Source: Bacteroides ovatus (lineage in GTDB: Bacteria > Bacteroidota > Bacteroidia > Bacteroidales > Bacteroidaceae). From it: a DNA stretch of 64,000 nucleotides. Location of the stretch: contig NZ_CP012938.1 of the NCBI RefSeq assembly GCF_001314995.1, positions 2,108,001 to 2,172,000 on the forward strand, read 5' to 3'. A model generated the notes under the pieces. It saw only the letters and a list, made by a program, of their open reading frames with translations, had not been told where the DNA came from and ran no database searches. Below, piece after piece: positions 1 through 64,000 of the stretch; the stretch's first letter is position 1; each line of letters opens with the position of its first letter. The position numbers were made by a program, and so were the translations under genes.

Positions 1-1
1 C

Positions 2-883
2 GACATAAAGTTATCGGACAAGCATAAATTAAGCCTCATCGGTTATCATGATAAAACCGCTAACGGATTCGGATCGGCCACAGAATATTTTACGTATACA
101 GCCAACTATTATTCTGCGGAAAAAGGACTGATTATCACTCCTGGACAAGCCACAAAAATAGATTGGGATAATCCAGAACGCACGGACCTTGTACTCAGTA
201 CGACCGGTAAAATAGGAAACACGAATGTCTCTATCAATAAAGGGATAGAAATGGACTTTGACTTCGGCGAGATTCCGGCACTGCACACTTCATTCTATCT
301 GTCAGGAGCATATATGGAATCCAAGACTTACTCTACAGACATCAACAGTAGCAATCCTACCGATCTACCTACTGAATATCAGGTAACCAATACCATTCCA
401 TTCAAAATTGTATATCCATCCGGGCTAAACTATAGCACTTACCGCCGCTTTACGAACACTCTGCGGATTGTGACCAATATCCCGGCACTGCGTATGGTAG
501 CTTCGTTCTCAACACAAGCCATCTGGTACAATTATTCCAAGAGCAACAATCCTCCGATGGACCCCATCGGATGGATAGACACAGACCTCTCTTATCATGA
601 AATAACAGCAGATATGCTGGCAGATGAGAACTACAAAATAAAAGGGGTATCATTGAAAAGCCAACGCAAGAATCCTAAAGACAATGTGCCAAGCAAAGCC
701 CCTATTACATGGTTAATGGCGGGACGCCTCACCAAGGAGCTGGGCAATATAGGCGGCATTTCATTCTATGCCAACAACATACTCTTTTACGAACCTTTTC
801 TCAAAAACTCTACCTCCAACACGCTAGTACAGCGTAATACAGGTAATTTCAGTTTTGGTGTCGAATTATTCTTTAATTTATAA
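2..883 (+). CDS. TonB-dependent receptor, C-terminal part (5' end outside window)
   Basis: The frame is open from the first bases of the window, so this is the end of a longer gene. The protein shows alternating beta strands with many aromatic and polar residues and closes with FSFGVELFFNL, a typical outer-membrane barrel end with a terminal hydrophobic/aromatic signature. The context, followed 8 bp later by a lipoprotein and then a second barrel protein, fits a TonB-dependent outer-membrane receptor. The substrate cannot be told because the plug domain is missing. A SusC-type receptor is the main alternative, but no SusD follows. Confidence 0.75.
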   Translation, partial: DIKLSDKHKLSLIGYHDKTANGFGSATEYFTYTANYYSAEKGLIITPGQATKIDWDNPERTDLVLSTTGKIGNTNVSINKGIEMDFDFGEIPALHTSFYLSGAYMESKTYSTDINSSNPTDLPTEYQVTNTIPFKIVYPSGLNYSTYRRFTNTLRIVTNIPALRMVASFSTQAIWYNYSKSNNPPMDPIGWIDTDLSYHEITADMLADENYKIKGVSLKSQRKNPKDNVPSKAPITWLMAGRLTKELGNIGGISFYANNILFYEPFLKNSTSNTLVQRNTGNFSFGVELFFNL

Positions 884-891
884 ATCACAAT

Positions 892-2079
892 ATGAATAGA
901 ACAATTTCTTTTATTACAAAAATGATGTTTGCGGCTGTCACAGTTATCATGGCTGCATGTTCCTCTGACGACAATGCCACACAAGCATTGACCGTACAAG
1001 TGAAAGTATCCATGCCCGAAGGATTCAAGTCCGACATTCTATATACAGGGCACACTGTTACAATGGGTAAATACACTGCCATTACAAACGAAAAAGGTAT
1101 AGCCACTTTCGAAGGAGTGATTCCCGATTTGTATGACATCTCTACTTCCTGCGAAATCACTGCAGAAGAATATGAAGAAATGACAGGCAACGATCCGCAA
1201 AATGAAAATTATGTGATTTCCGGCAGTCTATTGAAATATACTGTCGGCTCGTCAACAACCATCGAACTTCAAACAAGTATTTCTGCCAAACAATCAATTG
1301 TTATCAGCAAAGTTTACTATGCAGGAACCAAAGACAACAATAATAAAAATTATCTGGCAGGAAAGTACATTGAGTTCTTTAATAACTCGGACCAAACCGT
1401 TGATATAGCCGGACTTTATTTCGGACTGGTAGAGTCGGAAAGTACTCCTGCATATACGCTTGGCTCCACACCGGAATATATCTACCTAAAACAGATTTAT
1501 CGTTTCCCATCTAATGGAGTCACAGAAGTTGCACCGGGAGCCTCGATAATCGTTGCCAATAGTGCCATCGACCATACAGGAAATAATGAAGTAGATTTAT
1601 CCAAAGCCGACTTTGAAGCTAAAGATACGCAAGGGAAAACAACCAACAATCCTGCAACCCCGGCTGTAGAACTGATATATACAACATTTCCCACAATCAG
1701 TAATATGAATCTGGTACAAGGTGGTCCCTGTTCTGTTGTATTATTCAGTACGGATGAAGATGTAACCTCATGGGAAACTGTATACGTTGACGGTAAAGAT
1801 AAAGGAAGCAAGTTTGTCAAAACCCCTGTAAAATACATAATGGATGGTGTAGAATGTTTGAAAAACAAAAGTACGGGAGTAGATAAAAATTCCAAACGTC
1901 TTTACAACTACATTGATGCAGGCTATCAATACACGGAGGCTACCACCGGATATACCGGAGAAGTAGTCTACCGCAAAACAGCCAAGACAGAAAACGGGCG
2001 CACCATTCTTGCTGATACCAATAACAGCAGTAACGATTTTGCCGTATCAACTGAAATCAAACCGAGGGAATACAAATAA
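892..2079 (+). CDS. DUF4876-type surface lipoprotein
   Basis: 395 aa. The N-terminus is a lipoprotein signal with lipobox MAAC, making Cys23 the lipidated residue, followed by SSDD as expected for export. Residues about 30-125 look like an Ig/CNA-B-like beta domain. The stretch around 130-260 (IEFFNNSDQTVDIAGLYF) resembles a lamin-tail-like beta fold. Only 8 bp separate it from the receptor gene, so the two are probably co-transcribed and the lipoprotein may be the receptor's surface partner. The DUF4876 family call is from memory of the family; the biochemical role is unknown. Confidence 0.7.
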   Translation: MNRTISFITKMMFAAVTVIMAACSSDDNATQALTVQVKVSMPEGFKSDILYTGHTVTMGKYTAITNEKGIATFEGVIPDLYDISTSCEITAEEYEEMTGNDPQNENYVISGSLLKYTVGSSTTIELQTSISAKQSIVISKVYYAGTKDNNNKNYLAGKYIEFFNNSDQTVDIAGLYFGLVESESTPAYTLGSTPEYIYLKQIYRFPSNGVTEVAPGASIIVANSAIDHTGNNEVDLSKADFEAKDTQGKTTNNPATPAVELIYTTFPTISNMNLVQGGPCSVVLFSTDEDVTSWETVYVDGKDKGSKFVKTPVKYIMDGVECLKNKSTGVDKNSKRLYNYIDAGYQYTEATTGYTGEVVYRKTAKTENGRTILADTNNSSNDFAVSTEIKPREYK

Positions 2080-2089
2080 TAGAAAATAA

Positions 2090-2135
2090 AAGAGACTGTG
2101 CCCCAAGAACATATAACCTTCCGGTACAGTCTCTT
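2090..2135 (+). terminator. Hairpin between DUF4876 and DUF6850 genes
   Basis: AAGAGACTGT pairs with ACAGTCTCTT around a 26-nt loop. There is no long T-tract, so it may be a weak terminator or an mRNA processing/stability element separating the receptor-lipoprotein message from the downstream protease genes. Confidence 0.5.
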
Positions 2136-2170
2136 CAACTACTTCACGAAATAATTAAACCAATTCAGAA

Positions 2171-3736
2171 ATGATGATGAACCATCGATATATACTCTTT
2201 ACCGGTCTGATGGTAACTGCACTGTGCATACATGCCCAAGATATCGAATTACAGACAAAAGAAAAATACGAGTACGCCGATGCTACCCAGTTATGGAGAC
2301 GTACCCTGAATCCTGCCGGGCTCTCTTTGGATACGCTGACCAACCGGGGAATCAGTTATTTCGAATTCTCTCATCAGCAAGGCACACACTATCGGGTTCA
2401 GGACGGTGATGAGCAAAACAAATTATTGTTCACTTCGGAACGATACCAAAAAATTGGAAAATATCTCTACGGATACGGGCGTTTTACCTTTGACATGGGA
2501 CGGCAATTCAACCGTTCATGGAGCGACGTATTGCGTAGCCACCACTCCAATCCTTACTTTTCAGGAAGCTCCATCAAAGGAAAGTACGACTTCCAGAACT
2601 TCGACCTCTCGGCAGCGTTAGCCACTCTGCCTATCAAAAACTTCACTTTCGGCGCACGACTGGATTATAAAGTAGGAGATCTTTCCCGACTGAAAGACCC
2701 CCGTTCACGCACCAATCTGGCAGACTATCAACTGACTCCTGCCGTCACCTACACGTGGAACAAACACTCGCTGGGTCTTAGCGGTTATTACCATCGCAGA
2801 AAAGAAAAAATCCCTAACATCACCACCGTACAAACCGATCCGAACCTCAAATACTACACCTTCACCGGAATGGAAAATACTGATGGTACCACTGGTGGTT
2901 ACTCCGGTTTTGAACGTGAATTCGTCAACCATGAATTTGGCGGTGAATTGTCTTATCAATATAAAAACGAACGGATTCAAACACTTACTACCCTTTCATA
3001 CGCCAAAGGCAACGAAGACGTATGGGGAGACATCAAATATTCACCGGGAAAATATCACACCACCACCTACAACTTGCTTTCTATGAACCGGATCAAATCC
3101 GGACGCACAGAACACATCATCGACATTTCCATTAACTATCAGACCGGAAAAGCCGACGAATACCGTCAGGAAAAAATAATAGAAAAAGATCCGGTAACAG
3201 GTATCGAATCTTCCTACTGGAACACACTTCTCACGTACGACGAACGTTACACCGTCGATTTACTCAATGCCAATCTGCACTACCGCCTGTTGTGGAGTAA
3301 TCATCACACCGGAGAAGCCACAGCCTACGCAGGCGCACGCGCCTATTTTCAATCGGTAGAAGATCAATACAATCTTCCGTCTTCATCGCTTACAGTCCGA
3401 CAGGCAACTATCTGCATGGAGGGCGGATATTCATTCCTGCGCAAAAACAACCGTTCATTATGGATAGAAGCAGAAGCCGGATATCACATTTCGCTATCAT
3501 CGGACCTGTCACTCAACGATCCGTCCACTGAATACGCCCAAAGTGTGCTTTTACCCGACATGACCTATTATGGAGCATCGTATGCGCACGGAAAACTTCA
3601 AATACAATATCAAATGCCTGTAACTATAAAGAAACACACCAACGTGTGGTTCGTCAAAGCCACAGGAGCATATCTGAAGACCGACAAGAAAACCGATTCC
3701 AAAATGTTCGGAATAAGTCTCGGATTGTACCATTAA
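2171..3736 (+). CDS. DUF6850-type outer-membrane beta-barrel protein
   Basis: 521 aa with a signal peptide ending near HAQ (residue about 23). The body is a long run of amphipathic beta strands, and the LNPAGL motif near the N-terminus is one I associate with the DUF6850 outer-membrane family. It may pair with the preceding DUF4876 lipoprotein, with which such barrels are often found. There are two adjacent ATGs at the start. Function and substrate are unknown. A porin-like or assembly role is possible. Confidence 0.65.
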   Translation: MMMNHRYILFTGLMVTALCIHAQDIELQTKEKYEYADATQLWRRTLNPAGLSLDTLTNRGISYFEFSHQQGTHYRVQDGDEQNKLLFTSERYQKIGKYLYGYGRFTFDMGRQFNRSWSDVLRSHHSNPYFSGSSIKGKYDFQNFDLSAALATLPIKNFTFGARLDYKVGDLSRLKDPRSRTNLADYQLTPAVTYTWNKHSLGLSGYYHRRKEKIPNITTVQTDPNLKYYTFTGMENTDGTTGGYSGFEREFVNHEFGGELSYQYKNERIQTLTTLSYAKGNEDVWGDIKYSPGKYHTTTYNLLSMNRIKSGRTEHIIDISINYQTGKADEYRQEKIIEKDPVTGIESSYWNTLLTYDERYTVDLLNANLHYRLLWSNHHTGEATAYAGARAYFQSVEDQYNLPSSSLTVRQATICMEGGYSFLRKNNRSLWIEAEAGYHISLSSDLSLNDPSTEYAQSVLLPDMTYYGASYAHGKLQIQYQMPVTIKKHTNVWFVKATGAYLKTDKKTDSKMFGISLGLYH

Positions 3737-3780
3737 CCTTCCTCACCCCACAAAAACCAACCAGATAATTTACACCAATC

Positions 3781-5970
3781 ATGATGAGAATTGCCAATAA
3801 CAAACTTCGGTTGCTACTCCTGCTGCTCTTTCCCACCCTCCTTTGGGGTAACTCTGCCCCCATGTTTCACATCCGGCAAAACGCTAAAGGATGTTTTGTA
3901 GAAATACCCAAACGGTTGATAAACCGGGATTTTCTGTTAGCAGCCCGTGTGATGACCGTCAGTTCTCCCAATAATAAAGTTAAACTTTATGCAGGCCAGC
4001 GACTTTATGATCCGGTATGGATACGTTTGAAATATGACAAAGAACAGTTATATCTATTACGTCCCGACTCCAAAAACTTATGTGAGGACACAACTCATCT
4101 TTCATATCCGGCCTATGCGCGCAATGCTATCACTCCCATAGCGGAATCCTGGAAAATAGAACAGGAGACAGACAGCTCGATTGTTGTAAACTGGAGCAAA
4201 TTTCTTAGTGAGCCCATAGAAGGTGTAGACCCCTTTGGAGGGAAAACGTCACCAGGACGCTCCCTGCCCCAACTCAATAAAATACTTCAGGTAGACGTCC
4301 ACGAAAAGAACCTGGAAGTCAGCGTACAGTATGGTTTTGAAGGAACCACCCAACCTTTCCTCACTACCATACGGAAATCGCTGTTACTACTGCCTGAGCA
4401 ACCTATGCAACCACGTATACACGATGCCCGGGTAGGATATGACAATATCCCTAAACGGAAATTCAACTTCGATACTCCCTCAATCGCAGCGGAAAACTAC
4501 ATCACCCGCTTCCGGATTGTCCCCTCTCCTAAAGATGTACGCAGTTATTTGCAAGGCAAACAAGTGAAGCCTCAACAACCCATCGTTTTTTATATAGACG
4601 ATGCCTTCCCTCCTCTTTGGAAAAAAGCCATACGCAAAGGAATACTGGATTGGAACAAAGCATTCGAAGAGATTGGCTTTAAAGAAGTTATGCAAGCAAA
4701 GACATACGCCGAAGCCGGACCGGAGTTCGATCCGAACGATATACGTTTCAACTGTTTCCGATATGTAGTCAGCGATTTCCCGAACGCAATGGGAAAACAC
4801 TGGGTAGACCCGCGTTCAGGAGAAATTCTGCAAGCAGACGTATTGTTTCACAGTAATGTCATAGCCCTGCTACGCAAATGGTATTTCCTGCAAACATCAG
4901 CCTACCATCCTGCGGCACGCACGAAAACACTACCGGATGACATAACGGCACAATTAATCCGTTACGCCGCCGCCCATGAGATAGGTCACTGCCTCGGACT
5001 GGAACATAATTTCAAAGCCTCGTATGCCCATAATACAGAAGACCTGCGTCGTCCGGAATTTACAGAACGTTACGGCACCACCCCGTCCATCATGGATTAT
5101 GCCCGGTTCAATTATGTCGCCCAACCGGGAGACGGCGTCCGTTACGTATTACCTCCCCTGTTGGGAGTATACGACCGATACGCCATCCGTATCGGATACG
5201 CCTATCTCTCCCGCGAGAACACCCGAACTGTAGCCGGATGGATAGATGAAAAACAAAACGACCCCATGTATCATTGCGGACGCATGGCACCGAGCACCAT
5301 TCCCACTGATCCTACCGTTCAAACCTCCGATCTCGGTAATGACCCCGTCGCATCGGCAACCTACGGAATCCGCAACCTTCAACAAATATTGACGCAATTG
5401 CCGGAATGGAACAAAAAACGTCTGACAGATAACCCGTTTGAGGAGATGCCCGCCACCTATACCGATTTGCAGCAAGCCTATTTCGACCATCTGGAACGTG
5501 TGATTCCTTTTATTGGTTTCTCCGATGAAGTATCCGGAAAAGCTGTCGAATTTCTTTGGAAAGAACTGCTTGGCGGATACAACTTCCTACGGACGGATGC
5601 CGTATGCAAATATGCCGGCAACCCAACCGAAGCCATCATAAAAGCACAAAAGACAATTATTGAAAAGATGTTTGGCAGAATCATTGCCGAACGAATCTCT
5701 TCGAACGAAACACCAGCAGGATTTACCTACGCCCATTATCTGGAAGTCTCTGCCAACTATCTTTTTACGGACAAGACACCGGACATATTCACACGACATT
5801 TGCAGGAAAGCTATCTCCAGACCTTGCAATCATTGCTAACAGAAGCACGTACCTCCTCTTTCAGTGTACTCTTCTCCCCTACGGTCAGCGAGCATCTTAC
5901 CCGCATCCGCGAACAGTTAACAACTAATCCTTCTACCTGGAATAATTATTTAAAAAACAAAATACAATGA
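3781..5970 (+). CDS. Zinc-dependent metzincin-like metalloprotease (DUF5117/DUF4953 type)
   Basis: 729 aa with an N-terminal hydrophobic signal sequence. The zinc site is complete: H399-E400-x-x-H403-x-x-G406-x-x-H409 (AAHEIGHCLGLEH), followed by a Met-turn SIMDY at M438, both hallmarks of metzincins. The N-terminal part resembles DUF5117 and the C-terminal helical part DUF4953. It is exported, so it acts in the periplasm or at the surface. Its stop codon overlaps the start of the S46 peptidase gene by 4 bp, so the two proteases are translationally coupled. Substrates are unknown. Confidence 0.85.
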   Translation: MMRIANNKLRLLLLLLFPTLLWGNSAPMFHIRQNAKGCFVEIPKRLINRDFLLAARVMTVSSPNNKVKLYAGQRLYDPVWIRLKYDKEQLYLLRPDSKNLCEDTTHLSYPAYARNAITPIAESWKIEQETDSSIVVNWSKFLSEPIEGVDPFGGKTSPGRSLPQLNKILQVDVHEKNLEVSVQYGFEGTTQPFLTTIRKSLLLLPEQPMQPRIHDARVGYDNIPKRKFNFDTPSIAAENYITRFRIVPSPKDVRSYLQGKQVKPQQPIVFYIDDAFPPLWKKAIRKGILDWNKAFEEIGFKEVMQAKTYAEAGPEFDPNDIRFNCFRYVVSDFPNAMGKHWVDPRSGEILQADVLFHSNVIALLRKWYFLQTSAYHPAARTKTLPDDITAQLIRYAAAHEIGHCLGLEHNFKASYAHNTEDLRRPEFTERYGTTPSIMDYARFNYVAQPGDGVRYVLPPLLGVYDRYAIRIGYAYLSRENTRTVAGWIDEKQNDPMYHCGRMAPSTIPTDPTVQTSDLGNDPVASATYGIRNLQQILTQLPEWNKKRLTDNPFEEMPATYTDLQQAYFDHLERVIPFIGFSDEVSGKAVEFLWKELLGGYNFLRTDAVCKYAGNPTEAIIKAQKTIIEKMFGRIIAERISSNETPAGFTYAHYLEVSANYLFTDKTPDIFTRHLQESYLQTLQSLLTEARTSSFSVLFSPTVSEHLTRIREQLTTNPSTWNNYLKNKIQ

Positions 5971-8174
5971 AGCTAACTACCATTATTTCCGCCTTCTACC
6001 TCCTCTGCCTGTTGTGCATACAGCCCGTGCATGCCGATGGAGGCTTCTGGCTGCCTACTCAAATACAAGGAAAAGTACATCAGGCAATGAAAAAACAGGG
6101 ATTGCGCCTTAGTGAAAAAGATATTTACGACATCAACCAGTCGTGTCTGTCGAATGCTACCCTTTCATTAAGTTATGACAACAGTACATTTTCTCCCTCT
6201 GCCAGTGCCTCTTTCATCTCCGGTGAAGGACTGGTATTGACCAACTTCCACTGTGTCGCACGTTATCTCGAACATATCTCCGATGCAAACCACGATTACG
6301 TGAAGCATGGCTGCTGGGCTACCCAACGCAGCGAAGAGACTTATCTTCCGAATTTACAGGTCAATCAATTAATCACTATCAAAGACGTAACGACGGAAAT
6401 AACACAAGATACCGGAAATCTTACCGATCAGGCACTTACCCAAAAGATCAACGAGAACGGGAATAAAATTGTCAAATCCCAAGCCAAAGGTCGTGGTGTA
6501 GAAGGAAAAATCTACTCCTTATTTGGTGGCAGACAATACATCCTGGCTGTCTTCCGCTGCTTCAAGGATGTGCGTATCGTAGCCGCTCCCCCCATCTCGA
6601 TAGGGAAATTCGGAGGCGACACAGACAACTGGCAATGGCCCCGTTACTCTGCCGATTTCGCCATCTTGCGCGTTTATGCCAACGATAAAAATCAACCGGC
6701 AGCCTACAACAAGCAGAACCGCCCCTATCAACCCGACGCTCATTTGTCTATCTCTACCAAAGGAGTGAAACCCGATGATTTTGTAATGGTTGCCGGCTAT
6801 CCTGCACAAACAAGGCAATATGTCCCTTCGTTTGCCCTTGAGAAAATTGTATTCAAAGACACGCAAGCAGAAGCAGATATTGCCAAAATCAAGCTCGACT
6901 TCTACACACAACGTAAAGAAACGGCTGCCGACTCGCTTTATTCCTACTATAACATTAAGGCCGGAAGCGCTGCTAATGTCTATCTAAAATCAATTGGTGA
7001 GATCAGTGGTGTGAAAGAATCCGGCATCATTGCCCGGAAACAGCAGGAGGAACAGGCGATGACAGGATGGATTCTGTCTGATGACACCCGTACGCAACGC
7101 TACGGGGCAACATTGCTCGATGATATGAAAGCAAACTACGAACGTCTTACCCAACTGAACTTCACAGACCAGATGTTTCGCGAAGTCGCACTTTATGGTG
7201 CCAACGTCATTCCTTTTGCCGGAAAATTTGAAAAACTGGTGCAAATGGAACAAAGAAAAAGCAAGAATGTAAAGACTGCCATGAAAGGAGAAATCCGCAA
7301 ACTGAAACCGCTTACCGTAGCATTCTATCGTGATTTCAGACCTGAAGACGACAAATATATCATGAAAAAGATGTTGGCTTATTATCTGGATCACGTAGAT
7401 TCTATTTTCTACTCCACAGCATTGAAAAAGGTAGAAAAGCATTACCCTCAACATCTTTCTGCCTATATAGACAGCCTGTACGATCATTCCCCCCTGCGTA
7501 ATCAAGAAAGTATGCTCGCACTTCTGGACAGTGTACCGACACAAGGAACAGCTGCACTGTCACAAGATGGGCTGTATCAGTTGTCACTCGGTTTCTATCT
7601 GGTGTATGTAGAAAAAATAAACCGTTTGAAACAAGCGTATCAGAATAAAAACATGAAACTCTACTCTTTGTATCTGCAAGCATACGCTGAAAAGAACAAG
7701 GGGACACAAATTGCATTTGACGCCAACCGCACCCTGCGTTATTCTACGGGAAAAGTAAAGGCAGCCGTTCCCAGCGAAGGAGTCATCTATACTCCATTTA
7801 CAACTGTTGACGGAATGCTCAGCCGTCATCGCCTTTATGCCGGAAACAAGGACTTCAATCTGCCGGCACGTTTCGTCAAACTCATCGAACACCGCCAACC
7901 CAGTAACTACTTTAGCCAGAAAGTGACACCCACCTGTTGTTTCCTGACAGATGCACATACCACTTCTGGTAGTTCGGGCAGTCCGGTATTGAATGCCAAA
8001 GGAGAAGTGGTGGGTATCAACTTCGACCGTATCTGGCAGGGACTTAGTTCCGACTACGAAACTGTAGGAAATGAGAAAAGTCGTAACATCGCAGTAGATA
8101 TCCGCTATGTGTTATGGACTTTGGAGCAATATTCACGTTCCCAATACATATTAGACGAATTGGACATTCACTAA
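5967..8174 (+). CDS. S46 family dipeptidyl-peptidase, DPP11-like
   Basis: 735 aa with a signal peptide cleaved near VHA-DG (residue about 23). The catalytic triad is His95 (TNFHC), Asp230 (SADFAIL) and Ser670 (GSSGSP). The residue 18 after the serine, which sets specificity in the family, is Arg688 (NFDRIW). Arg there marks DPP11 (Asp/Glu at P1), whereas DPP7 has Gly. Unusual points are TNFHC where TNHHC is common, GSSGSP where GNSGSP is common, and the N-terminus ADGGFW in place of the usual DEGMW. It should release dipeptides from peptides in the periplasm, probably acting after the upstream metalloprotease. Confidence 0.9.
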   Translation: MKLTTIISAFYLLCLLCIQPVHADGGFWLPTQIQGKVHQAMKKQGLRLSEKDIYDINQSCLSNATLSLSYDNSTFSPSASASFISGEGLVLTNFHCVARYLEHISDANHDYVKHGCWATQRSEETYLPNLQVNQLITIKDVTTEITQDTGNLTDQALTQKINENGNKIVKSQAKGRGVEGKIYSLFGGRQYILAVFRCFKDVRIVAAPPISIGKFGGDTDNWQWPRYSADFAILRVYANDKNQPAAYNKQNRPYQPDAHLSISTKGVKPDDFVMVAGYPAQTRQYVPSFALEKIVFKDTQAEADIAKIKLDFYTQRKETAADSLYSYYNIKAGSAANVYLKSIGEISGVKESGIIARKQQEEQAMTGWILSDDTRTQRYGATLLDDMKANYERLTQLNFTDQMFREVALYGANVIPFAGKFEKLVQMEQRKSKNVKTAMKGEIRKLKPLTVAFYRDFRPEDDKYIMKKMLAYYLDHVDSIFYSTALKKVEKHYPQHLSAYIDSLYDHSPLRNQESMLALLDSVPTQGTAALSQDGLYQLSLGFYLVYVEKINRLKQAYQNKNMKLYSLYLQAYAEKNKGTQIAFDANRTLRYSTGKVKAAVPSEGVIYTPFTTVDGMLSRHRLYAGNKDFNLPARFVKLIEHRQPSNYFSQKVTPTCCFLTDAHTTSGSSGSPVLNAKGEVVGINFDRIWQGLSSDYETVGNEKSRNIAVDIRYVLWTLEQYSRSQYILDELDIH

Positions 8175-8195
8175 CTTAGTAAATTCTATATAAAA

Positions 8196-8765
8196 ATGTT
8201 ATCTCCCAAAACGCTCAAATACTTACGTTTAACGCACCGTTATGTATCTTTCATTTGTGCAGGCATCCTGTTTGTCTATCTCCTTTCCGGCTTCCTGCTC
8301 AACCACCGGAAAGAATTTACATTCATGAATCAGAAAAAGGAACGTACGGTGGACTATATATTCCAGCTCCCTGCCAATAAAGACGATTTTACAGAAGCCG
8401 ATGCACGAAAGATTATCTCCGATCTCTCATGCAATCCCGACCTGTATAACCGTTTCAGCCTCAGTAAAAACAAACTGACCATCTTTGGCAAAGAACAATT
8501 GGTAATCAAGTTGGATGCAACCAGCCAGCAAGCATTTATTAAAGAAATGCATCGTCCTGCTTTCCTAACCGCATTGAATAAGCTACATCGCAATCCGGGT
8601 TCTTTATGGACAATAACCTCCGATGCATTCCTCTTACTCATGTTTATTTTGCTCATCACCGGGTTACTGATTGTTCCCGGGAAAAAGGGATTGTGGGGCA
8701 TCGGCGGAATTCTAACGATAATAGGAATTTTAATACCTATATTGATTTACTGGATGATAGTATAA
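8196..8765 (+). CDS. PepSY-associated transmembrane protein
   Basis: 189 aa. Transmembrane segments lie at about 17-35, 145-160 and 170-188, with a PepSY-like soluble part between them. The HRYVSF and LHRNPGSLW motifs are typical of the PepSY-associated TM family. In Bacteroidetes these often sit beside TonB-dependent iron or haem uptake genes, so its place 21 bp after the peptidase gene hints that the whole locus serves metal or haem-linked nutrient capture. That link is inference. Confidence 0.75.
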   Translation: MLSPKTLKYLRLTHRYVSFICAGILFVYLLSGFLLNHRKEFTFMNQKKERTVDYIFQLPANKDDFTEADARKIISDLSCNPDLYNRFSLSKNKLTIFGKEQLVIKLDATSQQAFIKEMHRPAFLTALNKLHRNPGSLWTITSDAFLLLMFILLITGLLIVPGKKGLWGIGGILTIIGILIPILIYWMIV

Positions 8766-8826
8766 TTTCTTATTTTTATTCATCCGTATGCATCTTTCTG
8801 TACTTTCTTTCCGTATCGCAGAAAAC

Positions 8827-8856
8827 AAAAAAGGACCTTTATTCAAGGTCCTTTTT
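8827..8856 (-). terminator. Bidirectional intrinsic terminator
   Basis: An AAAAAAGGACC stem pairs with GGTCCTTTTT around a 9-nt loop and carries T-tracts in both directions. It can end the + strand protease operon and the - strand small-protein gene, whose stop codon lies inside the loop. Confidence 0.8.
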
Positions 8857-9051
8857 AATCACTTCGTCCATTTCTTTTATACGTTTCTCACGGTTTTTAA
8901 TAGGACCGTCTTTCTTGTCATTCTTGAATACGTCATCGGCACGGTCGGCAACCTCGCCGCTCCATTCTTCAAACTGGTCCTTAGCCGGACGACCATTCGG
9001 CTCGATATTTTCCTCGGCTATCGAATCATGCCTGTTAATCATATCATCCAT
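8839..9051 (-). CDS. Small charged protein of unknown function
   Basis: 70 aa starting at MDDMINRH. An upstream in-frame ATG would add 44 low-quality residues, and I prefer the internal start because the charged, helical sequence begins there. The protein is rich in Asp, Glu and Lys with no signal peptide, so it is cytoplasmic. I recognise no domain. It lies downstream of the HTH gene on the same strand with a gap of about 130 bp, and could share its transcript. Its stop codon falls in the loop of a strong terminator. Confidence 0.55.
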   Translation of the reverse strand: MDDMINRHDSIAEENIEPNGRPAKDQFEEWSGEVADRADDVFKNDKKDGPIKNREKRIKEMDEVIKKDLE

Positions 9052-9179
9052 AAGTTTTCGTTTTAAAAGTTTATGGCTATAAGACAATACAAACGAAGAA
9101 AAGTTTTCTATTTTAATGATTTTTGAAGAAATCAGCCATGTTATTATACTATCAAAGAAACACTCCAGCCCAATCTGTG

Positions 9180-10046
9180 TCATTCATCCAGATACCTATA
9201 TAAATTGCAGTTGCCGGCAACGTCCAGTACATTCAGCTCTTTCAAGCGTTTTTCCACTTTCTTTTGTGAAACCAGCCCGAAATTCCGTAACATATCACGC
9301 AACTTCCTAAACCCATATTGAGAAGTGATTTGTAGCAGTTCCCGAAGTGTTTTTATATCAGCTTCAGAAATGATCCGCTGCGACCGAATATCGAATTTCA
9401 ATTCTGTGATAGGAGTATCAAGTAAAGCCTTTGCCGCTTTTATATCTTCGGGAATAAAAATTTCCGGATTCGTTTCTTCCGCCTCTCTCATGAGCATATC
9501 ATTATCAAAGCCATTTTGGCGGGATTTCATTTCATACATCCGTACTGTTGCTCTAAGACGGATATTTTCTTCCTTATAAGTCCTAAGGAATCCCGCTTGA
9601 GATTTTATTTCCTGTACAAGTCCCTCAAATGCCTTCTGTGCTTGACGATATTTCATATGTTTCCGGACACTAAAATCCTTAATATTTCCTTGTAAGACGG
9701 TATAAAGAAATAGTTGTCGTCTTTCATCATTCCTTATCATTCCGGCAAGCTCTTTTATTATTAACCGGATCAATGGGGTCAACTCTTTCAGCGATTGAAG
9801 TAGAAAAAATTCCTCTTCATTTTCCTTCATCTTCTCATCCATCCGGCGTTTGTGTTCTTCTTCGGAAAGACTGAACCGGATATTTCGTTCAAGACAATCC
9901 GTCAGACTGTTTTCATCAAGCATTAGATAATCGCCGACTTCTGAATAAATAATCTCTTGCCTTTTACACCAAGTAATAATACGTCTGGTAGATACCTGAT
10001 ACTTGGTTGCCGCTTCTTCAATACCAATCCATTGTTTTGTTGCCAT
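9180..10046 (-). CDS. HTH protein with RNA polymerase alpha-CTD-like tail
   Basis: 288 aa. Residues 1-50 form a MerR/excisionase-like helix-turn-helix (WIGIEEAATKYQVSTRRI). Residues 60-190 are highly charged and helical, probably coiled coil. Residues 208-272 resemble the helix-hairpin-helix C-terminal domain of the RNA polymerase alpha subunit: LLDTPITELKFDIRS, then IKTLRELLQIT, then NFGLVS. The DNA-contacting Arg of alpha (R265 in E. coli) aligns with R221, and the conserved Gly/Ser with G257/S260. The first 50 residues match the product at 42040-42471 (W-I-x-x-E-x-A-x-x-K-Y pattern). No family name is known to me. A DNA-binding regulator is inferred. Confidence 0.75.
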   Translation of the reverse strand: MATKQWIGIEEAATKYQVSTRRIITWCKRQEIIYSEVGDYLMLDENSLTDCLERNIRFSLSEEEHKRRMDEKMKENEEEFFLLQSLKELTPLIRLIIKELAGMIRNDERRQLFLYTVLQGNIKDFSVRKHMKYRQAQKAFEGLVQEIKSQAGFLRTYKEENIRLRATVRMYEMKSRQNGFDNDMLMREAEETNPEIFIPEDIKAAKALLDTPITELKFDIRSQRIISEADIKTLRELLQITSQYGFRKLRDMLRNFGLVSQKKVEKRLKELNVLDVAGNCNLYRYLDE

Positions 10047-10086
10047 AACTCGTTTGTTTTTAGATGTATACGTCGCAACCGGATAT

Positions 10087-10301
10087 AAAAAAGGTGCGAA
10101 CGATACATATATTTCCCAACAGCGGTACTAGCAAAACCGACAGATGAAAATACAGTATGCCCGCACCAGAACTTATATATCGATAGGGATATAAGCTTGG
10201 CACGGACATTTGATTTATCATCTGTTTGAAAATTGCTAGTTTCCTGTTAGATAAATTAAATGTCCTATAAATACAAGTCCGGCTGTCAAAGGTCCGGTCC
10301 T
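10087..10301 (-). ncRNA. Predicted structured leader or small RNA upstream of the HTH gene
   Basis: On the - strand a -7 box TATATTTG (10308-10315) is followed by about 215 nt of hairpin-rich sequence. A 16-bp stem has arms at 10204-10219 and 10250-10265 with one mismatch. A shorter CTTATA/TATAAG stem lies at about 10171-10194. A terminal stem (10093-10106 with 10155-10167, GGTGCG/CGCACC) is followed by six U. The HTH start codon is 40 nt after the U-tract. It could be a stand-alone RNA or an attenuating leader. No known family was recognised. Confidence 0.5.
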
Positions 10302-10307
10302 TGATTG

Positions 10308-10315
10308 CAAATATA
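10308..10315 (-). promoter_or_regulatory. Predicted -7 promoter box for the HTH gene leader
   Basis: The - strand reads TATATTTG, matching the Bacteroides TAnnTTTG consensus. No convincing -33 TTTG was seen. Confidence 0.45.
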
Positions 10316-10404
10316 CTTCTTTTTTCTGAAAAGAAAGATAATAAATGACAAGCTTTTTAGTTACAATAGAATTTTATATAAGACAAATAAGTAAACAACT
10401 ACAC

Positions 10405-10594
10405 GGGAGAATAGTTTCATCGGTGAGAAACTAAAGTTCCATCAGTGTGAAACTATAGTTTCATCAGTAAGAAACTAATAGTTCCAAGCAAGAGAAACTA
10501 AAGTTTCAAAGCGATGAAACTGTAGTTTCGAACCGCAAAACCAATAGTTTCAAGGCTTGAAACTATCGGTTACAAGGCAGGTCCCGCCCCGTAA
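10405..10594. repeat. 22-bp-phased palindrome array, copy 1
   Basis: Nine units start at 10405, 10427, 10449, 10471, 10494, 10516, 10538, 10559 and 10581 (intervals 22,22,22,23,22,22,21,22). Each has a 14-bp near-palindrome, best seen as GAAACTATAGTTTC, then a roughly 8-bp spacer that differs from unit to unit (ATCAGTAA, AAGCAAGA, AAAGCGAT, CAAGGCAG). The outer units are degenerate. The array lies about 100 bp upstream of the promoter of the HTH/alpha-CTD-like gene. Function is unknown. Confidence 0.85.
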
Positions 10595-10936
10595 GTACAG
10601 GGGTAATAAATAAAATAGCTTATCTGCCTGTGGTTAATACTATTCAGGCAATGAAACTTCATCTGTGATTTTTACTTGATTTGGGTATGCATCTCTACCA
10701 TACCGTCTTTGCAGTGCGTTTATCTCTTCTTAGCTTTGCAGTGACAGCATTATTGCCGTCACAGTGCTATCACCATGCTGCTGTCACGCCATTAACTTTT
10801 CATAATCAAACAGTTAAGTTACAATCTGTGACAGATGACAGCAAATTTATTTTTTTTATTTATTGGAGAGAGTATAAGTTCAACTTATAAATGCAATATT
10901 TCTTTTTTATTAATCGGACTTTAGATGCAAAGTTGC
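10595..10936. other. Intergenic stretch with TGTCAC palindromes
   Basis: About 340 bp without a supported gene. It holds a near-palindrome at 10741-10762 (GTGACAGCA facing TTGCCGTCAC), a second looser copy ending in GTCAC at 10787, and CTGTGACAGATGACAGC near 10832. The rest is AT-rich. Possible protein-binding sites; nothing else seen. Confidence 0.4.
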
Positions 10937-11953
10937 TTATTTATTCCGATAGAGTTGCGGACGGAAAGGAACATAAAGAGTGTAATTACTATCCGCCGGC
11001 TTTCCTCCCACCAATGCAGGTGACCATTTCGGCATTCCTTTGACAATGCGGAGAGCCTCCTCTGCAAATTCCGGATGAGTGGAACGTAGAATATGAGGAC
11101 GAAGGATAACCCCTTCTTTATCAATAGTAAACTCACATAAAGCATAACCCGAAACATTCTTCTCCAAAAGCCCTGACGGATAAACCATTTCACTGGCAAT
11201 ATATTCTTCCGGAGTCATCGCAGAGAAATGAGCAGGTTCCTCCACCTGTCTTCCGGAAAGTGTCTTTGAACGGGGACCCACCGGATAAATTCCGATATAC
11301 ATCGGCCGCTTATAAGCATCCGGCTCTTCCTTGGTGCGCTGTTGCAATGCTTTTAATAAAGCAGCAGCCTCCACTGCCAACGTCTGTTCAGAAATATTTT
11401 CCCCTCGGGATAACATATAAGCCGACTGACAAACCAACACGAGACGTTCCATCAACGTTCCCTTTTCCGGCGACCATTTACGTCCCATCTGCTCTTTACC
11501 TTTAGCATCCGTAGAAGAGAAAAAATAAACAATTCCATCCAAACCAGCCGTAGAACCGTCCAAATCCTGTACCTGCTCTGTCACCAAACGAAAGATAGCC
11601 CCTAAAGACTGATATAGGGAGGCACTAATGACAACCGATTTAGTATCCACCGTCACCGTCCCCTTCTCTGCCTGCCAATAAGTACGCGATAATGTGTTCG
11701 AAACCAGGGTATAACGTCCATTCCTCTTCTCTACCGACATTGCATACTCCGGCGAAAAGGAAGGGATAGCTGCAAAACGCGCATAAGGCTGTTTCTGGAA
11801 GCCCGTATTAAGTAAAGAAAACACACTACGATAATATTCGCCTAACTCGCCTGTATAAGTGGAAAAAGGTTTCACCGGCTCCAAATAGTCAATCTGGGCC
11901 GCAAGGCGAAAAGAAAAGGTTAAAAGCAGAAGACAGAAAACAATCTTTTTCAT
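10937..11953 (-). CDS. Exported protein with C-terminal TonB domain
   Basis: 338 aa from MKKIVFCLLLLTFSF, whose signal peptide ends near LAAQ. A longer reading frame exists upstream, but the signal peptide fixes this start. Residues about 245-338 carry a TonB C-terminal fold: SGYALCEFTIDKEGVILRPHILRS, then a P-x-W-x-P-A motif (MPKWSPA). There is no N-terminal membrane anchor or proline-rich spacer as in true TonB, so it is more likely a periplasmic TonB-domain protein than an energy transducer. It is divergent from pheS. Confidence 0.7.
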   Translation of the reverse strand: MKKIVFCLLLLTFSFRLAAQIDYLEPVKPFSTYTGELGEYYRSVFSLLNTGFQKQPYARFAAIPSFSPEYAMSVEKRNGRYTLVSNTLSRTYWQAEKGTVTVDTKSVVISASLYQSLGAIFRLVTEQVQDLDGSTAGLDGIVYFFSSTDAKGKEQMGRKWSPEKGTLMERLVLVCQSAYMLSRGENISEQTLAVEAAALLKALQQRTKEEPDAYKRPMYIGIYPVGPRSKTLSGRQVEEPAHFSAMTPEEYIASEMVYPSGLLEKNVSGYALCEFTIDKEGVILRPHILRSTHPEFAEEALRIVKGMPKWSPALVGGKPADSNYTLYVPFRPQLYRNK

Positions 11954-12023
11954 AAGTTGCCGGATTTTCGGTATATATCGGCAACAAAGATACAAATTAT
12001 TTCGATGGTTCGTGATAAAATTA

Positions 12024-12031
12024 TATCTTTG
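12024..12031 (+). promoter_or_regulatory. Predicted -7 promoter box for pheS
   Basis: TATCTTTG, about 43 bp before the pheS start codon, fits the Bacteroides TAnnTTTG element. Confidence 0.6.
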
Positions 12032-12073
12032 CACGGTTTTTACTAAGAAACTGAATAACAATACATCAAAAAT

Positions 12074-13093
12074 ATGATAGCTAAGATTGAACAACTTCTG
12101 AAAGAGGTGGAAGCCTTACACGCCTCCAATGCCGAAGAACTCGAAGCTCTCCGCATCAAATACCTAAGTAAGAAGGGAGCCATTAACGACTTAATGGCAG
12201 ATTTCCGTAATGTAGCTGCCGAACAGAAAAAAGAAGTCGGCATGAGACTGAATGAACTGAAAACAAAAGCGCAGGACAAAATCAACGCGCTGAAAGAAAT
12301 GTTTGAAAGTCAGGACAACGATTGTGACGGACTGGATTTGACGCGTTCGGCTTATCCTGTGGAACTCGGTACACGCCACCCGCTCACCATTGTAAAGAAC
12401 GAAATCATTGATATCTTTGCCCGTCTGGGATTCAGCATTGCCGAAGGTCCGGAAATTGAAGATGACTGGCACGTGTTCTCGGCACTGAACTTTGCCGAAG
12501 ACCATCCGGCACGCGATATGCAGGATACTTTCTTTATCGAAGCTCACCCGGACGTAGTATTGCGTACACATACTTCTTCTGTACAGACTCGTGTGATGGA
12601 AACTTCACAGCCTCCTATCCGCATCATCTGTCCGGGACGTGTATATCGTAACGAAGCTATCAGCTATCGCGCACACTGTTTCTTCCATCAGGTAGAAGCG
12701 CTGTATGTAGATAAAAACGTATCATTCACCGACTTGAAGCAGGTATTGCTGCTCTTCGCCAAAGAAATGTTCGGTGCTGATACAAAGATCCGTCTGCGTC
12801 CGTCTTACTTCCCGTTTACCGAACCAAGTGCGGAAATGGATATCAGCTGTAATATCTGCGGCGGTAAAGGATGTCCGTTCTGTAAACACACCGGCTGGGT
12901 AGAAATCCTCGGTTGCGGTATGGTAGACCCGAACGTACTTGAATCAAATGGTATAGACAGCAAAATATACAGCGGTTATGCCCTCGGTATGGGCATCGAG
13001 CGTATCACAAACCTGAAATATCAGGTGAAAGACCTCCGTATGTTCTCTGAAAACGATACACGCTTCCTAAAAGAATTCGAAGCGGCATATTAA
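12074..13093 (+). CDS. pheS: Phenylalanine-tRNA ligase alpha subunit
   Basis: 339 aa, the usual length. An N-terminal coiled coil (residues 1-80) for tRNA binding is followed by the class II catalytic core: motif 2 region FHQVEALYVDKNVSFTDLK, the HTSSVQTRVM segment, and motif 3 GMGIERITNLKYQVKDLR near the C-terminus. It pairs with PheT, not in this window, to charge tRNA-Phe in the cytoplasm. No leader-peptide attenuator was recognised upstream. Confidence 0.97.
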   Translation: MIAKIEQLLKEVEALHASNAEELEALRIKYLSKKGAINDLMADFRNVAAEQKKEVGMRLNELKTKAQDKINALKEMFESQDNDCDGLDLTRSAYPVELGTRHPLTIVKNEIIDIFARLGFSIAEGPEIEDDWHVFSALNFAEDHPARDMQDTFFIEAHPDVVLRTHTSSVQTRVMETSQPPIRIICPGRVYRNEAISYRAHCFFHQVEALYVDKNVSFTDLKQVLLLFAKEMFGADTKIRLRPSYFPFTEPSAEMDISCNICGGKGCPFCKHTGWVEILGCGMVDPNVLESNGIDSKIYSGYALGMGIERITNLKYQVKDLRMFSENDTRFLKEFEAAY

Positions 13094-13102
13094 TAATGTG
13101 CT

Positions 13103-13241
13103 AAATTTACCAGTATGCCAATGTTCCCAATGAAACCGTCGGACGGTGATCGGGACATTGGCATATTCATCAACAGACCAATCAGGCCAACGGCGTTGGT
13201 TTCCAATCAACGCGAATCGGTCGATTGAACGATCATTCATT
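13103..13241 (+). promoter_or_regulatory. Nested inverted repeats upstream of MFS gene
   Basis: TATGCCAATG-TTCCC and GGGA-CATTGGCATA form an outer stem enclosing an inner hairpin ACCGTC/ACGGT. Next comes CCAAC-GGC-GTTGG, then CAATC facing GATTG. This density of dyads in about 140 bp suggests either a terminator-like RNA structure after pheS or operators for the exporter. Confidence 0.5.
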
Positions 13242-14441
13242 ATGGCAAAGGATAGACTCATTACTCCCAGTTATTGTTTCATCTTGGCAGCCAACTTCCT
13301 GCTATACTTCGGTTTCTGGTTGCTGATTCCTGTTTTGCCGTTCTATTTATCCGAATTCTTCCAGGCTGGAAATTCCACTATCGGCATTGTCCTCTCCTGC
13401 TACACGGTGGCAGCTCTCTGTATCCGTCCATTTTCCGGTTATCTGCTCGACACGTTTGCCCGAAAACCTCTTTATCTGTTTGCTTACTTCATCTTTATGA
13501 TGATGTTCGGCGGATATTTAATTGCCGGTTCCCTTACCTTATTTATTATATTCCGAATCATTCACGGCGTCTCTTTCGGAATGGTCACAGTAGGCGGAAA
13601 CACGGTAGTAATAGACATTATGCCCTCTTCCCGGCGAGGGGAAGGCTTAGGTTATTACGGACTTACCAACAACACAGCCATGTCCATCGGACCGATGTTC
13701 GGACTGTTTCTGCATGATGCGGGAGTTTCTTTTGCTACGATATTCTGCTATGCATTCGGTTCCTGTATTTTAGGTTTTCTATGCGCAAGTCTGGTTAAAA
13801 CGCCCTACAAGCCTCCTGTGAAACGGGAACCGATCTCGCTCGACCGCTTTATCCTGATGAAAGGACTGCCTGCCGGACTTAGTCTGCTGCTGCTTTCCAT
13901 CCCTTACGGAATGACGACCAACTATGTTGCCATGTACGCCCGCCAAATAGGATTGAACACACAAACCGGATTCTTCTTCACCTTTATGGCAGTCGGTATG
14001 GCCATCTCGCGTATCTTTTCAGGAAAACTGGTGGATCGCGGAAAAATAACGCAAGTAATAGCTGCCGGATTATACCTGGTTGTTTTCAGCTTCTTCCTGC
14101 TTTCAACTTGTGTATATCTGATTCAATGGAATGATACTGCCTGTACTCTGCTGTTTTTTGGCATCGCATTATTAATGGGTGTCGGGTTTGGAATTATGTT
14201 TCCGGCATTTAACACGCTGTTTGTCAACCTCGCCCCCAACAGTCAGCGGGGAACAGCGACTTCCACCTACCTCACTTCCTGGGATGTAGGAATCGGCATC
14301 GGTATGCTGACGGGAGGATATATCGCAGAAATAAGTACATTTGATAAGGCCTATCTTTTCGGAGCCTGCCTGACGGTAGTTTCCGCCCTCTATTTCAGAC
14401 TAAAAGTGACGCCTCATTACCATAAAAACAAGCTACGATGA
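13242..14441 (+). CDS. MFS transporter (exporter-type)
   Basis: 399 aa from MAKDRLITPSYCF. A longer frame starts 96 bp upstream inside the palindromic region, but the shorter start leads directly into the first membrane helix. About twelve hydrophobic segments are visible. The loop motif DTFARKPLYL after TM2 and SSRRGEGLGYYGLTNN after TM4 are MFS signatures. The substrate is unknown; drug or metabolite export is a guess from the family. It overlaps nth by 4 bp, so the two are translationally coupled. Confidence 0.85.
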   Translation: MAKDRLITPSYCFILAANFLLYFGFWLLIPVLPFYLSEFFQAGNSTIGIVLSCYTVAALCIRPFSGYLLDTFARKPLYLFAYFIFMMMFGGYLIAGSLTLFIIFRIIHGVSFGMVTVGGNTVVIDIMPSSRRGEGLGYYGLTNNTAMSIGPMFGLFLHDAGVSFATIFCYAFGSCILGFLCASLVKTPYKPPVKREPISLDRFILMKGLPAGLSLLLLSIPYGMTTNYVAMYARQIGLNTQTGFFFTFMAVGMAISRIFSGKLVDRGKITQVIAAGLYLVVFSFFLLSTCVYLIQWNDTACTLLFFGIALLMGVGFGIMFPAFNTLFVNLAPNSQRGTATSTYLTSWDVGIGIGMLTGGYIAEISTFDKAYLFGACLTVVSALYFRLKVTPHYHKNKLR

Positions 14442-15115
14442 GAAAGAAAGAACGTTATGAGAAAGTAATCGCCTGGTTTCAGGACAACATACCTGTGGCC
14501 GAAACCGAACTGCATTACAACAATCCGTATGAGTTGCTGATCGCTGTTATTCTTTCTGCACAATGTACGGACAAACGGGTGAATATCATCACTCCTCCTT
14601 TGTATAAAGATTTTCCGACTCCGGAAGCATTGGCTGCCACTACGCCGGAAGTGATTTTCGAATATATACGAAGCGTGTCTTATCCCAACAACAAAGCCAA
14701 ACATCTGGTCGGTATGGCAAAGATGCTGGTGAATGACTTCAATAGCGAGGTGCCGGATAATCTGGAAGATCTGATAAAGTTGCCCGGTGTAGGAAGAAAG
14801 ACTGCCAATGTGATCCAGTCGGTGGTATTCAAAAAAGCGGCAATGGCGGTAGATACACACGTGTTCCGTGTCAGCCACCGTATCGGACTGGTGCCGGACA
14901 GTTGCACCACCCCGTTCAGCGTGGAAAAAGAACTGGTGAAGAATATTCCGGAAAAGCTCATACCGATTGCCCATCACTGGCTCATCCTGCACGGCCGTTA
15001 CGTTTGTCAGGCACGTACTCCCAAATGTGACACCTGTGGTTTGCAAATGATGTGCAAATATTTCTGTAACACCTATAAAGTTACAAAAGAGGAACCAAAA
15101 GCCAAGAATAAATAA
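14438..15115 (+). CDS. nth: Endonuclease III
   Basis: 225 aa. DNA glycosylase/AP lyase for oxidised pyrimidines. The helix-hairpin-helix LPGVGRKTAN contains catalytic Lys121, and catalytic Asp139 lies in VDTHVFRV. The 4Fe-4S cluster ligands are Cys190, Cys197, Cys200 and Cys206 (C-x6-C-x2-C-x5-C). All key residues are present. The start overlaps the end of the MFS gene (ATGA overlap). Confidence 0.97.
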   Translation: MRKKERYEKVIAWFQDNIPVAETELHYNNPYELLIAVILSAQCTDKRVNIITPPLYKDFPTPEALAATTPEVIFEYIRSVSYPNNKAKHLVGMAKMLVNDFNSEVPDNLEDLIKLPGVGRKTANVIQSVVFKKAAMAVDTHVFRVSHRIGLVPDSCTTPFSVEKELVKNIPEKLIPIAHHWLILHGRYVCQARTPKCDTCGLQMMCKYFCNTYKVTKEEPKAKNK

Positions 15116-15146
15116 CGATTTAATAGCAAGGAACCGAAATAAATAG

Positions 15147-15154
15147 TAACTTTG
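15147..15154 (+). promoter_or_regulatory. Predicted -7 promoter box for pgk
   Basis: TAACTTTG matches TAnnTTTG and lies 55 bp before the pgk start, leaving an AT-rich leader. No clear -33 TTTG. Confidence 0.55.
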
Positions 15155-15208
15155 CGGTCGTTCTAAAAGAAGAATTTTAAAAACACTTTTAAATAAAAAT
15201 AGAGTATT

Positions 15209-16468
15209 ATGCAGACAATTGACAAATTCAATTTTGCCGGTAAAAAGGCATTTGTTCGCGTGGACTTCAATGTACCCCTGGACGAAAACTTCAACATTAC
15301 AGATGACACTCGTATGCGTGCAGCTCTTCCTACTTTGAAGAAGATTCTGGCAGACGGCGGAAGCATCATCATTGGCTCTCACCTGGGCCGTCCGAAAGGC
15401 GTTGCCGATAAATTCTCTTTGAAACATATCATCAAGCATCTGTCTGAATTGCTGGGCGTTGAAGTTCAGTTCGCTAACGACTGCATGGGCGAAGAAGCTG
15501 CTGTAAAAGCTGCTGCTCTGCAACCGGGAGAAGTGCTGTTGCTCGAAAACCTTCGTTTCTACGCTGAAGAAGAAGGTAAACCAAGAGGTTTGGCAGAAGA
15601 TGCAACTGACGAAGAAAAAGCTGCTGCTAAGAAAGCAGTAAAAGAAAGCCAGAAAGAATTTACCAAGAAATTGGCTTCTTACGCTGACTGCTACGTAAAC
15701 GACGCATTCGGTACTGCTCACCGTGCACACGCTTCTACAGCATTGATCGCTAAATATTTCGATGTAAACAACAAGATGTTCGGTTACTTGATGGAAAAAG
15801 AAGTGAAAGCTGTTGATAAAGTATTGAACGATATCAAACGTCCGTTCACTGCTATTATGGGCGGTTCTAAAGTTTCTTCTAAAATCGAAATCATCGAAAA
15901 CCTGTTGAGCAAGGTAGACAACCTGATTATCGCCGGTGGTATGACTTATACATTTACTAAAGCTATGGGCGGCAAAATCGGTATCTCTATCTGTGAGGAC
16001 GACAAACTTGACCTGGCTTTGGATTTGATGAAAAAAGCAAAAGAAAAAGGTGTAAACCTGGTATTGGCTGTTGACGCTAAGATTGCTGACGCATTCTCTA
16101 ACGATGCAAATACTAAATTCTGTGCTGTTGACGAAATTCCTGACGGATGGGAAGGTCTTGATATCGGTCCTAAGACTGAAGAAATCTTCGCTAACGTTAT
16201 CAAAGAATCTAAGACTATTCTTTGGAACGGTCCTACAGGCGTATTCGAATTTGACAACTTCACTCACGGCTCACGTGCAGTAGGTGAAGCAATCGTTGAA
16301 GCAACTAAGAACGGCGCATTCTCACTTGTTGGTGGTGGCGACTCTGTAGCTTGTGTTAACAAGTTTGGTTTGGCTAGCGGTGTATCTTATGTTTCAACTG
16401 GTGGTGGCGCATTGCTCGAAGCAATCGAAGGAAAAGTTCTTCCGGGTATCGCTGCTATTCAAGAATAA
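15209..16468 (+). CDS. pgk: Phosphoglycerate kinase
   Basis: 419 aa, normal length. It transfers phosphate between 1,3-bisphosphoglycerate and ADP in glycolysis. Substrate-binding residues lie in RVDFNVPLD and GSHLGRPKG. The hinge and nucleotide site include [15 protein letters not shown] and [14 protein letters not shown] near the C-terminus. Codon use is strongly biased compared with neighbours (repeated GCT, AAA, GAA, CGT), as expected of a highly expressed gene. It has its own promoter and terminator. Confidence 0.98.
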
Positions 16469-16501
16469 GATAATTGTTAAAATCACATAGTTAATTATTA
16501 G

Positions 16502-16533
16502 AAGGGCAGTTCTTTGTGAAAAGAGTTGCCCTT
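16502..16533 (+). terminator. Intrinsic terminator of pgk
   Basis: AAGGGCAGTTCTTT pairs with AAAGAGTTGCCCTT at 12 of 14 positions around a 4-nt loop, followed by ATTTATAAA. Confidence 0.75.
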
Positions 16534-16574
16534 ATTTATAAAAACAGAATTCCTCTTATTTATAAAAACGAGGT

Positions 16575-17552
16575 ATGAAAAGACCGATACTATTCTTTTG
16601 GTTCATCCTTTTCTTCCTTTACTCTTGTCAGAGTAAGAAAGGAGATAGCTCTTTTTTACCTCTAACCGAACTGCAACCACTTACCCTGGGCATGATGCCT
16701 ACACTGGACGGACTTCCTTTTCATATAGCCAAAACGCAAGGCATTTACGACTCATTAGGACTGGATTTGACCATTCTTTCATTCAACTCTGCCAACGACC
16801 GGGACGCTGCTTTCCAAACCCGGAAAATAGATGGCATGATTACTGACTATCCCAGTGCGGTAGCATTACAAGCTATTCATCATACTGATTTAGGATTCAT
16901 CCTGAAGAATGATGGTTATTTCTGCTTCATTGTCTCCAAAGAAAGTAACATCAACCAACTGGAACAGCTCAAGGAAAAGAATATCGCCGTGTCGCGCAAC
17001 ACAGTTATCGAATATGCTACCGACCAGCTATTAAGCAAAGCCGGAATCAAGCATACGGAAATAAACATGCCGGAAATCGGCCAGCTTCCTCTCCGTCTGC
17101 AAATGTTGCAGTACAATCAAATTGATGCCTCTTTCCTACCCGACCCTGCCGCATCCATCGCCATGAACAGTAAACATCGTTCATTGGTAAGTACGCAAGA
17201 GTTGGGTATCGATTTCACTGCTACCGCTTTTTCACGAAAAGCGCTCAACGAGAAGAGAGAAGAAATCGAGCTACTCATCACAGGATATAACCTGGGAGTA
17301 GATTACATAAAAATGCACCCGCAGAAAGAATGGGAGCAAGTATTGATAGAAATAGGTGTACCCGAAAATCTGACAGGACTCGTTGCCCTCCCCGGTTATC
17401 AAAAAGCAAAACGTCCCTCCGCTGAAGCGATAGACAAGGCTATACACTGGCTGAAAGAAAATCACCGAATACCCCAAACCTACTCTGAAAAGAATCTGAT
17501 TGACACTACATTTATTCCCACAGTATCAACCATAATACAGTATCAACCATAA
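16575..17552 (+). CDS. NMT1/THI5-type substrate-binding lipoprotein
   Basis: 325 aa. A lipobox FLYSC places the lipid on Cys18. The rest resembles periplasmic binding proteins of the nitrate/taurine/thiamine-precursor ABC class: LTLGMMPTLDGLPFHIAKTQGIYDSLGLDLTI, then DGMITDYPSAVALQ. No ABC permease or ATPase gene is adjacent. Instead a porin gene follows after 24 bp. The ligand cannot be told from sequence. Confidence 0.7.
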   Translation: MKRPILFFWFILFFLYSCQSKKGDSSFLPLTELQPLTLGMMPTLDGLPFHIAKTQGIYDSLGLDLTILSFNSANDRDAAFQTRKIDGMITDYPSAVALQAIHHTDLGFILKNDGYFCFIVSKESNINQLEQLKEKNIAVSRNTVIEYATDQLLSKAGIKHTEINMPEIGQLPLRLQMLQYNQIDASFLPDPAASIAMNSKHRSLVSTQELGIDFTATAFSRKALNEKREEIELLITGYNLGVDYIKMHPQKEWEQVLIEIGVPENLTGLVALPGYQKAKRPSAEAIDKAIHWLKENHRIPQTYSEKNLIDTTFIPTVSTIIQYQP

Positions 17553-17576
17553 TCAAAATCAAATAACAACTAACTC

Positions 17577-18620
17577 ATGCGAAAAACACTACTCCAACTC
17601 TTAACCTTTGTATTATGCATTACAAATATGCAAAATCCTCTCTTGGCACAAGAGCAGACACCATTAAATCAAGTTGTCAACACACTGAAAGAACGGATTA
17701 GTCTCTCCGGATATGCCCAACTGGGATACACTTATGACGATGCAGCGAATCCGGATAACACATTCGACATCAAACGAATCATTTTCATGGCACACGGAAA
17801 GATCACCAAACGGTGGACTTGTGATTTTATGTACGACTTCTACAACGGGGGCATGTTACTCGAAGTGTATACCGATTATCAGTTTCTCCCCGGACTTACG
17901 GCACGTATCGGTGAATTCAAGGTTCCTTATACCATAGAAAACGAATTGTCTCCTACTACAGTAGAACTTATCAATTGCTATTCACAGTCTGTCTGCTATC
18001 TGGCAGGAGTAAGCGGTAGCGATAAGTGTTACGGAATGACTTCCGGACGGGATATCGGTATGATGCTTCACGGGAAATTATTTCGTGACTTCCTACAATA
18101 TAAAGTAGCTGTAATGAACGGACAGGGACTGAATACCAAAGACAAAAACAGTCAAAAAGATGTGGTCGGTAATCTGATGGTTAATCCGCTGAAATGGTTG
18201 TCCGTAGGTGGTTCGTTTATCCGCGGAACAGGACACGCCATAGCTGACTCTGAATATACCGGAATCAAAGCAGGAGAAAATTACGCCAAGAGACGCTGGA
18301 GTGCAGGAGGGGTTGTCACCACTTCCACTTTTAATCTGCGTACGGAATATCTTGCCGGAAAAGATCGGAGTGTGAAAAGCGAAGGTTTCTATGCAACAGG
18401 AAGCGTGCGTTTTGCCCGGAATTTCGATTTCATCGCTTCGTACGATTATTTCAACCCTAACAAGAGTGCAGATTTCAAACAAAATAACTATATTGCAGGC
18501 GTACAATACTGGTTTTATCCCAGATGCCGGTTACAGGCACAATACACCTTTTGTAATAAGAAAGGAGATGGACAAAAAGATTCCAACCTGATACAAGCAC
18601 AGGTACAAGTGAGGTTTTAA
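17577..18620 (+). CDS. OprO/OprP-type outer-membrane porin
   Basis: 347 aa with a signal peptide ending near LLAQ (residue about 24). It has barrel strands throughout and the family segment GEFKVPYTIENELSPTTVELINCYS, as in phosphate-selective porins O/P. The final strand ends QAQVQVRF with terminal Phe. It is likely co-transcribed with the preceding binding protein, so it may admit that protein's ligand. Phosphate specificity is not shown. Confidence 0.8.
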   Translation: MRKTLLQLLTFVLCITNMQNPLLAQEQTPLNQVVNTLKERISLSGYAQLGYTYDDAANPDNTFDIKRIIFMAHGKITKRWTCDFMYDFYNGGMLLEVYTDYQFLPGLTARIGEFKVPYTIENELSPTTVELINCYSQSVCYLAGVSGSDKCYGMTSGRDIGMMLHGKLFRDFLQYKVAVMNGQGLNTKDKNSQKDVVGNLMVNPLKWLSVGGSFIRGTGHAIADSEYTGIKAGENYAKRRWSAGGVVTTSTFNLRTEYLAGKDRSVKSEGFYATGSVRFARNFDFIASYDYFNPNKSADFKQNNYIAGVQYWFYPRCRLQAQYTFCNKKGDGQKDSNLIQAQVQVRF

Positions 18621-18637
18621 ATTCAAGGACTAAATTT

Positions 18638-18720
18638 AAGTATTAGGTATTAAGTATTAGAGCCGAAGTATCAGGGTTAAGTTCCAAGGTAAAGTATCAA
18701 GGCTATAGTAAGTAGTACCT
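18638..18720. repeat. Degenerate 13-14-bp tandem array
   Basis: AAGTAT-like words begin at 18638, 18652, 18666, 18679 (AAGTTC), 18692 and, more loosely, 18710. The array follows the porin gene and precedes the DUF418 gene. It may be decayed tandem repeats. Confidence 0.5.
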
Positions 18721-18806
18721 TAACAATAGGATTAAAGCAGTAGAGTTGAAGCAGCCGAATCAAATAATTATAAAATATAAATCTTATTAATAACAGAACA
18801 AAAAAC

Positions 18807-19991
18807 ATGGAAAGTAAAATCGCCGAAACCAACGCCCGAATAGACGTGGCCGACGTATTAAGAGGATTGGCAGTAATGGGGATCATCCTCTTGCACAGCA
18901 TCGAACACTTTAATTTCTATTCTTTCCCGGAAGAAGTCCCTTTTGAATGGATGAAATTTACCGATCAGGCTATCTGGAGAGGATTATTCTTCACATTCAG
19001 TAATAAAGCATACGCTGTATTTGCTTTGCTCTTCGGTTTCAGTTTCTATATTCAGGACAATAACCAACAACGGAGAGGGAAAGATTTCCGCCTGCGTTTT
19101 TTATGGAGATTATTCATCCTATTCATTATAGGACAATTCAATGCCGCTTTCTTTACCGGCGAAATATTAACCATGTATGCGATTTTAGGAATTATCCTGC
19201 CGATATTCTGCCGGATGAGTGACCGTACAGTTGCCATCTTTGCTACTTTATTAATCCTTCAACCTATCGACTGGGCAAAACTGATCTATGCCTTGTGCAA
19301 TCCTGACTATGTGGCAGGTAAAAGTTTGGCAGGTTATTATTTCAGCATCGCTTTCGACGTACAAAAACATGGCAACTTCCTTGAAACAGTCCGCATGAAT
19401 ATGTGGGAAGGACAAATGGCTAACATGACCTGGGCTTTGGAACATGGACGTATCTTACAAACACCGGGATTATTCCTATTCGGAATGCTGGTTGGCCGCC
19501 GCAAATATTTCCTGTATAGCGAACAGAACGAACGCTTGTGGTTAAAAGCATTAGCCATTTCGCTTCTCTGCTTCTTCCCCATCTACGGATTGAACAATAT
19601 GTTGCCGGAATTCATCGAACGGAGTGCCGTCCTTGTTCCTCTACAGTTGATATTAAGTTCATTCAGCAGCCTTAGTTTCATGGTATTACTGGTGGCAGGA
19701 TTACTGTTGACTTTCTACCGTGTGAAAGACCGCAGTTTCTTTATGCGTTTCACATCTTATGGTAAAATGAGTTTAACGAATTATCTCGGGCAATCCATTT
19801 TCGGTTCTCTTTTGTTCTATCATTGGGGATTCGAATTGGGACGATATTTAGGAATCACATATAGCTTCCTTTTTGGCATCCTTTTTGTTCTATTACAAAT
19901 GGTATTCTGTTCGTGGTGGCTCCGACACCATAAACATGGTCCTTTTGAGGGTCTCTGGAAACATTTGACCTGGATTGGAAAAAATAAATAA
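18807..19991 (+). CDS. DUF418 family membrane protein (YeiB-like)
   Basis: 394 aa integral membrane protein with about nine or ten hydrophobic helices. The N-terminal RIDVADVLRGLAVMGIILLHS motif and the C-terminal block LTNYLGQSIFGSLLFYHWG are those of DUF418/YeiB proteins, which are related to membrane acyltransferases. It lies 7 bp before the TPR gene, so they are probably co-transcribed. The exact activity is not established. Confidence 0.8.
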   Translation: MESKIAETNARIDVADVLRGLAVMGIILLHSIEHFNFYSFPEEVPFEWMKFTDQAIWRGLFFTFSNKAYAVFALLFGFSFYIQDNNQQRRGKDFRLRFLWRLFILFIIGQFNAAFFTGEILTMYAILGIILPIFCRMSDRTVAIFATLLILQPIDWAKLIYALCNPDYVAGKSLAGYYFSIAFDVQKHGNFLETVRMNMWEGQMANMTWALEHGRILQTPGLFLFGMLVGRRKYFLYSEQNERLWLKALAISLLCFFPIYGLNNMLPEFIERSAVLVPLQLILSSFSSLSFMVLLVAGLLLTFYRVKDRSFFMRFTSYGKMSLTNYLGQSIFGSLLFYHWGFELGRYLGITYSFLFGILFVLLQMVFCSWWLRHHKHGPFEGLWKHLTWIGKNK

Positions 19992-19998
19992 TTAAATA

Positions 19999-22206
19999 AT
20001 GATGAACGAAAAAACGATTAATGAACAATACGCATATATACGTACCTTACTTGAAGAGAAAAGGCTCAAGGAAGCTCTGATGCAGTTGGAATCTCTGCTG
20101 TGGCAGTGTCCTGACTGGGATCTACGCACTCGCCTGGAACAATTGCAGACTTCCTACAAATATATGCTGGAATACATGAAACAGGGAGCAAATGACCCTG
20201 AACGATGGAATCTGTATCAGAAAATGGTATCAGACACGTGGGGAATTGCCGACCAATCACGTTTGCTCATATTGGATAACGCTTCATCAAGATACTATCA
20301 TGAAGTACGACGTACTCCCAAATCGCCAGATTTGTCAAACTATGGTCTTAAAACCATATTACACATACTGGAGTCTTTTAATGACGACTTGGCAGTCAGC
20401 GGATTACTGTCTGACGAAAAGATGGATGAAGTATTAAAGCGGCATGAGGACACGCTCAAGTTTATGTTTATAAGAACATGGACGAACAGTGCCTGGACTC
20501 CCGAAGACGAGGAAGATGCAAAAGCCATGCTTGCCTCGGAATTACTTCCGGGAGACGATTTATGCTTATTTGTCAGTGCCCTCACATTGAGCTTGATGGA
20601 ATGTTTCGACTTACGAAAAATAATGTGGTTGCTTGATGCTTACGAGCATCCCAACGTCAACGTCAGCCAACGGGCATTGGTTGGTGCGATGATTATTTTC
20701 CACATTTACAGAAGCCGCCTTACTTTCTATCCGGAACTGATAAAAAGGGTGGATCTCATGGAAGAAATTCCTTCATTCAGAGAAGATGTCGCTCGCATTT
20801 ACCGCCAAATGCTATTATGTCAGGAAACGGAAAAGATTGACAAAAAGATGAGGGAGGAGATTATTCCCGAAATGCTGAAGAATGTTTCCTCCATGAAAAA
20901 TATGCGGTTCGGTTTTGAAGAAAGCGATGAAGAGAACAACGACATGAATCCGGATTGGGAAGATGCATTCGAGAAATCCGGACTGGGGGATAAATTGCGT
21001 GAAATGAACGAATTGCAGTTGGAGGGTGCAGATGTATATATGAGTACTTTTGCGGCTTTGAAAAACTATCCGTTCTTCCGCGAGGTGCATAACTGGTTTT
21101 ATCCATTCAGCAAGCAACAGTCTAATGTGCTCAAGGCAATGAAGCAGGCAGGAAATCAGGGAGGCAGTCTACTGGATTTAATTCTTCAATCGGGATTCTT
21201 CAGTAACAGTGATAAGTACTCTCTCTTTTTCACGATCCATCAATTGCCACAGTCACAACAGGATATGATGTTGAGCCAACTGAATGAACAACAGGTTGCA
21301 GAATTGGCGGAGAAATCGAATGTTGAGACGATGAAGAAATTCAATGAACGTCCGGGAACGGTCAGCAACCAGTACCTGCACGATTTGTATCGTTTCTTCA
21401 AACTTAGTGTGCGCAAGAGTGAATTCAGAGATATTTTTAAAGAGAAGCTCGATCTTCATCATGTCCCTGCACTCGACAATATATTGCACTGGGAAGATGT
21501 ATTATTCCCCATTGCCGATTTCTACCTGTCAAAGGAACGTTGGGACGAGGCTATTGAAATTTATGAAGAGTTGGAAACGATTGGCGGATTCGAAGGAGAG
21601 AGTGCTGAATATTACCAGAAGTTTGGCTATGCATTGCAGAAAAGAAAGAAATATGCAGAAGCTATCCAGGCTTACCTGAAAGCAGACACGTTGAAACCGG
21701 ATAATATCTGGAACAATCGCCATCTGGCTATTTGTTATCGGTTGAACAGAAATTACCAGGTAGCAATCACCTATTATAAGAAGGTAGAAGAAGCTGCTCC
21801 GGAAGATACCAATGTGACTTTCCATATCGGTAGCTGTCTGGCCGAATTGGGGCAATATGAAGAAGCACTGAATTATTTCTTCAAACTGGATTTCATCGAG
21901 AACAACTGTATTAAGGCATGGCGTGGTATCGGATGGTGTTCATTTATCAGCCAGAAACATGAACAAGCGATGAAGTATTATGAAAAAATAATAGAACAAA
22001 AGCCTCTGGCTATTGACTATATGAATGCAGGACATGTCGCCTGGGTGATGGGAGATATTCAGAAAGCTTCCGTTTTCTATGGAAAAGCCATTACGGCTAG
22101 TGGAAACCGGGAACGATTCCTGGAAATGTTCCATAAAGATGAAGAAGCTCTTCTCACACAAGGAATTCGGGAAGAAGATATTCCTCTGATGTTGGATTTA
22201 TTATAG
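19999..22206 (+). CDS. Tetratricopeptide repeat protein
   Basis: 735 aa and no signal peptide, so cytoplasmic. The N-terminal 480 residues are helical and acidic without a named domain. About six TPR units span residues 500-720, for example AEYYQKFGYALQKRKKYAEA and FHIGSCLAELGQYEEALNYF. TPRs bind partner proteins; the partner is unknown. The first two codons are both ATG. Confidence 0.85.
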   Translation: MMNEKTINEQYAYIRTLLEEKRLKEALMQLESLLWQCPDWDLRTRLEQLQTSYKYMLEYMKQGANDPERWNLYQKMVSDTWGIADQSRLLILDNASSRYYHEVRRTPKSPDLSNYGLKTILHILESFNDDLAVSGLLSDEKMDEVLKRHEDTLKFMFIRTWTNSAWTPEDEEDAKAMLASELLPGDDLCLFVSALTLSLMECFDLRKIMWLLDAYEHPNVNVSQRALVGAMIIFHIYRSRLTFYPELIKRVDLMEEIPSFREDVARIYRQMLLCQETEKIDKKMREEIIPEMLKNVSSMKNMRFGFEESDEENNDMNPDWEDAFEKSGLGDKLREMNELQLEGADVYMSTFAALKNYPFFREVHNWFYPFSKQQSNVLKAMKQAGNQGGSLLDLILQSGFFSNSDKYSLFFTIHQLPQSQQDMMLSQLNEQQVAELAEKSNVETMKKFNERPGTVSNQYLHDLYRFFKLSVRKSEFRDIFKEKLDLHHVPALDNILHWEDVLFPIADFYLSKERWDEAIEIYEELETIGGFEGESAEYYQKFGYALQKRKKYAEAIQAYLKADTLKPDNIWNNRHLAICYRLNRNYQVAITYYKKVEEAAPEDTNVTFHIGSCLAELGQYEEALNYFFKLDFIENNCIKAWRGIGWCSFISQKHEQAMKYYEKIIEQKPLAIDYMNAGHVAWVMGDIQKASVFYGKAITASGNRERFLEMFHKDEEALLTQGIREEDIPLMLDLL

Positions 22207-22262
22207 TCTTCCACATCTTTCAGTTTGGGATATTCAGTAAATGTTCCTGCTTAAAAATACAG

Positions 22263-22300
22263 AAAAAGGCTGCCTCATTTTCTATTTTGAGGTAGCCTTT
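22263..22300. terminator. Bidirectional terminator between TPR gene and maf
   Basis: AAAGGCTGCCTCA pairs with TTGAGGTAGCCTTT with A and T tracts on the two sides. It lies between the + strand TPR gene and the convergent maf gene. Confidence 0.75.
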
Positions 22301-22389
22301 GTGCATTATTGGACTAAGTATATCTTATGTATTTCATGTAATCAATGAGTTTATTACACTGATATATTCAGATATATTCAAGATACTTA

Positions 22390-22971
22390 CTACAGCTTTT
22401 TCAACTCTCCGTACAGTTTCTGTATGGGAAGCCCCATAATATTATAGAAACTACCGGAAATTGATTTAACCCCGATATACCCGATCCACTCCTGAACGCC
22501 ATAAGCTCCTGCCTTATCCATTGGCTGATAACGATCTACGTAATACAGGATTTCATCTTCCGACAAGACATCAAACAGCACTTCGGAGGAAGCGGTAAAG
22601 CTTTTTTGCCACTCAGTAGTAGTCAGGCAAACCCCTGTGAAAACCTGATGAGATTTTCCCGAGAGAGCGCGAAGCATTTCAATGGCTCCTTCCCTACCCT
22701 CCGGTTTCCCAAGTACTTTCCCATCTAACCAGACTATGGTATCTGCCGTAATCAATAATTCTCCCGGCTTCATCATGGTACGGTAGGCATCCGCCTTTTC
22801 ACGGGCAATATATTCAGGTATTTCAGCACCTACCAATGTATCCGGGTATGACTCGTCTACATCCGGCAATGTTCTGACTACATAGTCTACTCCTAGTCCC
22901 GACATCAGTTCTTTCCGACGGGGAGAATTGGAAGCTAATATAATCTGATATTTATTTAAGTTATCAAGCAT
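22390..22971 (-). CDS. Maf-like nucleoside triphosphate pyrophosphatase
   Basis: 193 aa, standard length. The N-terminal signature ILASNSPRRKELMSGLG and the segment ITADTIVWLDGKVLGKP with the catalytic Asp are typical of Maf/YhdE enzymes, which hydrolyse dTTP, UTP or modified nucleotides. It is last of five - strand genes, 40 bp after kdsC. Confidence 0.93.
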   Translation of the reverse strand: MLDNLNKYQIILASNSPRRKELMSGLGVDYVVRTLPDVDESYPDTLVGAEIPEYIAREKADAYRTMMKPGELLITADTIVWLDGKVLGKPEGREGAIEMLRALSGKSHQVFTGVCLTTTEWQKSFTASSEVLFDVLSEDEILYYVDRYQPMDKAGAYGVQEWIGYIGVKSISGSFYNIMGLPIQKLYGELKKL

Positions 22972-23011
22972 GGTTTTATTCGTTATTAAACAACGATTAT
23001 TTATGATTAAG

Positions 23012-24308
<1,297 letters not shown>

Positions 24309-24315
24309 TATTCTC

Positions 24316-24651
24316 TTATCGTTTTGCAAACCAGAATAAAACGATTCCGATGATGAGCAGTGTCAATGGCAACAGATATCCGGATAACGAACCCAATAAG
24401 GACATGACCAAACCGATATTCATCACTAGCCAAAGCCCAAGCAACACAAAACCAATTGATTTATCGCGTTTGAAAATAAGGAAACAGATCGAGGCGTACA
24501 ATAGCATATTGTCCTTATTCATCACCCAGGGTAGCCCAATGGAAGAAAAATGAATCAGCTTATCGATCAGAAAAAGTGCTCCGATTACAATAAAGGTAAC
24601 AGCAGTAGCCAGATAGGTATCTTTACTATTATTCGCTTTAGCAGCTCCCAT
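24316..24651 (-). CDS. Small membrane protein, four predicted helices
   Basis: 111 aa with hydrophobic segments near residues 15-30, 46-60, 65-85 and 89-108, and a basic C-terminus (FAKR). It resembles LiaF-type transmembrane regions only loosely. It lies 2 bp after the nitroreductase and 7 bp before the DUF2520 gene, so it is firmly in the operon. Function unknown. Confidence 0.7.
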   Translation of the reverse strand: MGAAKANNSKDTYLATAVTFIVIGALFLIDKLIHFSSIGLPWVMNKDNMLLYASICFLIFKRDKSIGFVLLGLWLVMNIGLVMSLLGSLSGYLLPLTLLIIGIVLFWFAKR

Positions 24652-24653
24652 AC

Positions 24654-25190
24654 TTATTTTCCTCCGAACTTGTTAATATGAATTTTCTCCCATTGAAGAT
24701 GTTCTTCATTGAAAGGTTTACGTTCCATCCCTTTATGTCCGATAGCAATGACAGAAAGAATCTGAAGTTGCAAGGGAATATCCAAAATTCCATGGACAAA
24801 TTCATCGGAAGGCATTCCGGTGGCAGTGAAACGTTCACGAACCTGCACCCAGCAGCTTCCCAAGCCGAGATCTTCGGCCTGCAACTGTATCATGATGGAA
24901 GCAATGGAAGCGTCTTCAATCCAAACATCACTGGCCAACGGATCGGCCATTACCACAATTGCCAAAGCTGCATCGGCAATGAACGAAGAAGCCTGTTCTT
25001 TGCAATGAGACAATTCTTTCAATACCTCTTTATCATCAACCACTACAAACTGCCAACTATTACTACGTTTGGAAGAAGGGGACATCAAAGCTGCTTTCAT
25101 CAACGTAACGACCTGATCTTGTGTCAACTCTTCATCGGTGAACTTCCGCATACTACGACGGTTCTTTATCAATTCACTGAAATTTTCCAT
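24654..25190 (-). CDS. Nitroreductase family flavoprotein
   Basis: 178 aa. The FMN-binding start is LIKNRRSMRKFTDEELTQDQV, followed by APSSK-like MSPSSKRSNSWQFVVVDD and the C-terminal GLGSCWVQVRERF segment. It is an NAD(P)H-dependent reductase of nitro or quinone compounds by family. It is first gene of the five-gene - strand operon, with a -7 box at 25222-25229. Confidence 0.92.
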   Translation of the reverse strand: MENFSELIKNRRSMRKFTDEELTQDQVVTLMKAALMSPSSKRSNSWQFVVVDDKEVLKELSHCKEQASSFIADAALAIVVMADPLASDVWIEDASIASIMIQLQAEDLGLGSCWVQVRERFTATGMPSDEFVHGILDIPLQLQILSVIAIGHKGMERKPFNEEHLQWEKIHINKFGGK

Positions 25191-25221
25191 ATTATTTCCG
25201 GTTTCATTTGATTAATGTATG

Positions 25222-25229
25222 CAAAGATA
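25222..25229 (-). promoter_or_regulatory. Predicted -7 box for the nitroreductase operon
   Basis: The - strand reads TATCTTTG, 32 bp before the start codon. Confidence 0.55.
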
Positions 25230-25284
25230 ATGCAAACCGAGCGTAATAGGAAATAAAAGTTTATACTAAATGAAGAATATATTG

Positions 25285-25292
25285 TATCTTTG
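25285..25292 (+). promoter_or_regulatory. Predicted -7 box for the small basic protein gene
   Basis: TATCTTTG, 20 bp before the ATG at 25313. Confidence 0.55.
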
Positions 25293-25312
25293 CACAGAGA
25301 AATAATTTCATT

Positions 25313-25537
25313 ATGAAAAAGCGAATTACACAGGACGATTACGTTAAAGCGAATCGTAAAGCTAGCCGTGAGGCAGAAATTGAGATGTACGGACACCCTA
25401 TTTGTCACAAACGAGTGCACCAGTCAAAGAAAGTATATAACCGCAGAAAGATAAAGGCAGCCGACAAAAAGCTGCCTTATTTTTTTGTCTTCAAAATAGC
25501 GTCACTATCCTCCAGACATAGCGACACTATACAATAG
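25313..25537 (+). CDS. Small basic protein, unknown function
   Basis: 74 aa as read to the first stop. Residues 1-55 are strongly basic and look conserved in style (MKKRITQDDYVKANRKASRE, then HKRVHQSKKVYNRRK). The last part is read through an intrinsic terminator (25454-25486) and into the first two units of a repeat array, so its native C-terminus is doubtful. A promoter box lies just upstream. Possibly nucleic-acid binding, from charge only. Confidence 0.6.
   Translation: MKKRITQDDYVKANRKASREAEIEMYGHPICHKRVHQSKKVYNRRKIKAADKKLPYFFVFKIASLSSRHSDTIQ
25454..25486 (+). terminator. Intrinsic terminator inside the small ORF
   Basis: AAGGCAGC and GCTGCCTT form an 8-bp stem with a 9-nt loop, followed by a run of seven T. 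It sits about 50 bp before the stop codon of the small basic protein. Confidence 0.75.
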
Positions 25538-25585
25538 AAATGGCGTCACTATCATGATAGGATAGCGTCACTATATTTAGGGGAT
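25496..25585. repeat. 22-bp-phased repeat array with a different word, copy 3
   Basis: Four units carry the 13-bp word ATAGCGTCACTAT at 25496, 25518 (ATAGCGACACTAT), 25540 (ATGGCGTCACTAT) and 25562, exactly 22 bp apart. The 9-bp spacers are unrelated (CCTCCAGAC, ACAATAGAA, CATGATAGG). The word has ATAG/CTAT ends in inverted orientation. The array lies between the convergent small-protein and carbonic anhydrase genes. Confidence 0.85.
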
Positions 25586-25625
25586 TAAAAAAGAAGTTTA
25601 TCTATTTACCTATCTATCTAATAAT

Positions 25626-26168
25626 CTATACAATCCGAGTTAATTCTCCGGTCGTAGAATCAATAATAAACCCGTAGACTGTCACATCTGAAGGGATCAA
25701 AGGATGACGCACAATAAAATCTACCGTTCCTCTCACCGACTTTTCTGTATCTTCGAAACCATCCAGCCACGAATGAAAGTCAACTCCGCAGAAACGCATC
25801 ATATCAATATAATCCGGATTGATTCCGCGTGCTTTCATTTTTTCGAGCATTACTTCACTGTGCATGTGGCAAGCTCCACAGTCAGAATGAGCAATCACCA
25901 TTATTTCCTCTACCCCCAACTCAAAAATAGCTACAAGTAAACTACGTATCACGCTACCGAAAGGATGGGAAATAACGCCACCTGCATTTTTTATCATTTT
26001 CACATCGCCATTCTTAATTCCTAATGCTGCTGGCAGCAAAGCAGTCAGTCGGGTATCCATACAGGAAAGAATAGCTATTTTCTTATCGGGATATTTATTG
26101 GTAATATACGATTCGTATCCCTTGTTCTCAACAAATTGCTTGTTGTAAGCTAAAATTTCTTCTAACAT
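25626..26168 (-). CDS. Beta-class carbonic anhydrase
   Basis: 180 aa from MLEEILAYNK. A longer frame begins 19 codons upstream but overlaps the promoter. Zinc ligands are Cys36, His94 and Cys97 (CMDTR and HSDCGAC). Asp38 and Arg40 form the usual dyad. It interconverts CO2 and bicarbonate, useful for the carboxylation and decarboxylation steps encoded nearby. A -7 box lies 34 bp upstream. Confidence 0.93.
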   Translation of the reverse strand: MLEEILAYNKQFVENKGYESYITNKYPDKKIAILSCMDTRLTALLPAALGIKNGDVKMIKNAGGVISHPFGSVIRSLLVAIFELGVEEIMVIAHSDCGACHMHSEVMLEKMKARGINPDYIDMMRFCGVDFHSWLDGFEDTEKSVRGTVDFIVRHPLIPSDVTVYGFIIDSTTGELTRIV

Positions 26169-26201
26169 AGTTCCGCTTTTTAAAAGTTCTGTTCGATTAC
26201 A

Positions 26202-26209
26202 CAAAGATA
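26202..26209 (-). promoter_or_regulatory. Predicted -7 box for carbonic anhydrase
   Basis: The - strand reads TATCTTTG upstream of the MLEEIL start, supporting that start over the longer frame. Confidence 0.55.
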
Positions 26210-26274
26210 TAGAAAAAAGGGACATATCATCACGACATATCCCCTCTTTAATCTAAATTTAATCTGTAAGAGTA

Positions 26275-28299
26275 CTAATACCCATTGTTTCCATATTCTT
26301 CTGCATTATCAATCTGACTCAAGAAGTTAAAAGAAATCGGACGCAAATAATGCTTGTTTTCATCAAAATTTTCAGCTGCACGAGGATTACCAACAGCAAG
26401 ACGTTGTTTGAAAGAATCTTTGTGACGCTTCATCAATACCCAACGTTGATATTCTCCACATAATTCACGAGCATATTCGTCCATAACATCATTCTGTGTA
26501 GCATTACTCAATTTCATAGCATTGTAAGATGCATCATTGCGAGCGGCACGCTTTTTCAGTACATTTAAATATTCAGCAGCTTTTCCGCCATTTCCTAATT
26601 GTTGGTTAGCTTCAGCTGCAATCAGATATACTTCAGCCATACGCATAATGAACACATCACCTGTCTTACGTTGCAAATTGCTACTATATGAATCTTCCGA
26701 CAACCAATTGTATTTGTTGAAACCAGGGTACATATTTTTGTCATTAGTAACTTTTATATCTGTTTTACGATATTGTCCGTTATCAAACAAATCATCAATA
26801 TTGATTACATAATATCTACGTTTCGCTTTCTCCGCATCCGAAAGTCTTTCCTTTGATAAGTAGAAACAGATTCTATCATCATCTTCAGCTACAGGGTAAG
26901 GTATCACATAGGGGTTCTTCACTTCCTGCAATTTGGAAGGATCACCGCTATTTTCACCTTTCGGCCAAACCTTGGCTATCATTTTGGGCGCCCAAGTTCC
27001 ATCATAATATGTATAATTCAAATCACCATAAGGATAAATATACTCATTATGGAATTTTGCATCCAATCCATAAGTATCGATTATATTTTGAGTAAGAATT
27101 GTAAATGAACTAATATTATCATTTACGCCATGTTTTGTTCCAATTTTTGGTTTTGTACCATCATCCAATGTCTGCTTCTTATTAGTAAATAAATAACTAC
27201 CTCCTGACTGTACGGCAGAAAACTGTACAAAAGCCGTAGTAAAGGTTACTTCCCACCGCTTATCATAATCAGCATCAAAACAATCCAGCAAATATTTGGA
27301 AGGTGCCAACGTATTATTATTAGTACGTCCATACCAATAATTTTGATTATCCGGAGTAGGATAAATAGTGAGAGTATTTGGCTTTGGATACATATAAGTA
27401 AAGTTGTTATTACATTGTGTTCCAGCATTCCAGTTCTCCAAATTCGTAGCATCCGGACCGGCAGCAATAAATAAAGCTTCTTTATTATTTCGATTATTTG
27501 CCGGAGCCCAAACATCTTCCACATCATCATACAGACAGTCACCATACGCTAAAATCATGTCCTCTGCCACTTCTTTAGCACGTTGCCAATAAGATACTCC
27601 CTCTTCTGTCAGCCCATATTCGCCACCACCTTGAGCATAAACGCGAGCCAAAAGTCCTAACGCGGTTTTCTTAGTCACACGCGCACGATTATTATCATAA
27701 GGAGTATCTTCAAGATTATTGGCCGCAAATTTCAAATCATCAATTATCTGCGTATATAGTTCTTCAATAGAGTTACGCTGCGGAGTCAAAATAGGATCTT
27801 GAGACGATTCTTCCAATGTTAACGTTACATTCCCATACGTATTCACCAATATGGAATAATAAAACGCACGAAGACAGCGGGCTTCAGCCACTAAAGTCGT
27901 TATATCTTTTTCATTGCCATCCGTTAGTAATTCAGCCCTGTTTACTACTGCATTACAATTACCGATCATAGAATAAGCCTGACCGAATAATTTATTTGTA
28001 GCATTCGTATTCGTAGCTAAACCATCATAATAAATCACCTGCTTGGCATAATCCGGATTACCGGCAGGAGTTATCCAGCAGTCCGTACCACCTTCAGCCA
28101 CAGACAAGAAATCATAGACACTGAATAACTGCCCGTAAAGTGATGAATAACAATAAGACTGTAATCCTTTAAGCCCATCGAACGTTGCAAGAATTTCATC
28201 TCCTGTTTTTTGGCTTGGATTATACTCATCAAGCGAGCAGGCAGACATTGAAGCCACAGCGAATGTAAGCGCTGCTATTTTATAGATTGTACTTTTCAT
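26275..28299 (-). CDS. SusD/RagB family nutrient-binding lipoprotein
   Basis: 674 aa. The lipobox SMSAC gives lipidated Cys21. SusD traits are LKGLQSYCYSSLYGQLF near the N-terminus, LVAEARCLRAFYYSILVNTYG (TPR-like), and a C-terminal RMAEVYLIAAEA followed by LCGEYQRWVLMKRH. It caps the SusC channel at the cell surface. It follows susC with a 24-bp gap. No SusE/F, glycoside hydrolase or sensor lies next to the pair, so the substrate is unknown. Confidence 0.95.
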   Translation of the reverse strand: MKSTIYKIAALTFAVASMSACSLDEYNPSQKTGDEILATFDGLKGLQSYCYSSLYGQLFSVYDFLSVAEGGTDCWITPAGNPDYAKQVIYYDGLATNTNATNKLFGQAYSMIGNCNAVVNRAELLTDGNEKDITTLVAEARCLRAFYYSILVNTYGNVTLTLEESSQDPILTPQRNSIEELYTQIIDDLKFAANNLEDTPYDNNRARVTKKTALGLLARVYAQGGGEYGLTEEGVSYWQRAKEVAEDMILAYGDCLYDDVEDVWAPANNRNNKEALFIAAGPDATNLENWNAGTQCNNNFTYMYPKPNTLTIYPTPDNQNYWYGRTNNNTLAPSKYLLDCFDADYDKRWEVTFTTAFVQFSAVQSGGSYLFTNKKQTLDDGTKPKIGTKHGVNDNISSFTILTQNIIDTYGLDAKFHNEYIYPYGDLNYTYYDGTWAPKMIAKVWPKGENSGDPSKLQEVKNPYVIPYPVAEDDDRICFYLSKERLSDAEKAKRRYYVINIDDLFDNGQYRKTDIKVTNDKNMYPGFNKYNWLSEDSYSSNLQRKTGDVFIMRMAEVYLIAAEANQQLGNGGKAAEYLNVLKKRAARNDASYNAMKLSNATQNDVMDEYARELCGEYQRWVLMKRHKDSFKQRLAVGNPRAAENFDENKHYLRPISFNFLSQIDNAEEYGNNGY

Positions 28300-28323
28300 T
28301 TCAATACTTTTTTTAGTGAAAAA

Positions 28324-31300
28324 CTAGAATGTAACATTTACACCAAATACAAATTGTTTGGTCAATGGGTACTTCAGAGAACCATTCATTTCCGGATCAT
28401 AGTCTTTCAGCAAATGGCTTTTCGCAAATACAAACGGATTTGTAATGGTAGCATAGAAACGACACTTCTCTATACCGGCTGATTTTAAGATAGATTTCGG
28501 CAGACTATATCCCAATGTAATGTTCTTAATCTTTATAAACGAACCGTCTACATAGCGTAATGCGTAATATCCCGTATATTGTTCGAGACCTTTATTAGCA
28601 TTGGCGGCAGGAAAATCATTTGAAGGGTTGTTTTCAGTCCAATAATTGAAATAGGTCGGGAAGTTACGTATACCCTTCGGGTCATAAGACGTCAACATAT
28701 CATAAGCAAACATCTGTCCGTAACGTGCATAAACAAACACACTTAAATCAAAGTCCTTCCAGGTAAAATTATTCTGGAATCCTAAAGACCAATCCGGAGA
28801 GTTGTGACCCAGAATTTGATAATCTGCATCACTTGGAGTATATTTATTATCAGAAGTGTAATAAATAACATTACCATTTTCATCCACAGCAGCACTACCC
28901 GTTTCTTCATCTATTTTATAGAATCTACCATCAGATTCTTTTACTAAATTAGGTATATTGATTTTCAAATCACCAGGTGCAGCACCAAATACCGCCGCAT
29001 CAGTTTCCTCACCTTTTTGCCATACACCATCCAACTTATAATGATAATAAGAGTTAATAGCTTCTCCCAATGCCAATGCATAACCGGTGTCACCATTATT
29101 AAGCACATCTGAGTCTCCACCGGACAATTTGGTTATTTTCTCTTTATTATGATTGAAAGTTACACTTGAACTCCAAGTAAAGTTCTTTGTTATAATATTA
29201 CGTGTATTAAGAGCCAACTCAAAACCTTTATTGCTAGTCTCACACATATTTAAATTAGTAGTATAATTCGCTTTAGGTCCGCCATCCGGGGAGAATGCTC
29301 CATTAATAACAGGAAGTGCCTTGTTCCATATAACATCTTTTGTTTTTGTATTATAATATTCCATACTGACATCAATGCGATTATTTAAGAATGCAGCGTC
29401 AATACCAATATTCGTGTTATACGACTTTTCCCATGTAAGCAAATAGTTCGGAATATTCTGTGAGAATTTATAAATCGGTGTCAGAACACCTCCTAATATC
29501 ATATTTACAGCAGTAGCATCCAATGATGCAGCAGACGAATACGGATCAATCCCCGCTGTACTACCCGTAACACCATATCCGAAGCGAATTTTCAGATTAC
29601 TCAACCAGTTAGTCGTACTCTCCATAAATTTTTCATCAGAGATTCTCCATCCCAAAGAAAAAGCCGGGAAAGTATCCCATTTATTACCTTCTGCCAGTCT
29701 GGAAGAGCCGTCATGGCGGACAGATGCAGCAAATAAATACCTACCCATATATGAATAGTTCAAACGGCCGACATATCCCATCCCCTTAGACATACTATAA
29801 GAAGTACTTCCCGAAGTTGAGGAATTACCATCAAGAATATTATGCCATAAGAATTTATTATCAGAAACACCTTTTTGATACAAAGTAGTGACATCGCTAC
29901 GATTGTGGTTCCACGATGTAACTGCAGTAAGAGTTATATCATGCACTTTCTTAATCTGGAAATTATAAGTAAGTATATTTTCCCACTTATAATTATACGA
30001 ACGGTTGTCCTTAACTTGTGCCTTAATGCCGTCTGCCGTTTGATTTGCCTTATACCATTGAACAGACCCCTCTCCTGTGAAAGTGTTACTACGTGAATAT
30101 CCCAAATTAGCACCAGCACGAGTAATAAAAGTCAGCCCTTTAAGAGGAGTGATTTCCAAGTAAGGATTAAAATAAACCTTAAGGTTTTGAGCCTGATTGC
30201 GGTACAAACTTTTATCCTCATTTAAAAGATAATTATATACTGTAGATGAAGGATCGGCAACAGGTTGCGGATTGATGCTTCCATCTTCATTATACAAGGA
30301 TCCAAGAGGATTTGACGCCATCAAAGTCTGTAAATCAGAATCAGCTTTATTTTGATGTACATAAGACAGTTGAGCATCAATGCCCACCTTCATCCACTTT
30401 TTAATCTTATGATCTACCCGGATTTTAGATGAATAAAGTTTATAACTATCTTGTGCAAACTGCCCATCCTCATTAGAGAAGTTCAGAGAAAAATATGCCT
30501 TTGTCTTTTCCGTTCCACCAGCCACAGAAACAGAATAATTCTGTGTTACACTGGTTTTCAACAAAGCATCCACCCAATCTATATATTGGCCATTTTGATG
30601 TGCATTCCATTCAGCATCAGTAGTAAACAGATTTTTATCATCAGCAACCGAGCTCCAACGTCCATCGCCAGCACCAACAGATGCATCTCTCAAGGTTTGT
30701 ATATAACTTTCTCCACTACGCATCTCCGGAGTCCTTGACCAGCCGTTTACACCTACGTATGCATTAAAATTAACAATTGCTTTGCCTTCCTTACCACCTT
30801 TAGTAGTAATTAAAATAACACCGTTCGCACCACTTGAACCATAAATAGCTGTCGAAGAAGCATCTTTTAAAACTTCAATGCTTTCAATATCATTCGGATT
30901 CAATGTAGAATAATCCCCCGGCATACCATCAATTATAAATAAAGGATTTCCGGAATCCTTCTGGAATGACCGGTTACCACGCAACTGCATCTTTACTCCC
31001 GAACCGGCCTGTCCCGATTCACGCGTAATATCCAATCCTGCCACCTTACCTTGTAAAGCCTGCATCGGATTTGAACTTGGATTCATCACTACATCTTCAC
31101 TTTTTACAGAAGTGATAGCTCCTGTCAAATCGCGTTTTTTCATCGTACCGTAACCCACAACAACTACTTCATCCAATGCCTGTGTGTCCGAAACCATTTT
31201 CACATTGACCGGTCCGTTGCCCGTCACAGTCACCGTTTGTTCTTTGTAACCGATATAAGAAATGACCAGTTCTTTTCTTCCCGCCGGAAGATCGATAGAG

Positions 31301-31563
31301 AAGTTACCGTTAAAATCGGTAATCGTACCTGTACTTGTTCCTTTCACAACGATAGAAACTCCAATCAGCGGCTCCCCGCTTTCATCGATGATAGTTCCTT
31401 TCACAGTTTTCGTTTGTGTGACAACTTGCACCATAGTATTAGAAACTCCATCTTCTGCATAAACAGCGTATGACAGAGGGGCAGCCAATAAAGACAACCC
31501 TAAAATCATGGAAGCGCGTCTATGATGATTCTTCCATGCTTCAACAAATGCATTACATCTCAT
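28324..31563 (-). CDS. SusC/RagA family TonB-linked outer-membrane transporter
   Basis: 1079 aa. After an N-terminal hydrophobic segment, a carboxypeptidase-regulatory-like domain (about residues 53-105, VKGTIIDESGEPLIGVSIVVKG) is followed by the plug with ALDEVVVVGYGTMKKRDLTGA, then a large barrel ending FVFGVNVTF. There is no N-terminal STN signalling domain, so anti-sigma control through FecR is not expected. It pairs with the SusD gene downstream. Confidence 0.96.
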   Translation of the reverse strand: MRCNAFVEAWKNHHRRASMILGLSLLAAPLSYAVYAEDGVSNTMVQVVTQTKTVKGTIIDESGEPLIGVSIVVKGTSTGTITDFNGNFSIDLPAGRKELVISYIGYKEQTVTVTGNGPVNVKMVSDTQALDEVVVVGYGTMKKRDLTGAITSVKSEDVVMNPSSNPMQALQGKVAGLDITRESGQAGSGVKMQLRGNRSFQKDSGNPLFIIDGMPGDYSTLNPNDIESIEVLKDASSTAIYGSSGANGVILITTKGGKEGKAIVNFNAYVGVNGWSRTPEMRSGESYIQTLRDASVGAGDGRWSSVADDKNLFTTDAEWNAHQNGQYIDWVDALLKTSVTQNYSVSVAGGTEKTKAYFSLNFSNEDGQFAQDSYKLYSSKIRVDHKIKKWMKVGIDAQLSYVHQNKADSDLQTLMASNPLGSLYNEDGSINPQPVADPSSTVYNYLLNEDKSLYRNQAQNLKVYFNPYLEITPLKGLTFITRAGANLGYSRSNTFTGEGSVQWYKANQTADGIKAQVKDNRSYNYKWENILTYNFQIKKVHDITLTAVTSWNHNRSDVTTLYQKGVSDNKFLWHNILDGNSSTSGSTSYSMSKGMGYVGRLNYSYMGRYLFAASVRHDGSSRLAEGNKWDTFPAFSLGWRISDEKFMESTTNWLSNLKIRFGYGVTGSTAGIDPYSSAASLDATAVNMILGGVLTPIYKFSQNIPNYLLTWEKSYNTNIGIDAAFLNNRIDVSMEYYNTKTKDVIWNKALPVINGAFSPDGGPKANYTTNLNMCETSNKGFELALNTRNIITKNFTWSSSVTFNHNKEKITKLSGGDSDVLNNGDTGYALALGEAINSYYHYKLDGVWQKGEETDAAVFGAAPGDLKINIPNLVKESDGRFYKIDEETGSAAVDENGNVIYYTSDNKYTPSDADYQILGHNSPDWSLGFQNNFTWKDFDLSVFVYARYGQMFAYDMLTSYDPKGIRNFPTYFNYWTENNPSNDFPAANANKGLEQYTGYYALRYVDGSFIKIKNITLGYSLPKSILKSAGIEKCRFYATITNPFVFAKSHLLKDYDPEMNGSLKYPLTKQFVFGVNVTF

Positions 31564-31787
31564 TCGTTCTAATTTAAAGTTAATATTAATTCTCGTTGTT
31601 TTGCAAAAACTATTCGATTATAATCTTAATTAAAGACGAATCTAATTTTAATACGTACTCACTTTTCATACCATATTTCTTCTATAAAATATATTTTCTC
31701 CATTAAATACGCAACTATATATTATACTTTACTTCAAGCAGCTCCAACAAATTCTTTGTTTTGTTGTTGAATAAAGAATAAAAAGTG

Positions 31788-31795
31788 TAAATTTG
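31788..31795 (+). promoter_or_regulatory. Predicted -7 box just before the FemAB-like gene
   Basis: TAAATTTG ends only 7 bp before the ATG, so transcription may start at or next to the start codon (leaderless mRNA). Confidence 0.45.
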
Positions 31796-31802
31796 TACCT
31801 AG

Positions 31803-32801
31803 ATGCCACTGAAACTAACAACATATTATCATGGGAAGGATATTCCTGAATTGCCGGGAAAAAATACCTTCCATTCCAAAGAGTTATTTCTGATTTATGA
31901 AGCAACTCCTGGGTATACTCCTTTATTAATAGTGGCAACAGAAGACGGCAGACCTGTGGCACGCCTGCTTGCTGCCATCCGCAAAGCGAAAAAGTGGCTT
32001 CCCTCCTCTTTAGTGAAACATTGCGTAGTATATAGCGAAGGTGAATTTCTAGATGAGTCGCTTTCGACCAACAAAGAAAAGGCAGAAGAAGTCTTTGGCG
32101 ATATGCTCGAACATCTCACACAAGAAGCATCGCGTAGCTGTGTCCTGATCGAATTCCGGAACCTCAATAATTCGATGTTCGGTTACCGGGTTTTCCGTGC
32201 CAATGATTATTTCCCTGTCAACTGGCTGCGGGTACGCAATTCGCTGCACAGTATGAAAAAGACGGAAGACCGGTTCAGCCCGTCACGCATCCGTCAGATA
32301 AAAAAAGGACTCAAGAATGGAGCCAAAGTAGAGGAAGCACATACCGTGGAAGAAATACACGATTTCTCACGGATGCTGCACAAGGTTTATTCCTCCCGCA
32401 TACGCAGATATTTCCCTGCCAACGACTTTTTCCGTCACATGAACGATATGCTAATCAAAGGACAACAGGCAAAAATATTCGTAGTAAAATACAAAGAGAA
32501 AATCATTGGCGGTTCCGTCTGTATCTACTCGGGAGATGACGCGTACCTTTGGTTTTCCGGAGGAATGAAAAAGACATACGCACTTCAGTATCCGGGAGTG
32601 CTGGCCGTTTGGAAGGCATTGGAAGACGCCCACCAACGGGGATTCCGTCACATGGAATTTATGGATGTAGGACTTCCGTTCCGCAAACACGGTTATCGTG
32701 ATTTCGTTCTCCGATTTGGAGGAAAGCAAAGCAGTACCCGCCGCTGGTTCCGTGTCAATTGGAATTGGCTGAACAAACTCTTAGTCAAATTTTATGTCTA
32801 A
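31803..32801 (+). CDS. FemAB/GNAT-like acyltransferase
   Basis: 332 aa, no signal peptide. Residues 150-300 show the FemAB/GNAT pattern: SRIRQIKKGLKNGAKVEEA, then AKIFVVKYKEKIIGGSVCIY and a tail motif GFRHMEFMDVGLPFRKHGYRDFVLRFGG. By family it transfers an acyl or aminoacyl group, as in peptidoglycan bridge or surface polysaccharide modification. No partner gene is adjacent. Divergent from susC with a 240-bp AT-rich gap. Confidence 0.75.
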   Translation: MPLKLTTYYHGKDIPELPGKNTFHSKELFLIYEATPGYTPLLIVATEDGRPVARLLAAIRKAKKWLPSSLVKHCVVYSEGEFLDESLSTNKEKAEEVFGDMLEHLTQEASRSCVLIEFRNLNNSMFGYRVFRANDYFPVNWLRVRNSLHSMKKTEDRFSPSRIRQIKKGLKNGAKVEEAHTVEEIHDFSRMLHKVYSSRIRRYFPANDFFRHMNDMLIKGQQAKIFVVKYKEKIIGGSVCIYSGDDAYLWFSGGMKKTYALQYPGVLAVWKALEDAHQRGFRHMEFMDVGLPFRKHGYRDFVLRFGGKQSSTRRWFRVNWNWLNKLLVKFYV

Positions 32802-32976
32802 ATGTAATCTCAAGATTGCAAAACGACTCTTCATGCTCCTTCCCTACCATTTTTTCTGTTTAATAATCCAATAATTAAATGCAGAAATATTTCTTTATTA
32901 GGTAAGAAATGTCTTTCTTTGTGCTGTTTTATGCCATATAAGCACATGATTAAAACCAAATAAAAAAAGTATAGTT

Positions 32977-33381
32977 ATGAAGATTTCACACATTGAACAT
33001 CTGGGCATTGCTGTAAAAAGCATCGAAGAAGCCCTTCCTTACTACGAAAATGTATTAGGTCTGAAGTGTTACAACATTGAAACAGTGGAAGATCAGAAAG
33101 TAAGAACTGCTTTTTTAAAAGTAGGCGAAACCAAAATTGAACTGTTGGAGCCGACTTGCCCGGAGAGTACTATTGCCAAATTCATTGAAAACAAAGGTGC
33201 AGGTGTTCATCATGTAGCCTTTGCTGTAGAAGATGGCGTAGCCAATGCTTTGGCAGAAGCAGAAAGCAAAGAAATCCGCCTTATCGACAAAGCTCCCCGC
33301 AAAGGTGCCGAAGGTTTGAATATTGCTTTCCTTCACCCGAAATCAACTTTGGGCGTGTTGACAGAACTCTGCGAACATTAA
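32977..33381 (+). CDS. mce: Methylmalonyl-CoA epimerase
   Basis: 134 aa VOC-fold enzyme: HIEHLGIAVKSIEEALPYYE, KIELLEPTCPES and GAGVHHVAFAVED carry the metal-binding His and Glu pattern. It interconverts (R)- and (S)-methylmalonyl-CoA between mutase and decarboxylase in propionate production. It is first gene of the decarboxylase operon, 28 bp before mmdA. Confidence 0.95.
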   Translation: MKISHIEHLGIAVKSIEEALPYYENVLGLKCYNIETVEDQKVRTAFLKVGETKIELLEPTCPESTIAKFIENKGAGVHHVAFAVEDGVANALAEAESKEIRLIDKAPRKGAEGLNIAFLHPKSTLGVLTELCEH

Positions 33382-33409
33382 TCATAAACTCTAAAACCAA
33401 CAAGAACTC

Positions 33410-34963
33410 ATGAGTAATCAACTTGAAAAAATTAAAGAGCTTATTGAACGCCGTGCCGTAGCACGTATCGGAGGCGGCGAAAAAGCAATTGCGAAGCAAC
33501 ATGAAAAAGGGAAATACACAGCACGCGAGCGTTTGGCTATGCTGCTTGACGAGGGTAGCTTCGAAGAAATGGACATGTTCGTTGAGCACAGATGCACGAA
33601 CTTCGGAATGGAGAAAAAACATTATCCGGGAGACGGTGTAGTAACCGGCTGCGGTACAATCGAAGGACGTCTGGTATATGTGTTCGCACAGGACTTCACT
33701 GTTTCTGCCGGTTCACTGTCAGAAACAATGTCATTGAAGATTTGTAAAATTATGGATCAGGCCATGAAGATGGGTGCTCCTTGTATCGGTATCAACGACT
33801 CGGGTGGTGCACGTATCCAGGAAGGTATCAACGCTTTGGCAGGTTATGCAGAAATCTTCCAACGCAACATCCTTGCTTCAGGTGTTATTCCGCAGATTTC
33901 CGGTATCTTCGGTCCTTGTGCCGGTGGTGCTGTTTATTCTCCGGCTCTGACCGACTTTACACTGATGATGGAAGGCACTTCTTATATGTTCCTCACCGGA
34001 CCGAAAGTGGTGAAGACCGTTACAGGTGAAGACGTTAGCCAGGAAAACCTCGGTGGCGCAAGCGTTCACTCCACTAAATCGGGTGTGACTCATTTCACCG
34101 CCCAAACAGAAGAAGAAGGTTTCGAACTGATTCGCAAACTGTTGAGCTATATTCCTCAAAACAACCTCGAAGAAGCTCCTTATGTAGATTGCACAGACCC
34201 AATCGACCGTCTGGAAGATTCTTTGAACGATATTATCCCCGACAGCCCTACTAAACCGTATGACATGTACGAAGTGATCGGCGCTATTGTGGACAACGGT
34301 GAATTCCTTGAAATCCAGAAAGATTATGCAAAGAATATCATCATCGGTTTCGCCCGCTTCAACGGCCAATCGGTAGGTATCGTTGCTAATCAGCCTAAGT
34401 ATCTGGCTGGTGTGCTCGACAGCAACGCATCTCGTAAAGGCGCACGTTTTGTTCGTTTCTGCGATGCATTCAATATTCCTATCGTATCGTTGGTAGACGT
34501 ACCGGGATTCCTTCCGGGAACAGGTCAGGAATACAATGGCGTTATCCTTCATGGTGCTAAACTGTTGTATGCTTACGGTGAAGCTACTGTGCCTAAGGTT
34601 ACTATCACATTGCGTAAATCTTACGGTGGTTCTCACATCGTAATGAGCTGTAAGCAACTTCGCGGTGACATGAACTACGCATGGCCTACTGCCGAAATCG
34701 CAGTAATGGGTGGTGCAGGAGCAGTAGAAGTATTGTACGCACGCGAAGCCAAAGATCAGGAAAACCCTGCTCAATTCCTTGCAGAGAAAGAAGCAGAATA
34801 CACGAAACTGTTCGCCAATCCTTACAATGCAGCTAAATATGGCTACATTGACGATGTGATTGAACCACGCAACACACGTTTCCGTGTGATCCGAGCTTTG
34901 CAGCAGTTGCAGACTAAGAAATTGAGTAATCCGGCTAAGAAGCATGGTAATATTCCGTTGTAA
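33410..34963 (+). CDS. mmdA: Methylmalonyl-CoA decarboxylase carboxyltransferase subunit
   Basis: 517 aa, standard for acyl-CoA carboxylase beta-type subunits. N-terminal [19 protein letters not shown], oxyanion-hole glycines in [13 protein letters not shown] and [14 protein letters not shown] are visible. It moves the carboxyl group of methylmalonyl-CoA to the biotin of the carrier subunit. Codon use is biased as in highly expressed genes. Neighbours supply all other pump subunits. Confidence 0.95.
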
Positions 34964-34994
34964 TCCTACTTTTCACATTAAAACAAGAACGATT

Positions 34995-35915
34995 ATGAAC
35001 AAAACCAAAATCGGAATATTCCTTTCTTTGCTGTTGCTGATTGGTCTGACTTCTTGTGGAGAGCAAAAGTCGAACAATAAGCTGGTGCTAAACGAAATCC
35101 TGATAGACAATCAGAGTAATTTTCAGGACGATTACGGATTGCACAGCGCATGGATTGAAATATTCAATAAATCATTCGGTAGCGCCGACCTGGCAGCTTG
35201 CTTGCTGAAAGTAAGCAGCCAACCGGGCGATACAGTTACTTATTTTATCCCGAAAGGTGATATACTCACCTTAGTGAAACCACGCCAACATGCACTATTC
35301 TGGGCAGATGGCGAACCTAACCGTGGTACTTTCCATACCAGCTTCAAGCTGAATCCGGAAACAGCTAATTGGGTGGGTCTGTTCGACTCCGGCAAAAAGT
35401 TGCTCGACCAGATTGTAGTGCCCGCAGGCACTCTCGGTCCCAATCAATCATACGCTCGTGTAAGCGACGGGGCAGCTGAATGGGAAGTAAAAAGTGGAAG
35501 CGGTGACAAATACGTGACTCCGAGCACCAACAACAAGACTCTTGACAGCAATTCCAAGATGGAAAAGTTTGAAGAACACGATGCTGATGGCGTTGGAATG
35601 TCCATTTCTGCCATGAGCGTAGTATTCTGCGGATTGATTCTTCTCTTTATTGCTTTTAAGATTGTAGGAAAAGTAGCTGTTAATTTGAGCAAGCGCAACG
35701 CTATGAAATCTAAAGGCATTGACAAGCATGAAGCTAAGGAACTGTCACAGGCTCCGGGCGAAGTATACGCTGCTATTTCTATGGCATTACACGAAATGCA
35801 GGATGAGGTGCACGACGTAGAAGAAACGGTGCTGACCATCACCCGCGTAAAACGCAGCTACTCACCATGGAGTTCGAAGATTTACACTTTGCGTGAAACT
35901 CCTCCCAGAAAGTAA
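34995..35915 (+). CDS. Lipoprotein lamin-tail-like domain fused to OadG-type pump subunit
   Basis: 306 aa. The lipobox GLTSC gives Cys21. Residues 30-165 look like a lamin-tail domain (LVLNEILIDN, then HSAWIEIFNKS). A single membrane helix (about 205-227, FCGLILLFIAFKIVG) is followed by an OadG-like cytoplasmic tail. OadG subunits are normally about 85 aa and anchor the carboxyltransferase to the membrane pump. Here that part carries an extra exported domain. It sits between mmdA and the biotin carrier gene. Confidence 0.75.
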   Translation: MNKTKIGIFLSLLLLIGLTSCGEQKSNNKLVLNEILIDNQSNFQDDYGLHSAWIEIFNKSFGSADLAACLLKVSSQPGDTVTYFIPKGDILTLVKPRQHALFWADGEPNRGTFHTSFKLNPETANWVGLFDSGKKLLDQIVVPAGTLGPNQSYARVSDGAAEWEVKSGSGDKYVTPSTNNKTLDSNSKMEKFEEHDADGVGMSISAMSVVFCGLILLFIAFKIVGKVAVNLSKRNAMKSKGIDKHEAKELSQAPGEVYAAISMALHEMQDEVHDVEETVLTITRVKRSYSPWSSKIYTLRETPPRK

Positions 35916-35939
35916 GTCACCTTTTAAAAAGTAAAAACG

Positions 35940-36371
35940 ATGAAAGAATATAAATATAAAATCAACGGTAACTCATATAAAGTAACCATCGGAGATATTG
36001 AAGACAACATCGCTCATGTAGAAGTGAACGGTACACACTATAAAGTAGAAATGGAGAAACAGCCGAAGCCTGTTGCGAAACCCGTGACAGTACGCCCGAT
36101 GCCTAATGCTCCTGCTGCTCCTACTCAAGTAGTGAAACCGACCGCTCCGTCTACCGGAAAATCAGGAGTAAAATCTCCGCTGCCGGGTGTGATCCTCGAC
36201 ATCAAAGTGAATGTAGGCGATACTGTAAAGAAAGGACAGACCATTATCATATTGGAAGCCATGAAGATGGAAAACAATATCAATGCGGATAAGGACGGTA
36301 AGATTACTGCCATCAACGTCAACAAGGGAGACTCTGTTCTTGAAGGTAATGACCTCGTAATTATTGAATAA
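35940..36371 (+). CDS. mmdC: Biotin carrier subunit of methylmalonyl-CoA decarboxylase
   Basis: 143 aa. An N-terminal small domain is joined by a Pro/Ala-rich linker (residues about 40-75) to a biotinyl domain. Biotin attaches to Lys109 in EAMKM. It shuttles the carboxyl group from MmdA to the membrane beta subunit, where release of CO2 drives Na+ export. Only 1 bp separates its stop from the mmdB start. Confidence 0.95.
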   Translation: MKEYKYKINGNSYKVTIGDIEDNIAHVEVNGTHYKVEMEKQPKPVAKPVTVRPMPNAPAAPTQVVKPTAPSTGKSGVKSPLPGVILDIKVNVGDTVKKGQTIIILEAMKMENNINADKDGKITAINVNKGDSVLEGNDLVIIE

Positions 36372-36372
36372 T

Positions 36373-37533
36373 ATGGGAGACTTTATAAACTTTTTAGGAA
36401 ATAACCTAGCCGACTTCTGGACATACACAGGCTTTGCCAATGCTACGGTAGGGCATGTAGTCATGATTCTCGTTGGCTTGGTATTCATCTATTTGGCAAT
36501 AGCCAAAGAGTTCGAACCGATGCTGCTGATTCCTATCGGTTTCGGTATATTGATCGGTAACATACCTTTTAATATGGATGCCGGGCTGAAAGTCGGTATT
36601 TATGAAGAAGGTTCTGTATTGAATATATTGTATCAGGGAGTGACCTCCGGCTGGTATCCGCCACTCATCTTTTTGGGTATCGGTGCCATGACGGACTTCT
36701 CGGCACTTATCTCTAATCCAAAATTGATGCTGATTGGTGCAGCTGCACAGTTCGGTATCTTCGGTGCATATATGATCGCATTGGAAATGGGTTTCGACCC
36801 AATGCAAGCCGGTGCTATCGGTATCATTGGTGGAGCAGACGGCCCGACGGCCATCTTCCTTTCTTCCAAGCTAGCACCTAACCTGATGGGAGCCATTGCG
36901 GTGTCCGCCTACTCCTATATGGCGTTGGTTCCGGTGATACAGCCGCCTATCATGCGTCTGCTCACCACCAAGAACGAACGTGTCATCCGCATGAAACCGC
37001 CGCGTGCCGTTTCTCACACGGAGAAGGTGATTTTCCCGATCATCGGTTTGTTGCTGACTTGTTTCCTGGTTCCTTCCGGTCTGCCTTTGCTGGGTATGCT
37101 GTTCTTCGGTAACCTGTTGAAAGAAAGTGGTGTAACCCGCCGTTTGGCTAATACTGCCAGTGGTCCGTTGATTGATACAATCACTATCCTGTTGGGTCTG
37201 ACAGTAGGTGCTTCTACACAAGCATCCGAATTCCTGACGCTTGACTCTATCAAGATCTTTGCCCTCGGTGCATTGTCATTTGTTATTGCAACGGCATCTG
37301 GTGTCATCTTCGTTAAGATCTTCAATATCTTCCTGAAGAAGGGTAATAAGATCAATCCGTTGATCGGTAATGCAGGTGTTTCTGCTGTTCCCGACTCTGC
37401 ACGTATCTCACAAGTGATTGGTTTGGAATATGATTCGACCAACTATTTGCTGATGCACGCTATGGGTCCGAACGTTGCCGGAGTGATCGGTTCAGCTGTT
37501 GCTGCCGGTATTCTGCTTGGATTCTTGATGTAA
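36373..37533 (+). CDS. mmdB: Na+-translocating decarboxylase beta subunit
   Basis: 386 aa from the ATG of MGDFINFLGNN. A TTG three codons earlier would overlap mmdC. It is an integral membrane protein with about nine helices and the conserved ion-path motif GGADGPTAIFLSSKLAPNL plus GNAGVSAVPDSARIS. It decarboxylates carboxybiotin and pumps Na+ outward. A strong terminator follows. Confidence 0.95.
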   Translation: MGDFINFLGNNLADFWTYTGFANATVGHVVMILVGLVFIYLAIAKEFEPMLLIPIGFGILIGNIPFNMDAGLKVGIYEEGSVLNILYQGVTSGWYPPLIFLGIGAMTDFSALISNPKLMLIGAAAQFGIFGAYMIALEMGFDPMQAGAIGIIGGADGPTAIFLSSKLAPNLMGAIAVSAYSYMALVPVIQPPIMRLLTTKNERVIRMKPPRAVSHTEKVIFPIIGLLLTCFLVPSGLPLLGMLFFGNLLKESGVTRRLANTASGPLIDTITILLGLTVGASTQASEFLTLDSIKIFALGALSFVIATASGVIFVKIFNIFLKKGNKINPLIGNAGVSAVPDSARISQVIGLEYDSTNYLLMHAMGPNVAGVIGSAVAAGILLGFLM

Positions 37534-37554
37534 GAAACATTATATAATAGATAA

Positions 37555-37596
37555 GAACACCCGTGTTACATTCAGTTGTGACACGGGTGTTCTTTA
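37555..37596 (+). terminator. Terminator of the methylmalonyl-CoA decarboxylase operon
   Basis: GAACACCCGTGT and ACACGGGTGTTC form a perfect 12-bp stem, followed by TTTATT. Confidence 0.85.
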
Positions 37597-37645
37597 TTAC
37601 AGCCATAGTGTTATCTTCTCTCCGTTCTGAAACGATTAAACGTCA

Positions 37646-37690
37646 TAAAAAAGGCTGCTACCAGTGTTCAAACCGGAGCAGCCTCTTTCT
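37646..37690 (-). terminator. Terminator of fba
   Basis: AGGCTGCT and AGCAGCCT pair; the - strand stem is followed by six T (AAAAAA on +), pointing to fba as its gene. Confidence 0.75.
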
Positions 37691-37717
37691 TTTATTTATG
37701 GAATAATCCGGAGATTA

Positions 37718-38722
37718 TTACTGTGCCAATTTGTTGTCAGAACCGAGCACGTTGATGATTTTGTGCTTGTACAGTTTTTCCATGTTGTCACGAGCCGGAC
37801 CAAGATACTTACGTGGGTCGAATTCAGCCGGTTTTTCAGCGAATACCTTACGTATAGCAGCAGTCATAGCCAGACGAGAGTCAGAGTCGATGTTGATTTT
37901 GCAAACAGCAGACTTAGCAGCTTTACGCAATTCTTCTTCCGGAATGCCGATAGCAGCTTTCAGTGCACCACCATATTTGTTGATAGTTTCCACTTCTTCT
38001 TCCGGAACTGAAGATGATCCGTGAAGAACGATAGGGAATCCCGGAAGTTTTTCCATTACAGCGTCCAATACTTCGAAAGCCAATGGAGGAGGAACCATAC
38101 GGCCAGTCTTCGGGTCGATGTGGCATTGTTCCGGAGTAAACTTGTAAGCACCGTGAGAAGTACCGATTGAGATAGCCAAAGAGTCGCAACCAGTGCGAGT
38201 AGCGAAGTCGATTACTTCTTCAGGGTCAGTATATGTGTGATGGTCGGAAGAAACTTCATCTTCTACACCAGCCAATACGCCAAGTTCACCTTCTACAGTT
38301 ACGTCAAACTGGTGAGCGTATTCAACAACTTTCTTAGTCAATGCTACGTTTTCTTCGTAAGGAAGGTGAGAACCATCGATCATTACTGAAGAGAAACCAG
38401 AATCGATACAAGATTTGCAAGTTTCGAATGTATCTCCGTGGTCAAGGTGAAGAACGATTTCCGGATGTGCGCAGCCTAATTCTTTAGCATATTCTACAGC
38501 ACCCTGTGCCATGTAACGCAACAAAGTAGCGTTAGCATACTGACGAGCACCTTTAGAAACCTGAAGAATCACAGGAGATTTAGTTTCAACAGCAGCCTTG
38601 ATGATAGCCTGCATTTGTTCCATATTGTTGAAGTTGAATGCTGGGATAGCATATCCACCTTTGATAGCCTTAGCAAACATTTCTCTTGTGTTTACCAATC
38701 CTAAATCTTTGTAATTTACCAT
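37718..38722 (-). CDS. fba: Class II fructose-bisphosphate aldolase
   Basis: 334 aa. Zinc and catalytic segments are VLHLDHGDTFE, VEGELGVLAGVEDEV, SHGAYKF and VLHGSSSVPEE. It cleaves fructose-1,6-bisphosphate in glycolysis. Codon use is highly biased, and a promoter box lies at 38762-38769. Divergent from rpmE2. Confidence 0.97.
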   Translation of the reverse strand: MVNYKDLGLVNTREMFAKAIKGGYAIPAFNFNNMEQMQAIIKAAVETKSPVILQVSKGARQYANATLLRYMAQGAVEYAKELGCAHPEIVLHLDHGDTFETCKSCIDSGFSSVMIDGSHLPYEENVALTKKVVEYAHQFDVTVEGELGVLAGVEDEVSSDHHTYTDPEEVIDFATRTGCDSLAISIGTSHGAYKFTPEQCHIDPKTGRMVPPPLAFEVLDAVMEKLPGFPIVLHGSSSVPEEEVETINKYGGALKAAIGIPEEELRKAAKSAVCKINIDSDSRLAMTAAIRKVFAEKPAEFDPRKYLGPARDNMEKLYKHKIINVLGSDNKLAQ

Positions 38723-39155
38723 TTTGTTTAAAGTTTATTGTTAGTGAATAAAAATTCTACGCAAAAGTAAGCATTATCCATCGAATAACGAACATCGGAA
38801 AGAAAAATATAGTAGAAAAAGGTTTAAATCAGACTGCAAAATTTAGCAGGAATACGAGTGTGACATTAGATTGTAATGTCCACCTTGCAAACTTTGGGAT
38901 TTATGATTTCTGAATTCTGATTGATGCCTTCGGATTTATATCTCCTTATTTATACCTTATTTATACCTCATTTTTCATTCATTTAATCACCAAAATCTGC
39001 ATAGCAAATCAGAAATCATAAATTAGAAATCAGAAATTTTAGAAAACCTTTTTCTATTTCACAGAAAAGCATTATCTTTGCGCTCTGAAAATGACCATTA
39101 CACTATTTCTTACCAAAATAGTAACAGAATATAAATTAAAAAAACAGATACTGAA
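38723..39155. other. AT-rich intergenic region between fba and rpmE2
   Basis: About 430 bp. It holds the fba -7 box (TACTTTTG on -, 38762-38769), the rpmE2 -7 box (TATCTTTG, 39073-39080) and a perfect 15-bp inverted repeat ATTTATGATTTCTGA at 38899-38913 and 39009-39023. No gene is supported. Confidence 0.6.
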
Positions 39156-39410
39156 ATGAAAAAAGGCCTTCATCCAGAATCATACCGTCCGGTAGTATTT
39201 AAAGATATGTCAAATGGTGACATGTTTTTGTCTAGATCAACTGTAGCAACTAAAGAAACCATCGAATTCGAAGGTGAAACTTATCCGTTGCTGAAGATTG
39301 AAATCTCAAACACTTCTCACCCGTTCTATACAGGTAAATCTACATTGGTAGATACTGCAGGTCGTGTTGATAAGTTCATGAGCCGTTACGGTGACCGTAA
39401 GAAGAAATAA
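39156..39410 (+). CDS. rpmE2: 50S ribosomal protein L31, type B
   Basis: 84 aa starting [19 protein letters not shown]. The zinc-binding CxxC pairs of type A L31 are absent, as expected of the zinc-independent form. It ends in a basic tail (GDRKKK). It has its own promoter and terminator. Confidence 0.97.
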
Positions 39411-39431
39411 TTCGATCTTTCGTGAAAGATG

Positions 39432-39470
39432 AAAAAAGAGGAGATTCTCGCAGAGAATTTCCTCTTTTTC
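39432..39470 (+). terminator. Intrinsic terminator of rpmE2
   Basis: AAAGAGGAGATTCTC pairs with GAGAATTTCCTCTTT around GCA, with a T-tract after it; the flanking A-tract also allows use from the - strand. Confidence 0.8.
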
Positions 39471-39490
39471 GTTTTCTATATTCCTTAACA

Positions 39491-40705
39491 TCAAGCATCA
39501 TCCAACAAGAAATCGGCTATATGACGATGCCTGACACCCTCCACATTATCCTGCCACAAGCTGTCCATGCTAACTACATATTTAGGATAATGGTCGTTAA
39601 TGGCGAGCAAAGGAGCAAACTCCCTCTCAACAGTGGCCTGTGAAGCTAACTGATATGTTACTTGCACATAAATCTTTTCTTCCCGACGGATGGCTACAAA
39701 ATCCACTTCTTTATCATCCTGTTTGCCTACATACACTTCATAACCCCTTCTTTTCAACTCCAGACAGACCAGATTCTCCAACATACCTGCAATCAACCGG
39801 TCACGATAGCCCATCACGGAATAAATCAAAGAAAGGTCACTTACAAAATACTTCTCATTCGTCTGCAGAATTTCCTTTCCTTTAATATCATATCGGGGAA
39901 TACGTTGAATGATAAAAGCACTTTCCAATGCATTCAGATAATTATAGATGGTATTCATATCCACCTTCCGTTGCTGACTTTTGAAGTAATCGGCTATATT
40001 TTTAGCGTTCAGCTTATTGCCTATATTATCGAAAACAAACTTCACTACCCGTTCGAGCAGTTCCACATTCCGGATATTGTGACGCTGCACCGTGTCACGA
40101 AGAATGACAGAAGAATAGATGTCGTAAACAATTTTATAGATAGCCTCATATCCATAATCGGCAGTATGTATGGCTGGGAATCCTCCCATACGGAGATATT
40201 TCTGAAATTCCTCCTTCCGGTTGAGTGTCGGATCATTGGCCTGCAAGTCATGGAAAGTCAGATATTCTCTAAAAGACAAGGTCATGACATGGAAAGCGAC
40301 ATACCGTCCCGTTAAATAAGTTGCCAGTTCGGACGATAACATACGTGAGTTGGAGCCGGTCACATAAATATCCGTATCCAAATCTACCAGAAGTGAGTTG
40401 ACCACTTTTTCCCAACCGTCCACTTCCTGAATTTCATCCAAGAGAATATAATATTTACCCGCATCTCCCGCCTGTCCCCGAATATAAGCATACAAAGCCT
40501 TCGCCTCTTTCAAATCTATCCACTGAAAACTTTCAAAATTCAGATAGATGATACGTTCTTCACGAACTCCCCTCCTCAACAGTTCGTCACGAATCAGACG
40601 CAGCACTACCGACTTTCCACTGCGACGAATACCCGTTATCACTTTTACAAACGGCTTATCTATAAAAGGAACAATTTGTTCCATATACTGTTCACGATTA
40701 ATCAT
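39491..40705 (-). CDS. AAA ATPase with DUF4143 domain
   Basis: 404 aa from the ATG of MINREQYMEQ; a TTG two codons earlier is less likely. Walker A is GIRRSGKS, Walker B is YYILLDEIQEV, and sensor 1 is VTGSNSRML. The C-terminal DUF4143 half has the nuclease-like motif LVCLELKRRGYEVYVGKQDDKEVDFVAI. These proteins are common and patchily distributed in Bacteroides; their biological role is unclear. Its promoter is surrounded by three repeats. Confidence 0.9.
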   Translation of the reverse strand: MINREQYMEQIVPFIDKPFVKVITGIRRSGKSVVLRLIRDELLRRGVREERIIYLNFESFQWIDLKEAKALYAYIRGQAGDAGKYYILLDEIQEVDGWEKVVNSLLVDLDTDIYVTGSNSRMLSSELATYLTGRYVAFHVMTLSFREYLTFHDLQANDPTLNRKEEFQKYLRMGGFPAIHTADYGYEAIYKIVYDIYSSVILRDTVQRHNIRNVELLERVVKFVFDNIGNKLNAKNIADYFKSQQRKVDMNTIYNYLNALESAFIIQRIPRYDIKGKEILQTNEKYFVSDLSLIYSVMGYRDRLIAGMLENLVCLELKRRGYEVYVGKQDDKEVDFVAIRREEKIYVQVTYQLASQATVEREFAPLLAINDHYPKYVVSMDSLWQDNVEGVRHRHIADFLLDDA

Positions 40706-40713
40706 ATTCAAAA

Positions 40714-40814
40714 GTTTTTAGGGTTATAAGCACAAAGATATACTATTTTCGGAAAGTTTTTAGGGTTATAACCCTAAATAAATCCATAAATTCAGATTCT
40801 TTTAGGGTTATAAG
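40714..40814. promoter_or_regulatory. Triple TTTTTAGGGTTATAA operator-like repeats
   Basis: Copies begin at 40714, 40756 and about 40799, spaced 42-43 bp. The middle copy is a perfect 20-bp palindrome, TTTAGGGTTATAACCCTAAA (40759-40778). The -7 box of the AAA ATPase gene (TATCTTTG on -, 40733-40740) lies between the first two copies, so a repressor bound there would block transcription. Confidence 0.65.
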
Positions 40815-40898
40815 CCGAAAAATAAATAAAAGAAATATGACTAAATCCGATTTATTACCAAATAAAGAAAGTACCTTTACCCGACTAATTAATAAAAA

Positions 40899-41306
40899 AT
40901 GGAAATAACCGATTTAAAACAAATGACAAAGGAAGAAGTTTTTAATTTCATCAGACAACGCCTTTCTTTCAGTAAAGAACTGCAAGAACAATTCAGGCAT
41001 GTGAATAAAGACGATCTCGCAAAAGAACATCGCAGATTCGAAATGTCCGGAAATGAATCAAAGACAGGCCAATGCACGATTTTCAACACAGCGATTCTGA
41101 ACGAGTTTGCCGATCTTGGCATCTATGATTATACTTCTTACCTTTTTCTCGACTTCCACAATGGCACTCCAACCGTTTATCTCAAATACTTCTCCGAAAA
41201 TGAAAATTTAGAATATTCATTTACCGGATATACCACAACGGAAATCATCTTTGCAATTCTTGAACTGACTATCTTCTCCGGAAAGCCCAAAAGAAATCGC
41301 AGCTAA
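40899..41306 (+). CDS. Hypothetical cytoplasmic protein
   Basis: 135 aa, no signal peptide or membrane helix. The N-terminal 55 residues are helical and charged (LSFSKELQEQFRHVNKDDLA). The C-terminal half is probably beta-rich (YTSYLFLDFHNGTPTVYLKYF). No family was recognised. It is divergent from the AAA ATPase gene across about 190 bp with the repeats. Confidence 0.5.
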   Translation: MEITDLKQMTKEEVFNFIRQRLSFSKELQEQFRHVNKDDLAKEHRRFEMSGNESKTGQCTIFNTAILNEFADLGIYDYTSYLFLDFHNGTPTVYLKYFSENENLEYSFTGYTTTEIIFAILELTIFSGKPKRNRS

Positions 41307-41602
41307 AAAAAGAATTGCACGGAAAGACAATACGAGGTCAAAAGACTTTTATGGCTTTCATTTAGGCACGGATTACACGGGTTTCACGGTTCCATTAGAC
41401 TAAAACCGCGAAATCCGTGTAATCCGTACCTAAATAATATCAATCTAATAGATGGTTTTACTTTTGGCTCCCTCCTTTTTATCATCACATTATATTTGCC
41501 ACCCGTATAGCATATTTACCATCTTTATACCATACTCTCTATTCTCATACCATATTTCCTGCATTTATTTCCTCTTTTCCATCCTATTCCGAAAAAAACA
41601 TA
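41307..41602. other. Gene-free stretch with a long hairpin
   Basis: A 32-bp inverted repeat with about three mismatches (41360-41391 and 41404-41435) is built around CACGGATTACACGG, a word I associate with dispersed bacterial repeats. Further on, ACCATA-type words recur near 41518-41550. No gene is supported. Confidence 0.6.
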
Positions 41603-41610
41603 TATCTTTG
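41603..41610 (+). promoter_or_regulatory. Predicted -7 box of the structured RNA before the second HTH gene
   Basis: TATCTTTG matches TAnnTTTG and has no coding start until 42040, implying a leader of about 420 nt. Confidence 0.5.
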
Positions 41611-41616
41611 TCACAC

Positions 41617-42016
41617 GCTTTCTGCCCATCAGCGTGATGAAACAGGCAAAAGCGGTTTTTATTCCTTAATGGAGTAAATAACGTATTGTCTCTCAAACTT
41701 AAAAATTAGCAGTTTTTTCACACCGAGAGATGATACAACAGATACTCCACGTAGATAGTCGTATATCAACATATCGATTAGAGATTTGTTATATATAAAC
41801 GTTTGGCGTGGGTGTCTGTTGTTTATCATTATCTGGTGAAGGGTATTGCTAAGCCTTAAGTTTAGATAATGGTACAACAGCACTCACGCTTTTATTGTAT
41901 CCGGTCGGTTTCAACAATCCTTATACCCCAACCAATTCCCCACCCGACCGAAATCATAAAAATCGTGGGTGTTCGTTGCACCTCTCCGGACAATACATTA
42001 TTTACTCCTTTTTTTA
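41617..42016 (+). ncRNA. Predicted large structured RNA upstream of the second HTH gene
   Basis: About 400 nt. A 5' arm at 41671-41691 pairs (19 of 21) with 41988-42008, which is followed directly by seven T, giving a long-range terminator-like closing stem. Inside, the segment 41807-41833 can pair with either 41729-41751 or 41865-41888, which are near direct repeats (GATGATACAACAG and GATAATGGTACAACAG), so two alternative hairpins are possible. It ends about 24 bp before the HTH start codon. It did not look like RNase P RNA, tmRNA or SRP RNA. Confidence 0.5.
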
Positions 42017-42039
42017 TAACACATTAAAACAAAAGCAAT

Positions 42040-42471
42040 ATGCCAAAATGGATTAGTGTAGAAAAAGCAGTGATTAAGTATCACATCGAAAAAGAAGCAA
42101 TCCTGCTTTGGGTGGAAATGGGACAATTCCCTATGTTATACATAGACAATGTTCCGAACGTTGACGAAGAATGTATTCTGGAACTCTTTCGCCGAAGTAA
42201 AGCCGGCATTACAGCAGAATATATTGATACGCTGGAACAACTGTGCATAGACAAAACAATGGTCTGCGAGAAATACGCCCACATTATTCAATTGAAAGAA
42301 AAGGAAATTCAGCTGCAGAAGGAAATAAATACGTTGATAAACGAAATACAGGCAGCAATGAAGAGACAAAACGAACGAATCCGGGATTTGAAAAAAGCGA
42401 TTGGACAGAATAATAATGTTATACGTAGCGACAGTTGGATAAAAAGGCTGCGCAAAAGGTTTCAATGGTGA
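42040..42471 (+). CDS. HTH coiled-coil protein, relative of the 9180-10046 product
   Basis: 143 aa. Residues 3-50 (WISVEKAVIKYHIEKEAILLW) match the N-terminal HTH of the alpha-CTD-like protein in spacing of W, I, E, A, K-Y and W. A coiled coil spans about 75-125, and the C-terminus is basic (WIKRLRKRFQW). There is no alpha-CTD-like domain. It follows a predicted structured RNA and is followed by a 22-bp array, as the first gene also has both. A DNA-binding role is inferred. Confidence 0.65.
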   Translation: MPKWISVEKAVIKYHIEKEAILLWVEMGQFPMLYIDNVPNVDEECILELFRRSKAGITAEYIDTLEQLCIDKTMVCEKYAHIIQLKEKEIQLQKEINTLINEIQAAMKRQNERIRDLKKAIGQNNNVIRSDSWIKRLRKRFQW

Positions 42472-42551
42472 ATAATTATCAGCGTACCAATTACCATGTG
42501 GGACACAACGTAAACAATTAGCATATTGGCACATTATTGCACGGTTTTTAC

Positions 42552-42578
42552 CACAGAGGACACAGAGGACACAGAGGT
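42552..42578. repeat. 9-bp tandem repeat (CACAGAGGA x3)
   Basis: Three head-to-tail copies of CACAGAGGA/T. Related copies lie at 43284-43311 and, inverted, at 43393-43411. Confidence 0.7.
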
Positions 42579-42632
42579 GAATTTGTTTTATGACTTACGG
42601 TTGTGACCCTAATTTTGATGCGTAATCCTCTT

Positions 42633-42762
42633 CTATAAAGTTGAAAAAACATGAAAACATCTGCCACCTGCAACCAAACGCGTGTAATGCACTAGTTGAT
42701 AAATAGTTAGAGCGTTGCAGATACCTGCGGCAGATAGGTTGCAGATAAAGTATCTGCAACAC
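42633..42762. repeat. Left arm of a 130-bp inverted repeat
   Basis: It matches the reverse complement of 43035-43163 with roughly eight substitutions and one indel by eye (about 93%). The inner end is CTGCAACAC. Together the arms enclose the second 22-bp array. Confidence 0.85.
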
Positions 42763-42801
42763 AGTATAAACCTTACATAAGCTAATTCTCCAGGAGGGCA
42801 A

Positions 42802-42824
42802 AAGTTTATTGTATACATAAACTT
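42802..42824. repeat. Perfect 8-bp dyad before array 2
   Basis: AAGTTTAT and ATAAACTT are separated by TGTATAC, giving a symmetric 23-bp site at the start of the array. Confidence 0.6.
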
Positions 42825-42993
42825 CCCGTTTCCAGGCGGGGAACTGTCGTTCCCGGAATTAGAAATTACAATTTCCACGGCAGGAAACGAAAGTTTCTAA
42901 GGCGAGACACTACAGTTTCCACGTAAGGATACTGTCGTTTCCCCGTAGAGACACCACCATTTCTCCATAGAGTCACCCCAATTATCCCATAGC
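42819..42993. repeat. 22-bp-phased palindrome array, copy 2
   Basis: Units start at 42819, 42840, 42862, 42884, 42906, 42928, 42950 and 42972 (intervals 21, then 22 six times). The words include GGAACTGTCGTTCC, GAAATTACAATTTC, GAAACGAAAGTTTC, GACACTACAGTTTC and GATACTGTCGTTTC. The spacers are 8 bp (7 bp after the first unit) and vary: CACGGCAG, TAAGGCGA, CACGTAAG. The same grammar and nearly the same word occur in the array at 10405-10594. Confidence 0.85.
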
Positions 42994-43034
42994 TTTGCAC
43001 AAAGGAATCAAGGCTTTTTCTTTGATTATATAAC

Positions 43035-43163
43035 GTGTTGCAGATACTTTATCTGCAACCTATCTGCCACAGGTATCTGCAACGTTCCAACTATTTATTA
43101 ACTAGTGTATTACACGCTTTTCGTTGCAGGTGGCAGATGTTTTTATGTTTTTCAACTTTATAG
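43035..43163. repeat. Right arm of the 130-bp inverted repeat
   Basis: Reverse-complement partner of 42633-42762. No clear target-site duplication was seen outside the arms. Confidence 0.85.
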
Positions 43164-43173
43164 TAGGAAAAAA

Positions 43174-43252
43174 TTTCATTCATTTCTGCACCGTTTCATT
43201 CATTTTTGCACTGAAATGAGCAAAATAGTGCGATTTTAGTTTATTTCTGCAC
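43174..43252. repeat. About 20-bp repeats ending in TGCAC
   Basis: TTTCATTCATTTCTGCAC at 43174, TTTCATTCATTTTTGCAC at 43194 and TTTAGTTTATTTCTGCAC at 43235 (20 and 41 bp apart). Confidence 0.65.
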
Positions 43253-43565
43253 ACTTCTTTGCTAAATGGGAATTTATATTTCACTACAGAGGACACGGAG
43301 GACACAGAGGTTAACTATTTTTTATTCACTATAGAGTAATACAGAGTAATCGTATTTATCGCTCTGTTTTGCTTACGGAAAGAGAGAGAAGAACTCTGTG
43401 TCCTCTGTGGTGAACTCGTAAAGTTCCCGTTTTTTTTGTGTTCCATATAAAGGTTAAGAGGCAGGATATGAAAAGACAGGAATGTTGAACATAAATAAAC
43501 AGGAGTTGTTTTAGTATATTATTCGCTATTTATCAACGCAAAACCTCTAAACATCAACGTGGTAT
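43253..43565. other. Gene-free stretch before the efflux operon
   Basis: It holds an ACAGAGGACAC repeat (43284-43311) facing an inverted copy (43393-43411) across about 80 bp. The remaining sequence is AT-rich. No clear promoter box for the efflux operon was found. Confidence 0.5.
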
Positions 43566-44621
43566 ATGAAAAAGGAATTTGGATTCGTCCTGGCGGCTGC
43601 AATCTTGCTGGCTGGCTGCGGACAGAAAAAAGAAACGACAACGACAACTGCACGTCCTGTAAAGACTACGATTGTCGAGTCAAGATCGATTATCAGAAAA
43701 GATTTCTCGGGAATCGTGGAAGCGGTGGAATATGTGAAGCTGGCTTTCCGGGTCAACGGACAAATCATCCAGCTTCCTGTCATCGAAGGACAGAAAGTGA
43801 AAAAAGGACAACTCATCGCGGCTATCGACCCCAGAGACATCGCGTTGCAATATGCCGCCACGAAATCGGCATACGAAACGGCTTCGGCACAAGTGGAACG
43901 CAACAAACGGCTCCTCTCCCGGCAAGCGATCTCCGTGCAGGAATATGAAATCAGCCTCGCCAACTTCCAGAAGGCGAAGTCTGAATACGAACTGTCTGCC
44001 AACAATATGCGCGACACCAAGCTGACAGCTCCTTTCGACGGTTCTATCGAAAAACGACTGGTGGAAAACTATCAGCGTGTCAACTCCGGTGAGGGTATCG
44101 TGCAGCTTGTCAATACACACAATCTGCGTATCAAATTCACCATTCCGGATGCGTATCTTTATTTGTTGCGCGCCAAAGACCCGCGTTTCCTTGTAGAGTT
44201 CGACACATTTAAAGGACACGTGTTTCAAGCGAAACTGGAAGAATATCTTGATATTTCTACGGATGGCACAGGAATTCCGGTCAGCATCACGATTGACGAT
44301 CCGTCATTCGACCGCGATCTGTATGCTGTGAAACCCGGTTTCACGTGCAGCATCCGTTTCACGGCAGATGTAGGTCCGTTGGTGCAGGATAGCTGGACGA
44401 TCGTACCGCTTAGTGCCGTATTCGGCGAAAGCGAAGGGAATAAAATGTATGTCTGGGTGGTAGAAGACAACAAAGTCCACAAACGGGAAGTGACCGTCAA
44501 CGCCCCGACCGGAGAAGCACAGGCGCTCATCTCGGAAGGTTTGAAACCCGGTGAAAAAATCGTCATAGCAGGCGTATACCAACTAGTAGAAGGAGAATCT
44601 ATCACAACTGTTGACAGGTGA
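43566..44621 (+). CDS. RND efflux periplasmic adaptor lipoprotein
   Basis: 351 aa. The lipobox LLAGC gives Cys18. HlyD/MFP layout: a lipoyl half (VKLAFRVNGQIIQLPVIEGQKVKKGQLIAAID), a coiled-coil hairpin (residues about 95-140) and the second lipoyl half (DTKLTAPFDGSIEKRLVENYQ). It links the inner-membrane pump to the outer-membrane channel encoded downstream. Confidence 0.95.
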   Translation: MKKEFGFVLAAAILLAGCGQKKETTTTTARPVKTTIVESRSIIRKDFSGIVEAVEYVKLAFRVNGQIIQLPVIEGQKVKKGQLIAAIDPRDIALQYAATKSAYETASAQVERNKRLLSRQAISVQEYEISLANFQKAKSEYELSANNMRDTKLTAPFDGSIEKRLVENYQRVNSGEGIVQLVNTHNLRIKFTIPDAYLYLLRAKDPRFLVEFDTFKGHVFQAKLEEYLDISTDGTGIPVSITIDDPSFDRDLYAVKPGFTCSIRFTADVGPLVQDSWTIVPLSAVFGESEGNKMYVWVVEDNKVHKREVTVNAPTGEAQALISEGLKPGEKIVIAGVYQLVEGESITTVDR

Positions 44622-44686
44622 TAGTTGATAAATGATTAAGTATCATTTATCCGCTGTCATTCATCAATTATCAACGATCATTTATT

Positions 44687-47600
44687 ATGAGTTTAGCCAA
44701 ATATTCATTAGATAATACGAAAATCATCTATTTCTTTCTTGCTGTATTGCTGATTGGGGGAATCACTTCCTTCGGCAAGCTGGGTAAGAAAGAGGATGCT
44801 CCTTTCGTCATAAAGTCGGCGGTTATTATGACCCGCTATCCGGGTGCCGAACCGGCAGAAGTGGAGCGGTTGATTACCGAGCCTATCTCTCGTGAGATTC
44901 AAAGTATGAGCGGTGTGTACAAGATAAAATCGGAATCGATGTACGGGCTCTCAAAAATCACATTCGAGTTGCAACCTTCCTTGTCGGCAAGCTCCATTCC
45001 GCAGAAGTGGGATGAGTTGCGACGGAAGGTGCTAAATATACAGCCACAGTTGCCGAGCGGTGCTTCCGCACCGACGGTTTCCGATGATTTCGGCGACGTG
45101 TTCGGTATCTATTACGGTCTGACGGCGGACGACGGTTACACATACGAAGAGATGCGCAACTGGGCGGAACGGATCAAGACGCAGGTAGTGACGGCGGACG
45201 GGGTGATGAAAGTCGCCCTATTCGGGACGCAGACGGAGGTAGTCAATATTTTTATTTCCACCAATAAGCTCGTAGGTATGGGCATCGACCCGAAACAGCT
45301 TGCCAGTCTGTTGCAATCGCAGAACCAGATTATTAATACCGGAGAAATCCGTACCGGCGAACAACAGCTCCGGGTGACTGCCAACGGTATGTATACCACC
45401 GTAGACGATATCCGTAACCAGGTGATTACCACCCAAGCCGGACAGGTGAAACTGGGCGATATCGCCGTCATCGAAAAAGGGTACATGGACCCTCCATCCA
45501 ACATCATGCACGTGAACGGCAAACGTGCCATCGGCATCGGCGTCTCCACCGACCCGCAACGGGACGTGGTGCAGACGGGCAAGAACGTGAAAGCCAAACT
45601 GGACGAATTGTTGCCACTGATGCCTGTGGGACTGGAACTGCAAAGCCTGTATCTAGAGAACGAAATTGCCAACGAAGCCAACAACGGATTTATCATCAAT
45701 CTGATCGAATCGATTCTGATTGTTATTGTGATTATCATGTTGGTGATGGGTTTGCGCGCAGGTATGCTGATCGGCTCGTCACTGATTTTCTCTATTGGCG
45801 GCACATTGCTTATCATGTCTTTCTTCGGTGTCGGGCTGAACCGTACTTCGTTGGCGGGATTTATCATCGCCATGGGGATGCTGGTGGATAACGCCATCGT
45901 GGTGACAGACAATGCACAGATTGCCATCGCCCGCGGAGTAGACCGGCGGAAAGCGCTGATAGACGGAGCAACCGGTCCGCAATGGGGATTGCTCGGAGCT
46001 ACGTTCATCGCTATCTGTTCGTTCCTCCCGCTCTACCTTGCTCCTTCTGCCGTGGCGGAAATCGTGAAACCGCTTTTTGTGGTGCTTGCCATCTCGCTGG
46101 GATTGAGCTGGGTGCTCGCGCTGACGCAGACCACCGTTTTCGGTAATTTCATTCTGAAAGCGAAGGCAAAGGACGGCACGAAAGACCCGTATGACAAACC
46201 GTTCTATCACAAATTCGCCTCCATCCTCCGCACGCTGATTCGCAGAAAAACATTGACACTGGGTTCGATGGTAGTGCTCTTTGTTGCTTCGCTGGTTATC
46301 ATGGGAATGATGCCGCAAAACTTCTTCCCTTCTCTCGATAAGCCTTATTTCCGGGCGGACGTGTTTTATCCCGACGGGTATAGCATCAATGATGTAGTGA
46401 AAGAGATGAAATCCGTGGAAGAGCATCTGGCAAAGCAGCCGGAAGTGAAGAAAGTATCGATCACCTTCGGCAGCACGCCGTTAAGGTATTATCTGGCTTC
46501 TACTTCGGTGGGGCCGAAACCGAATTTTGCCAATGTATTGGTTGAATTGACGGACAGTAAATATACAAAAGAGTATGAAGAAGATTTCGACGCGTACATG
46601 AAGGCGAATTATCCGAATGCGATTACCCGCACCAGTCTGTTTAAACTGTCGCCTGCGGTGGATGCCGCTATCGAAATCGGGTTTATCGGTCCGAATGTGG
46701 ACACGCTTGTGGCGCTCACCAACCAGGCTTTAGAGATTATGCACCGGAATCCGGATTTAATCAATGTGCGCAATTCGTGGGGAAATAAAGTTCCTGTATG
46801 GAAGCCTGTATATAGTCCCGAACGGGCGCAACCGTTAGGGGTATCGCGTCAGGGAATGGCACAAAGTATCCAGATCGGAACCACAGGTATGACGCTTGGA
46901 GAGTACCGGCAGGGCGATCAGGTGCTTCCTATCTTATTGAAGGATAACACGGTGGATTCGTTCCGCATCAATGACCTGCGCACGTTGCCCGTGTTCGGCA
47001 CGGGGAATGAAACGACCAGTCTGGAACAGGTGGTATCGGAATTTGATTTCCAATATCGTTTCTCGAATGTGAAGGATTACAACCGGCAAATGGTGATGAT
47101 GGCGCAATGCGATCCGCGTCGCGGAGTGAATGCGATTGCTGCTTTCAATGAGGTTTGGCCGCTGGTGCAGAAAGAGATTAAAGTGCCGGAGGGGTATACG
47201 ATGAAGTATTTCGGGGAACAGGAAAGTCAGGTGGAGTCTAACGAGGCGTTGGCCAAGAATTTACCGTTGACGTTCTTCCTGATGTTCGTCACGCTGTTGT
47301 TCCTGTTCAGGACGTATCGTAAGCCGACAGTGATCTTGTTGATGTTACCGCTTATTTTTATCGGTATCGTTTTGGGATTGGTGTTGCTAGGCAAGTCGTT
47401 CGACTTCTTCTCCATCCTTGGTTTGCTCGGACTAATTGGGATGAATATCAAAAATGCGATTGTACTGGTGGAACAGATTGATCTAGAGGCTAAAACGGGC
47501 AAAAAGCCGTTGGATGCTGTTGTCAGTGCTACAACGAGTCGTATTGTCCCCGTAGCAATGGCGTCCGGCACTACCATTCTGGGTATGTTGCCATTGTTGT

Positions 47601-47719
47601 TCGACGCGATGTTCGGCGGTATGGCGGCTACGATTATGGGAGGTCTGTTGGTGGCTTCGGCTCTGACATTGTTTGTTCTTCCGGTAGCTTATTGTGCCAT
47701 TCAGAGAATCAAAGGCTAA
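44687..47719 (+). CDS. RND efflux inner-membrane permease (HAE-1 type)
   Basis: 1010 aa with twelve expected membrane helices and two large periplasmic loops. The proton-relay region is GMLVDNAIVVTD with Asp401; the second acidic residue found in AcrB (VDD) is Asn here, as in many non-AcrB RND pumps. The C-terminal helix pair shows GLIGMNIKNAIVLVEQID. By family it is a drug/metabolite proton antiporter. Substrates are unknown. A 65-bp gap with small dyads separates it from the adaptor gene. Confidence 0.95.
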   Translation: MSLAKYSLDNTKIIYFFLAVLLIGGITSFGKLGKKEDAPFVIKSAVIMTRYPGAEPAEVERLITEPISREIQSMSGVYKIKSESMYGLSKITFELQPSLSASSIPQKWDELRRKVLNIQPQLPSGASAPTVSDDFGDVFGIYYGLTADDGYTYEEMRNWAERIKTQVVTADGVMKVALFGTQTEVVNIFISTNKLVGMGIDPKQLASLLQSQNQIINTGEIRTGEQQLRVTANGMYTTVDDIRNQVITTQAGQVKLGDIAVIEKGYMDPPSNIMHVNGKRAIGIGVSTDPQRDVVQTGKNVKAKLDELLPLMPVGLELQSLYLENEIANEANNGFIINLIESILIVIVIIMLVMGLRAGMLIGSSLIFSIGGTLLIMSFFGVGLNRTSLAGFIIAMGMLVDNAIVVTDNAQIAIARGVDRRKALIDGATGPQWGLLGATFIAICSFLPLYLAPSAVAEIVKPLFVVLAISLGLSWVLALTQTTVFGNFILKAKAKDGTKDPYDKPFYHKFASILRTLIRRKTLTLGSMVVLFVASLVIMGMMPQNFFPSLDKPYFRADVFYPDGYSINDVVKEMKSVEEHLAKQPEVKKVSITFGSTPLRYYLASTSVGPKPNFANVLVELTDSKYTKEYEEDFDAYMKANYPNAITRTSLFKLSPAVDAAIEIGFIGPNVDTLVALTNQALEIMHRNPDLINVRNSWGNKVPVWKPVYSPERAQPLGVSRQGMAQSIQIGTTGMTLGEYRQGDQVLPILLKDNTVDSFRINDLRTLPVFGTGNETTSLEQVVSEFDFQYRFSNVKDYNRQMVMMAQCDPRRGVNAIAAFNEVWPLVQKEIKVPEGYTMKYFGEQESQVESNEALAKNLPLTFFLMFVTLLFLFRTYRKPTVILLMLPLIFIGIVLGLVLLGKSFDFFSILGLLGLIGMNIKNAIVLVEQIDLEAKTGKKPLDAVVSATTSRIVPVAMASGTTILGMLPLLFDAMFGGMAATIMGGLLVASALTLFVLPVAYCAIQRIKG

Positions 47720-47767
47720 TTGCCTTCTCTTATATGAAACTTGAATTTATTGTATAGATTGAATAAA

Positions 47768-49039
47768 ATGAAAACTCAACTTATAACTCTGTCTCTGCTG
47801 TTCCTCGGTCTCACTGCCGGGGCACAGCAGCCCTATCTTAGCCGGGAAGCTTACCGGGATAAAGTGGAAGCTTACAGTCAAATTCTGAAGCAACAGAAAC
47901 TAAAGACGATGGCAAGTACGGAAGCACGGAAGATTGCTCACACGGGATTCTTGCCCAAAATTGATATCAATGCGGACGGGACCCTCAACATGAGCGACCT
48001 TAGCGCATGGAACGAACCGGTAGGCGAATACCGCAACCATACCTATCAAGGTGTATTTATCGTCTCGCAACCGTTGTACACGGGCGGAGCACTCAACGCC
48101 CAACACAAGATTGCCAAAGCGGATGAAAGGCTGAATCAACTAAATGAGGAGCTTACCATCGACCAGATTCATTATCAGAGCGATGCGGTTTACTGGAATG
48201 CTTCTGCTTCACAGGCTATGTTGCAGGCGGCGGACAAGTATCAAAGTATTGTGAAGCAACAGTATGACATCATTCAGGATCGTTTTAACGACGGTATGAT
48301 TAGTCGCACGGACTTATTAATGATTTCCACCCGGTTGAAAGAAGCGGAATTGCAATATATCAAGGCGCGTCAGAACTATACGCTGGCGCTGCAAAAGCTG
48401 AATATCCTGATGGGAGAAGATCCGAACAATCCCGTAGACAGTCTGTACACGATTGACACGGCTTCCGCTCCGGTGCAGATCCTTTCTCTGGAGAATGTAC
48501 TGCAACGTCGCGCGGATTATGAAAGTACGGAGGTGAATATCATGAAAGGTCAGGCGCAACGCAAAGCGGCTCTTAGCCAGTTCAACCCGCAATTGAATAT
48601 GTATTTCAGCGGCGGATGGGCTACAGCAACACCTAACCTCGGTTATGATGTTTCTTTCAATCCCATCGTCGGCATTAACCTGAATATACCGATCTTCCGT
48701 TGGGGAGCCCGGTTCAAAACAAACCGTCAGCAGAAAGCGTATATCGGCATACAGAAACTGCAACAAAGTTATGTGACGGATAATATCAACGAGGAACTTT
48801 CTGCCGCCCTGACCAAACTGACGGAAACGGAATATCAAGTGAAAACCGCCAAAGAGACTATGAGTCTGGCTAATGAAAATCTTGATTTGGTTTCTTTCTC
48901 GTATAATGAGGGAAAGGCAAATATGGTGGATGTGCTCTCCGCGCAATTGTCATGGACACAGGCGCACACTAATCTGATTAATGCGTATCTGTCGGAAAAG
49001 ATGGCGGTAGCGGAATACAGAAAGGTTATCAGTGAATAA
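47768..49039 (+). CDS. TolC-family outer-membrane efflux protein
   Basis: 423 aa from MKTQLITLSLLFLGLTAGAQ, which forms a signal peptide. A longer frame begins 27 bp upstream. The two long helical repeats typical of TolC are visible (ISRTDLLMISTRLKEAELQYI and TETEYQVKTAKETMSLANENL, then EGKANMVDVLSAQLSW). It completes the tripartite pump. It is last gene of the operon, followed by a terminator. Confidence 0.95.
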   Translation: MKTQLITLSLLFLGLTAGAQQPYLSREAYRDKVEAYSQILKQQKLKTMASTEARKIAHTGFLPKIDINADGTLNMSDLSAWNEPVGEYRNHTYQGVFIVSQPLYTGGALNAQHKIAKADERLNQLNEELTIDQIHYQSDAVYWNASASQAMLQAADKYQSIVKQQYDIIQDRFNDGMISRTDLLMISTRLKEAELQYIKARQNYTLALQKLNILMGEDPNNPVDSLYTIDTASAPVQILSLENVLQRRADYESTEVNIMKGQAQRKAALSQFNPQLNMYFSGGWATATPNLGYDVSFNPIVGINLNIPIFRWGARFKTNRQQKAYIGIQKLQQSYVTDNINEELSAALTKLTETEYQVKTAKETMSLANENLDLVSFSYNEGKANMVDVLSAQLSWTQAHTNLINAYLSEKMAVAEYRKVISE

Positions 49040-49087
49040 ATTTAGAAACAAAAGAAACTTGTTCACAAAGTCTTAGTCTTATAAAAG

Positions 49088-49136
49088 AAATCGTCCTGTT
49101 ATCACGTAACCGTGAAACAGGACGATTTCTTTTTAT
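49088..49136 (+). terminator. Terminator of the efflux operon
   Basis: AAATCGTCCTGT and ACAGGACGATTT form a perfect 12-bp stem followed by TTTTT. Confidence 0.85.
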
Positions 49137-49146
49137 ATCATAAGGA

Positions 49147-49488
49147 CTACAAAATACCGTTTTGCTTCAGGATATCTTCTATTTCCTTATCTGTGATATT
49201 TGCACGTTCTGACTTATCATAAATAGTGAGCAATTTTATCTCTGTATCTATTTCTGTCCAGATTATCGTATAGGTTATCACCCGTGCACCTCCACTTTTA
49301 CCTTTATTTTTCGAAGTTATCGCTATACGTATTTTACGAAGATTATTGCCCAAACTGACTCCTTGTTCAGGATTTAATAACAAATCATTTCCAAAATTCC
49401 TAAGATCTTCTTTCAACGATTTATACCGTTTTGACAAATGCTTCATTTCCCTTAAAAATTCGAGGGTAACGCTTATTCTATATTTCAT
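49147..49488 (-). CDS. RelE/ParE-family toxin
   Basis: 113 aa from MKYRISVTLEFLREMKHLSKRYKSL. Four upstream residues are possible, but this start matches family N-termini. The core GVSLGNNLRKIRIAITSKNKGKSGGARVITY and the C-terminal IKLLTIYDKSERANITDKEI are typical of RelE-type mRNA endoribonucleases. It lies directly after and overlaps its antitoxin gene by 11 bp. Confidence 0.88.
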   Translation of the reverse strand: MKYRISVTLEFLREMKHLSKRYKSLKEDLRNFGNDLLLNPEQGVSLGNNLRKIRIAITSKNKGKSGGARVITYTIIWTEIDTEIKLLTIYDKSERANITDKEIEDILKQNGIL

Positions 49489-49741
49489 TAAGGGCATCAT
49501 CTAATGACTTAAACTCCAACTTACCCTCCAGATTCAGTTTCAGTTCCTTACACGCCTGATCTAAGCTTGCCAGAATCTCCGCCTTTGTCTGGTAGGGAGC
49601 TGCTTCCTCTGCGACAACATTCGTTTGCTCTTCTTCACAACTCAACATCGATTTCACTCTCCGCAGAATAGCGACATCATCCACATCCAGAATCCGCCGA
49701 ATCAGTTCGTTCTTTTCGGCTTCCAATGACATTGCACTCAT
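49478..49741 (-). CDS. Antitoxin of the RelE-type pair
   Basis: 87 aa from MSAMSLEAEKNELIRRILD. The ATG nine codons earlier sits about where transcription should begin (7 bp after the -7 box at 49774-49781), so the later start is preferred. The first helix region LEAEKNELIRRILDVDDVAILRRV resembles other Bacteroides RelE-partner antitoxins. The C-terminal part (LKLNLEGKLEFKSLDDALNEI) probably wraps the toxin. It is expected to repress its own promoter. Confidence 0.8.
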   Translation of the reverse strand: MSAMSLEAEKNELIRRILDVDDVAILRRVKSMLSCEEEQTNVVAEEAAPYQTKAEILASLDQACKELKLNLEGKLEFKSLDDALNEI

Positions 49742-49773
49742 ACGCTTGCTATTTTTACTGTTATACATTCACA

Positions 49774-49781
49774 CAAAGATA
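49774..49781 (-). promoter_or_regulatory. Predicted -7 box of the toxin-antitoxin operon
   Basis: The - strand reads TATCTTTG, 33 bp before the preferred antitoxin start. Confidence 0.55.
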
Positions 49782-49844
49782 ACGCTATCAAACGAATCTT
49801 CCAAGTGTGAATGTATAAAAAGTCTTTTTCAGGCAGGAATTATC

Positions 49845-51080
49845 TTACGCAAGGAAGGAGATCAACACACCCGCAGCTACGGCAGAACCGATTACTCCAG
49901 AGATGTTGCTTGCCATGCAATACTGCAATACGTGATTCTTCGGATCGTATTTCAAAGCAATCTCATTGGCTACACGGCTCGCCATCGGAACGGCACTCAA
50001 ACCAGTGGCGCCGATAAGCGGATTGATTTTTTTCTTCGAGAAGAGATTTACCAGCTTCACAAAGAAAATACCACCGGTTATAGAAAGTGCAAATGCAAGG
50101 AATCCACCGATCACAATACCGATTGTTGTCCAGTTGAGGAATGCTTCGGCTGTCATCGTTGCTCCTACGGACAGTCCGAGGAAGATGGTGGCAGCATTCA
50201 TGATACTATTGGAAGCGGCATCGAACAAGCGGAATGTGTTGGTTCCGATTTCTTTCACCAGATTACCAAACATCAACATACCCACCAAAGGCACTGCACT
50301 TGGCACGAAGAGGGCAACAATAGTAGTTACCACGATCGGGAAGATAATCTTCAACACACGCAGGTTCTTGATTTCAGTCTTCGAAGGGTACTTCTTTTCC
50401 TGTTCTTTCATGTTGATGCTCAACTCTTTCTTCGTACAGAACAGTTTCACTACCAGCGGAATAATCACCGGAACGAGCGCCATATACGAATAAGCGGCAA
50501 TGGCAATCGGGCCCAGCAAATGCGGCGCCAGTTTGATGGTGGTAAAGATAGCTGTCGGACCATCCGCGCCACCGATAATGCCCAGAGAAGCGGCTTCCTG
50601 TGGGGTGAATCCCATCAGGATGGCTACCAGCAATACGGTAAAGATACCCAACTGTGCAGCTGCACCGAATATAGAAAGATGCAGGTTACGCAACATCGGC
50701 CCGAAGTCCGTCAGCGCACCGACACCCATAAAGATGATCGGAGGCAGGAAACCAGTTTTAATCAACATATAGTAGATGAAGTTCATGATTCCCAGTTCGT
50801 GGGCAATGTCATGCAAAGGCATTTCCCAGATGTTCTTCAACACTCCGTTTACCATCACCATACCATTTTCGTCGGCCTGAATCACGCCCATATCTCCTCC
50901 GGGGAAGTTGGCTAGCAACACACCGAAAGCGATGGGGACAAGCAGCAACGGCTCGTACTGTTTCTTAATACCCAAATAGAGCAGAACGAACGCGATGGCA
51001 TACATTATCAGGAACTGCGGTTCGGCAATGATATTGCTGAACGCAGTCATGTCATATAAGTTCTCAAATATTTCGTTCAT
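49845..51080 (-). CDS. oadB: Na+-translocating oxaloacetate decarboxylase beta subunit
   Basis: 411 aa multi-helix membrane protein homologous to the MmdB in this window, with GGADGPTAIFTTIKLAPHL and GATGLSAVPMASRVA. Its start overlaps the oadA stop by 1 bp (TAATG), so translation is coupled. It couples carboxybiotin decarboxylation to Na+ export. Confidence 0.95.
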   Translation of the reverse strand: MNEIFENLYDMTAFSNIIAEPQFLIMYAIAFVLLYLGIKKQYEPLLLVPIAFGVLLANFPGGDMGVIQADENGMVMVNGVLKNIWEMPLHDIAHELGIMNFIYYMLIKTGFLPPIIFMGVGALTDFGPMLRNLHLSIFGAAAQLGIFTVLLVAILMGFTPQEAASLGIIGGADGPTAIFTTIKLAPHLLGPIAIAAYSYMALVPVIIPLVVKLFCTKKELSINMKEQEKKYPSKTEIKNLRVLKIIFPIVVTTIVALFVPSAVPLVGMLMFGNLVKEIGTNTFRLFDAASNSIMNAATIFLGLSVGATMTAEAFLNWTTIGIVIGGFLAFALSITGGIFFVKLVNLFSKKKINPLIGATGLSAVPMASRVANEIALKYDPKNHVLQYCMASNISGVIGSAVAAGVLISFLA

Positions 51081-52915
51081 TATCCTATCTTCATTAATAC
51101 GTCATCTTCTGAAACAGCATCTCCCGGGTTGACACAGATAGCAGTCACTGTACCGCCAAACTCTGCACGGATGGCATTGTAGGTCTTCATCGCTTCTACA
51201 TAGCAGATTACATCACCTTCTTTCACAGTGTCACCTACTTGCAAAGGAGTTTCCTGCGCACCTTTCACTAAGAAGAACTTGCCTTCCAACGGAGAAAGTA
51301 CTTCTTTACCCTCTCCTGCCGGAGCAGCGGCAGCACCCGCAGGAGCAGCAGGTAGTTCGGTATCACCGTATGCTACCGTCACACGATAGGCCTGTCCGTC
51401 CACTTGTACGGTCAGTGTCTTCGGTTTGGCATCTTCTTCCGGAGATTTATCTTTTTCGGCACGACGTTTGACCACGTCTTCCAGGAAGTCTTCTTTTGCT
51501 TTGCCACTCTTGTAAGCCTCATATTGAGCCGGGTGCATAGCATATTCGAAGAGTTCTTCGTCGTCCTGTCCTACTTCCCATTTGTTCTCTTTCATCAGTT
51601 TGCGATATTTGTCGAGGGCATCGGGATAGTTATTCTGCGGATCACCTTCGAAGAACTTACGGCCTTCACGTTCTGCCTTTTCAATGATTTCGGGAGCAAG
51701 TTTGCCCGGCAGACGTCCGGCTTTACCCAGAATCATATCCCAGATATCATCGGCAATCATTCCCCAACGTTCTTTTCCTTTTTCCATAGCCATCACATTC
51801 ATCATGGCGAGGTTCTTCACGTATTGGCTGAACGGAGTCACCAATGGAGGATAACCGACACGAGGCCATACGTAAGCTACTTCATCAAAGAGCTTGATGA
51901 GCAACTGGTCTTGCGTCATAAACGGCAGATTGTGTTTTGCCTTATATTTATTGATTGATTCCAGATTGGATTCGAGATCGGCCATCAAACTACCCATCAT
52001 ACCGCCGGGAAGTCCGGGAGCAATCAGCAAGGAGTTCATCAGGCGGTTTTTCGGGCTGATATACAAGCCGAGGAAGTCGTCCATAAATTCCTGAATCATG
52101 CCGCGCACTTTCATGTAGGCTTCCATATTGATTTCGGGCACTTGATATCCGGCGTCTTTCAGCATTGCCTGCACGCTAAGCAAGTCAGCGTGGCCTGTTC
52201 CCCAGGATAGCGGTTCCATGCCTACGTCGATGTAGTCACAACCGGCTTCACATACTTCGAGGATGCTTGCCATATTGAATCCGGGACCTGCATGACTGTG
52301 ATACTGAACGGGGATTTCGGGATGTGCCGCCTTGATATTTGCTACAATCTTACCTAACGATACGGGACGACCGATACCTGCCATGTCTTTGATACAGATT
52401 TCGTCTGCTCCCAGTTTGATGAGTTCCAGCGCCATATTGGTGTAATACTCTACGGTATGGATAGGCGAATGAGTGATGCAAAGCGAGCATTGCGAAATCA
52501 TGCCTGCTTCCTTTGCGTATGTGATGGAAGGAGCGATGTTACGCACGTCGTTCAATCCGCAGAACGTACGGGTAATGTCTGTTCCTTGTGCTTTCTTTAC
52601 TTTGTAGAATAATTTGCGGACGTCTGCCGGAACGGGGCTCATACGGAGTCCGTTCAGTGCGCGGTCGAGCATGTGGGTTTGAATACCGGCTTCGTGGAAC
52701 GGTTTTGTCCATTCGCGTACCGCTTTATTCGGGTTTTCACCAAACAATAAATTTACCTGTTCAAAACCTCCGCCGTTTGTTTCTACGCGGGCAAAACAGC
52801 CCATTTCAATGATGGCAGGAGCTACCTTTACGAGTTGGTCTACACGAGGTACGTATTTTCCGGCAGATTGCCACATATCTCGGAAAACCAAACTAAACTT
52901 TACTTCTCTTTTCAT
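51080..52915 (-). CDS. oadA: Oxaloacetate decarboxylase alpha-type carboxyltransferase with biotin domain
   Basis: 611 aa. The N-terminal TIM-barrel carboxyltransferase shows SLVFRDMWQSAGKY and the metal site QYHSHAGPGFN. A PYC/OadA helical domain is followed by an Ala/Pro-rich linker (residues about 525-545) and a biotinyl domain. Biotin should attach to Lys577, but the motif is EAMKT, not EAMKM. It moves CO2 from oxaloacetate to biotin, giving pyruvate. Confidence 0.92.
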   Translation of the reverse strand: MKREVKFSLVFRDMWQSAGKYVPRVDQLVKVAPAIIEMGCFARVETNGGGFEQVNLLFGENPNKAVREWTKPFHEAGIQTHMLDRALNGLRMSPVPADVRKLFYKVKKAQGTDITRTFCGLNDVRNIAPSITYAKEAGMISQCSLCITHSPIHTVEYYTNMALELIKLGADEICIKDMAGIGRPVSLGKIVANIKAAHPEIPVQYHSHAGPGFNMASILEVCEAGCDYIDVGMEPLSWGTGHADLLSVQAMLKDAGYQVPEINMEAYMKVRGMIQEFMDDFLGLYISPKNRLMNSLLIAPGLPGGMMGSLMADLESNLESINKYKAKHNLPFMTQDQLLIKLFDEVAYVWPRVGYPPLVTPFSQYVKNLAMMNVMAMEKGKERWGMIADDIWDMILGKAGRLPGKLAPEIIEKAEREGRKFFEGDPQNNYPDALDKYRKLMKENKWEVGQDDEELFEYAMHPAQYEAYKSGKAKEDFLEDVVKRRAEKDKSPEEDAKPKTLTVQVDGQAYRVTVAYGDTELPAAPAGAAAAPAGEGKEVLSPLEGKFFLVKGAQETPLQVGDTVKEGDVICYVEAMKTYNAIRAEFGGTVTAICVNPGDAVSEDDVLMKIG

Positions 52916-52941
52916 GTCTTTCAGTGATATTCTTTATAGAT

Positions 52942-53202
52942 TTATAATTTTTCTACTTTTGTGATTTTTCCTTTACCTTGTGTCACCACATTTACAGCAG
53001 CTGTAATGGCGGCTAAGATGTTTCCCGGAACAGGGGCAGGACCTTGCGATGCTTCCCGCTTCACAGGAACCACTTCTTCAGGAGCATACTTGTTGACTAA
53101 TGTAATCAACAACTTACCTAAATAAATCACAATCAGCAGAATAACAAACACGGTAGCCATTCCGACCACCATCAGCAGGATCGCTGTTTCGATATTTTCC
53201 AT
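52942..53202 (-). CDS. oadG: Oxaloacetate decarboxylase gamma-type subunit
   Basis: 86 aa: one membrane helix (LLMVVGMATVFVILLIVIYLG) followed by a soluble tail with a basic C-terminal stretch, the OadG layout. It anchors the alpha subunit to the beta subunit. It is first gene of the operon, 26 bp before oadA. Confidence 0.88.
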   Translation of the reverse strand: MENIETAILLMVVGMATVFVILLIVIYLGKLLITLVNKYAPEEVVPVKREASQGPAPVPGNILAAITAAVNVVTQGKGKITKVEKL

Positions 53203-53488
53203 ATAATAAACTATTAGTATTTTAAGTTGTTCGTCTAAAAAGCGTCCGAAAATACCAAATTTTTATTATAAAATAAATTAAGAAAGGAATATAATGTATA
53301 AAAACGTCATTTCTCTGATTGGAAAACTGGGGAAGTTTATGATTTATAATTTATGATTTATGATTTAGCGTGCCATCCACATCTAAACTAAATTCCTATT
53401 TATCTTATTTACTATCTGCTTCTATTGCACAACCCAAATAGTAAATGGTAAATAGTCCAATAGTAAATCGTCCTATCTATCGTTCCTA
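53203..53488. other. AT-rich upstream region of the oadGAB operon
   Basis: It holds TTATGATTTATAATTTATGA-type repeats near 53338-53372 and words ATTTACTAT/ATAGTAAAT in inverted orientation (53408-53470). No gene is supported. No clear -7 box for oadG was identified. Confidence 0.5.
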
Positions 53489-53531
53489 CAAAAAAAATGT
53501 GAGAGAAAGCCCCTCAACTTTCTCTCACATT
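53489..53531 (-). terminator. Orphan strong - strand terminator
   Basis: AATGTGAGAGAAAG and CTTTCTCTCACATT form a perfect 14-bp stem with an 8-nt loop. The - strand T-tract is at least seven. No - strand gene ends here, which implies a non-coding transcript from the region up to 54140. Confidence 0.8.
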
Positions 53532-53830
53532 CTGATAAAACAATTATTAAATAAAAATACTCAATGATAGACCGGTTCAGCCCTTTTCTGGTTTCAGACT
53601 CTCTTAACCTACTATTAAACTACCAGATAAAACCGGTCTTGTTAAACCTCTCATGGGCCATCACGGCTTTCATTCTTTTAATTAGCGTAGCAGTCTAGTT
53701 GAAAAACCCTTTTTTTAAGCCAACTAAGTCTGTTTAATCGGAAAAAACAAGCTTCTAAAGCTCATATCACGTCCGATGAGGGAATCTTTCCGGCTTACGT
53801 TTGTGGCAGGAATAATTCATCTGCCGCTGT
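53532..53830 (-). ncRNA. Candidate - strand small RNA with AACCGGTCT hairpin
   Basis: AGACCGGTT (53569-53577) pairs with AACCGGTCT (53631-53639), with an inner CTGGT/ACCAG pair. The region ends in the orphan terminator. The promoter was not identified and the 5' limit is a guess. Confidence 0.35.
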
Positions 53831-53832
53831 CT

Positions 53833-53974
53833 ATTGTTTGCTTTGAGCCCTAGTTTGCATTTCTTTTAAAACATTGTTTGTTTTGGGTTAAATTTAAATT
53901 TTATAAAAAGCATCTATTGTTTGTTTTGAGTTTAGCTTGTAATTCTCTATAAAACATCTATTGTTTGTTCTGAA
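53833..53974. repeat. Four ATTGTTTGTTTTGAG repeats about 42 bp apart
   Basis: Copies start at 53833, 53873, 53916 and 53960 (intervals 40, 43, 44), each followed at a distance by TAAAAC-type sequence. The rest of the stretch to 54140 is AT-rich with no gene seen. Confidence 0.65.
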
Positions 53975-54140
53975 TCCCGGCCTTATTTCTGCCGGATAAT
54001 TTCTAATTTCTTCTACAACATTTAATCTTCTAATCAATTCTACCGTTTTCTTCAAATATCATTAAATAGCTCTTATATTAGAAAGAGAAGCATCCGTTGT
54101 TTTTTTACCAAGAAAAAATGAAGAAAATTTGAAGAAAAAC

Positions 54141-54179
54141 AAAAAAGCCTCTTCTGACTATCCAGAAGAGGCTTTTTTT
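54141..54179 (-). terminator. Terminator of the sigma/anti-sigma operon
   Basis: AAAAAAGCCTCTTC pairs with GAAGAGGCTTTTTT. The stop codon of the anti-sigma gene lies at its 5' side. Confidence 0.85.
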
Positions 54180-55017
54180 ATTTTAAAATAATTTCTTTCC
54201 CTCGAATTTGATAACTGATTCCACACGAACCAAAGACTTTTTCCAGTGTGGCGTTCAGGTCTTTCGTTAAGACCGTCCCGTTGTAGGTCAGCCCCTCGCA
54301 TTTCTCATGCCCGACGACTGTCACCTCAAATATATGCTCAATATCTGCCACTACATTTATCAGCGGGTCATCTTCATATCCCAACACTTCGGGGAACTCT
54401 GATTCTTCCGCCTTTTTTTCTACTGGCACAATCTTGGTTTCATCGCAACGCACACTTTCACCGGCAAGCAATGTACGCTTACCTACGGCAGTCTCAACTT
54501 TCACACTTCCTTCCTCACAGTTGACGGTCATCTTCTTTCCTTGCTGATCGATGAGGAATTTCGTTCCCAGTACGGTTACGTCGCCGGCTTCTGTACGGAC
54601 CGTGAATGTCTTGCCTTTGGTTACGTTAAAAGAGGCTTTACCCAATAGTTGCAATTTGCGCTCCCAAAGCCATGTGATATGATTGTAAGTCAGGCGGGAA
54701 TTTTCCATCACCTGCACAGTACTGCCATCCGGCAATTCATAGTTCATAGCAGTGTTATCAGTCACCACCTTTTCTTCTGCCAGGAAGTAACCGCCTATCC
54801 CCAAAAGAAGGACAACTGCCGCTGCCACTCCCCATGAGAAAGAGAAACTTCTCCCCGCACCTTGCTTTCTTCTCCGGCTTAAGGCGATCTTATGGCTCTC
54901 CTCACGTTGCAACTTCAGCTTATCACCTATTTCTTTTTTACGAGAAAAGATTTCGCCAACCAGAGGAAGTTTTCCTTCTTCTAAGTATTTATCTAAAGAT
55001 TCTGTCCACTTTTCCAT
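54178..55017 (-). CDS. FecR-family anti-sigma factor
   Basis: 279 aa. An N-terminal cytoplasmic part is followed by one membrane helix (about 60-79, VAAAVVLLLGIGGYFLA), a FecR domain (YELPDGSTVQVMENSRLTY) and a DUF4974-like C-terminal domain (INVVADIEHIFEV to the end). It should hold the adjacent ECF sigma factor until an outer-membrane signal arrives. No STN-domain SusC gene is adjacent, so its input is unknown. Confidence 0.92.
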   Translation of the reverse strand: MEKWTESLDKYLEEGKLPLVGEIFSRKKEIGDKLKLQREESHKIALSRRRKQGAGRSFSFSWGVAAAVVLLLGIGGYFLAEEKVVTDNTAMNYELPDGSTVQVMENSRLTYNHITWLWERKLQLLGKASFNVTKGKTFTVRTEAGDVTVLGTKFLIDQQGKKMTVNCEEGSVKVETAVGKRTLLAGESVRCDETKIVPVEKKAEESEFPEVLGYEDDPLINVVADIEHIFEVTVVGHEKCEGLTYNGTVLTKDLNATLEKVFGSCGISYQIRGKEIILK

Positions 55018-55027
55018 ATCTCACACC

Positions 55028-55618
55028 TCAATTAAAAATCCACAAATTAGCTGCTACCAACAACAAGAAAGATTTGCTCATACGCTCCCGCAAACTGGAG
55101 ATAGCCATATGAGTAGTATTGTAAACCGTACGTGAAGTGAGTCCCATCACCTGGGCTATTTCTTCCGGACTCATCTTCTTATAATACTTAAGATACAATA
55201 CCTCCCGCTGTTGCTTTGTCAAATTGTTCAGCTCTTTCTGCAAAACTTCCAGCTGTTCTTTTTCCAACTCTGAATGGATAATAGCAGTTTCAATATCGAT
55301 CTCCAGATCAAACTGATATTCGTTTGTGCCTACTTCATCCAGTGATTTGAATGATCCACTATTCTCTTTTTTCAGTTCGTTCACTATCATGTGTCTCAAC
55401 GAAACACACAAGTAAGCGGGTATGGATTGAGGTGCCGCGCAAGTTTCTCTTTTCTCAAAGATGTAAACAAACAACGACTGTATCGCCTCGGTCACCAGCG
55501 TATCATCACCGGCTATCTTCATGCCATATCCATACAGTAAATCTGCATATTGCTCATAAAGCTGCCGGAATGCCTCTTCATCCCCTTGCTGAATTTTATC
55601 CCAGGATAGTGTCTTCAT
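55028..55618 (-). CDS. ECF RNA polymerase sigma factor
   Basis: 196 aa. Region 2 is FRQLYEQYADLLYGYGMKIAGDD to FVYIFEKRE. Region 4 is LTKQQREVLYLKYYKKMSPEEIAQVMGLTSRTVYN, with a clear HTH. It lies 10 bp before the FecR gene on the same strand, the standard pair order. Its targets cannot be named from this window. Confidence 0.93.
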   Translation of the reverse strand: MKTLSWDKIQQGDEEAFRQLYEQYADLLYGYGMKIAGDDTLVTEAIQSLFVYIFEKRETCAAPQSIPAYLCVSLRHMIVNELKKENSGSFKSLDEVGTNEYQFDLEIDIETAIIHSELEKEQLEVLQKELNNLTKQQREVLYLKYYKKMSPEEIAQVMGLTSRTVYNTTHMAISSLRERMSKSFLLLVAANLWIFN

Positions 55619-55695
55619 TTCTATTCACTCATTTATATGAGATATGTTTTTCCTTTTTTTACCTGATTTTTTAGTTAAAATCAACGGAATATGTT

Positions 55696-57270
55696 TTAAA
55701 ACTCACTTGTAAAGTGGAATTTGATGTGTTTAAAGTCCATCTGCGCCATCTGAAGTACATAACCGGAGTCTGCCAGGAACACATCGCGCCCTTCTCTATC
55801 CTTTGCCATATACTGGTATTTACGTTTCTTGAAGGCTTCCAGTTCTGTGGGATCATCGCTTTCTACCCAACAGGCTTTATAAAGACTTACCGGTTCCCAG
55901 CGACAGGACGCATTGTATTCATTCAACAAACGGTACTGAATGACCTCAAACTGCAACTGTCCCACCGTACCGATAATCTTACGGCCATTGAACTGATTGA
56001 CAAACAACTGTGCCACACCTTCATCCATCAACTGATCGATACCTTTCGCCAACTGTTTCTGCTTCATCGGATCGGCATTTTCAATATACTTGAACATCTC
56101 CGGCGAGAAGCTCGGCAATCCGCGGAAATGAAGCATTTCACCTTCTGTCAGCGTATCGCCAATCTTAAAGGTACCATTATCCGGCAGACCGATAATATCT
56201 CCTGCATAGGCTTCGTCAATCGTTGTTTTACGCTGTGCCATAAATTGGGTGGGCGATGAAAAACGCATGGTCTTTCCATGACGAACGTGCACATAGGGAG
56301 CATTGCGGACAAACTTGCCGGAGCAAATCTTACAGAATGCCACACAAGAACGGTGATTGGGATCAATATTGGCTGTGATCTTAAAGATGAATCCGGTGAA
56401 TTTCGGTTCGTCGGGATTCACTTCACGCTCTTCTGCCTGTACGGGACGAGGACTGGGAGCTATCTCCACGAAACAGTTCAGCAGCTCTTGCACACCGAAG
56501 TTGTTCAACGCTGATCCGAAGAATACAGGTGCACAGTCTCCTGCGAGATAGGATTCCGAATCAAATTCGGGATAAACACCTTCGATCAGTTCCAGATCAC
56601 CACGCAGCTTGTCTGCCAATGGCTTGCCAATCTGCTGATCCAGTTCTTCCGTATGAATATCGACTGCCACTTTTTCCGTTACCATCTGTTTGGATGGCTG
56701 GTACAAGTCCAGTTTCTGTTCGTAGATGTTGTATACTCCTTTGAAACGTGCTCCCTGCTCTATCGGCCAGGACAAGGGACGAACCTGAATCATCAGTTCT
56801 TCTTCGAGTTCATCGAGCAAGTCGAACGGATCTTTTCCTTCACGGTCCATTTTGTTGACGAAGATTATTACCGGAGTCTTTCTCATGCGGCATACCTCCA
56901 TCAGTTTACGCGTCTGCGTTTCCACCCCCTTCGCACCGTCTACAACGATGATAACACTGTCTACAGCAGTCAGTGTGCGGTATGTATCTTCAGCAAAGTC
57001 CTGGTGACCCGGAGTATCGAGAATGTTGATTTTATAATCCCGATAGTCGAACTCCATCACGGAAGTCGTTACCGAAATACCACGTTGTTTCTCGATTTCC
57101 ATCCAGTCGGACGTAGCCGTCTTTTTTATCTTATTACTCTTTACAGCACCTGCTACCTGTATCTGACCACCGAAAAGCAATAGCTTTTCCGTCAATGATG
57201 TCTTACCGGCATCCGGATGCGCAATAATGGCGAACGTTCGCCGTCTCAAAATTTCTGTATTATCTGCCAT
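55696..57270 (-). CDS. prfC: Peptide chain release factor 3
   Basis: 524 aa GTPase. G1 AHPDAGKT, G3 DTPGHQDF and G4 NKMDRE are intact. The length and the C-terminal domain ([21 protein letters not shown]) separate it from EF-G. It recycles RF1/RF2 from the ribosome after termination. Confidence 0.97.
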
Positions 57271-57370
57271 AGTTATTAAATTGAGAATTGAAAATTGGAA
57301 ATTAAAAAATGATACTCAAAGTGGTTTCTTTTTTATTTCTCAACTCTCAATTTTTAATTTCCAATTTCTC
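57271..57370. repeat. AATTGAAAATTGGAAATT inverted repeat between prfC and rfbD
   Basis: A run of AATTGAGAATTGAAAATTGG is mirrored about 60 bp later by CAATTTTTAATTTCCAATTT, overlapping the last codons of rfbD. It resembles low-complexity Bacteroides intergenic palindromes and may act as a terminator. Confidence 0.5.
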
Positions 57371-58207
57371 CAGGCATCGTTGGAGACTTTCCTCCCAATG
57401 GGGGATTTCGATGCCAAATGTTGTTTTTATTTTTGTTTTATCAAGTACAGAGTATGCCGGACGGTTGGCCTTTGCAGGATATTCGGCTGTATGCAGAGGT
57501 TTCACTTTGCAGGAGGTTATTCCTGCCAAGCGATGAATAGCCACTGTGAAATCATACCAGGAACAAACGCCTTCATTGCTGAAATGGTAGATGCCGCGGA
57601 CTATACCTTTATTTATAATGGTATAGATGGCACGTGCCAGGTCATTAGCATAAGTCGGGGTTCCGATCTGGTCGAAAACAACTCCCAGACTGTCACGCTC
57701 TTTTCCAAGACGGATCATTGTCTTCACAAAATTATTGCCGAAAGTGGAATAAAGCCATGCAGTACGGATTACGACTGCTTTCTCGCAATAATTCATCACG
57801 TCATATTCTCCTTCCAGTTTGGTGGTGCCGTATACGGAGTCCGGACAAGGGTCGCAATCCTCCGTATACGGAGTGTGTGCAGTACCGTCAAAGACATAAT
57901 CGGTAGATACCTGTATCATGGCGGCTCCGTTGAATTGTGCCGCACTTGCCAATTGTTTCGGTGCTTCGCAATTCAATTGATAGGCTAGTTCCGAATTATC
58001 TTCCGCTTTATCTACGGCCGTATATGCGGCACAGTTCACGACAAGCTCAATCCGCTTCTCTGCGATATAAGCCCAAACGGCTTGCTTGTCACAGATGTTA
58101 AGCTCCTCTACATCCGTGAAATAATACGTATGTTGCGGGTTCTCTTTTGCAAGCACCTGCATCTCATTGCCAAGCTGACCGTTGGCACCCGTTACCAAAA
58201 TTCTCAT
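57347..58207 (-). CDS. rfbD: dTDP-4-dehydrorhamnose reductase
   Basis: 286 aa. NADPH-binding GANGQLGNEM starts the protein, and the SDR catalytic YGTTK lies in the middle (VYGTTKLEGEYDV). It makes dTDP-L-rhamnose for surface polysaccharide. rfbABC are not in this window. It is separated from the DUF4924 gene by no gap. Confidence 0.93.
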   Translation of the reverse strand: MRILVTGANGQLGNEMQVLAKENPQHTYYFTDVEELNICDKQAVWAYIAEKRIELVVNCAAYTAVDKAEDNSELAYQLNCEAPKQLASAAQFNGAAMIQVSTDYVFDGTAHTPYTEDCDPCPDSVYGTTKLEGEYDVMNYCEKAVVIRTAWLYSTFGNNFVKTMIRLGKERDSLGVVFDQIGTPTYANDLARAIYTIINKGIVRGIYHFSNEGVCSWYDFTVAIHRLAGITSCKVKPLHTAEYPAKANRPAYSVLDKTKIKTTFGIEIPHWEESLQRCLEKLEIKN

Positions 58208-58753
58208 TTATTCATCCAGTTTTAATTCACCTTTACGGTCTTTATCATAATAGTTTGCCAACATAGAAAGGAAACTAGTGATAGCTTCCACTGCCTTAGC
58301 AGTACCTTCACTGATAGGCTTTTTTTGAAGACGAAGCAGGAGCACTCCATACAACGCCTCAAAACAGGTCTCCAATTCGGGCTCGTCTTTCTTGCCGTTT
58401 TTATTCCGTAATTCTACTATAAACGGCAATGCCTTGAAATAGGCGGCACTGTAAAAAGGAAATTTAGGAGAAGAAGCCAATGCGTTATGCAATTCTGTCA
58501 GATTGATAATCACATTCTTATTAATCTGCAAATGACCTTTTTCCCGTACTCCTTCCTCACTCATCATCGTAATCAGGTTGGTATACCATTCTCTCATGGC
58601 AGGCTGCTGATCTGCCGGATAACGGGCAATTACATTTACCTCCATCTCTTCCGGTTCACAATGATTGGCGCGGATCAAGTCTTCCTCTTGCCACATATAT
58701 ATAAGGTACTCGGCAATATTCTTCTCTTTCAGTTGTTGTGCTATCTGATTCAT
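58208..58753 (-). CDS. DUF4924 family protein
   Basis: 181 aa, all helical and soluble (IAQQLKEKNIAEYLIYMWQEEDLIRAN at the N-terminus). I associate this with DUF4924, a Bacteroidetes family of unknown function that often precedes rfbD. It is directly abutted to rfbD, so it is likely co-transcribed. Confidence 0.75.
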   Translation of the reverse strand: MNQIAQQLKEKNIAEYLIYMWQEEDLIRANHCEPEEMEVNVIARYPADQQPAMREWYTNLITMMSEEGVREKGHLQINKNVIINLTELHNALASSPKFPFYSAAYFKALPFIVELRNKNGKKDEPELETCFEALYGVLLLRLQKKPISEGTAKAVEAITSFLSMLANYYDKDRKGELKLDE

Positions 58754-58763
58754 AAGTTATCTC

Positions 58764-59417
58764 TTAATAAAGTGATTCTCCCAACAAAGTAAAAATCAGT
58801 CCGGCAAGGGATACCAGCATTACAATACTTCCTACAACACGATTCAGTATCCAGATACCACGCAAGTTGAATTTAGTGCGCACTTTGTTCACAAAGTAAG
58901 TAATCCCCAACCACCAGGTCAATGCCCCTATAGCAATAGCAACATATCCTGTAATCTCTTCGAACACCAGAACCCCCGGCTGCACAAAGGCAAAACGGGC
59001 GAAAAGTCCGATAAACAGAAAGATTATCAAGGGATTGGAGAGAGTGACGAAAAATGCGGTAATAAAGTTATGGAAATAAGAACCTTTGCTGGAGGAAGCC
59101 GGACGAATGGACTGCACCGGGTTGCTACGAAAGGTATATATACCAAAAAGGAGTAGCATGATGCTCCCCAATAATTGCAGATAGAAAATATTCTTATTAA
59201 TATAATCGAACACAAAGCTCATCCCGTAGCCGGTGAGCAAAGCGTATGCTATATCGCTCAAAGAGGCTCCCAGACCTGTTACAAATCCATACCAACGCCC
59301 CTTATTCAAAGTCCTCTGGATGCATAATACGCCCACCGGACCGAGGGGTGCGGACACAACAACGCCAATAATAAAGCCTTTCACTAATATATCGAATATT
59401 GTCTCTATCTGAATCAT
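58764..59417 (-). CDS. LysE-family transporter
   Basis: 217 aa from MIQIETIFDILVKGF; a longer frame extends upstream without helix support. Six hydrophobic segments and the N-terminal GVVVSAPLGPVGVLCIQRTL motif are those of LysE/RhtB amino-acid exporters. The substrate is unknown. Likely first gene of the transporter-DUF4924-rfbD run. Confidence 0.85.
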   Translation of the reverse strand: MIQIETIFDILVKGFIIGVVVSAPLGPVGVLCIQRTLNKGRWYGFVTGLGASLSDIAYALLTGYGMSFVFDYINKNIFYLQLLGSIMLLLFGIYTFRSNPVQSIRPASSSKGSYFHNFITAFFVTLSNPLIIFLFIGLFARFAFVQPGVLVFEEITGYVAIAIGALTWWLGITYFVNKVRTKFNLRGIWILNRVVGSIVMLVSLAGLIFTLLGESLY

Positions 59418-59587
59418 GTCGCAAATATCGCACTTTTTTGTGATATGGGGATAGTATATTAACGTTTTTTCCACACAAGAATCACTATATATAGCGATAA
59501 TAAGTAAAACGTACATCGAAAATAAACATATTAAATAAGGTATAGGAATTTATTCTCTATTTTTTTCCTACCACCAACGAAATTGAT

Positions 59588-59595
59588 TATCTTTG
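59588..59595 (+). promoter_or_regulatory. Predicted -7 box of purL
   Basis: TATCTTTG, 80 bp before the purL start codon. The leader holds a short dyad around CCTGCAGG and four ATCGTAA repeats (starts 59637, 59645, 59652, 59660). Confidence 0.55.
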
Positions 59596-59675
59596 CGCCA
59601 CAGAAAAAGAGAAGAGTTTCTCCTGCAGGAACTTCAATCGTAAAATCGTAAATCGTAAAATCGTAAATATACAAC

Positions 59676-62600
59676 ATGATTCTTTTTTTCAGAACCCCTT
59701 CCAAGAGCGTGATTGCCGTAGAGAGCAACCATCAGCTCACCCCTGACGAAAGTAATAAACTCTGCTGGCTTTTTGGCGAAGCCGTGATGGAAAGTGAAGA
59801 AAACCTGAAAGGCTGTTTCGTTGGCCCACGCCGCGAAATGATCACTCCCTGGAGTACAAACGCAGTAGAAATCACCCAAAACATGGGGCTCGAAGACATA
59901 AGCCGCATCGAGGAGTACTTCCCTGTTAAGGACGAAAATGCCGATTACGACCCGATGCTCCAACGCATGTACAAAGGACTCGACCAAAACGTATTCACGA
60001 CAAACCGTCAGCCGGAACCAATCATCTACATTGAAGATCTCGAAGTGTACAACGAAAAAGAAGGTTTGGCTCTTTCCAAAGAAGAAATGGACTACCTGAA
60101 GAAAGTAGAAAAGGACCTCGGACGGAAGCTGACCGACTCTGAAGTATTCGGTTTCGCACAAATCAACTCCGAACACTGCCGCCACAAAATTTTCGGCGGA
60201 ACGTTTATCATCGACGGTGTAGAGCAGGAATCTTCCCTGTTCCAGATGATTAAAAAGACTACACAGGAAAATCCGAATAAAATAATCTCTGCTTATAAAG
60301 ATAACGTAGCCTTCGCTGAAGGTCCGGTTGTGGAACAATTTGCTCCGGCAGATCATTCAAAACCTGATTTCTTCCAAGTAAAGGACATCAAGAGTGTTAT
60401 CTCACTGAAAGCGGAAACTCATAACTTCCCTACTACTGTTGAGCCATTCAATGGTGCTTCTACCGGTACCGGCGGTGAAATCCGCGACCGTATGGGTGGT
60501 GGTAAAGGTTCATGGCCGATTGCAGGTACTGCAGTCTACATGACTTCTTATCCGCGCACCGATGAAGGACGTGAATGGGAAGAAATACTTCCGGTACGCA
60601 AATGGTTGTACCAGACTCCGGAACAGATTCTTATCAAAGCATCCAACGGTGCTTCCGACTTCGGTAACAAGTTCGGCCAGCCGCTGATCTGCGGTTCGGT
60701 ACTGACTTTCGAACATACAGAAAACAAAGAAGTTTATGGTTACGACAAAGTAATCATGCTTGCCGGCGGTGTGGGTTACGGCACACAACGTGACTGTCTG
60801 AAAGGCACACCGGAAGCAGGAAACAAAGTGGTGGTAATCGGTGGTGACAACTATCGTATCGGACTAGGTGGCGGTTCTGTATCTTCTGTAGATACCGGTC
60901 GTTACAGCAGTGGTATCGAGTTGAATGCCGTACAACGTGCTAATGCTGAAATGCAGAAACGTGCCAACAACGTAGTACGTGCTCTTTGTGAAGAAGAGGT
61001 GAATCCGGTGGTTTCTATCCACGATCACGGCTCTGCCGGACACGTAAACTGTCTGTCCGAACTAGTGGAAGAATGTGGTGGTTTAATCGATATGAGCAAA
61101 TTGCCTATCGGCGATAAGACTTTGTCGGCAAAAGAAATCATCGCCAACGAGAGCCAGGAACGTATGGGGCTATTGATTAAAGAAGAAGCCATCGAACATG
61201 TACGTAAGATTGCCGAACGCGAACGCGCTCCGATGTACGTAGTCGGTGAAACAACCGGCGATCATCGTTTCGCCTTCCAACAGGCTGACGGTGTACGTCC
61301 GTTTGATCTTGCTGTAGAGCAGATGTTCGGTTCTTCTCCCAAGACATATATGGTAGACAAAACCGTGGAACGTCATTACGAAATGCCGAAATACGAATTG
61401 TCTAAATTACATGAATATCTGACGAATGTATTGCAGCTTGAAGCTGTAGCCTGCAAAGACTGGTTGACGAATAAGGTAGACCGTTCAGTAACAGGTAAAG
61501 TGGCTCGTCAGCAATGCCAGGGTGAACTTCAGTTACCGTTGAGCGACTGCGGTGTCGTAGCACTCGACTACCGTGGCGAGAAAGGTATCGCTACCTCTAT
61601 CGGACATGCTCCGCAAGCAGCATTGGCTGATCCGGCTGCCGGCTCTATTCTTTCTGTATCCGAAGCGCTGACCAATCTTGTTTGGGCTCCAATGGCGGAA
61701 GGTATGGATAGCATTTCACTGTCTGCCAACTGGATGTGGCCTTGCCGCTCTCAAGAAGGTGAAGATGCCCGTCTTTACACAGCTGTAAAAGCTTTAAGCG
61801 ATTTCTGTTGCGCGCTGCAGATCAATGTTCCTACCGGAAAAGACTCTCTATCTATGACACAGAAGTATCCGAACGGCGAGAAAGTGATTTCTCCGGGAAC
61901 TGTGATTGTTTCTGCCGGTGGTGAAGTTTCCGACGTGAAGAAAGTGGTATCTCCGGTATTGGTTAACAATGAAAAGACTACGCTTTATCATATTGACTTC
62001 AGCTTCGATGAACTGAAACTGGGTGGTTCGGCTTTTGCACAATCTCTGGGTAAAGTTGGTGACGAAGTACCTTGCGTACAAGATGCCGAATATTTCCGTG
62101 ATGCTTTCCTTGCCGTACAGGAACTTGTCAACAAAGGATTGATTCTTGCAGGACACGATATCTCTGCCGGTGGTTTGATCACTACATTGCTCGAAATGTG
62201 CTTCTCTAATGTAGAAGGCGGTATGGAAATCAGCCTCGACAAGATGAAAGAACAGGATATCGTTAAGATTCTGTTTGCTGAAAATCCGGGTATCGTTATC
62301 CAGATCAGCGACAAGCATAAGGATGAAGTGAAGAAGATTCTGGAAGATGCAGGCGTAGGCTATATAAAGCTGGGTAAACCGACTGACGAACGCCACATTT
62401 TGGTATCTAAAGACGGTGCTACTTACCAGTTTGGTATCGATTATATGCGTGACGTATGGTATTCTTCTTCTTACCTGCTCGACCGCAAACAATCTATGAA
62501 CGGTTGCGCAAAAGCACGTTTTGAAAACTATAAGATGCAACCTGTTGAATTCGCTTTCATGCCGGAATTCAAAGGTAAGCTTTCTCAATACGGTATCACT

Positions 62601-63380
62601 CCGGATCGTCGTACCCCAAGCGGTATCCGTGCGGCTATCATCCGTGAGAAGGGTACAAACGGTGAGCGCGAAATGGCTTACTCACTCTATTTGGCAGGTT
62701 TCGACGTAAAAGACGTTACAATGACCGACCTCATCAGCGGACGCGAAACACTGGAAGACGTAAACATGATCGTTTACTGCGGTGGTTTCTCTAACTCCGA
62801 TGTACTGGGTTCTGCTAAAGGATGGGCAGGCGCATTCCTGTTCAACCCGAAAGCTAAAGAAGCATTGGATAAATTTTATGCACGCGAAGATACATTGTCA
62901 TTGGGTGTCTGCAACGGTTGCCAGCTGATGATGGAACTCAATCTTATCAACCCGGAACTGAAGAAGAAAGGAAAAATGCTACATAACAATTCACACAAAT
63001 TCGAATCACGCTTCCTTGGTCTTACTATCCCGACTAACCGCAGTGTGATGTTCGGCTCTTTAAGTGGAAGCAAACTGGGTATCTGGGTAGCTCACGGAGA
63101 AGGAAAATTCTCTTTGCCATATGACGAAGATAAATATAATGTAGTAGCGAAGTATAGCTATGATGAATATCCGGGCAATCCGAACGGTTCCGATTATTCT
63201 ATCGCAGCACTGGCCAGCGCAGACGGACGCCACTTGGCTATCATGCCTCACTTGGAACGTTCCATCTTCCCATGGCAGAACGGTTGCTATCCGGCCGACC
63301 GCAAGAACAGCGATCAGGTTACTCCATGGATAGAAGCGTTTGTCAATGCCCGCAAGTGGGTGGAAGCGAAAATGAAATAA
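59676..63380 (+). CDS. purL: Phosphoribosylformylglycinamidine synthase, large fused form
   Basis: 1234 aa, the single-chain type. The synthase part has GGEIRDRMGGGKGSWPIAGT-type and SVSSVDTGRYSSG motifs. The C-terminal glutaminase has nucleophile Cys1079 (LGVCNGCQLM) and MPHLERSIFPWQNG with the His/Glu partners. It makes FGAM from FGAR and glutamine in purine synthesis. Codon bias suggests high expression. Confidence 0.97.
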   Translation: MILFFRTPSKSVIAVESNHQLTPDESNKLCWLFGEAVMESEENLKGCFVGPRREMITPWSTNAVEITQNMGLEDISRIEEYFPVKDENADYDPMLQRMYKGLDQNVFTTNRQPEPIIYIEDLEVYNEKEGLALSKEEMDYLKKVEKDLGRKLTDSEVFGFAQINSEHCRHKIFGGTFIIDGVEQESSLFQMIKKTTQENPNKIISAYKDNVAFAEGPVVEQFAPADHSKPDFFQVKDIKSVISLKAETHNFPTTVEPFNGASTGTGGEIRDRMGGGKGSWPIAGTAVYMTSYPRTDEGREWEEILPVRKWLYQTPEQILIKASNGASDFGNKFGQPLICGSVLTFEHTENKEVYGYDKVIMLAGGVGYGTQRDCLKGTPEAGNKVVVIGGDNYRIGLGGGSVSSVDTGRYSSGIELNAVQRANAEMQKRANNVVRALCEEEVNPVVSIHDHGSAGHVNCLSELVEECGGLIDMSKLPIGDKTLSAKEIIANESQERMGLLIKEEAIEHVRKIAERERAPMYVVGETTGDHRFAFQQADGVRPFDLAVEQMFGSSPKTYMVDKTVERHYEMPKYELSKLHEYLTNVLQLEAVACKDWLTNKVDRSVTGKVARQQCQGELQLPLSDCGVVALDYRGEKGIATSIGHAPQAALADPAAGSILSVSEALTNLVWAPMAEGMDSISLSANWMWPCRSQEGEDARLYTAVKALSDFCCALQINVPTGKDSLSMTQKYPNGEKVISPGTVIVSAGGEVSDVKKVVSPVLVNNEKTTLYHIDFSFDELKLGGSAFAQSLGKVGDEVPCVQDAEYFRDAFLAVQELVNKGLILAGHDISAGGLITTLLEMCFSNVEGGMEISLDKMKEQDIVKILFAENPGIVIQISDKHKDEVKKILEDAGVGYIKLGKPTDERHILVSKDGATYQFGIDYMRDVWYSSSYLLDRKQSMNGCAKARFENYKMQPVEFAFMPEFKGKLSQYGITPDRRTPSGIRAAIIREKGTNGEREMAYSLYLAGFDVKDVTMTDLISGRETLEDVNMIVYCGGFSNSDVLGSAKGWAGAFLFNPKAKEALDKFYAREDTLSLGVCNGCQLMMELNLINPELKKKGKMLHNNSHKFESRFLGLTIPTNRSVMFGSLSGSKLGIWVAHGEGKFSLPYDEDKYNVVAKYSYDEYPGNPNGSDYSIAALASADGRHLAIMPHLERSIFPWQNGCYPADRKNSDQVTPWIEAFVNARKWVEAKMK

Positions 63381-63398
63381 ATCATTTCCATATTTTAC

Positions 63399-63437
63399 AG
63401 AGGCTGGTACTTTAAATAGTGCCAGCCTCTTATTTTA
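63399..63437 (+). terminator. Terminator of purL
   Basis: AGAGGCTGGTAC pairs with GTGCCAGCCTCT with one mismatch, followed by TATTTT. Confidence 0.8.
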
Positions 63438-63648
63438 CGGAACTTTCCATTCTACCGGAAGACTTCTGATAGATACCAAAATACCGAAAACAAACAGTAT
63501 ATACAAATAGTTATAAAATAGTCTATTTTCTTCATTTTTGGAGCGCTGTTATCTTTCATCAAAATTTTGTAATATCAAAAAATCTTCTTAATTTTGTCAA
63601 ACTTTCCCCCTCATAAAAGATTCAATAACCCTTAAAAGTCCTATTTGT

Positions 63649-64000
63649 ATGAAAAAATGGCTTTTTCTAATCTTATTGTTTCCTCTAATTTGTGTCGCGC
63701 AGACGTATCGATATCTCGGAGTGGAGGATGGGTTAAGTAACCGGCGGGTTTACTGCATTCAAAAAGATAAAACCGGATACATGTGGTTCCTCACGCACGA
63801 AGGTATTGATCGATACAATGGAAAAGAGTTTAAACGATATAAGTTAATGGATGGTGACGCAGAAGTGAACTCTCTGTTAAATCTAAACTGGCTTTATATT
63901 GATCAGGAAGGAGTCTTATGGGAAATCGGGAAAAAAGGAAAAGTATTCCGGTATGACCAGATTCACGACTGCTTCAGTCTTGTATATAAATTACCGATGG
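63649..64000 (+). CDS. Hybrid two-component sensor or propeller protein, N-terminal part
   Basis: The frame runs off the window end. A signal peptide (MKKWLFLILLLFPLICVAQ) is followed by propeller-repeat sequence: YLGVEDGLSNRRVYCIQKDKTGYMWFLTHEGIDRYNG. This is the N-terminal sensor of Bacteroides hybrid two-component systems (ligand-binding beta-propeller, then kinase, receiver and AraC domains outside the window). It usually controls a nearby polysaccharide locus. Confidence 0.88.
   Translation, partial: MKKWLFLILLFPLICVAQTYRYLGVEDGLSNRRVYCIQKDKTGYMWFLTHEGIDRYNGKEFKRYKLMDGDAEVNSLLNLNWLYIDQEGVLWEIGKKGKVFRYDQIHDCFSLVYKLPM

Follow-up and report, generated by a model that had tools for sequence, protein, structure and literature searches.

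A 22-bp phased array of GAAAC/GTTTC half-sites in Bacteroides ovatus is one of a dispersed class of intergenic arrays, candidate protein-binding sites

REP and BIME elements with their RAYT transposases are dispersed intergenic palindromes of alternating orientation and regular spacing, and the available parts of the sources describe them as targets of insertion elements, with a word that is linked to the associated gene (PMC2817692, PMC1525189). The BrickBuilt MITE of Porphyromonas gingivalis is built of 23-nt tandem units, always intergenic and variable in number, with leader and tail segments; in the accessible text of its description the units are direct repeats with IS5-like ends (PMC4596501). 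The initiators SaPI Rep and SCC Cch2 (PMC7581432) and PLE RepA (PMC7145576), according to the portions of these papers at hand, read repeats that lie beside their own genes. We describe here a phased array found in a stretch of 64,000 nucleotides, hereafter the window. The array is real, widespread and conserved at the DNA level, and it is part of a wider class of 22-bp arrays with other words, which is new in this analysis. No description of the array or of the wider class was found in an open-licence library, and the term undescribed is limited to that library.

The coordinates of the array and of the other features of the window are collected in Table 1. The 22-bp period reported in an earlier note on this DNA was borne out, with GAAAC and GTTTC half-sites alternating from 10414 to 10573; the four half-sites that are not exact read GTTCC (twice), AAAAC and GTTAC. 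A 23-bp step balanced by a 21-bp step, also reported there, was seen again in the dyad steps of 22, 22, 23, 22, 21 and 22. The count of nine units was too high, since seven dyads are recognisable and those at two further expected sites (GGGAG at 10405 and GTCCC at 10581) are not. With at most one mismatch, GAAACN4GTTTC occurs 10 times in the window compared to 3.24 expected, and 0 of 100 shuffles were as high; four of these dyads lie in the window array and three in the second array near 42.9 kb. A word-independent scan of the 64 kb gave three arrays at lag 22, two or three at lag 14, one at lag 20 and none at any of the remaining lags from 14 to 32.

Table 1 Features of the window. Positions are those of the window; a dot denotes a feature without strand.
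Feature	Position	Strand	Remark
Phased array (window array)	10414..10573	.	15 alternating GTTTC/GAAAC half-sites in phase, 11 exact, period 22 bp
Half-site starts, window array	10414, 10427, 10436, 10449, 10458, 10471, 10481, 10494, 10503, 10516, 10525, 10537, 10547, 10559, 10569		
Dyad starts, window array	10427, 10449, 10471, 10494, 10516, 10537, 10559		
Array plus tail	10427..10908	.	67% identity to stretch upstream of BT4734/VapE gene at 6.13 Mb, same genome (L253)
Tail module with repeated GTGACAG/CTGTCAC words	10637..10860	.	By eye; several other arrays adjoin similar modules
288-aa protein, weak N-terminal HTH_17 match, RNA polymerase alpha-CTD-like C-terminal part	9180..10046	-	Neighbour of the array
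Conserved 114-aa ORF	8839..9183	-	Left border of the syntenic gap
TonB_C-domain gene	10937..12094	-	Right border of the syntenic gap; frame as listed, putative start
Second GAAAC-word array, more degenerate	42840..42965	.	Between two inverted arms
Inverted repeat around second array, left arm	42645..42768	+	124 bp, 92% complementary
Inverted repeat around second array, right arm	43029..43152	-	
143-aa HTH-family gene	42040..42471	+	Beside second array
Third 22-bp phased array	25490..25577	.	Other word (ATAGCGTCACTAT)

In order to describe the anatomy of the arrays we counted steps between half-sites in 141 arrays, 82 of which came from the matches listed in the named collection. Steps between convergent half-sites measure 12 or 13 bp (347 and 94 steps), and those between divergent ones 10 or 9 bp (296 and 84 steps). 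The unit is thus N7+N5 or N8+N4, its sum is always 22, and the pitch is held by compensation. GGAAC is the commonest of the 130 imperfect in-phase sites (56). The core of parS, the ParB site, consists of GTTTC and GAAAC joined by four bases and has the same half-site letters. However, convergent half-sites here have 7 or 8 bases between them (152 and 73 pairs) and only 3 pairs have 4, and a parS-like site was ruled out by this spacing.

A pattern of three half-sites has 75+73 matches in the genome of the window (G000), 63+62 in a slightly narrower form and 35+39 in a stricter form; reversed control patterns have 0 matches there. The narrower form matches in 67 of 119 genomes sampled from the genus and in 49 of the 70 high-quality ones, with at least five matches in 49 of the 119 (counted by hand from the table) and the highest count in G378 (127+123). 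The 52 genomes of the genus that have no match include nearly complete ones. Control patterns match in 16 of the 119 genomes, mostly one to three times (3+4 in G310), and in G361 the control (9+10) is above the pattern count. By a chain criterion applied to fetched stretches there are 23 arrays in the window's genome, 20 in G403, 11 in G336 and 5 in G324. In an even sample of the phylum the stricter form matches in 2 of 296 genomes, both of the genus Bacteroides, but this form misses N4/N8 arrays, as in G230, which has 0 matches by it and 45+44 by the narrower pattern of the genus sample. Among the matches listed in the named collection are Bacteroides, Prevotella, Parabacteroides, Paraprevotella, Mediterranea, Porphyromonas and Treponema; Evansella, Pluralibacter and Coatesbacteria are also among the matches listed, and these may be due to chance or to another repeat. 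The Treponema MAG records L058, L071 and L089 hold well-formed GAAAC/GTTTC arrays of equal pitch. Arrays opened in G230, G370 and G360 are flanked by ordinary genes, and the stretch opened in G344 has no array of five half-sites. A phage origin of the arrays was set aside; 13 stretches of IMG/VR match the strict pattern, which misses N4/N8 arrays.

We then compared half-sites and spacers at 23 loci having a matching G000 locus, 16 of which were aligned first and the remaining seven separately. The 16 pairs have 34 changed columns of 730 in half-sites, 234 of 1030 in spacers and 780 of 3501 in the flanks (half-sites versus spacers, Fisher p 2.7e-28). Nine cleanly aligned G000/G403 pairs have 0 changes in 420 half-site columns and 65 in 583 spacer columns, in a subset that was picked after the alignments had been seen and that excludes the badly aligning G403 pairs L028/L281 and L036/L298, which account for all 15 half-site changes among the G403 pairs. 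At the seven remaining loci, which are distant, split or doubtful orthologues, 46 of 332 half-site columns and 207 of 427 spacer columns are changed. We put weight on the close pairs only, because clearly non-orthologous arrays aligned in register also look half-site-conserved; the search for arrays in G403 and G336 relied on exact half-sites, and conserved arrays are thereby favoured. Word and period persist among relatives and spacers vary, as the earlier note had anticipated. Its description of the spacers as unrelated is correct in part; within the genome of the window a spacer can be shared by several arrays, and of 57 seven-base spacers six read TCACCGA and six ACACCGA (either strand). 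In the nine pairs, 17 of 25 changed spacers carry a single substitution. Inversion was tried for the five spacers with at least three changes in these G403 pairs; none is better explained by it, with one tie. The 11 gaps inside the 16 aligned arrays measure 22 bp (three times, once at an array edge and without words), 44, 25, 21, 47, 31, 3, 2 and 1. For Bacteroides genetics these orthologous arrays form a natural collection in which the conserved and the free positions are known.

The arrays are probably docking platforms for a putative DNA-binding protein rather than a switch of the neighbouring gene. A dimeric or oligomeric protein would dock on half-sites that alternate in orientation and come roughly every helical turn, and its dimers would line one face of the DNA next to each other at 22-bp intervals, in the manner of replication-origin iterons or a partition site. 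Word and phase would matter to such a protein, spacers would be free, and binding may be cooperative. One half-site per turn, alternating orientation, fixed pitch and free spacers fit side-by-side dimers on one face. We see about an even chance that the window array is an orphan copy of a class of intergenic, iteron-like binding arrays that acts at the DNA level and has a putative protein reader.

The placement of the arrays bears on this docking reading and on the alternatives. In four genomes, 58 of 59 arrays lie outside ORFs of at least 100 aa and one overlaps an ORF. With genes taken as ORF calls and orthologues entering repeatedly, the 58 arrays lie in 13 convergent, 41 tandem and 4 divergent gaps, all 143 gaps of at least 150 bp in the same stretches being 27 convergent, 88 tandem and 28 divergent; arrays are thus rare in divergent gaps (4/58 versus 28/143), and their distance to 3' ends has a median of 148 bp (n=67), that to 5' ends a median of 332 bp (n=49). 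Such dispersed, intergenic copies, nearer 3' ends and rare in divergent gaps, could also belong to a selfish REP- or MITE-like repeat that spreads in trans, with half-sites kept by a mobilising enzyme or by ongoing copying and with no host function. Four arrays share about 450 bp of common element, and inverted arms of 124 bp enclose the second window array, although no such pair was listed around 10414..10573. Four of the five copies of a transposase-bearing composite element, presumably IS110-like and IS3-like, adjoin arrays (L022, L032, L040 and L043). Against a selfish repeat, the search for a Y1_Tnp/RAYT gene (PF01797) gave 0 matches in the window's genome and was positive in 5 of 14 control genomes, and orthologous arrays stay put and have acquired point changes in their spacers alone, a pattern not expected if copies arrived from other places. 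We regard this alternative as possible, although on the unlikely side. The array that is split at L040 (G000) is unbroken in G403 (L290).

Compared to the described elements, the arrays resemble REP/BIME in being extragenic and dispersed with half-sites of alternating orientation, but have a strict 22-bp pitch, 5-base half-sites, free spacers and no Y1_Tnp gene; membership in the REP/RAYT system was ruled out by the absence of that gene from the window's genome. BrickBuilt, as far as its available description goes, comes closest among the described elements of the order that were found. By description and not by letters, it shares the bacterial order and the short tandem intergenic units, variable in number and with leader and tail segments, but differs in its 23-nt direct-repeat unit and IS5-like ends, versus the 22-bp pitch here.

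The position near 3' ends and the dyad in every unit would suit an RNA-level element as well, i.e. hairpins transcribed as part of a 3' or 5' untranslated region and acting on mRNA stability or termination. Such hairpins would permit GGAAC through G-U pairing; yet in the 41 tandem gaps GGAAC is not favoured over GTTCC in the sense of transcription (11 versus 16), and the imperfect half-sites have no strand bias. Rfam 15 gave no match above the gathering score, only two sub-threshold matches and, in a second search, one tRNA, and the strict 22-bp pitch has no obvious reason in RNA. We consider action at the RNA level improbable. The earlier note had argued for phased protein sites or hairpins and against tandem duplication; the constraint on word and pitch upholds this in part, and the lack of a strand bias speaks against RNA hairpins.

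The earlier note had further tied the array to the adjacent HTH/alpha-CTD-like gene, as its operator. The two are adjacent in the window and in G307, and HTH genes adjoin two of the window's three arrays. The 288-aa protein matches RNA_pol_A_CTD with 24.7 bits (gathering score 23.8) and HTH_17 weakly. We compared ten relatives between the 114-aa ORF and the tonB-like gene. The orthologous array is present in G336 and G403; G307 and G378 have GAAAC arrays with different spacers and G399 and G385 degenerate ones; no array was found in this gap in G383, G351, G296 and G324, where it measures 50 to 128 bp. The HTH gene is present at the locus in G000 and, of the ten relatives, only in G307; G336 has the array without the gene, and absence of the gene from G403, where the DNA beside the array is masked, was taken from a genome-wide protein search. 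At 50% identity or more the protein is found in 3 of 119 genomes, versus 67 of 119 for the array pattern, with a full-length 25% match in G377, and the genome of the window holds about 23 arrays and a single full-length copy of the gene. A profile from four HTH relatives gave 29 hits in fetched loci, some being the same gene twice. Among loci chosen by HTH homology, 7 of 18 have a 22-bp array, whatever its word; these loci give 8 peaks in 62,144 bases, compared at equal setting with 3 lag-22 peaks in the 64,000-base window. The array words do not follow the HTH tree: relatives beside GAAAC arrays stand in separate parts of it, and a protein 63% identical to the L178/L259 pair adjoins a TGTGGGCT-word array. 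HTH genes and 22-bp arrays share neighbourhoods and not specificity, and the adjacent HTH gene is not the partner of the array. Co-occurrence, synteny and the comparison of HTH tree with array word led us to reject the operator, which we consider very improbable; the tempting local reading fails upon comparison of relatives.

A neutral minisatellite, with a 22-bp unit duplicated in tandem and then drifting, would account for near-identical units in some arrays (L068) and for the orthologue gaps, four of the 11 being 22 or 44 bp and two more carrying one unit, but we give it very little credence, as half-sites and spacers diverge at very different rates within the same arrays and one word recurs in unlinked arrays and several genera.

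For the reader of the docking platforms, the best genetic lead is the VapE family (BT4734/BF3469), whose proteins have a PrimPol-like domain and a VapE-type helicase. The window array and its tail belong to one element type with the array that precedes the VapE gene at 6.13 Mb of the same genome. That copy lies 190 bp before a 696-aa gene, whose product has the domains BT4734-like_N, VapE-like and DUF3874, an N-terminal part that matches the PrimPol model of PADLOC and, as its sole PDB relative, the VapE protein 7pds; the opened records name the family BT4734/BF3469. The family is present in 89 of the 119 genomes of the genus sample (E 1e-10). We scanned 70 VapE loci, 69 of them with enough upstream sequence, using 60 shuffles each. 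The upstream regions of 48 of the 69 beat all 60 shuffles, the best lag being 22 for 44 of them, 23 for two, 21 for one and 14 for one, the last an artefact of masked bases; two loci had been fetched twice, leaving lag 22 in 42 of 67 distinct loci, orthologues included. Treated equally, 8 of 40 window genes beat their shuffles, and the 2 with lag 22 are both due to arrays already known.

The VapE-upstream arrays have the words GAAAC/GTTTC, GAACCCATGGGTTC, TGTGGGCT, GCAGTTGC, CTAAAG and others, and arrays of other words also occur in genomes without a GAAAC match (G298, G320, G342 and G393). A set of 939,619 bases, redundant in part and taken largely from the surroundings of arrays or VapE genes, has 92 peaks at lag 22 and 0 to 5 at the other lags from 14 to 32; 21 of these 92 peaks contain three GAAAC-type words or fewer. 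Placed on a tree of 69 VapE proteins, the word classes, labelled by our own word rules, change 19 times; shuffling gave a mean of 39.1, and none of 200 shuffles was as low. Linkage alone could make the word cluster on this tree, and near-copies add to the clustering. Retention of the 22-bp pitch across interchangeable words points to a common protein architecture in which geometry is fixed and specificity drifts, and the BT4734/VapE genes gain a candidate cis site.

As with iterons in the available text of the sources cited above, repeats lie beside a helicase or initiator gene, and the array word tracks the clade of the protein at VapE genes. The differences are that the array here lies upstream of the VapE gene, that many arrays have no such gene nearby and that an origin role is putative. 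Phased repeats beside an initiator-type gene were found at 44 of the 69 VapE genes; the window array has no VapE gene beside it and so lacks this arrangement. At VapE loci an oligomeric reader cognate to VapE might use the arrays as origins or operators. The GAAAC pattern occurs without a VapE match (E 1e-10) in G327, G344, G346, G360 and G238, which are 84 to 99% complete and were taken from the listed VapE-less genomes (ten further ones lie outside that listing). Because of these five genomes VapE was ruled out as the only reader, and orphan GAAAC arrays would need a broader one. The VapE link is therefore a lead and not a result. A plasmid or phage location of VapE was set aside, although VapE matches 59 plasmid and 252 phage records by tblastn. 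Among six records opened, those labelled plasmid have ordinary chromosomal-type neighbours, and the two labelled phage are scaffolds without annotation; we claim no mobility for the gene. We can also imagine, as a rather unlikely case, a Bacteroidales replicase-linked counterpart of REP/RAYT, in which PrimPol-VapE genes would have an iteron ladder of clade-specific word and almost invariant 22-bp pitch, and orphan ladders would be seeded across chromosomes and kept under selection on word and pitch, e.g. as decoy, incompatibility or chromosome-organising anchor sites.

Three minor observations were made by eye. At nine VapE loci viewed, the genes divergent across the array include one HTH-family gene and three HU-like genes (two records annotate HU). 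Next to the arrays at L023, L026, L029, L031, L036, L044, L045, L220 and L261 lies a second repeat module, with the words GGTGATAGGTGATAG, AACCTATCACC, CGATGAATAAAGG or variants of them. One slot of a repeated element has its seven-base spacer in both orientations, TCGGTGT/ACACCGA, as if loops flip (L026, L037, L039 and L045 versus G403:C1:2833380 and 4459461).
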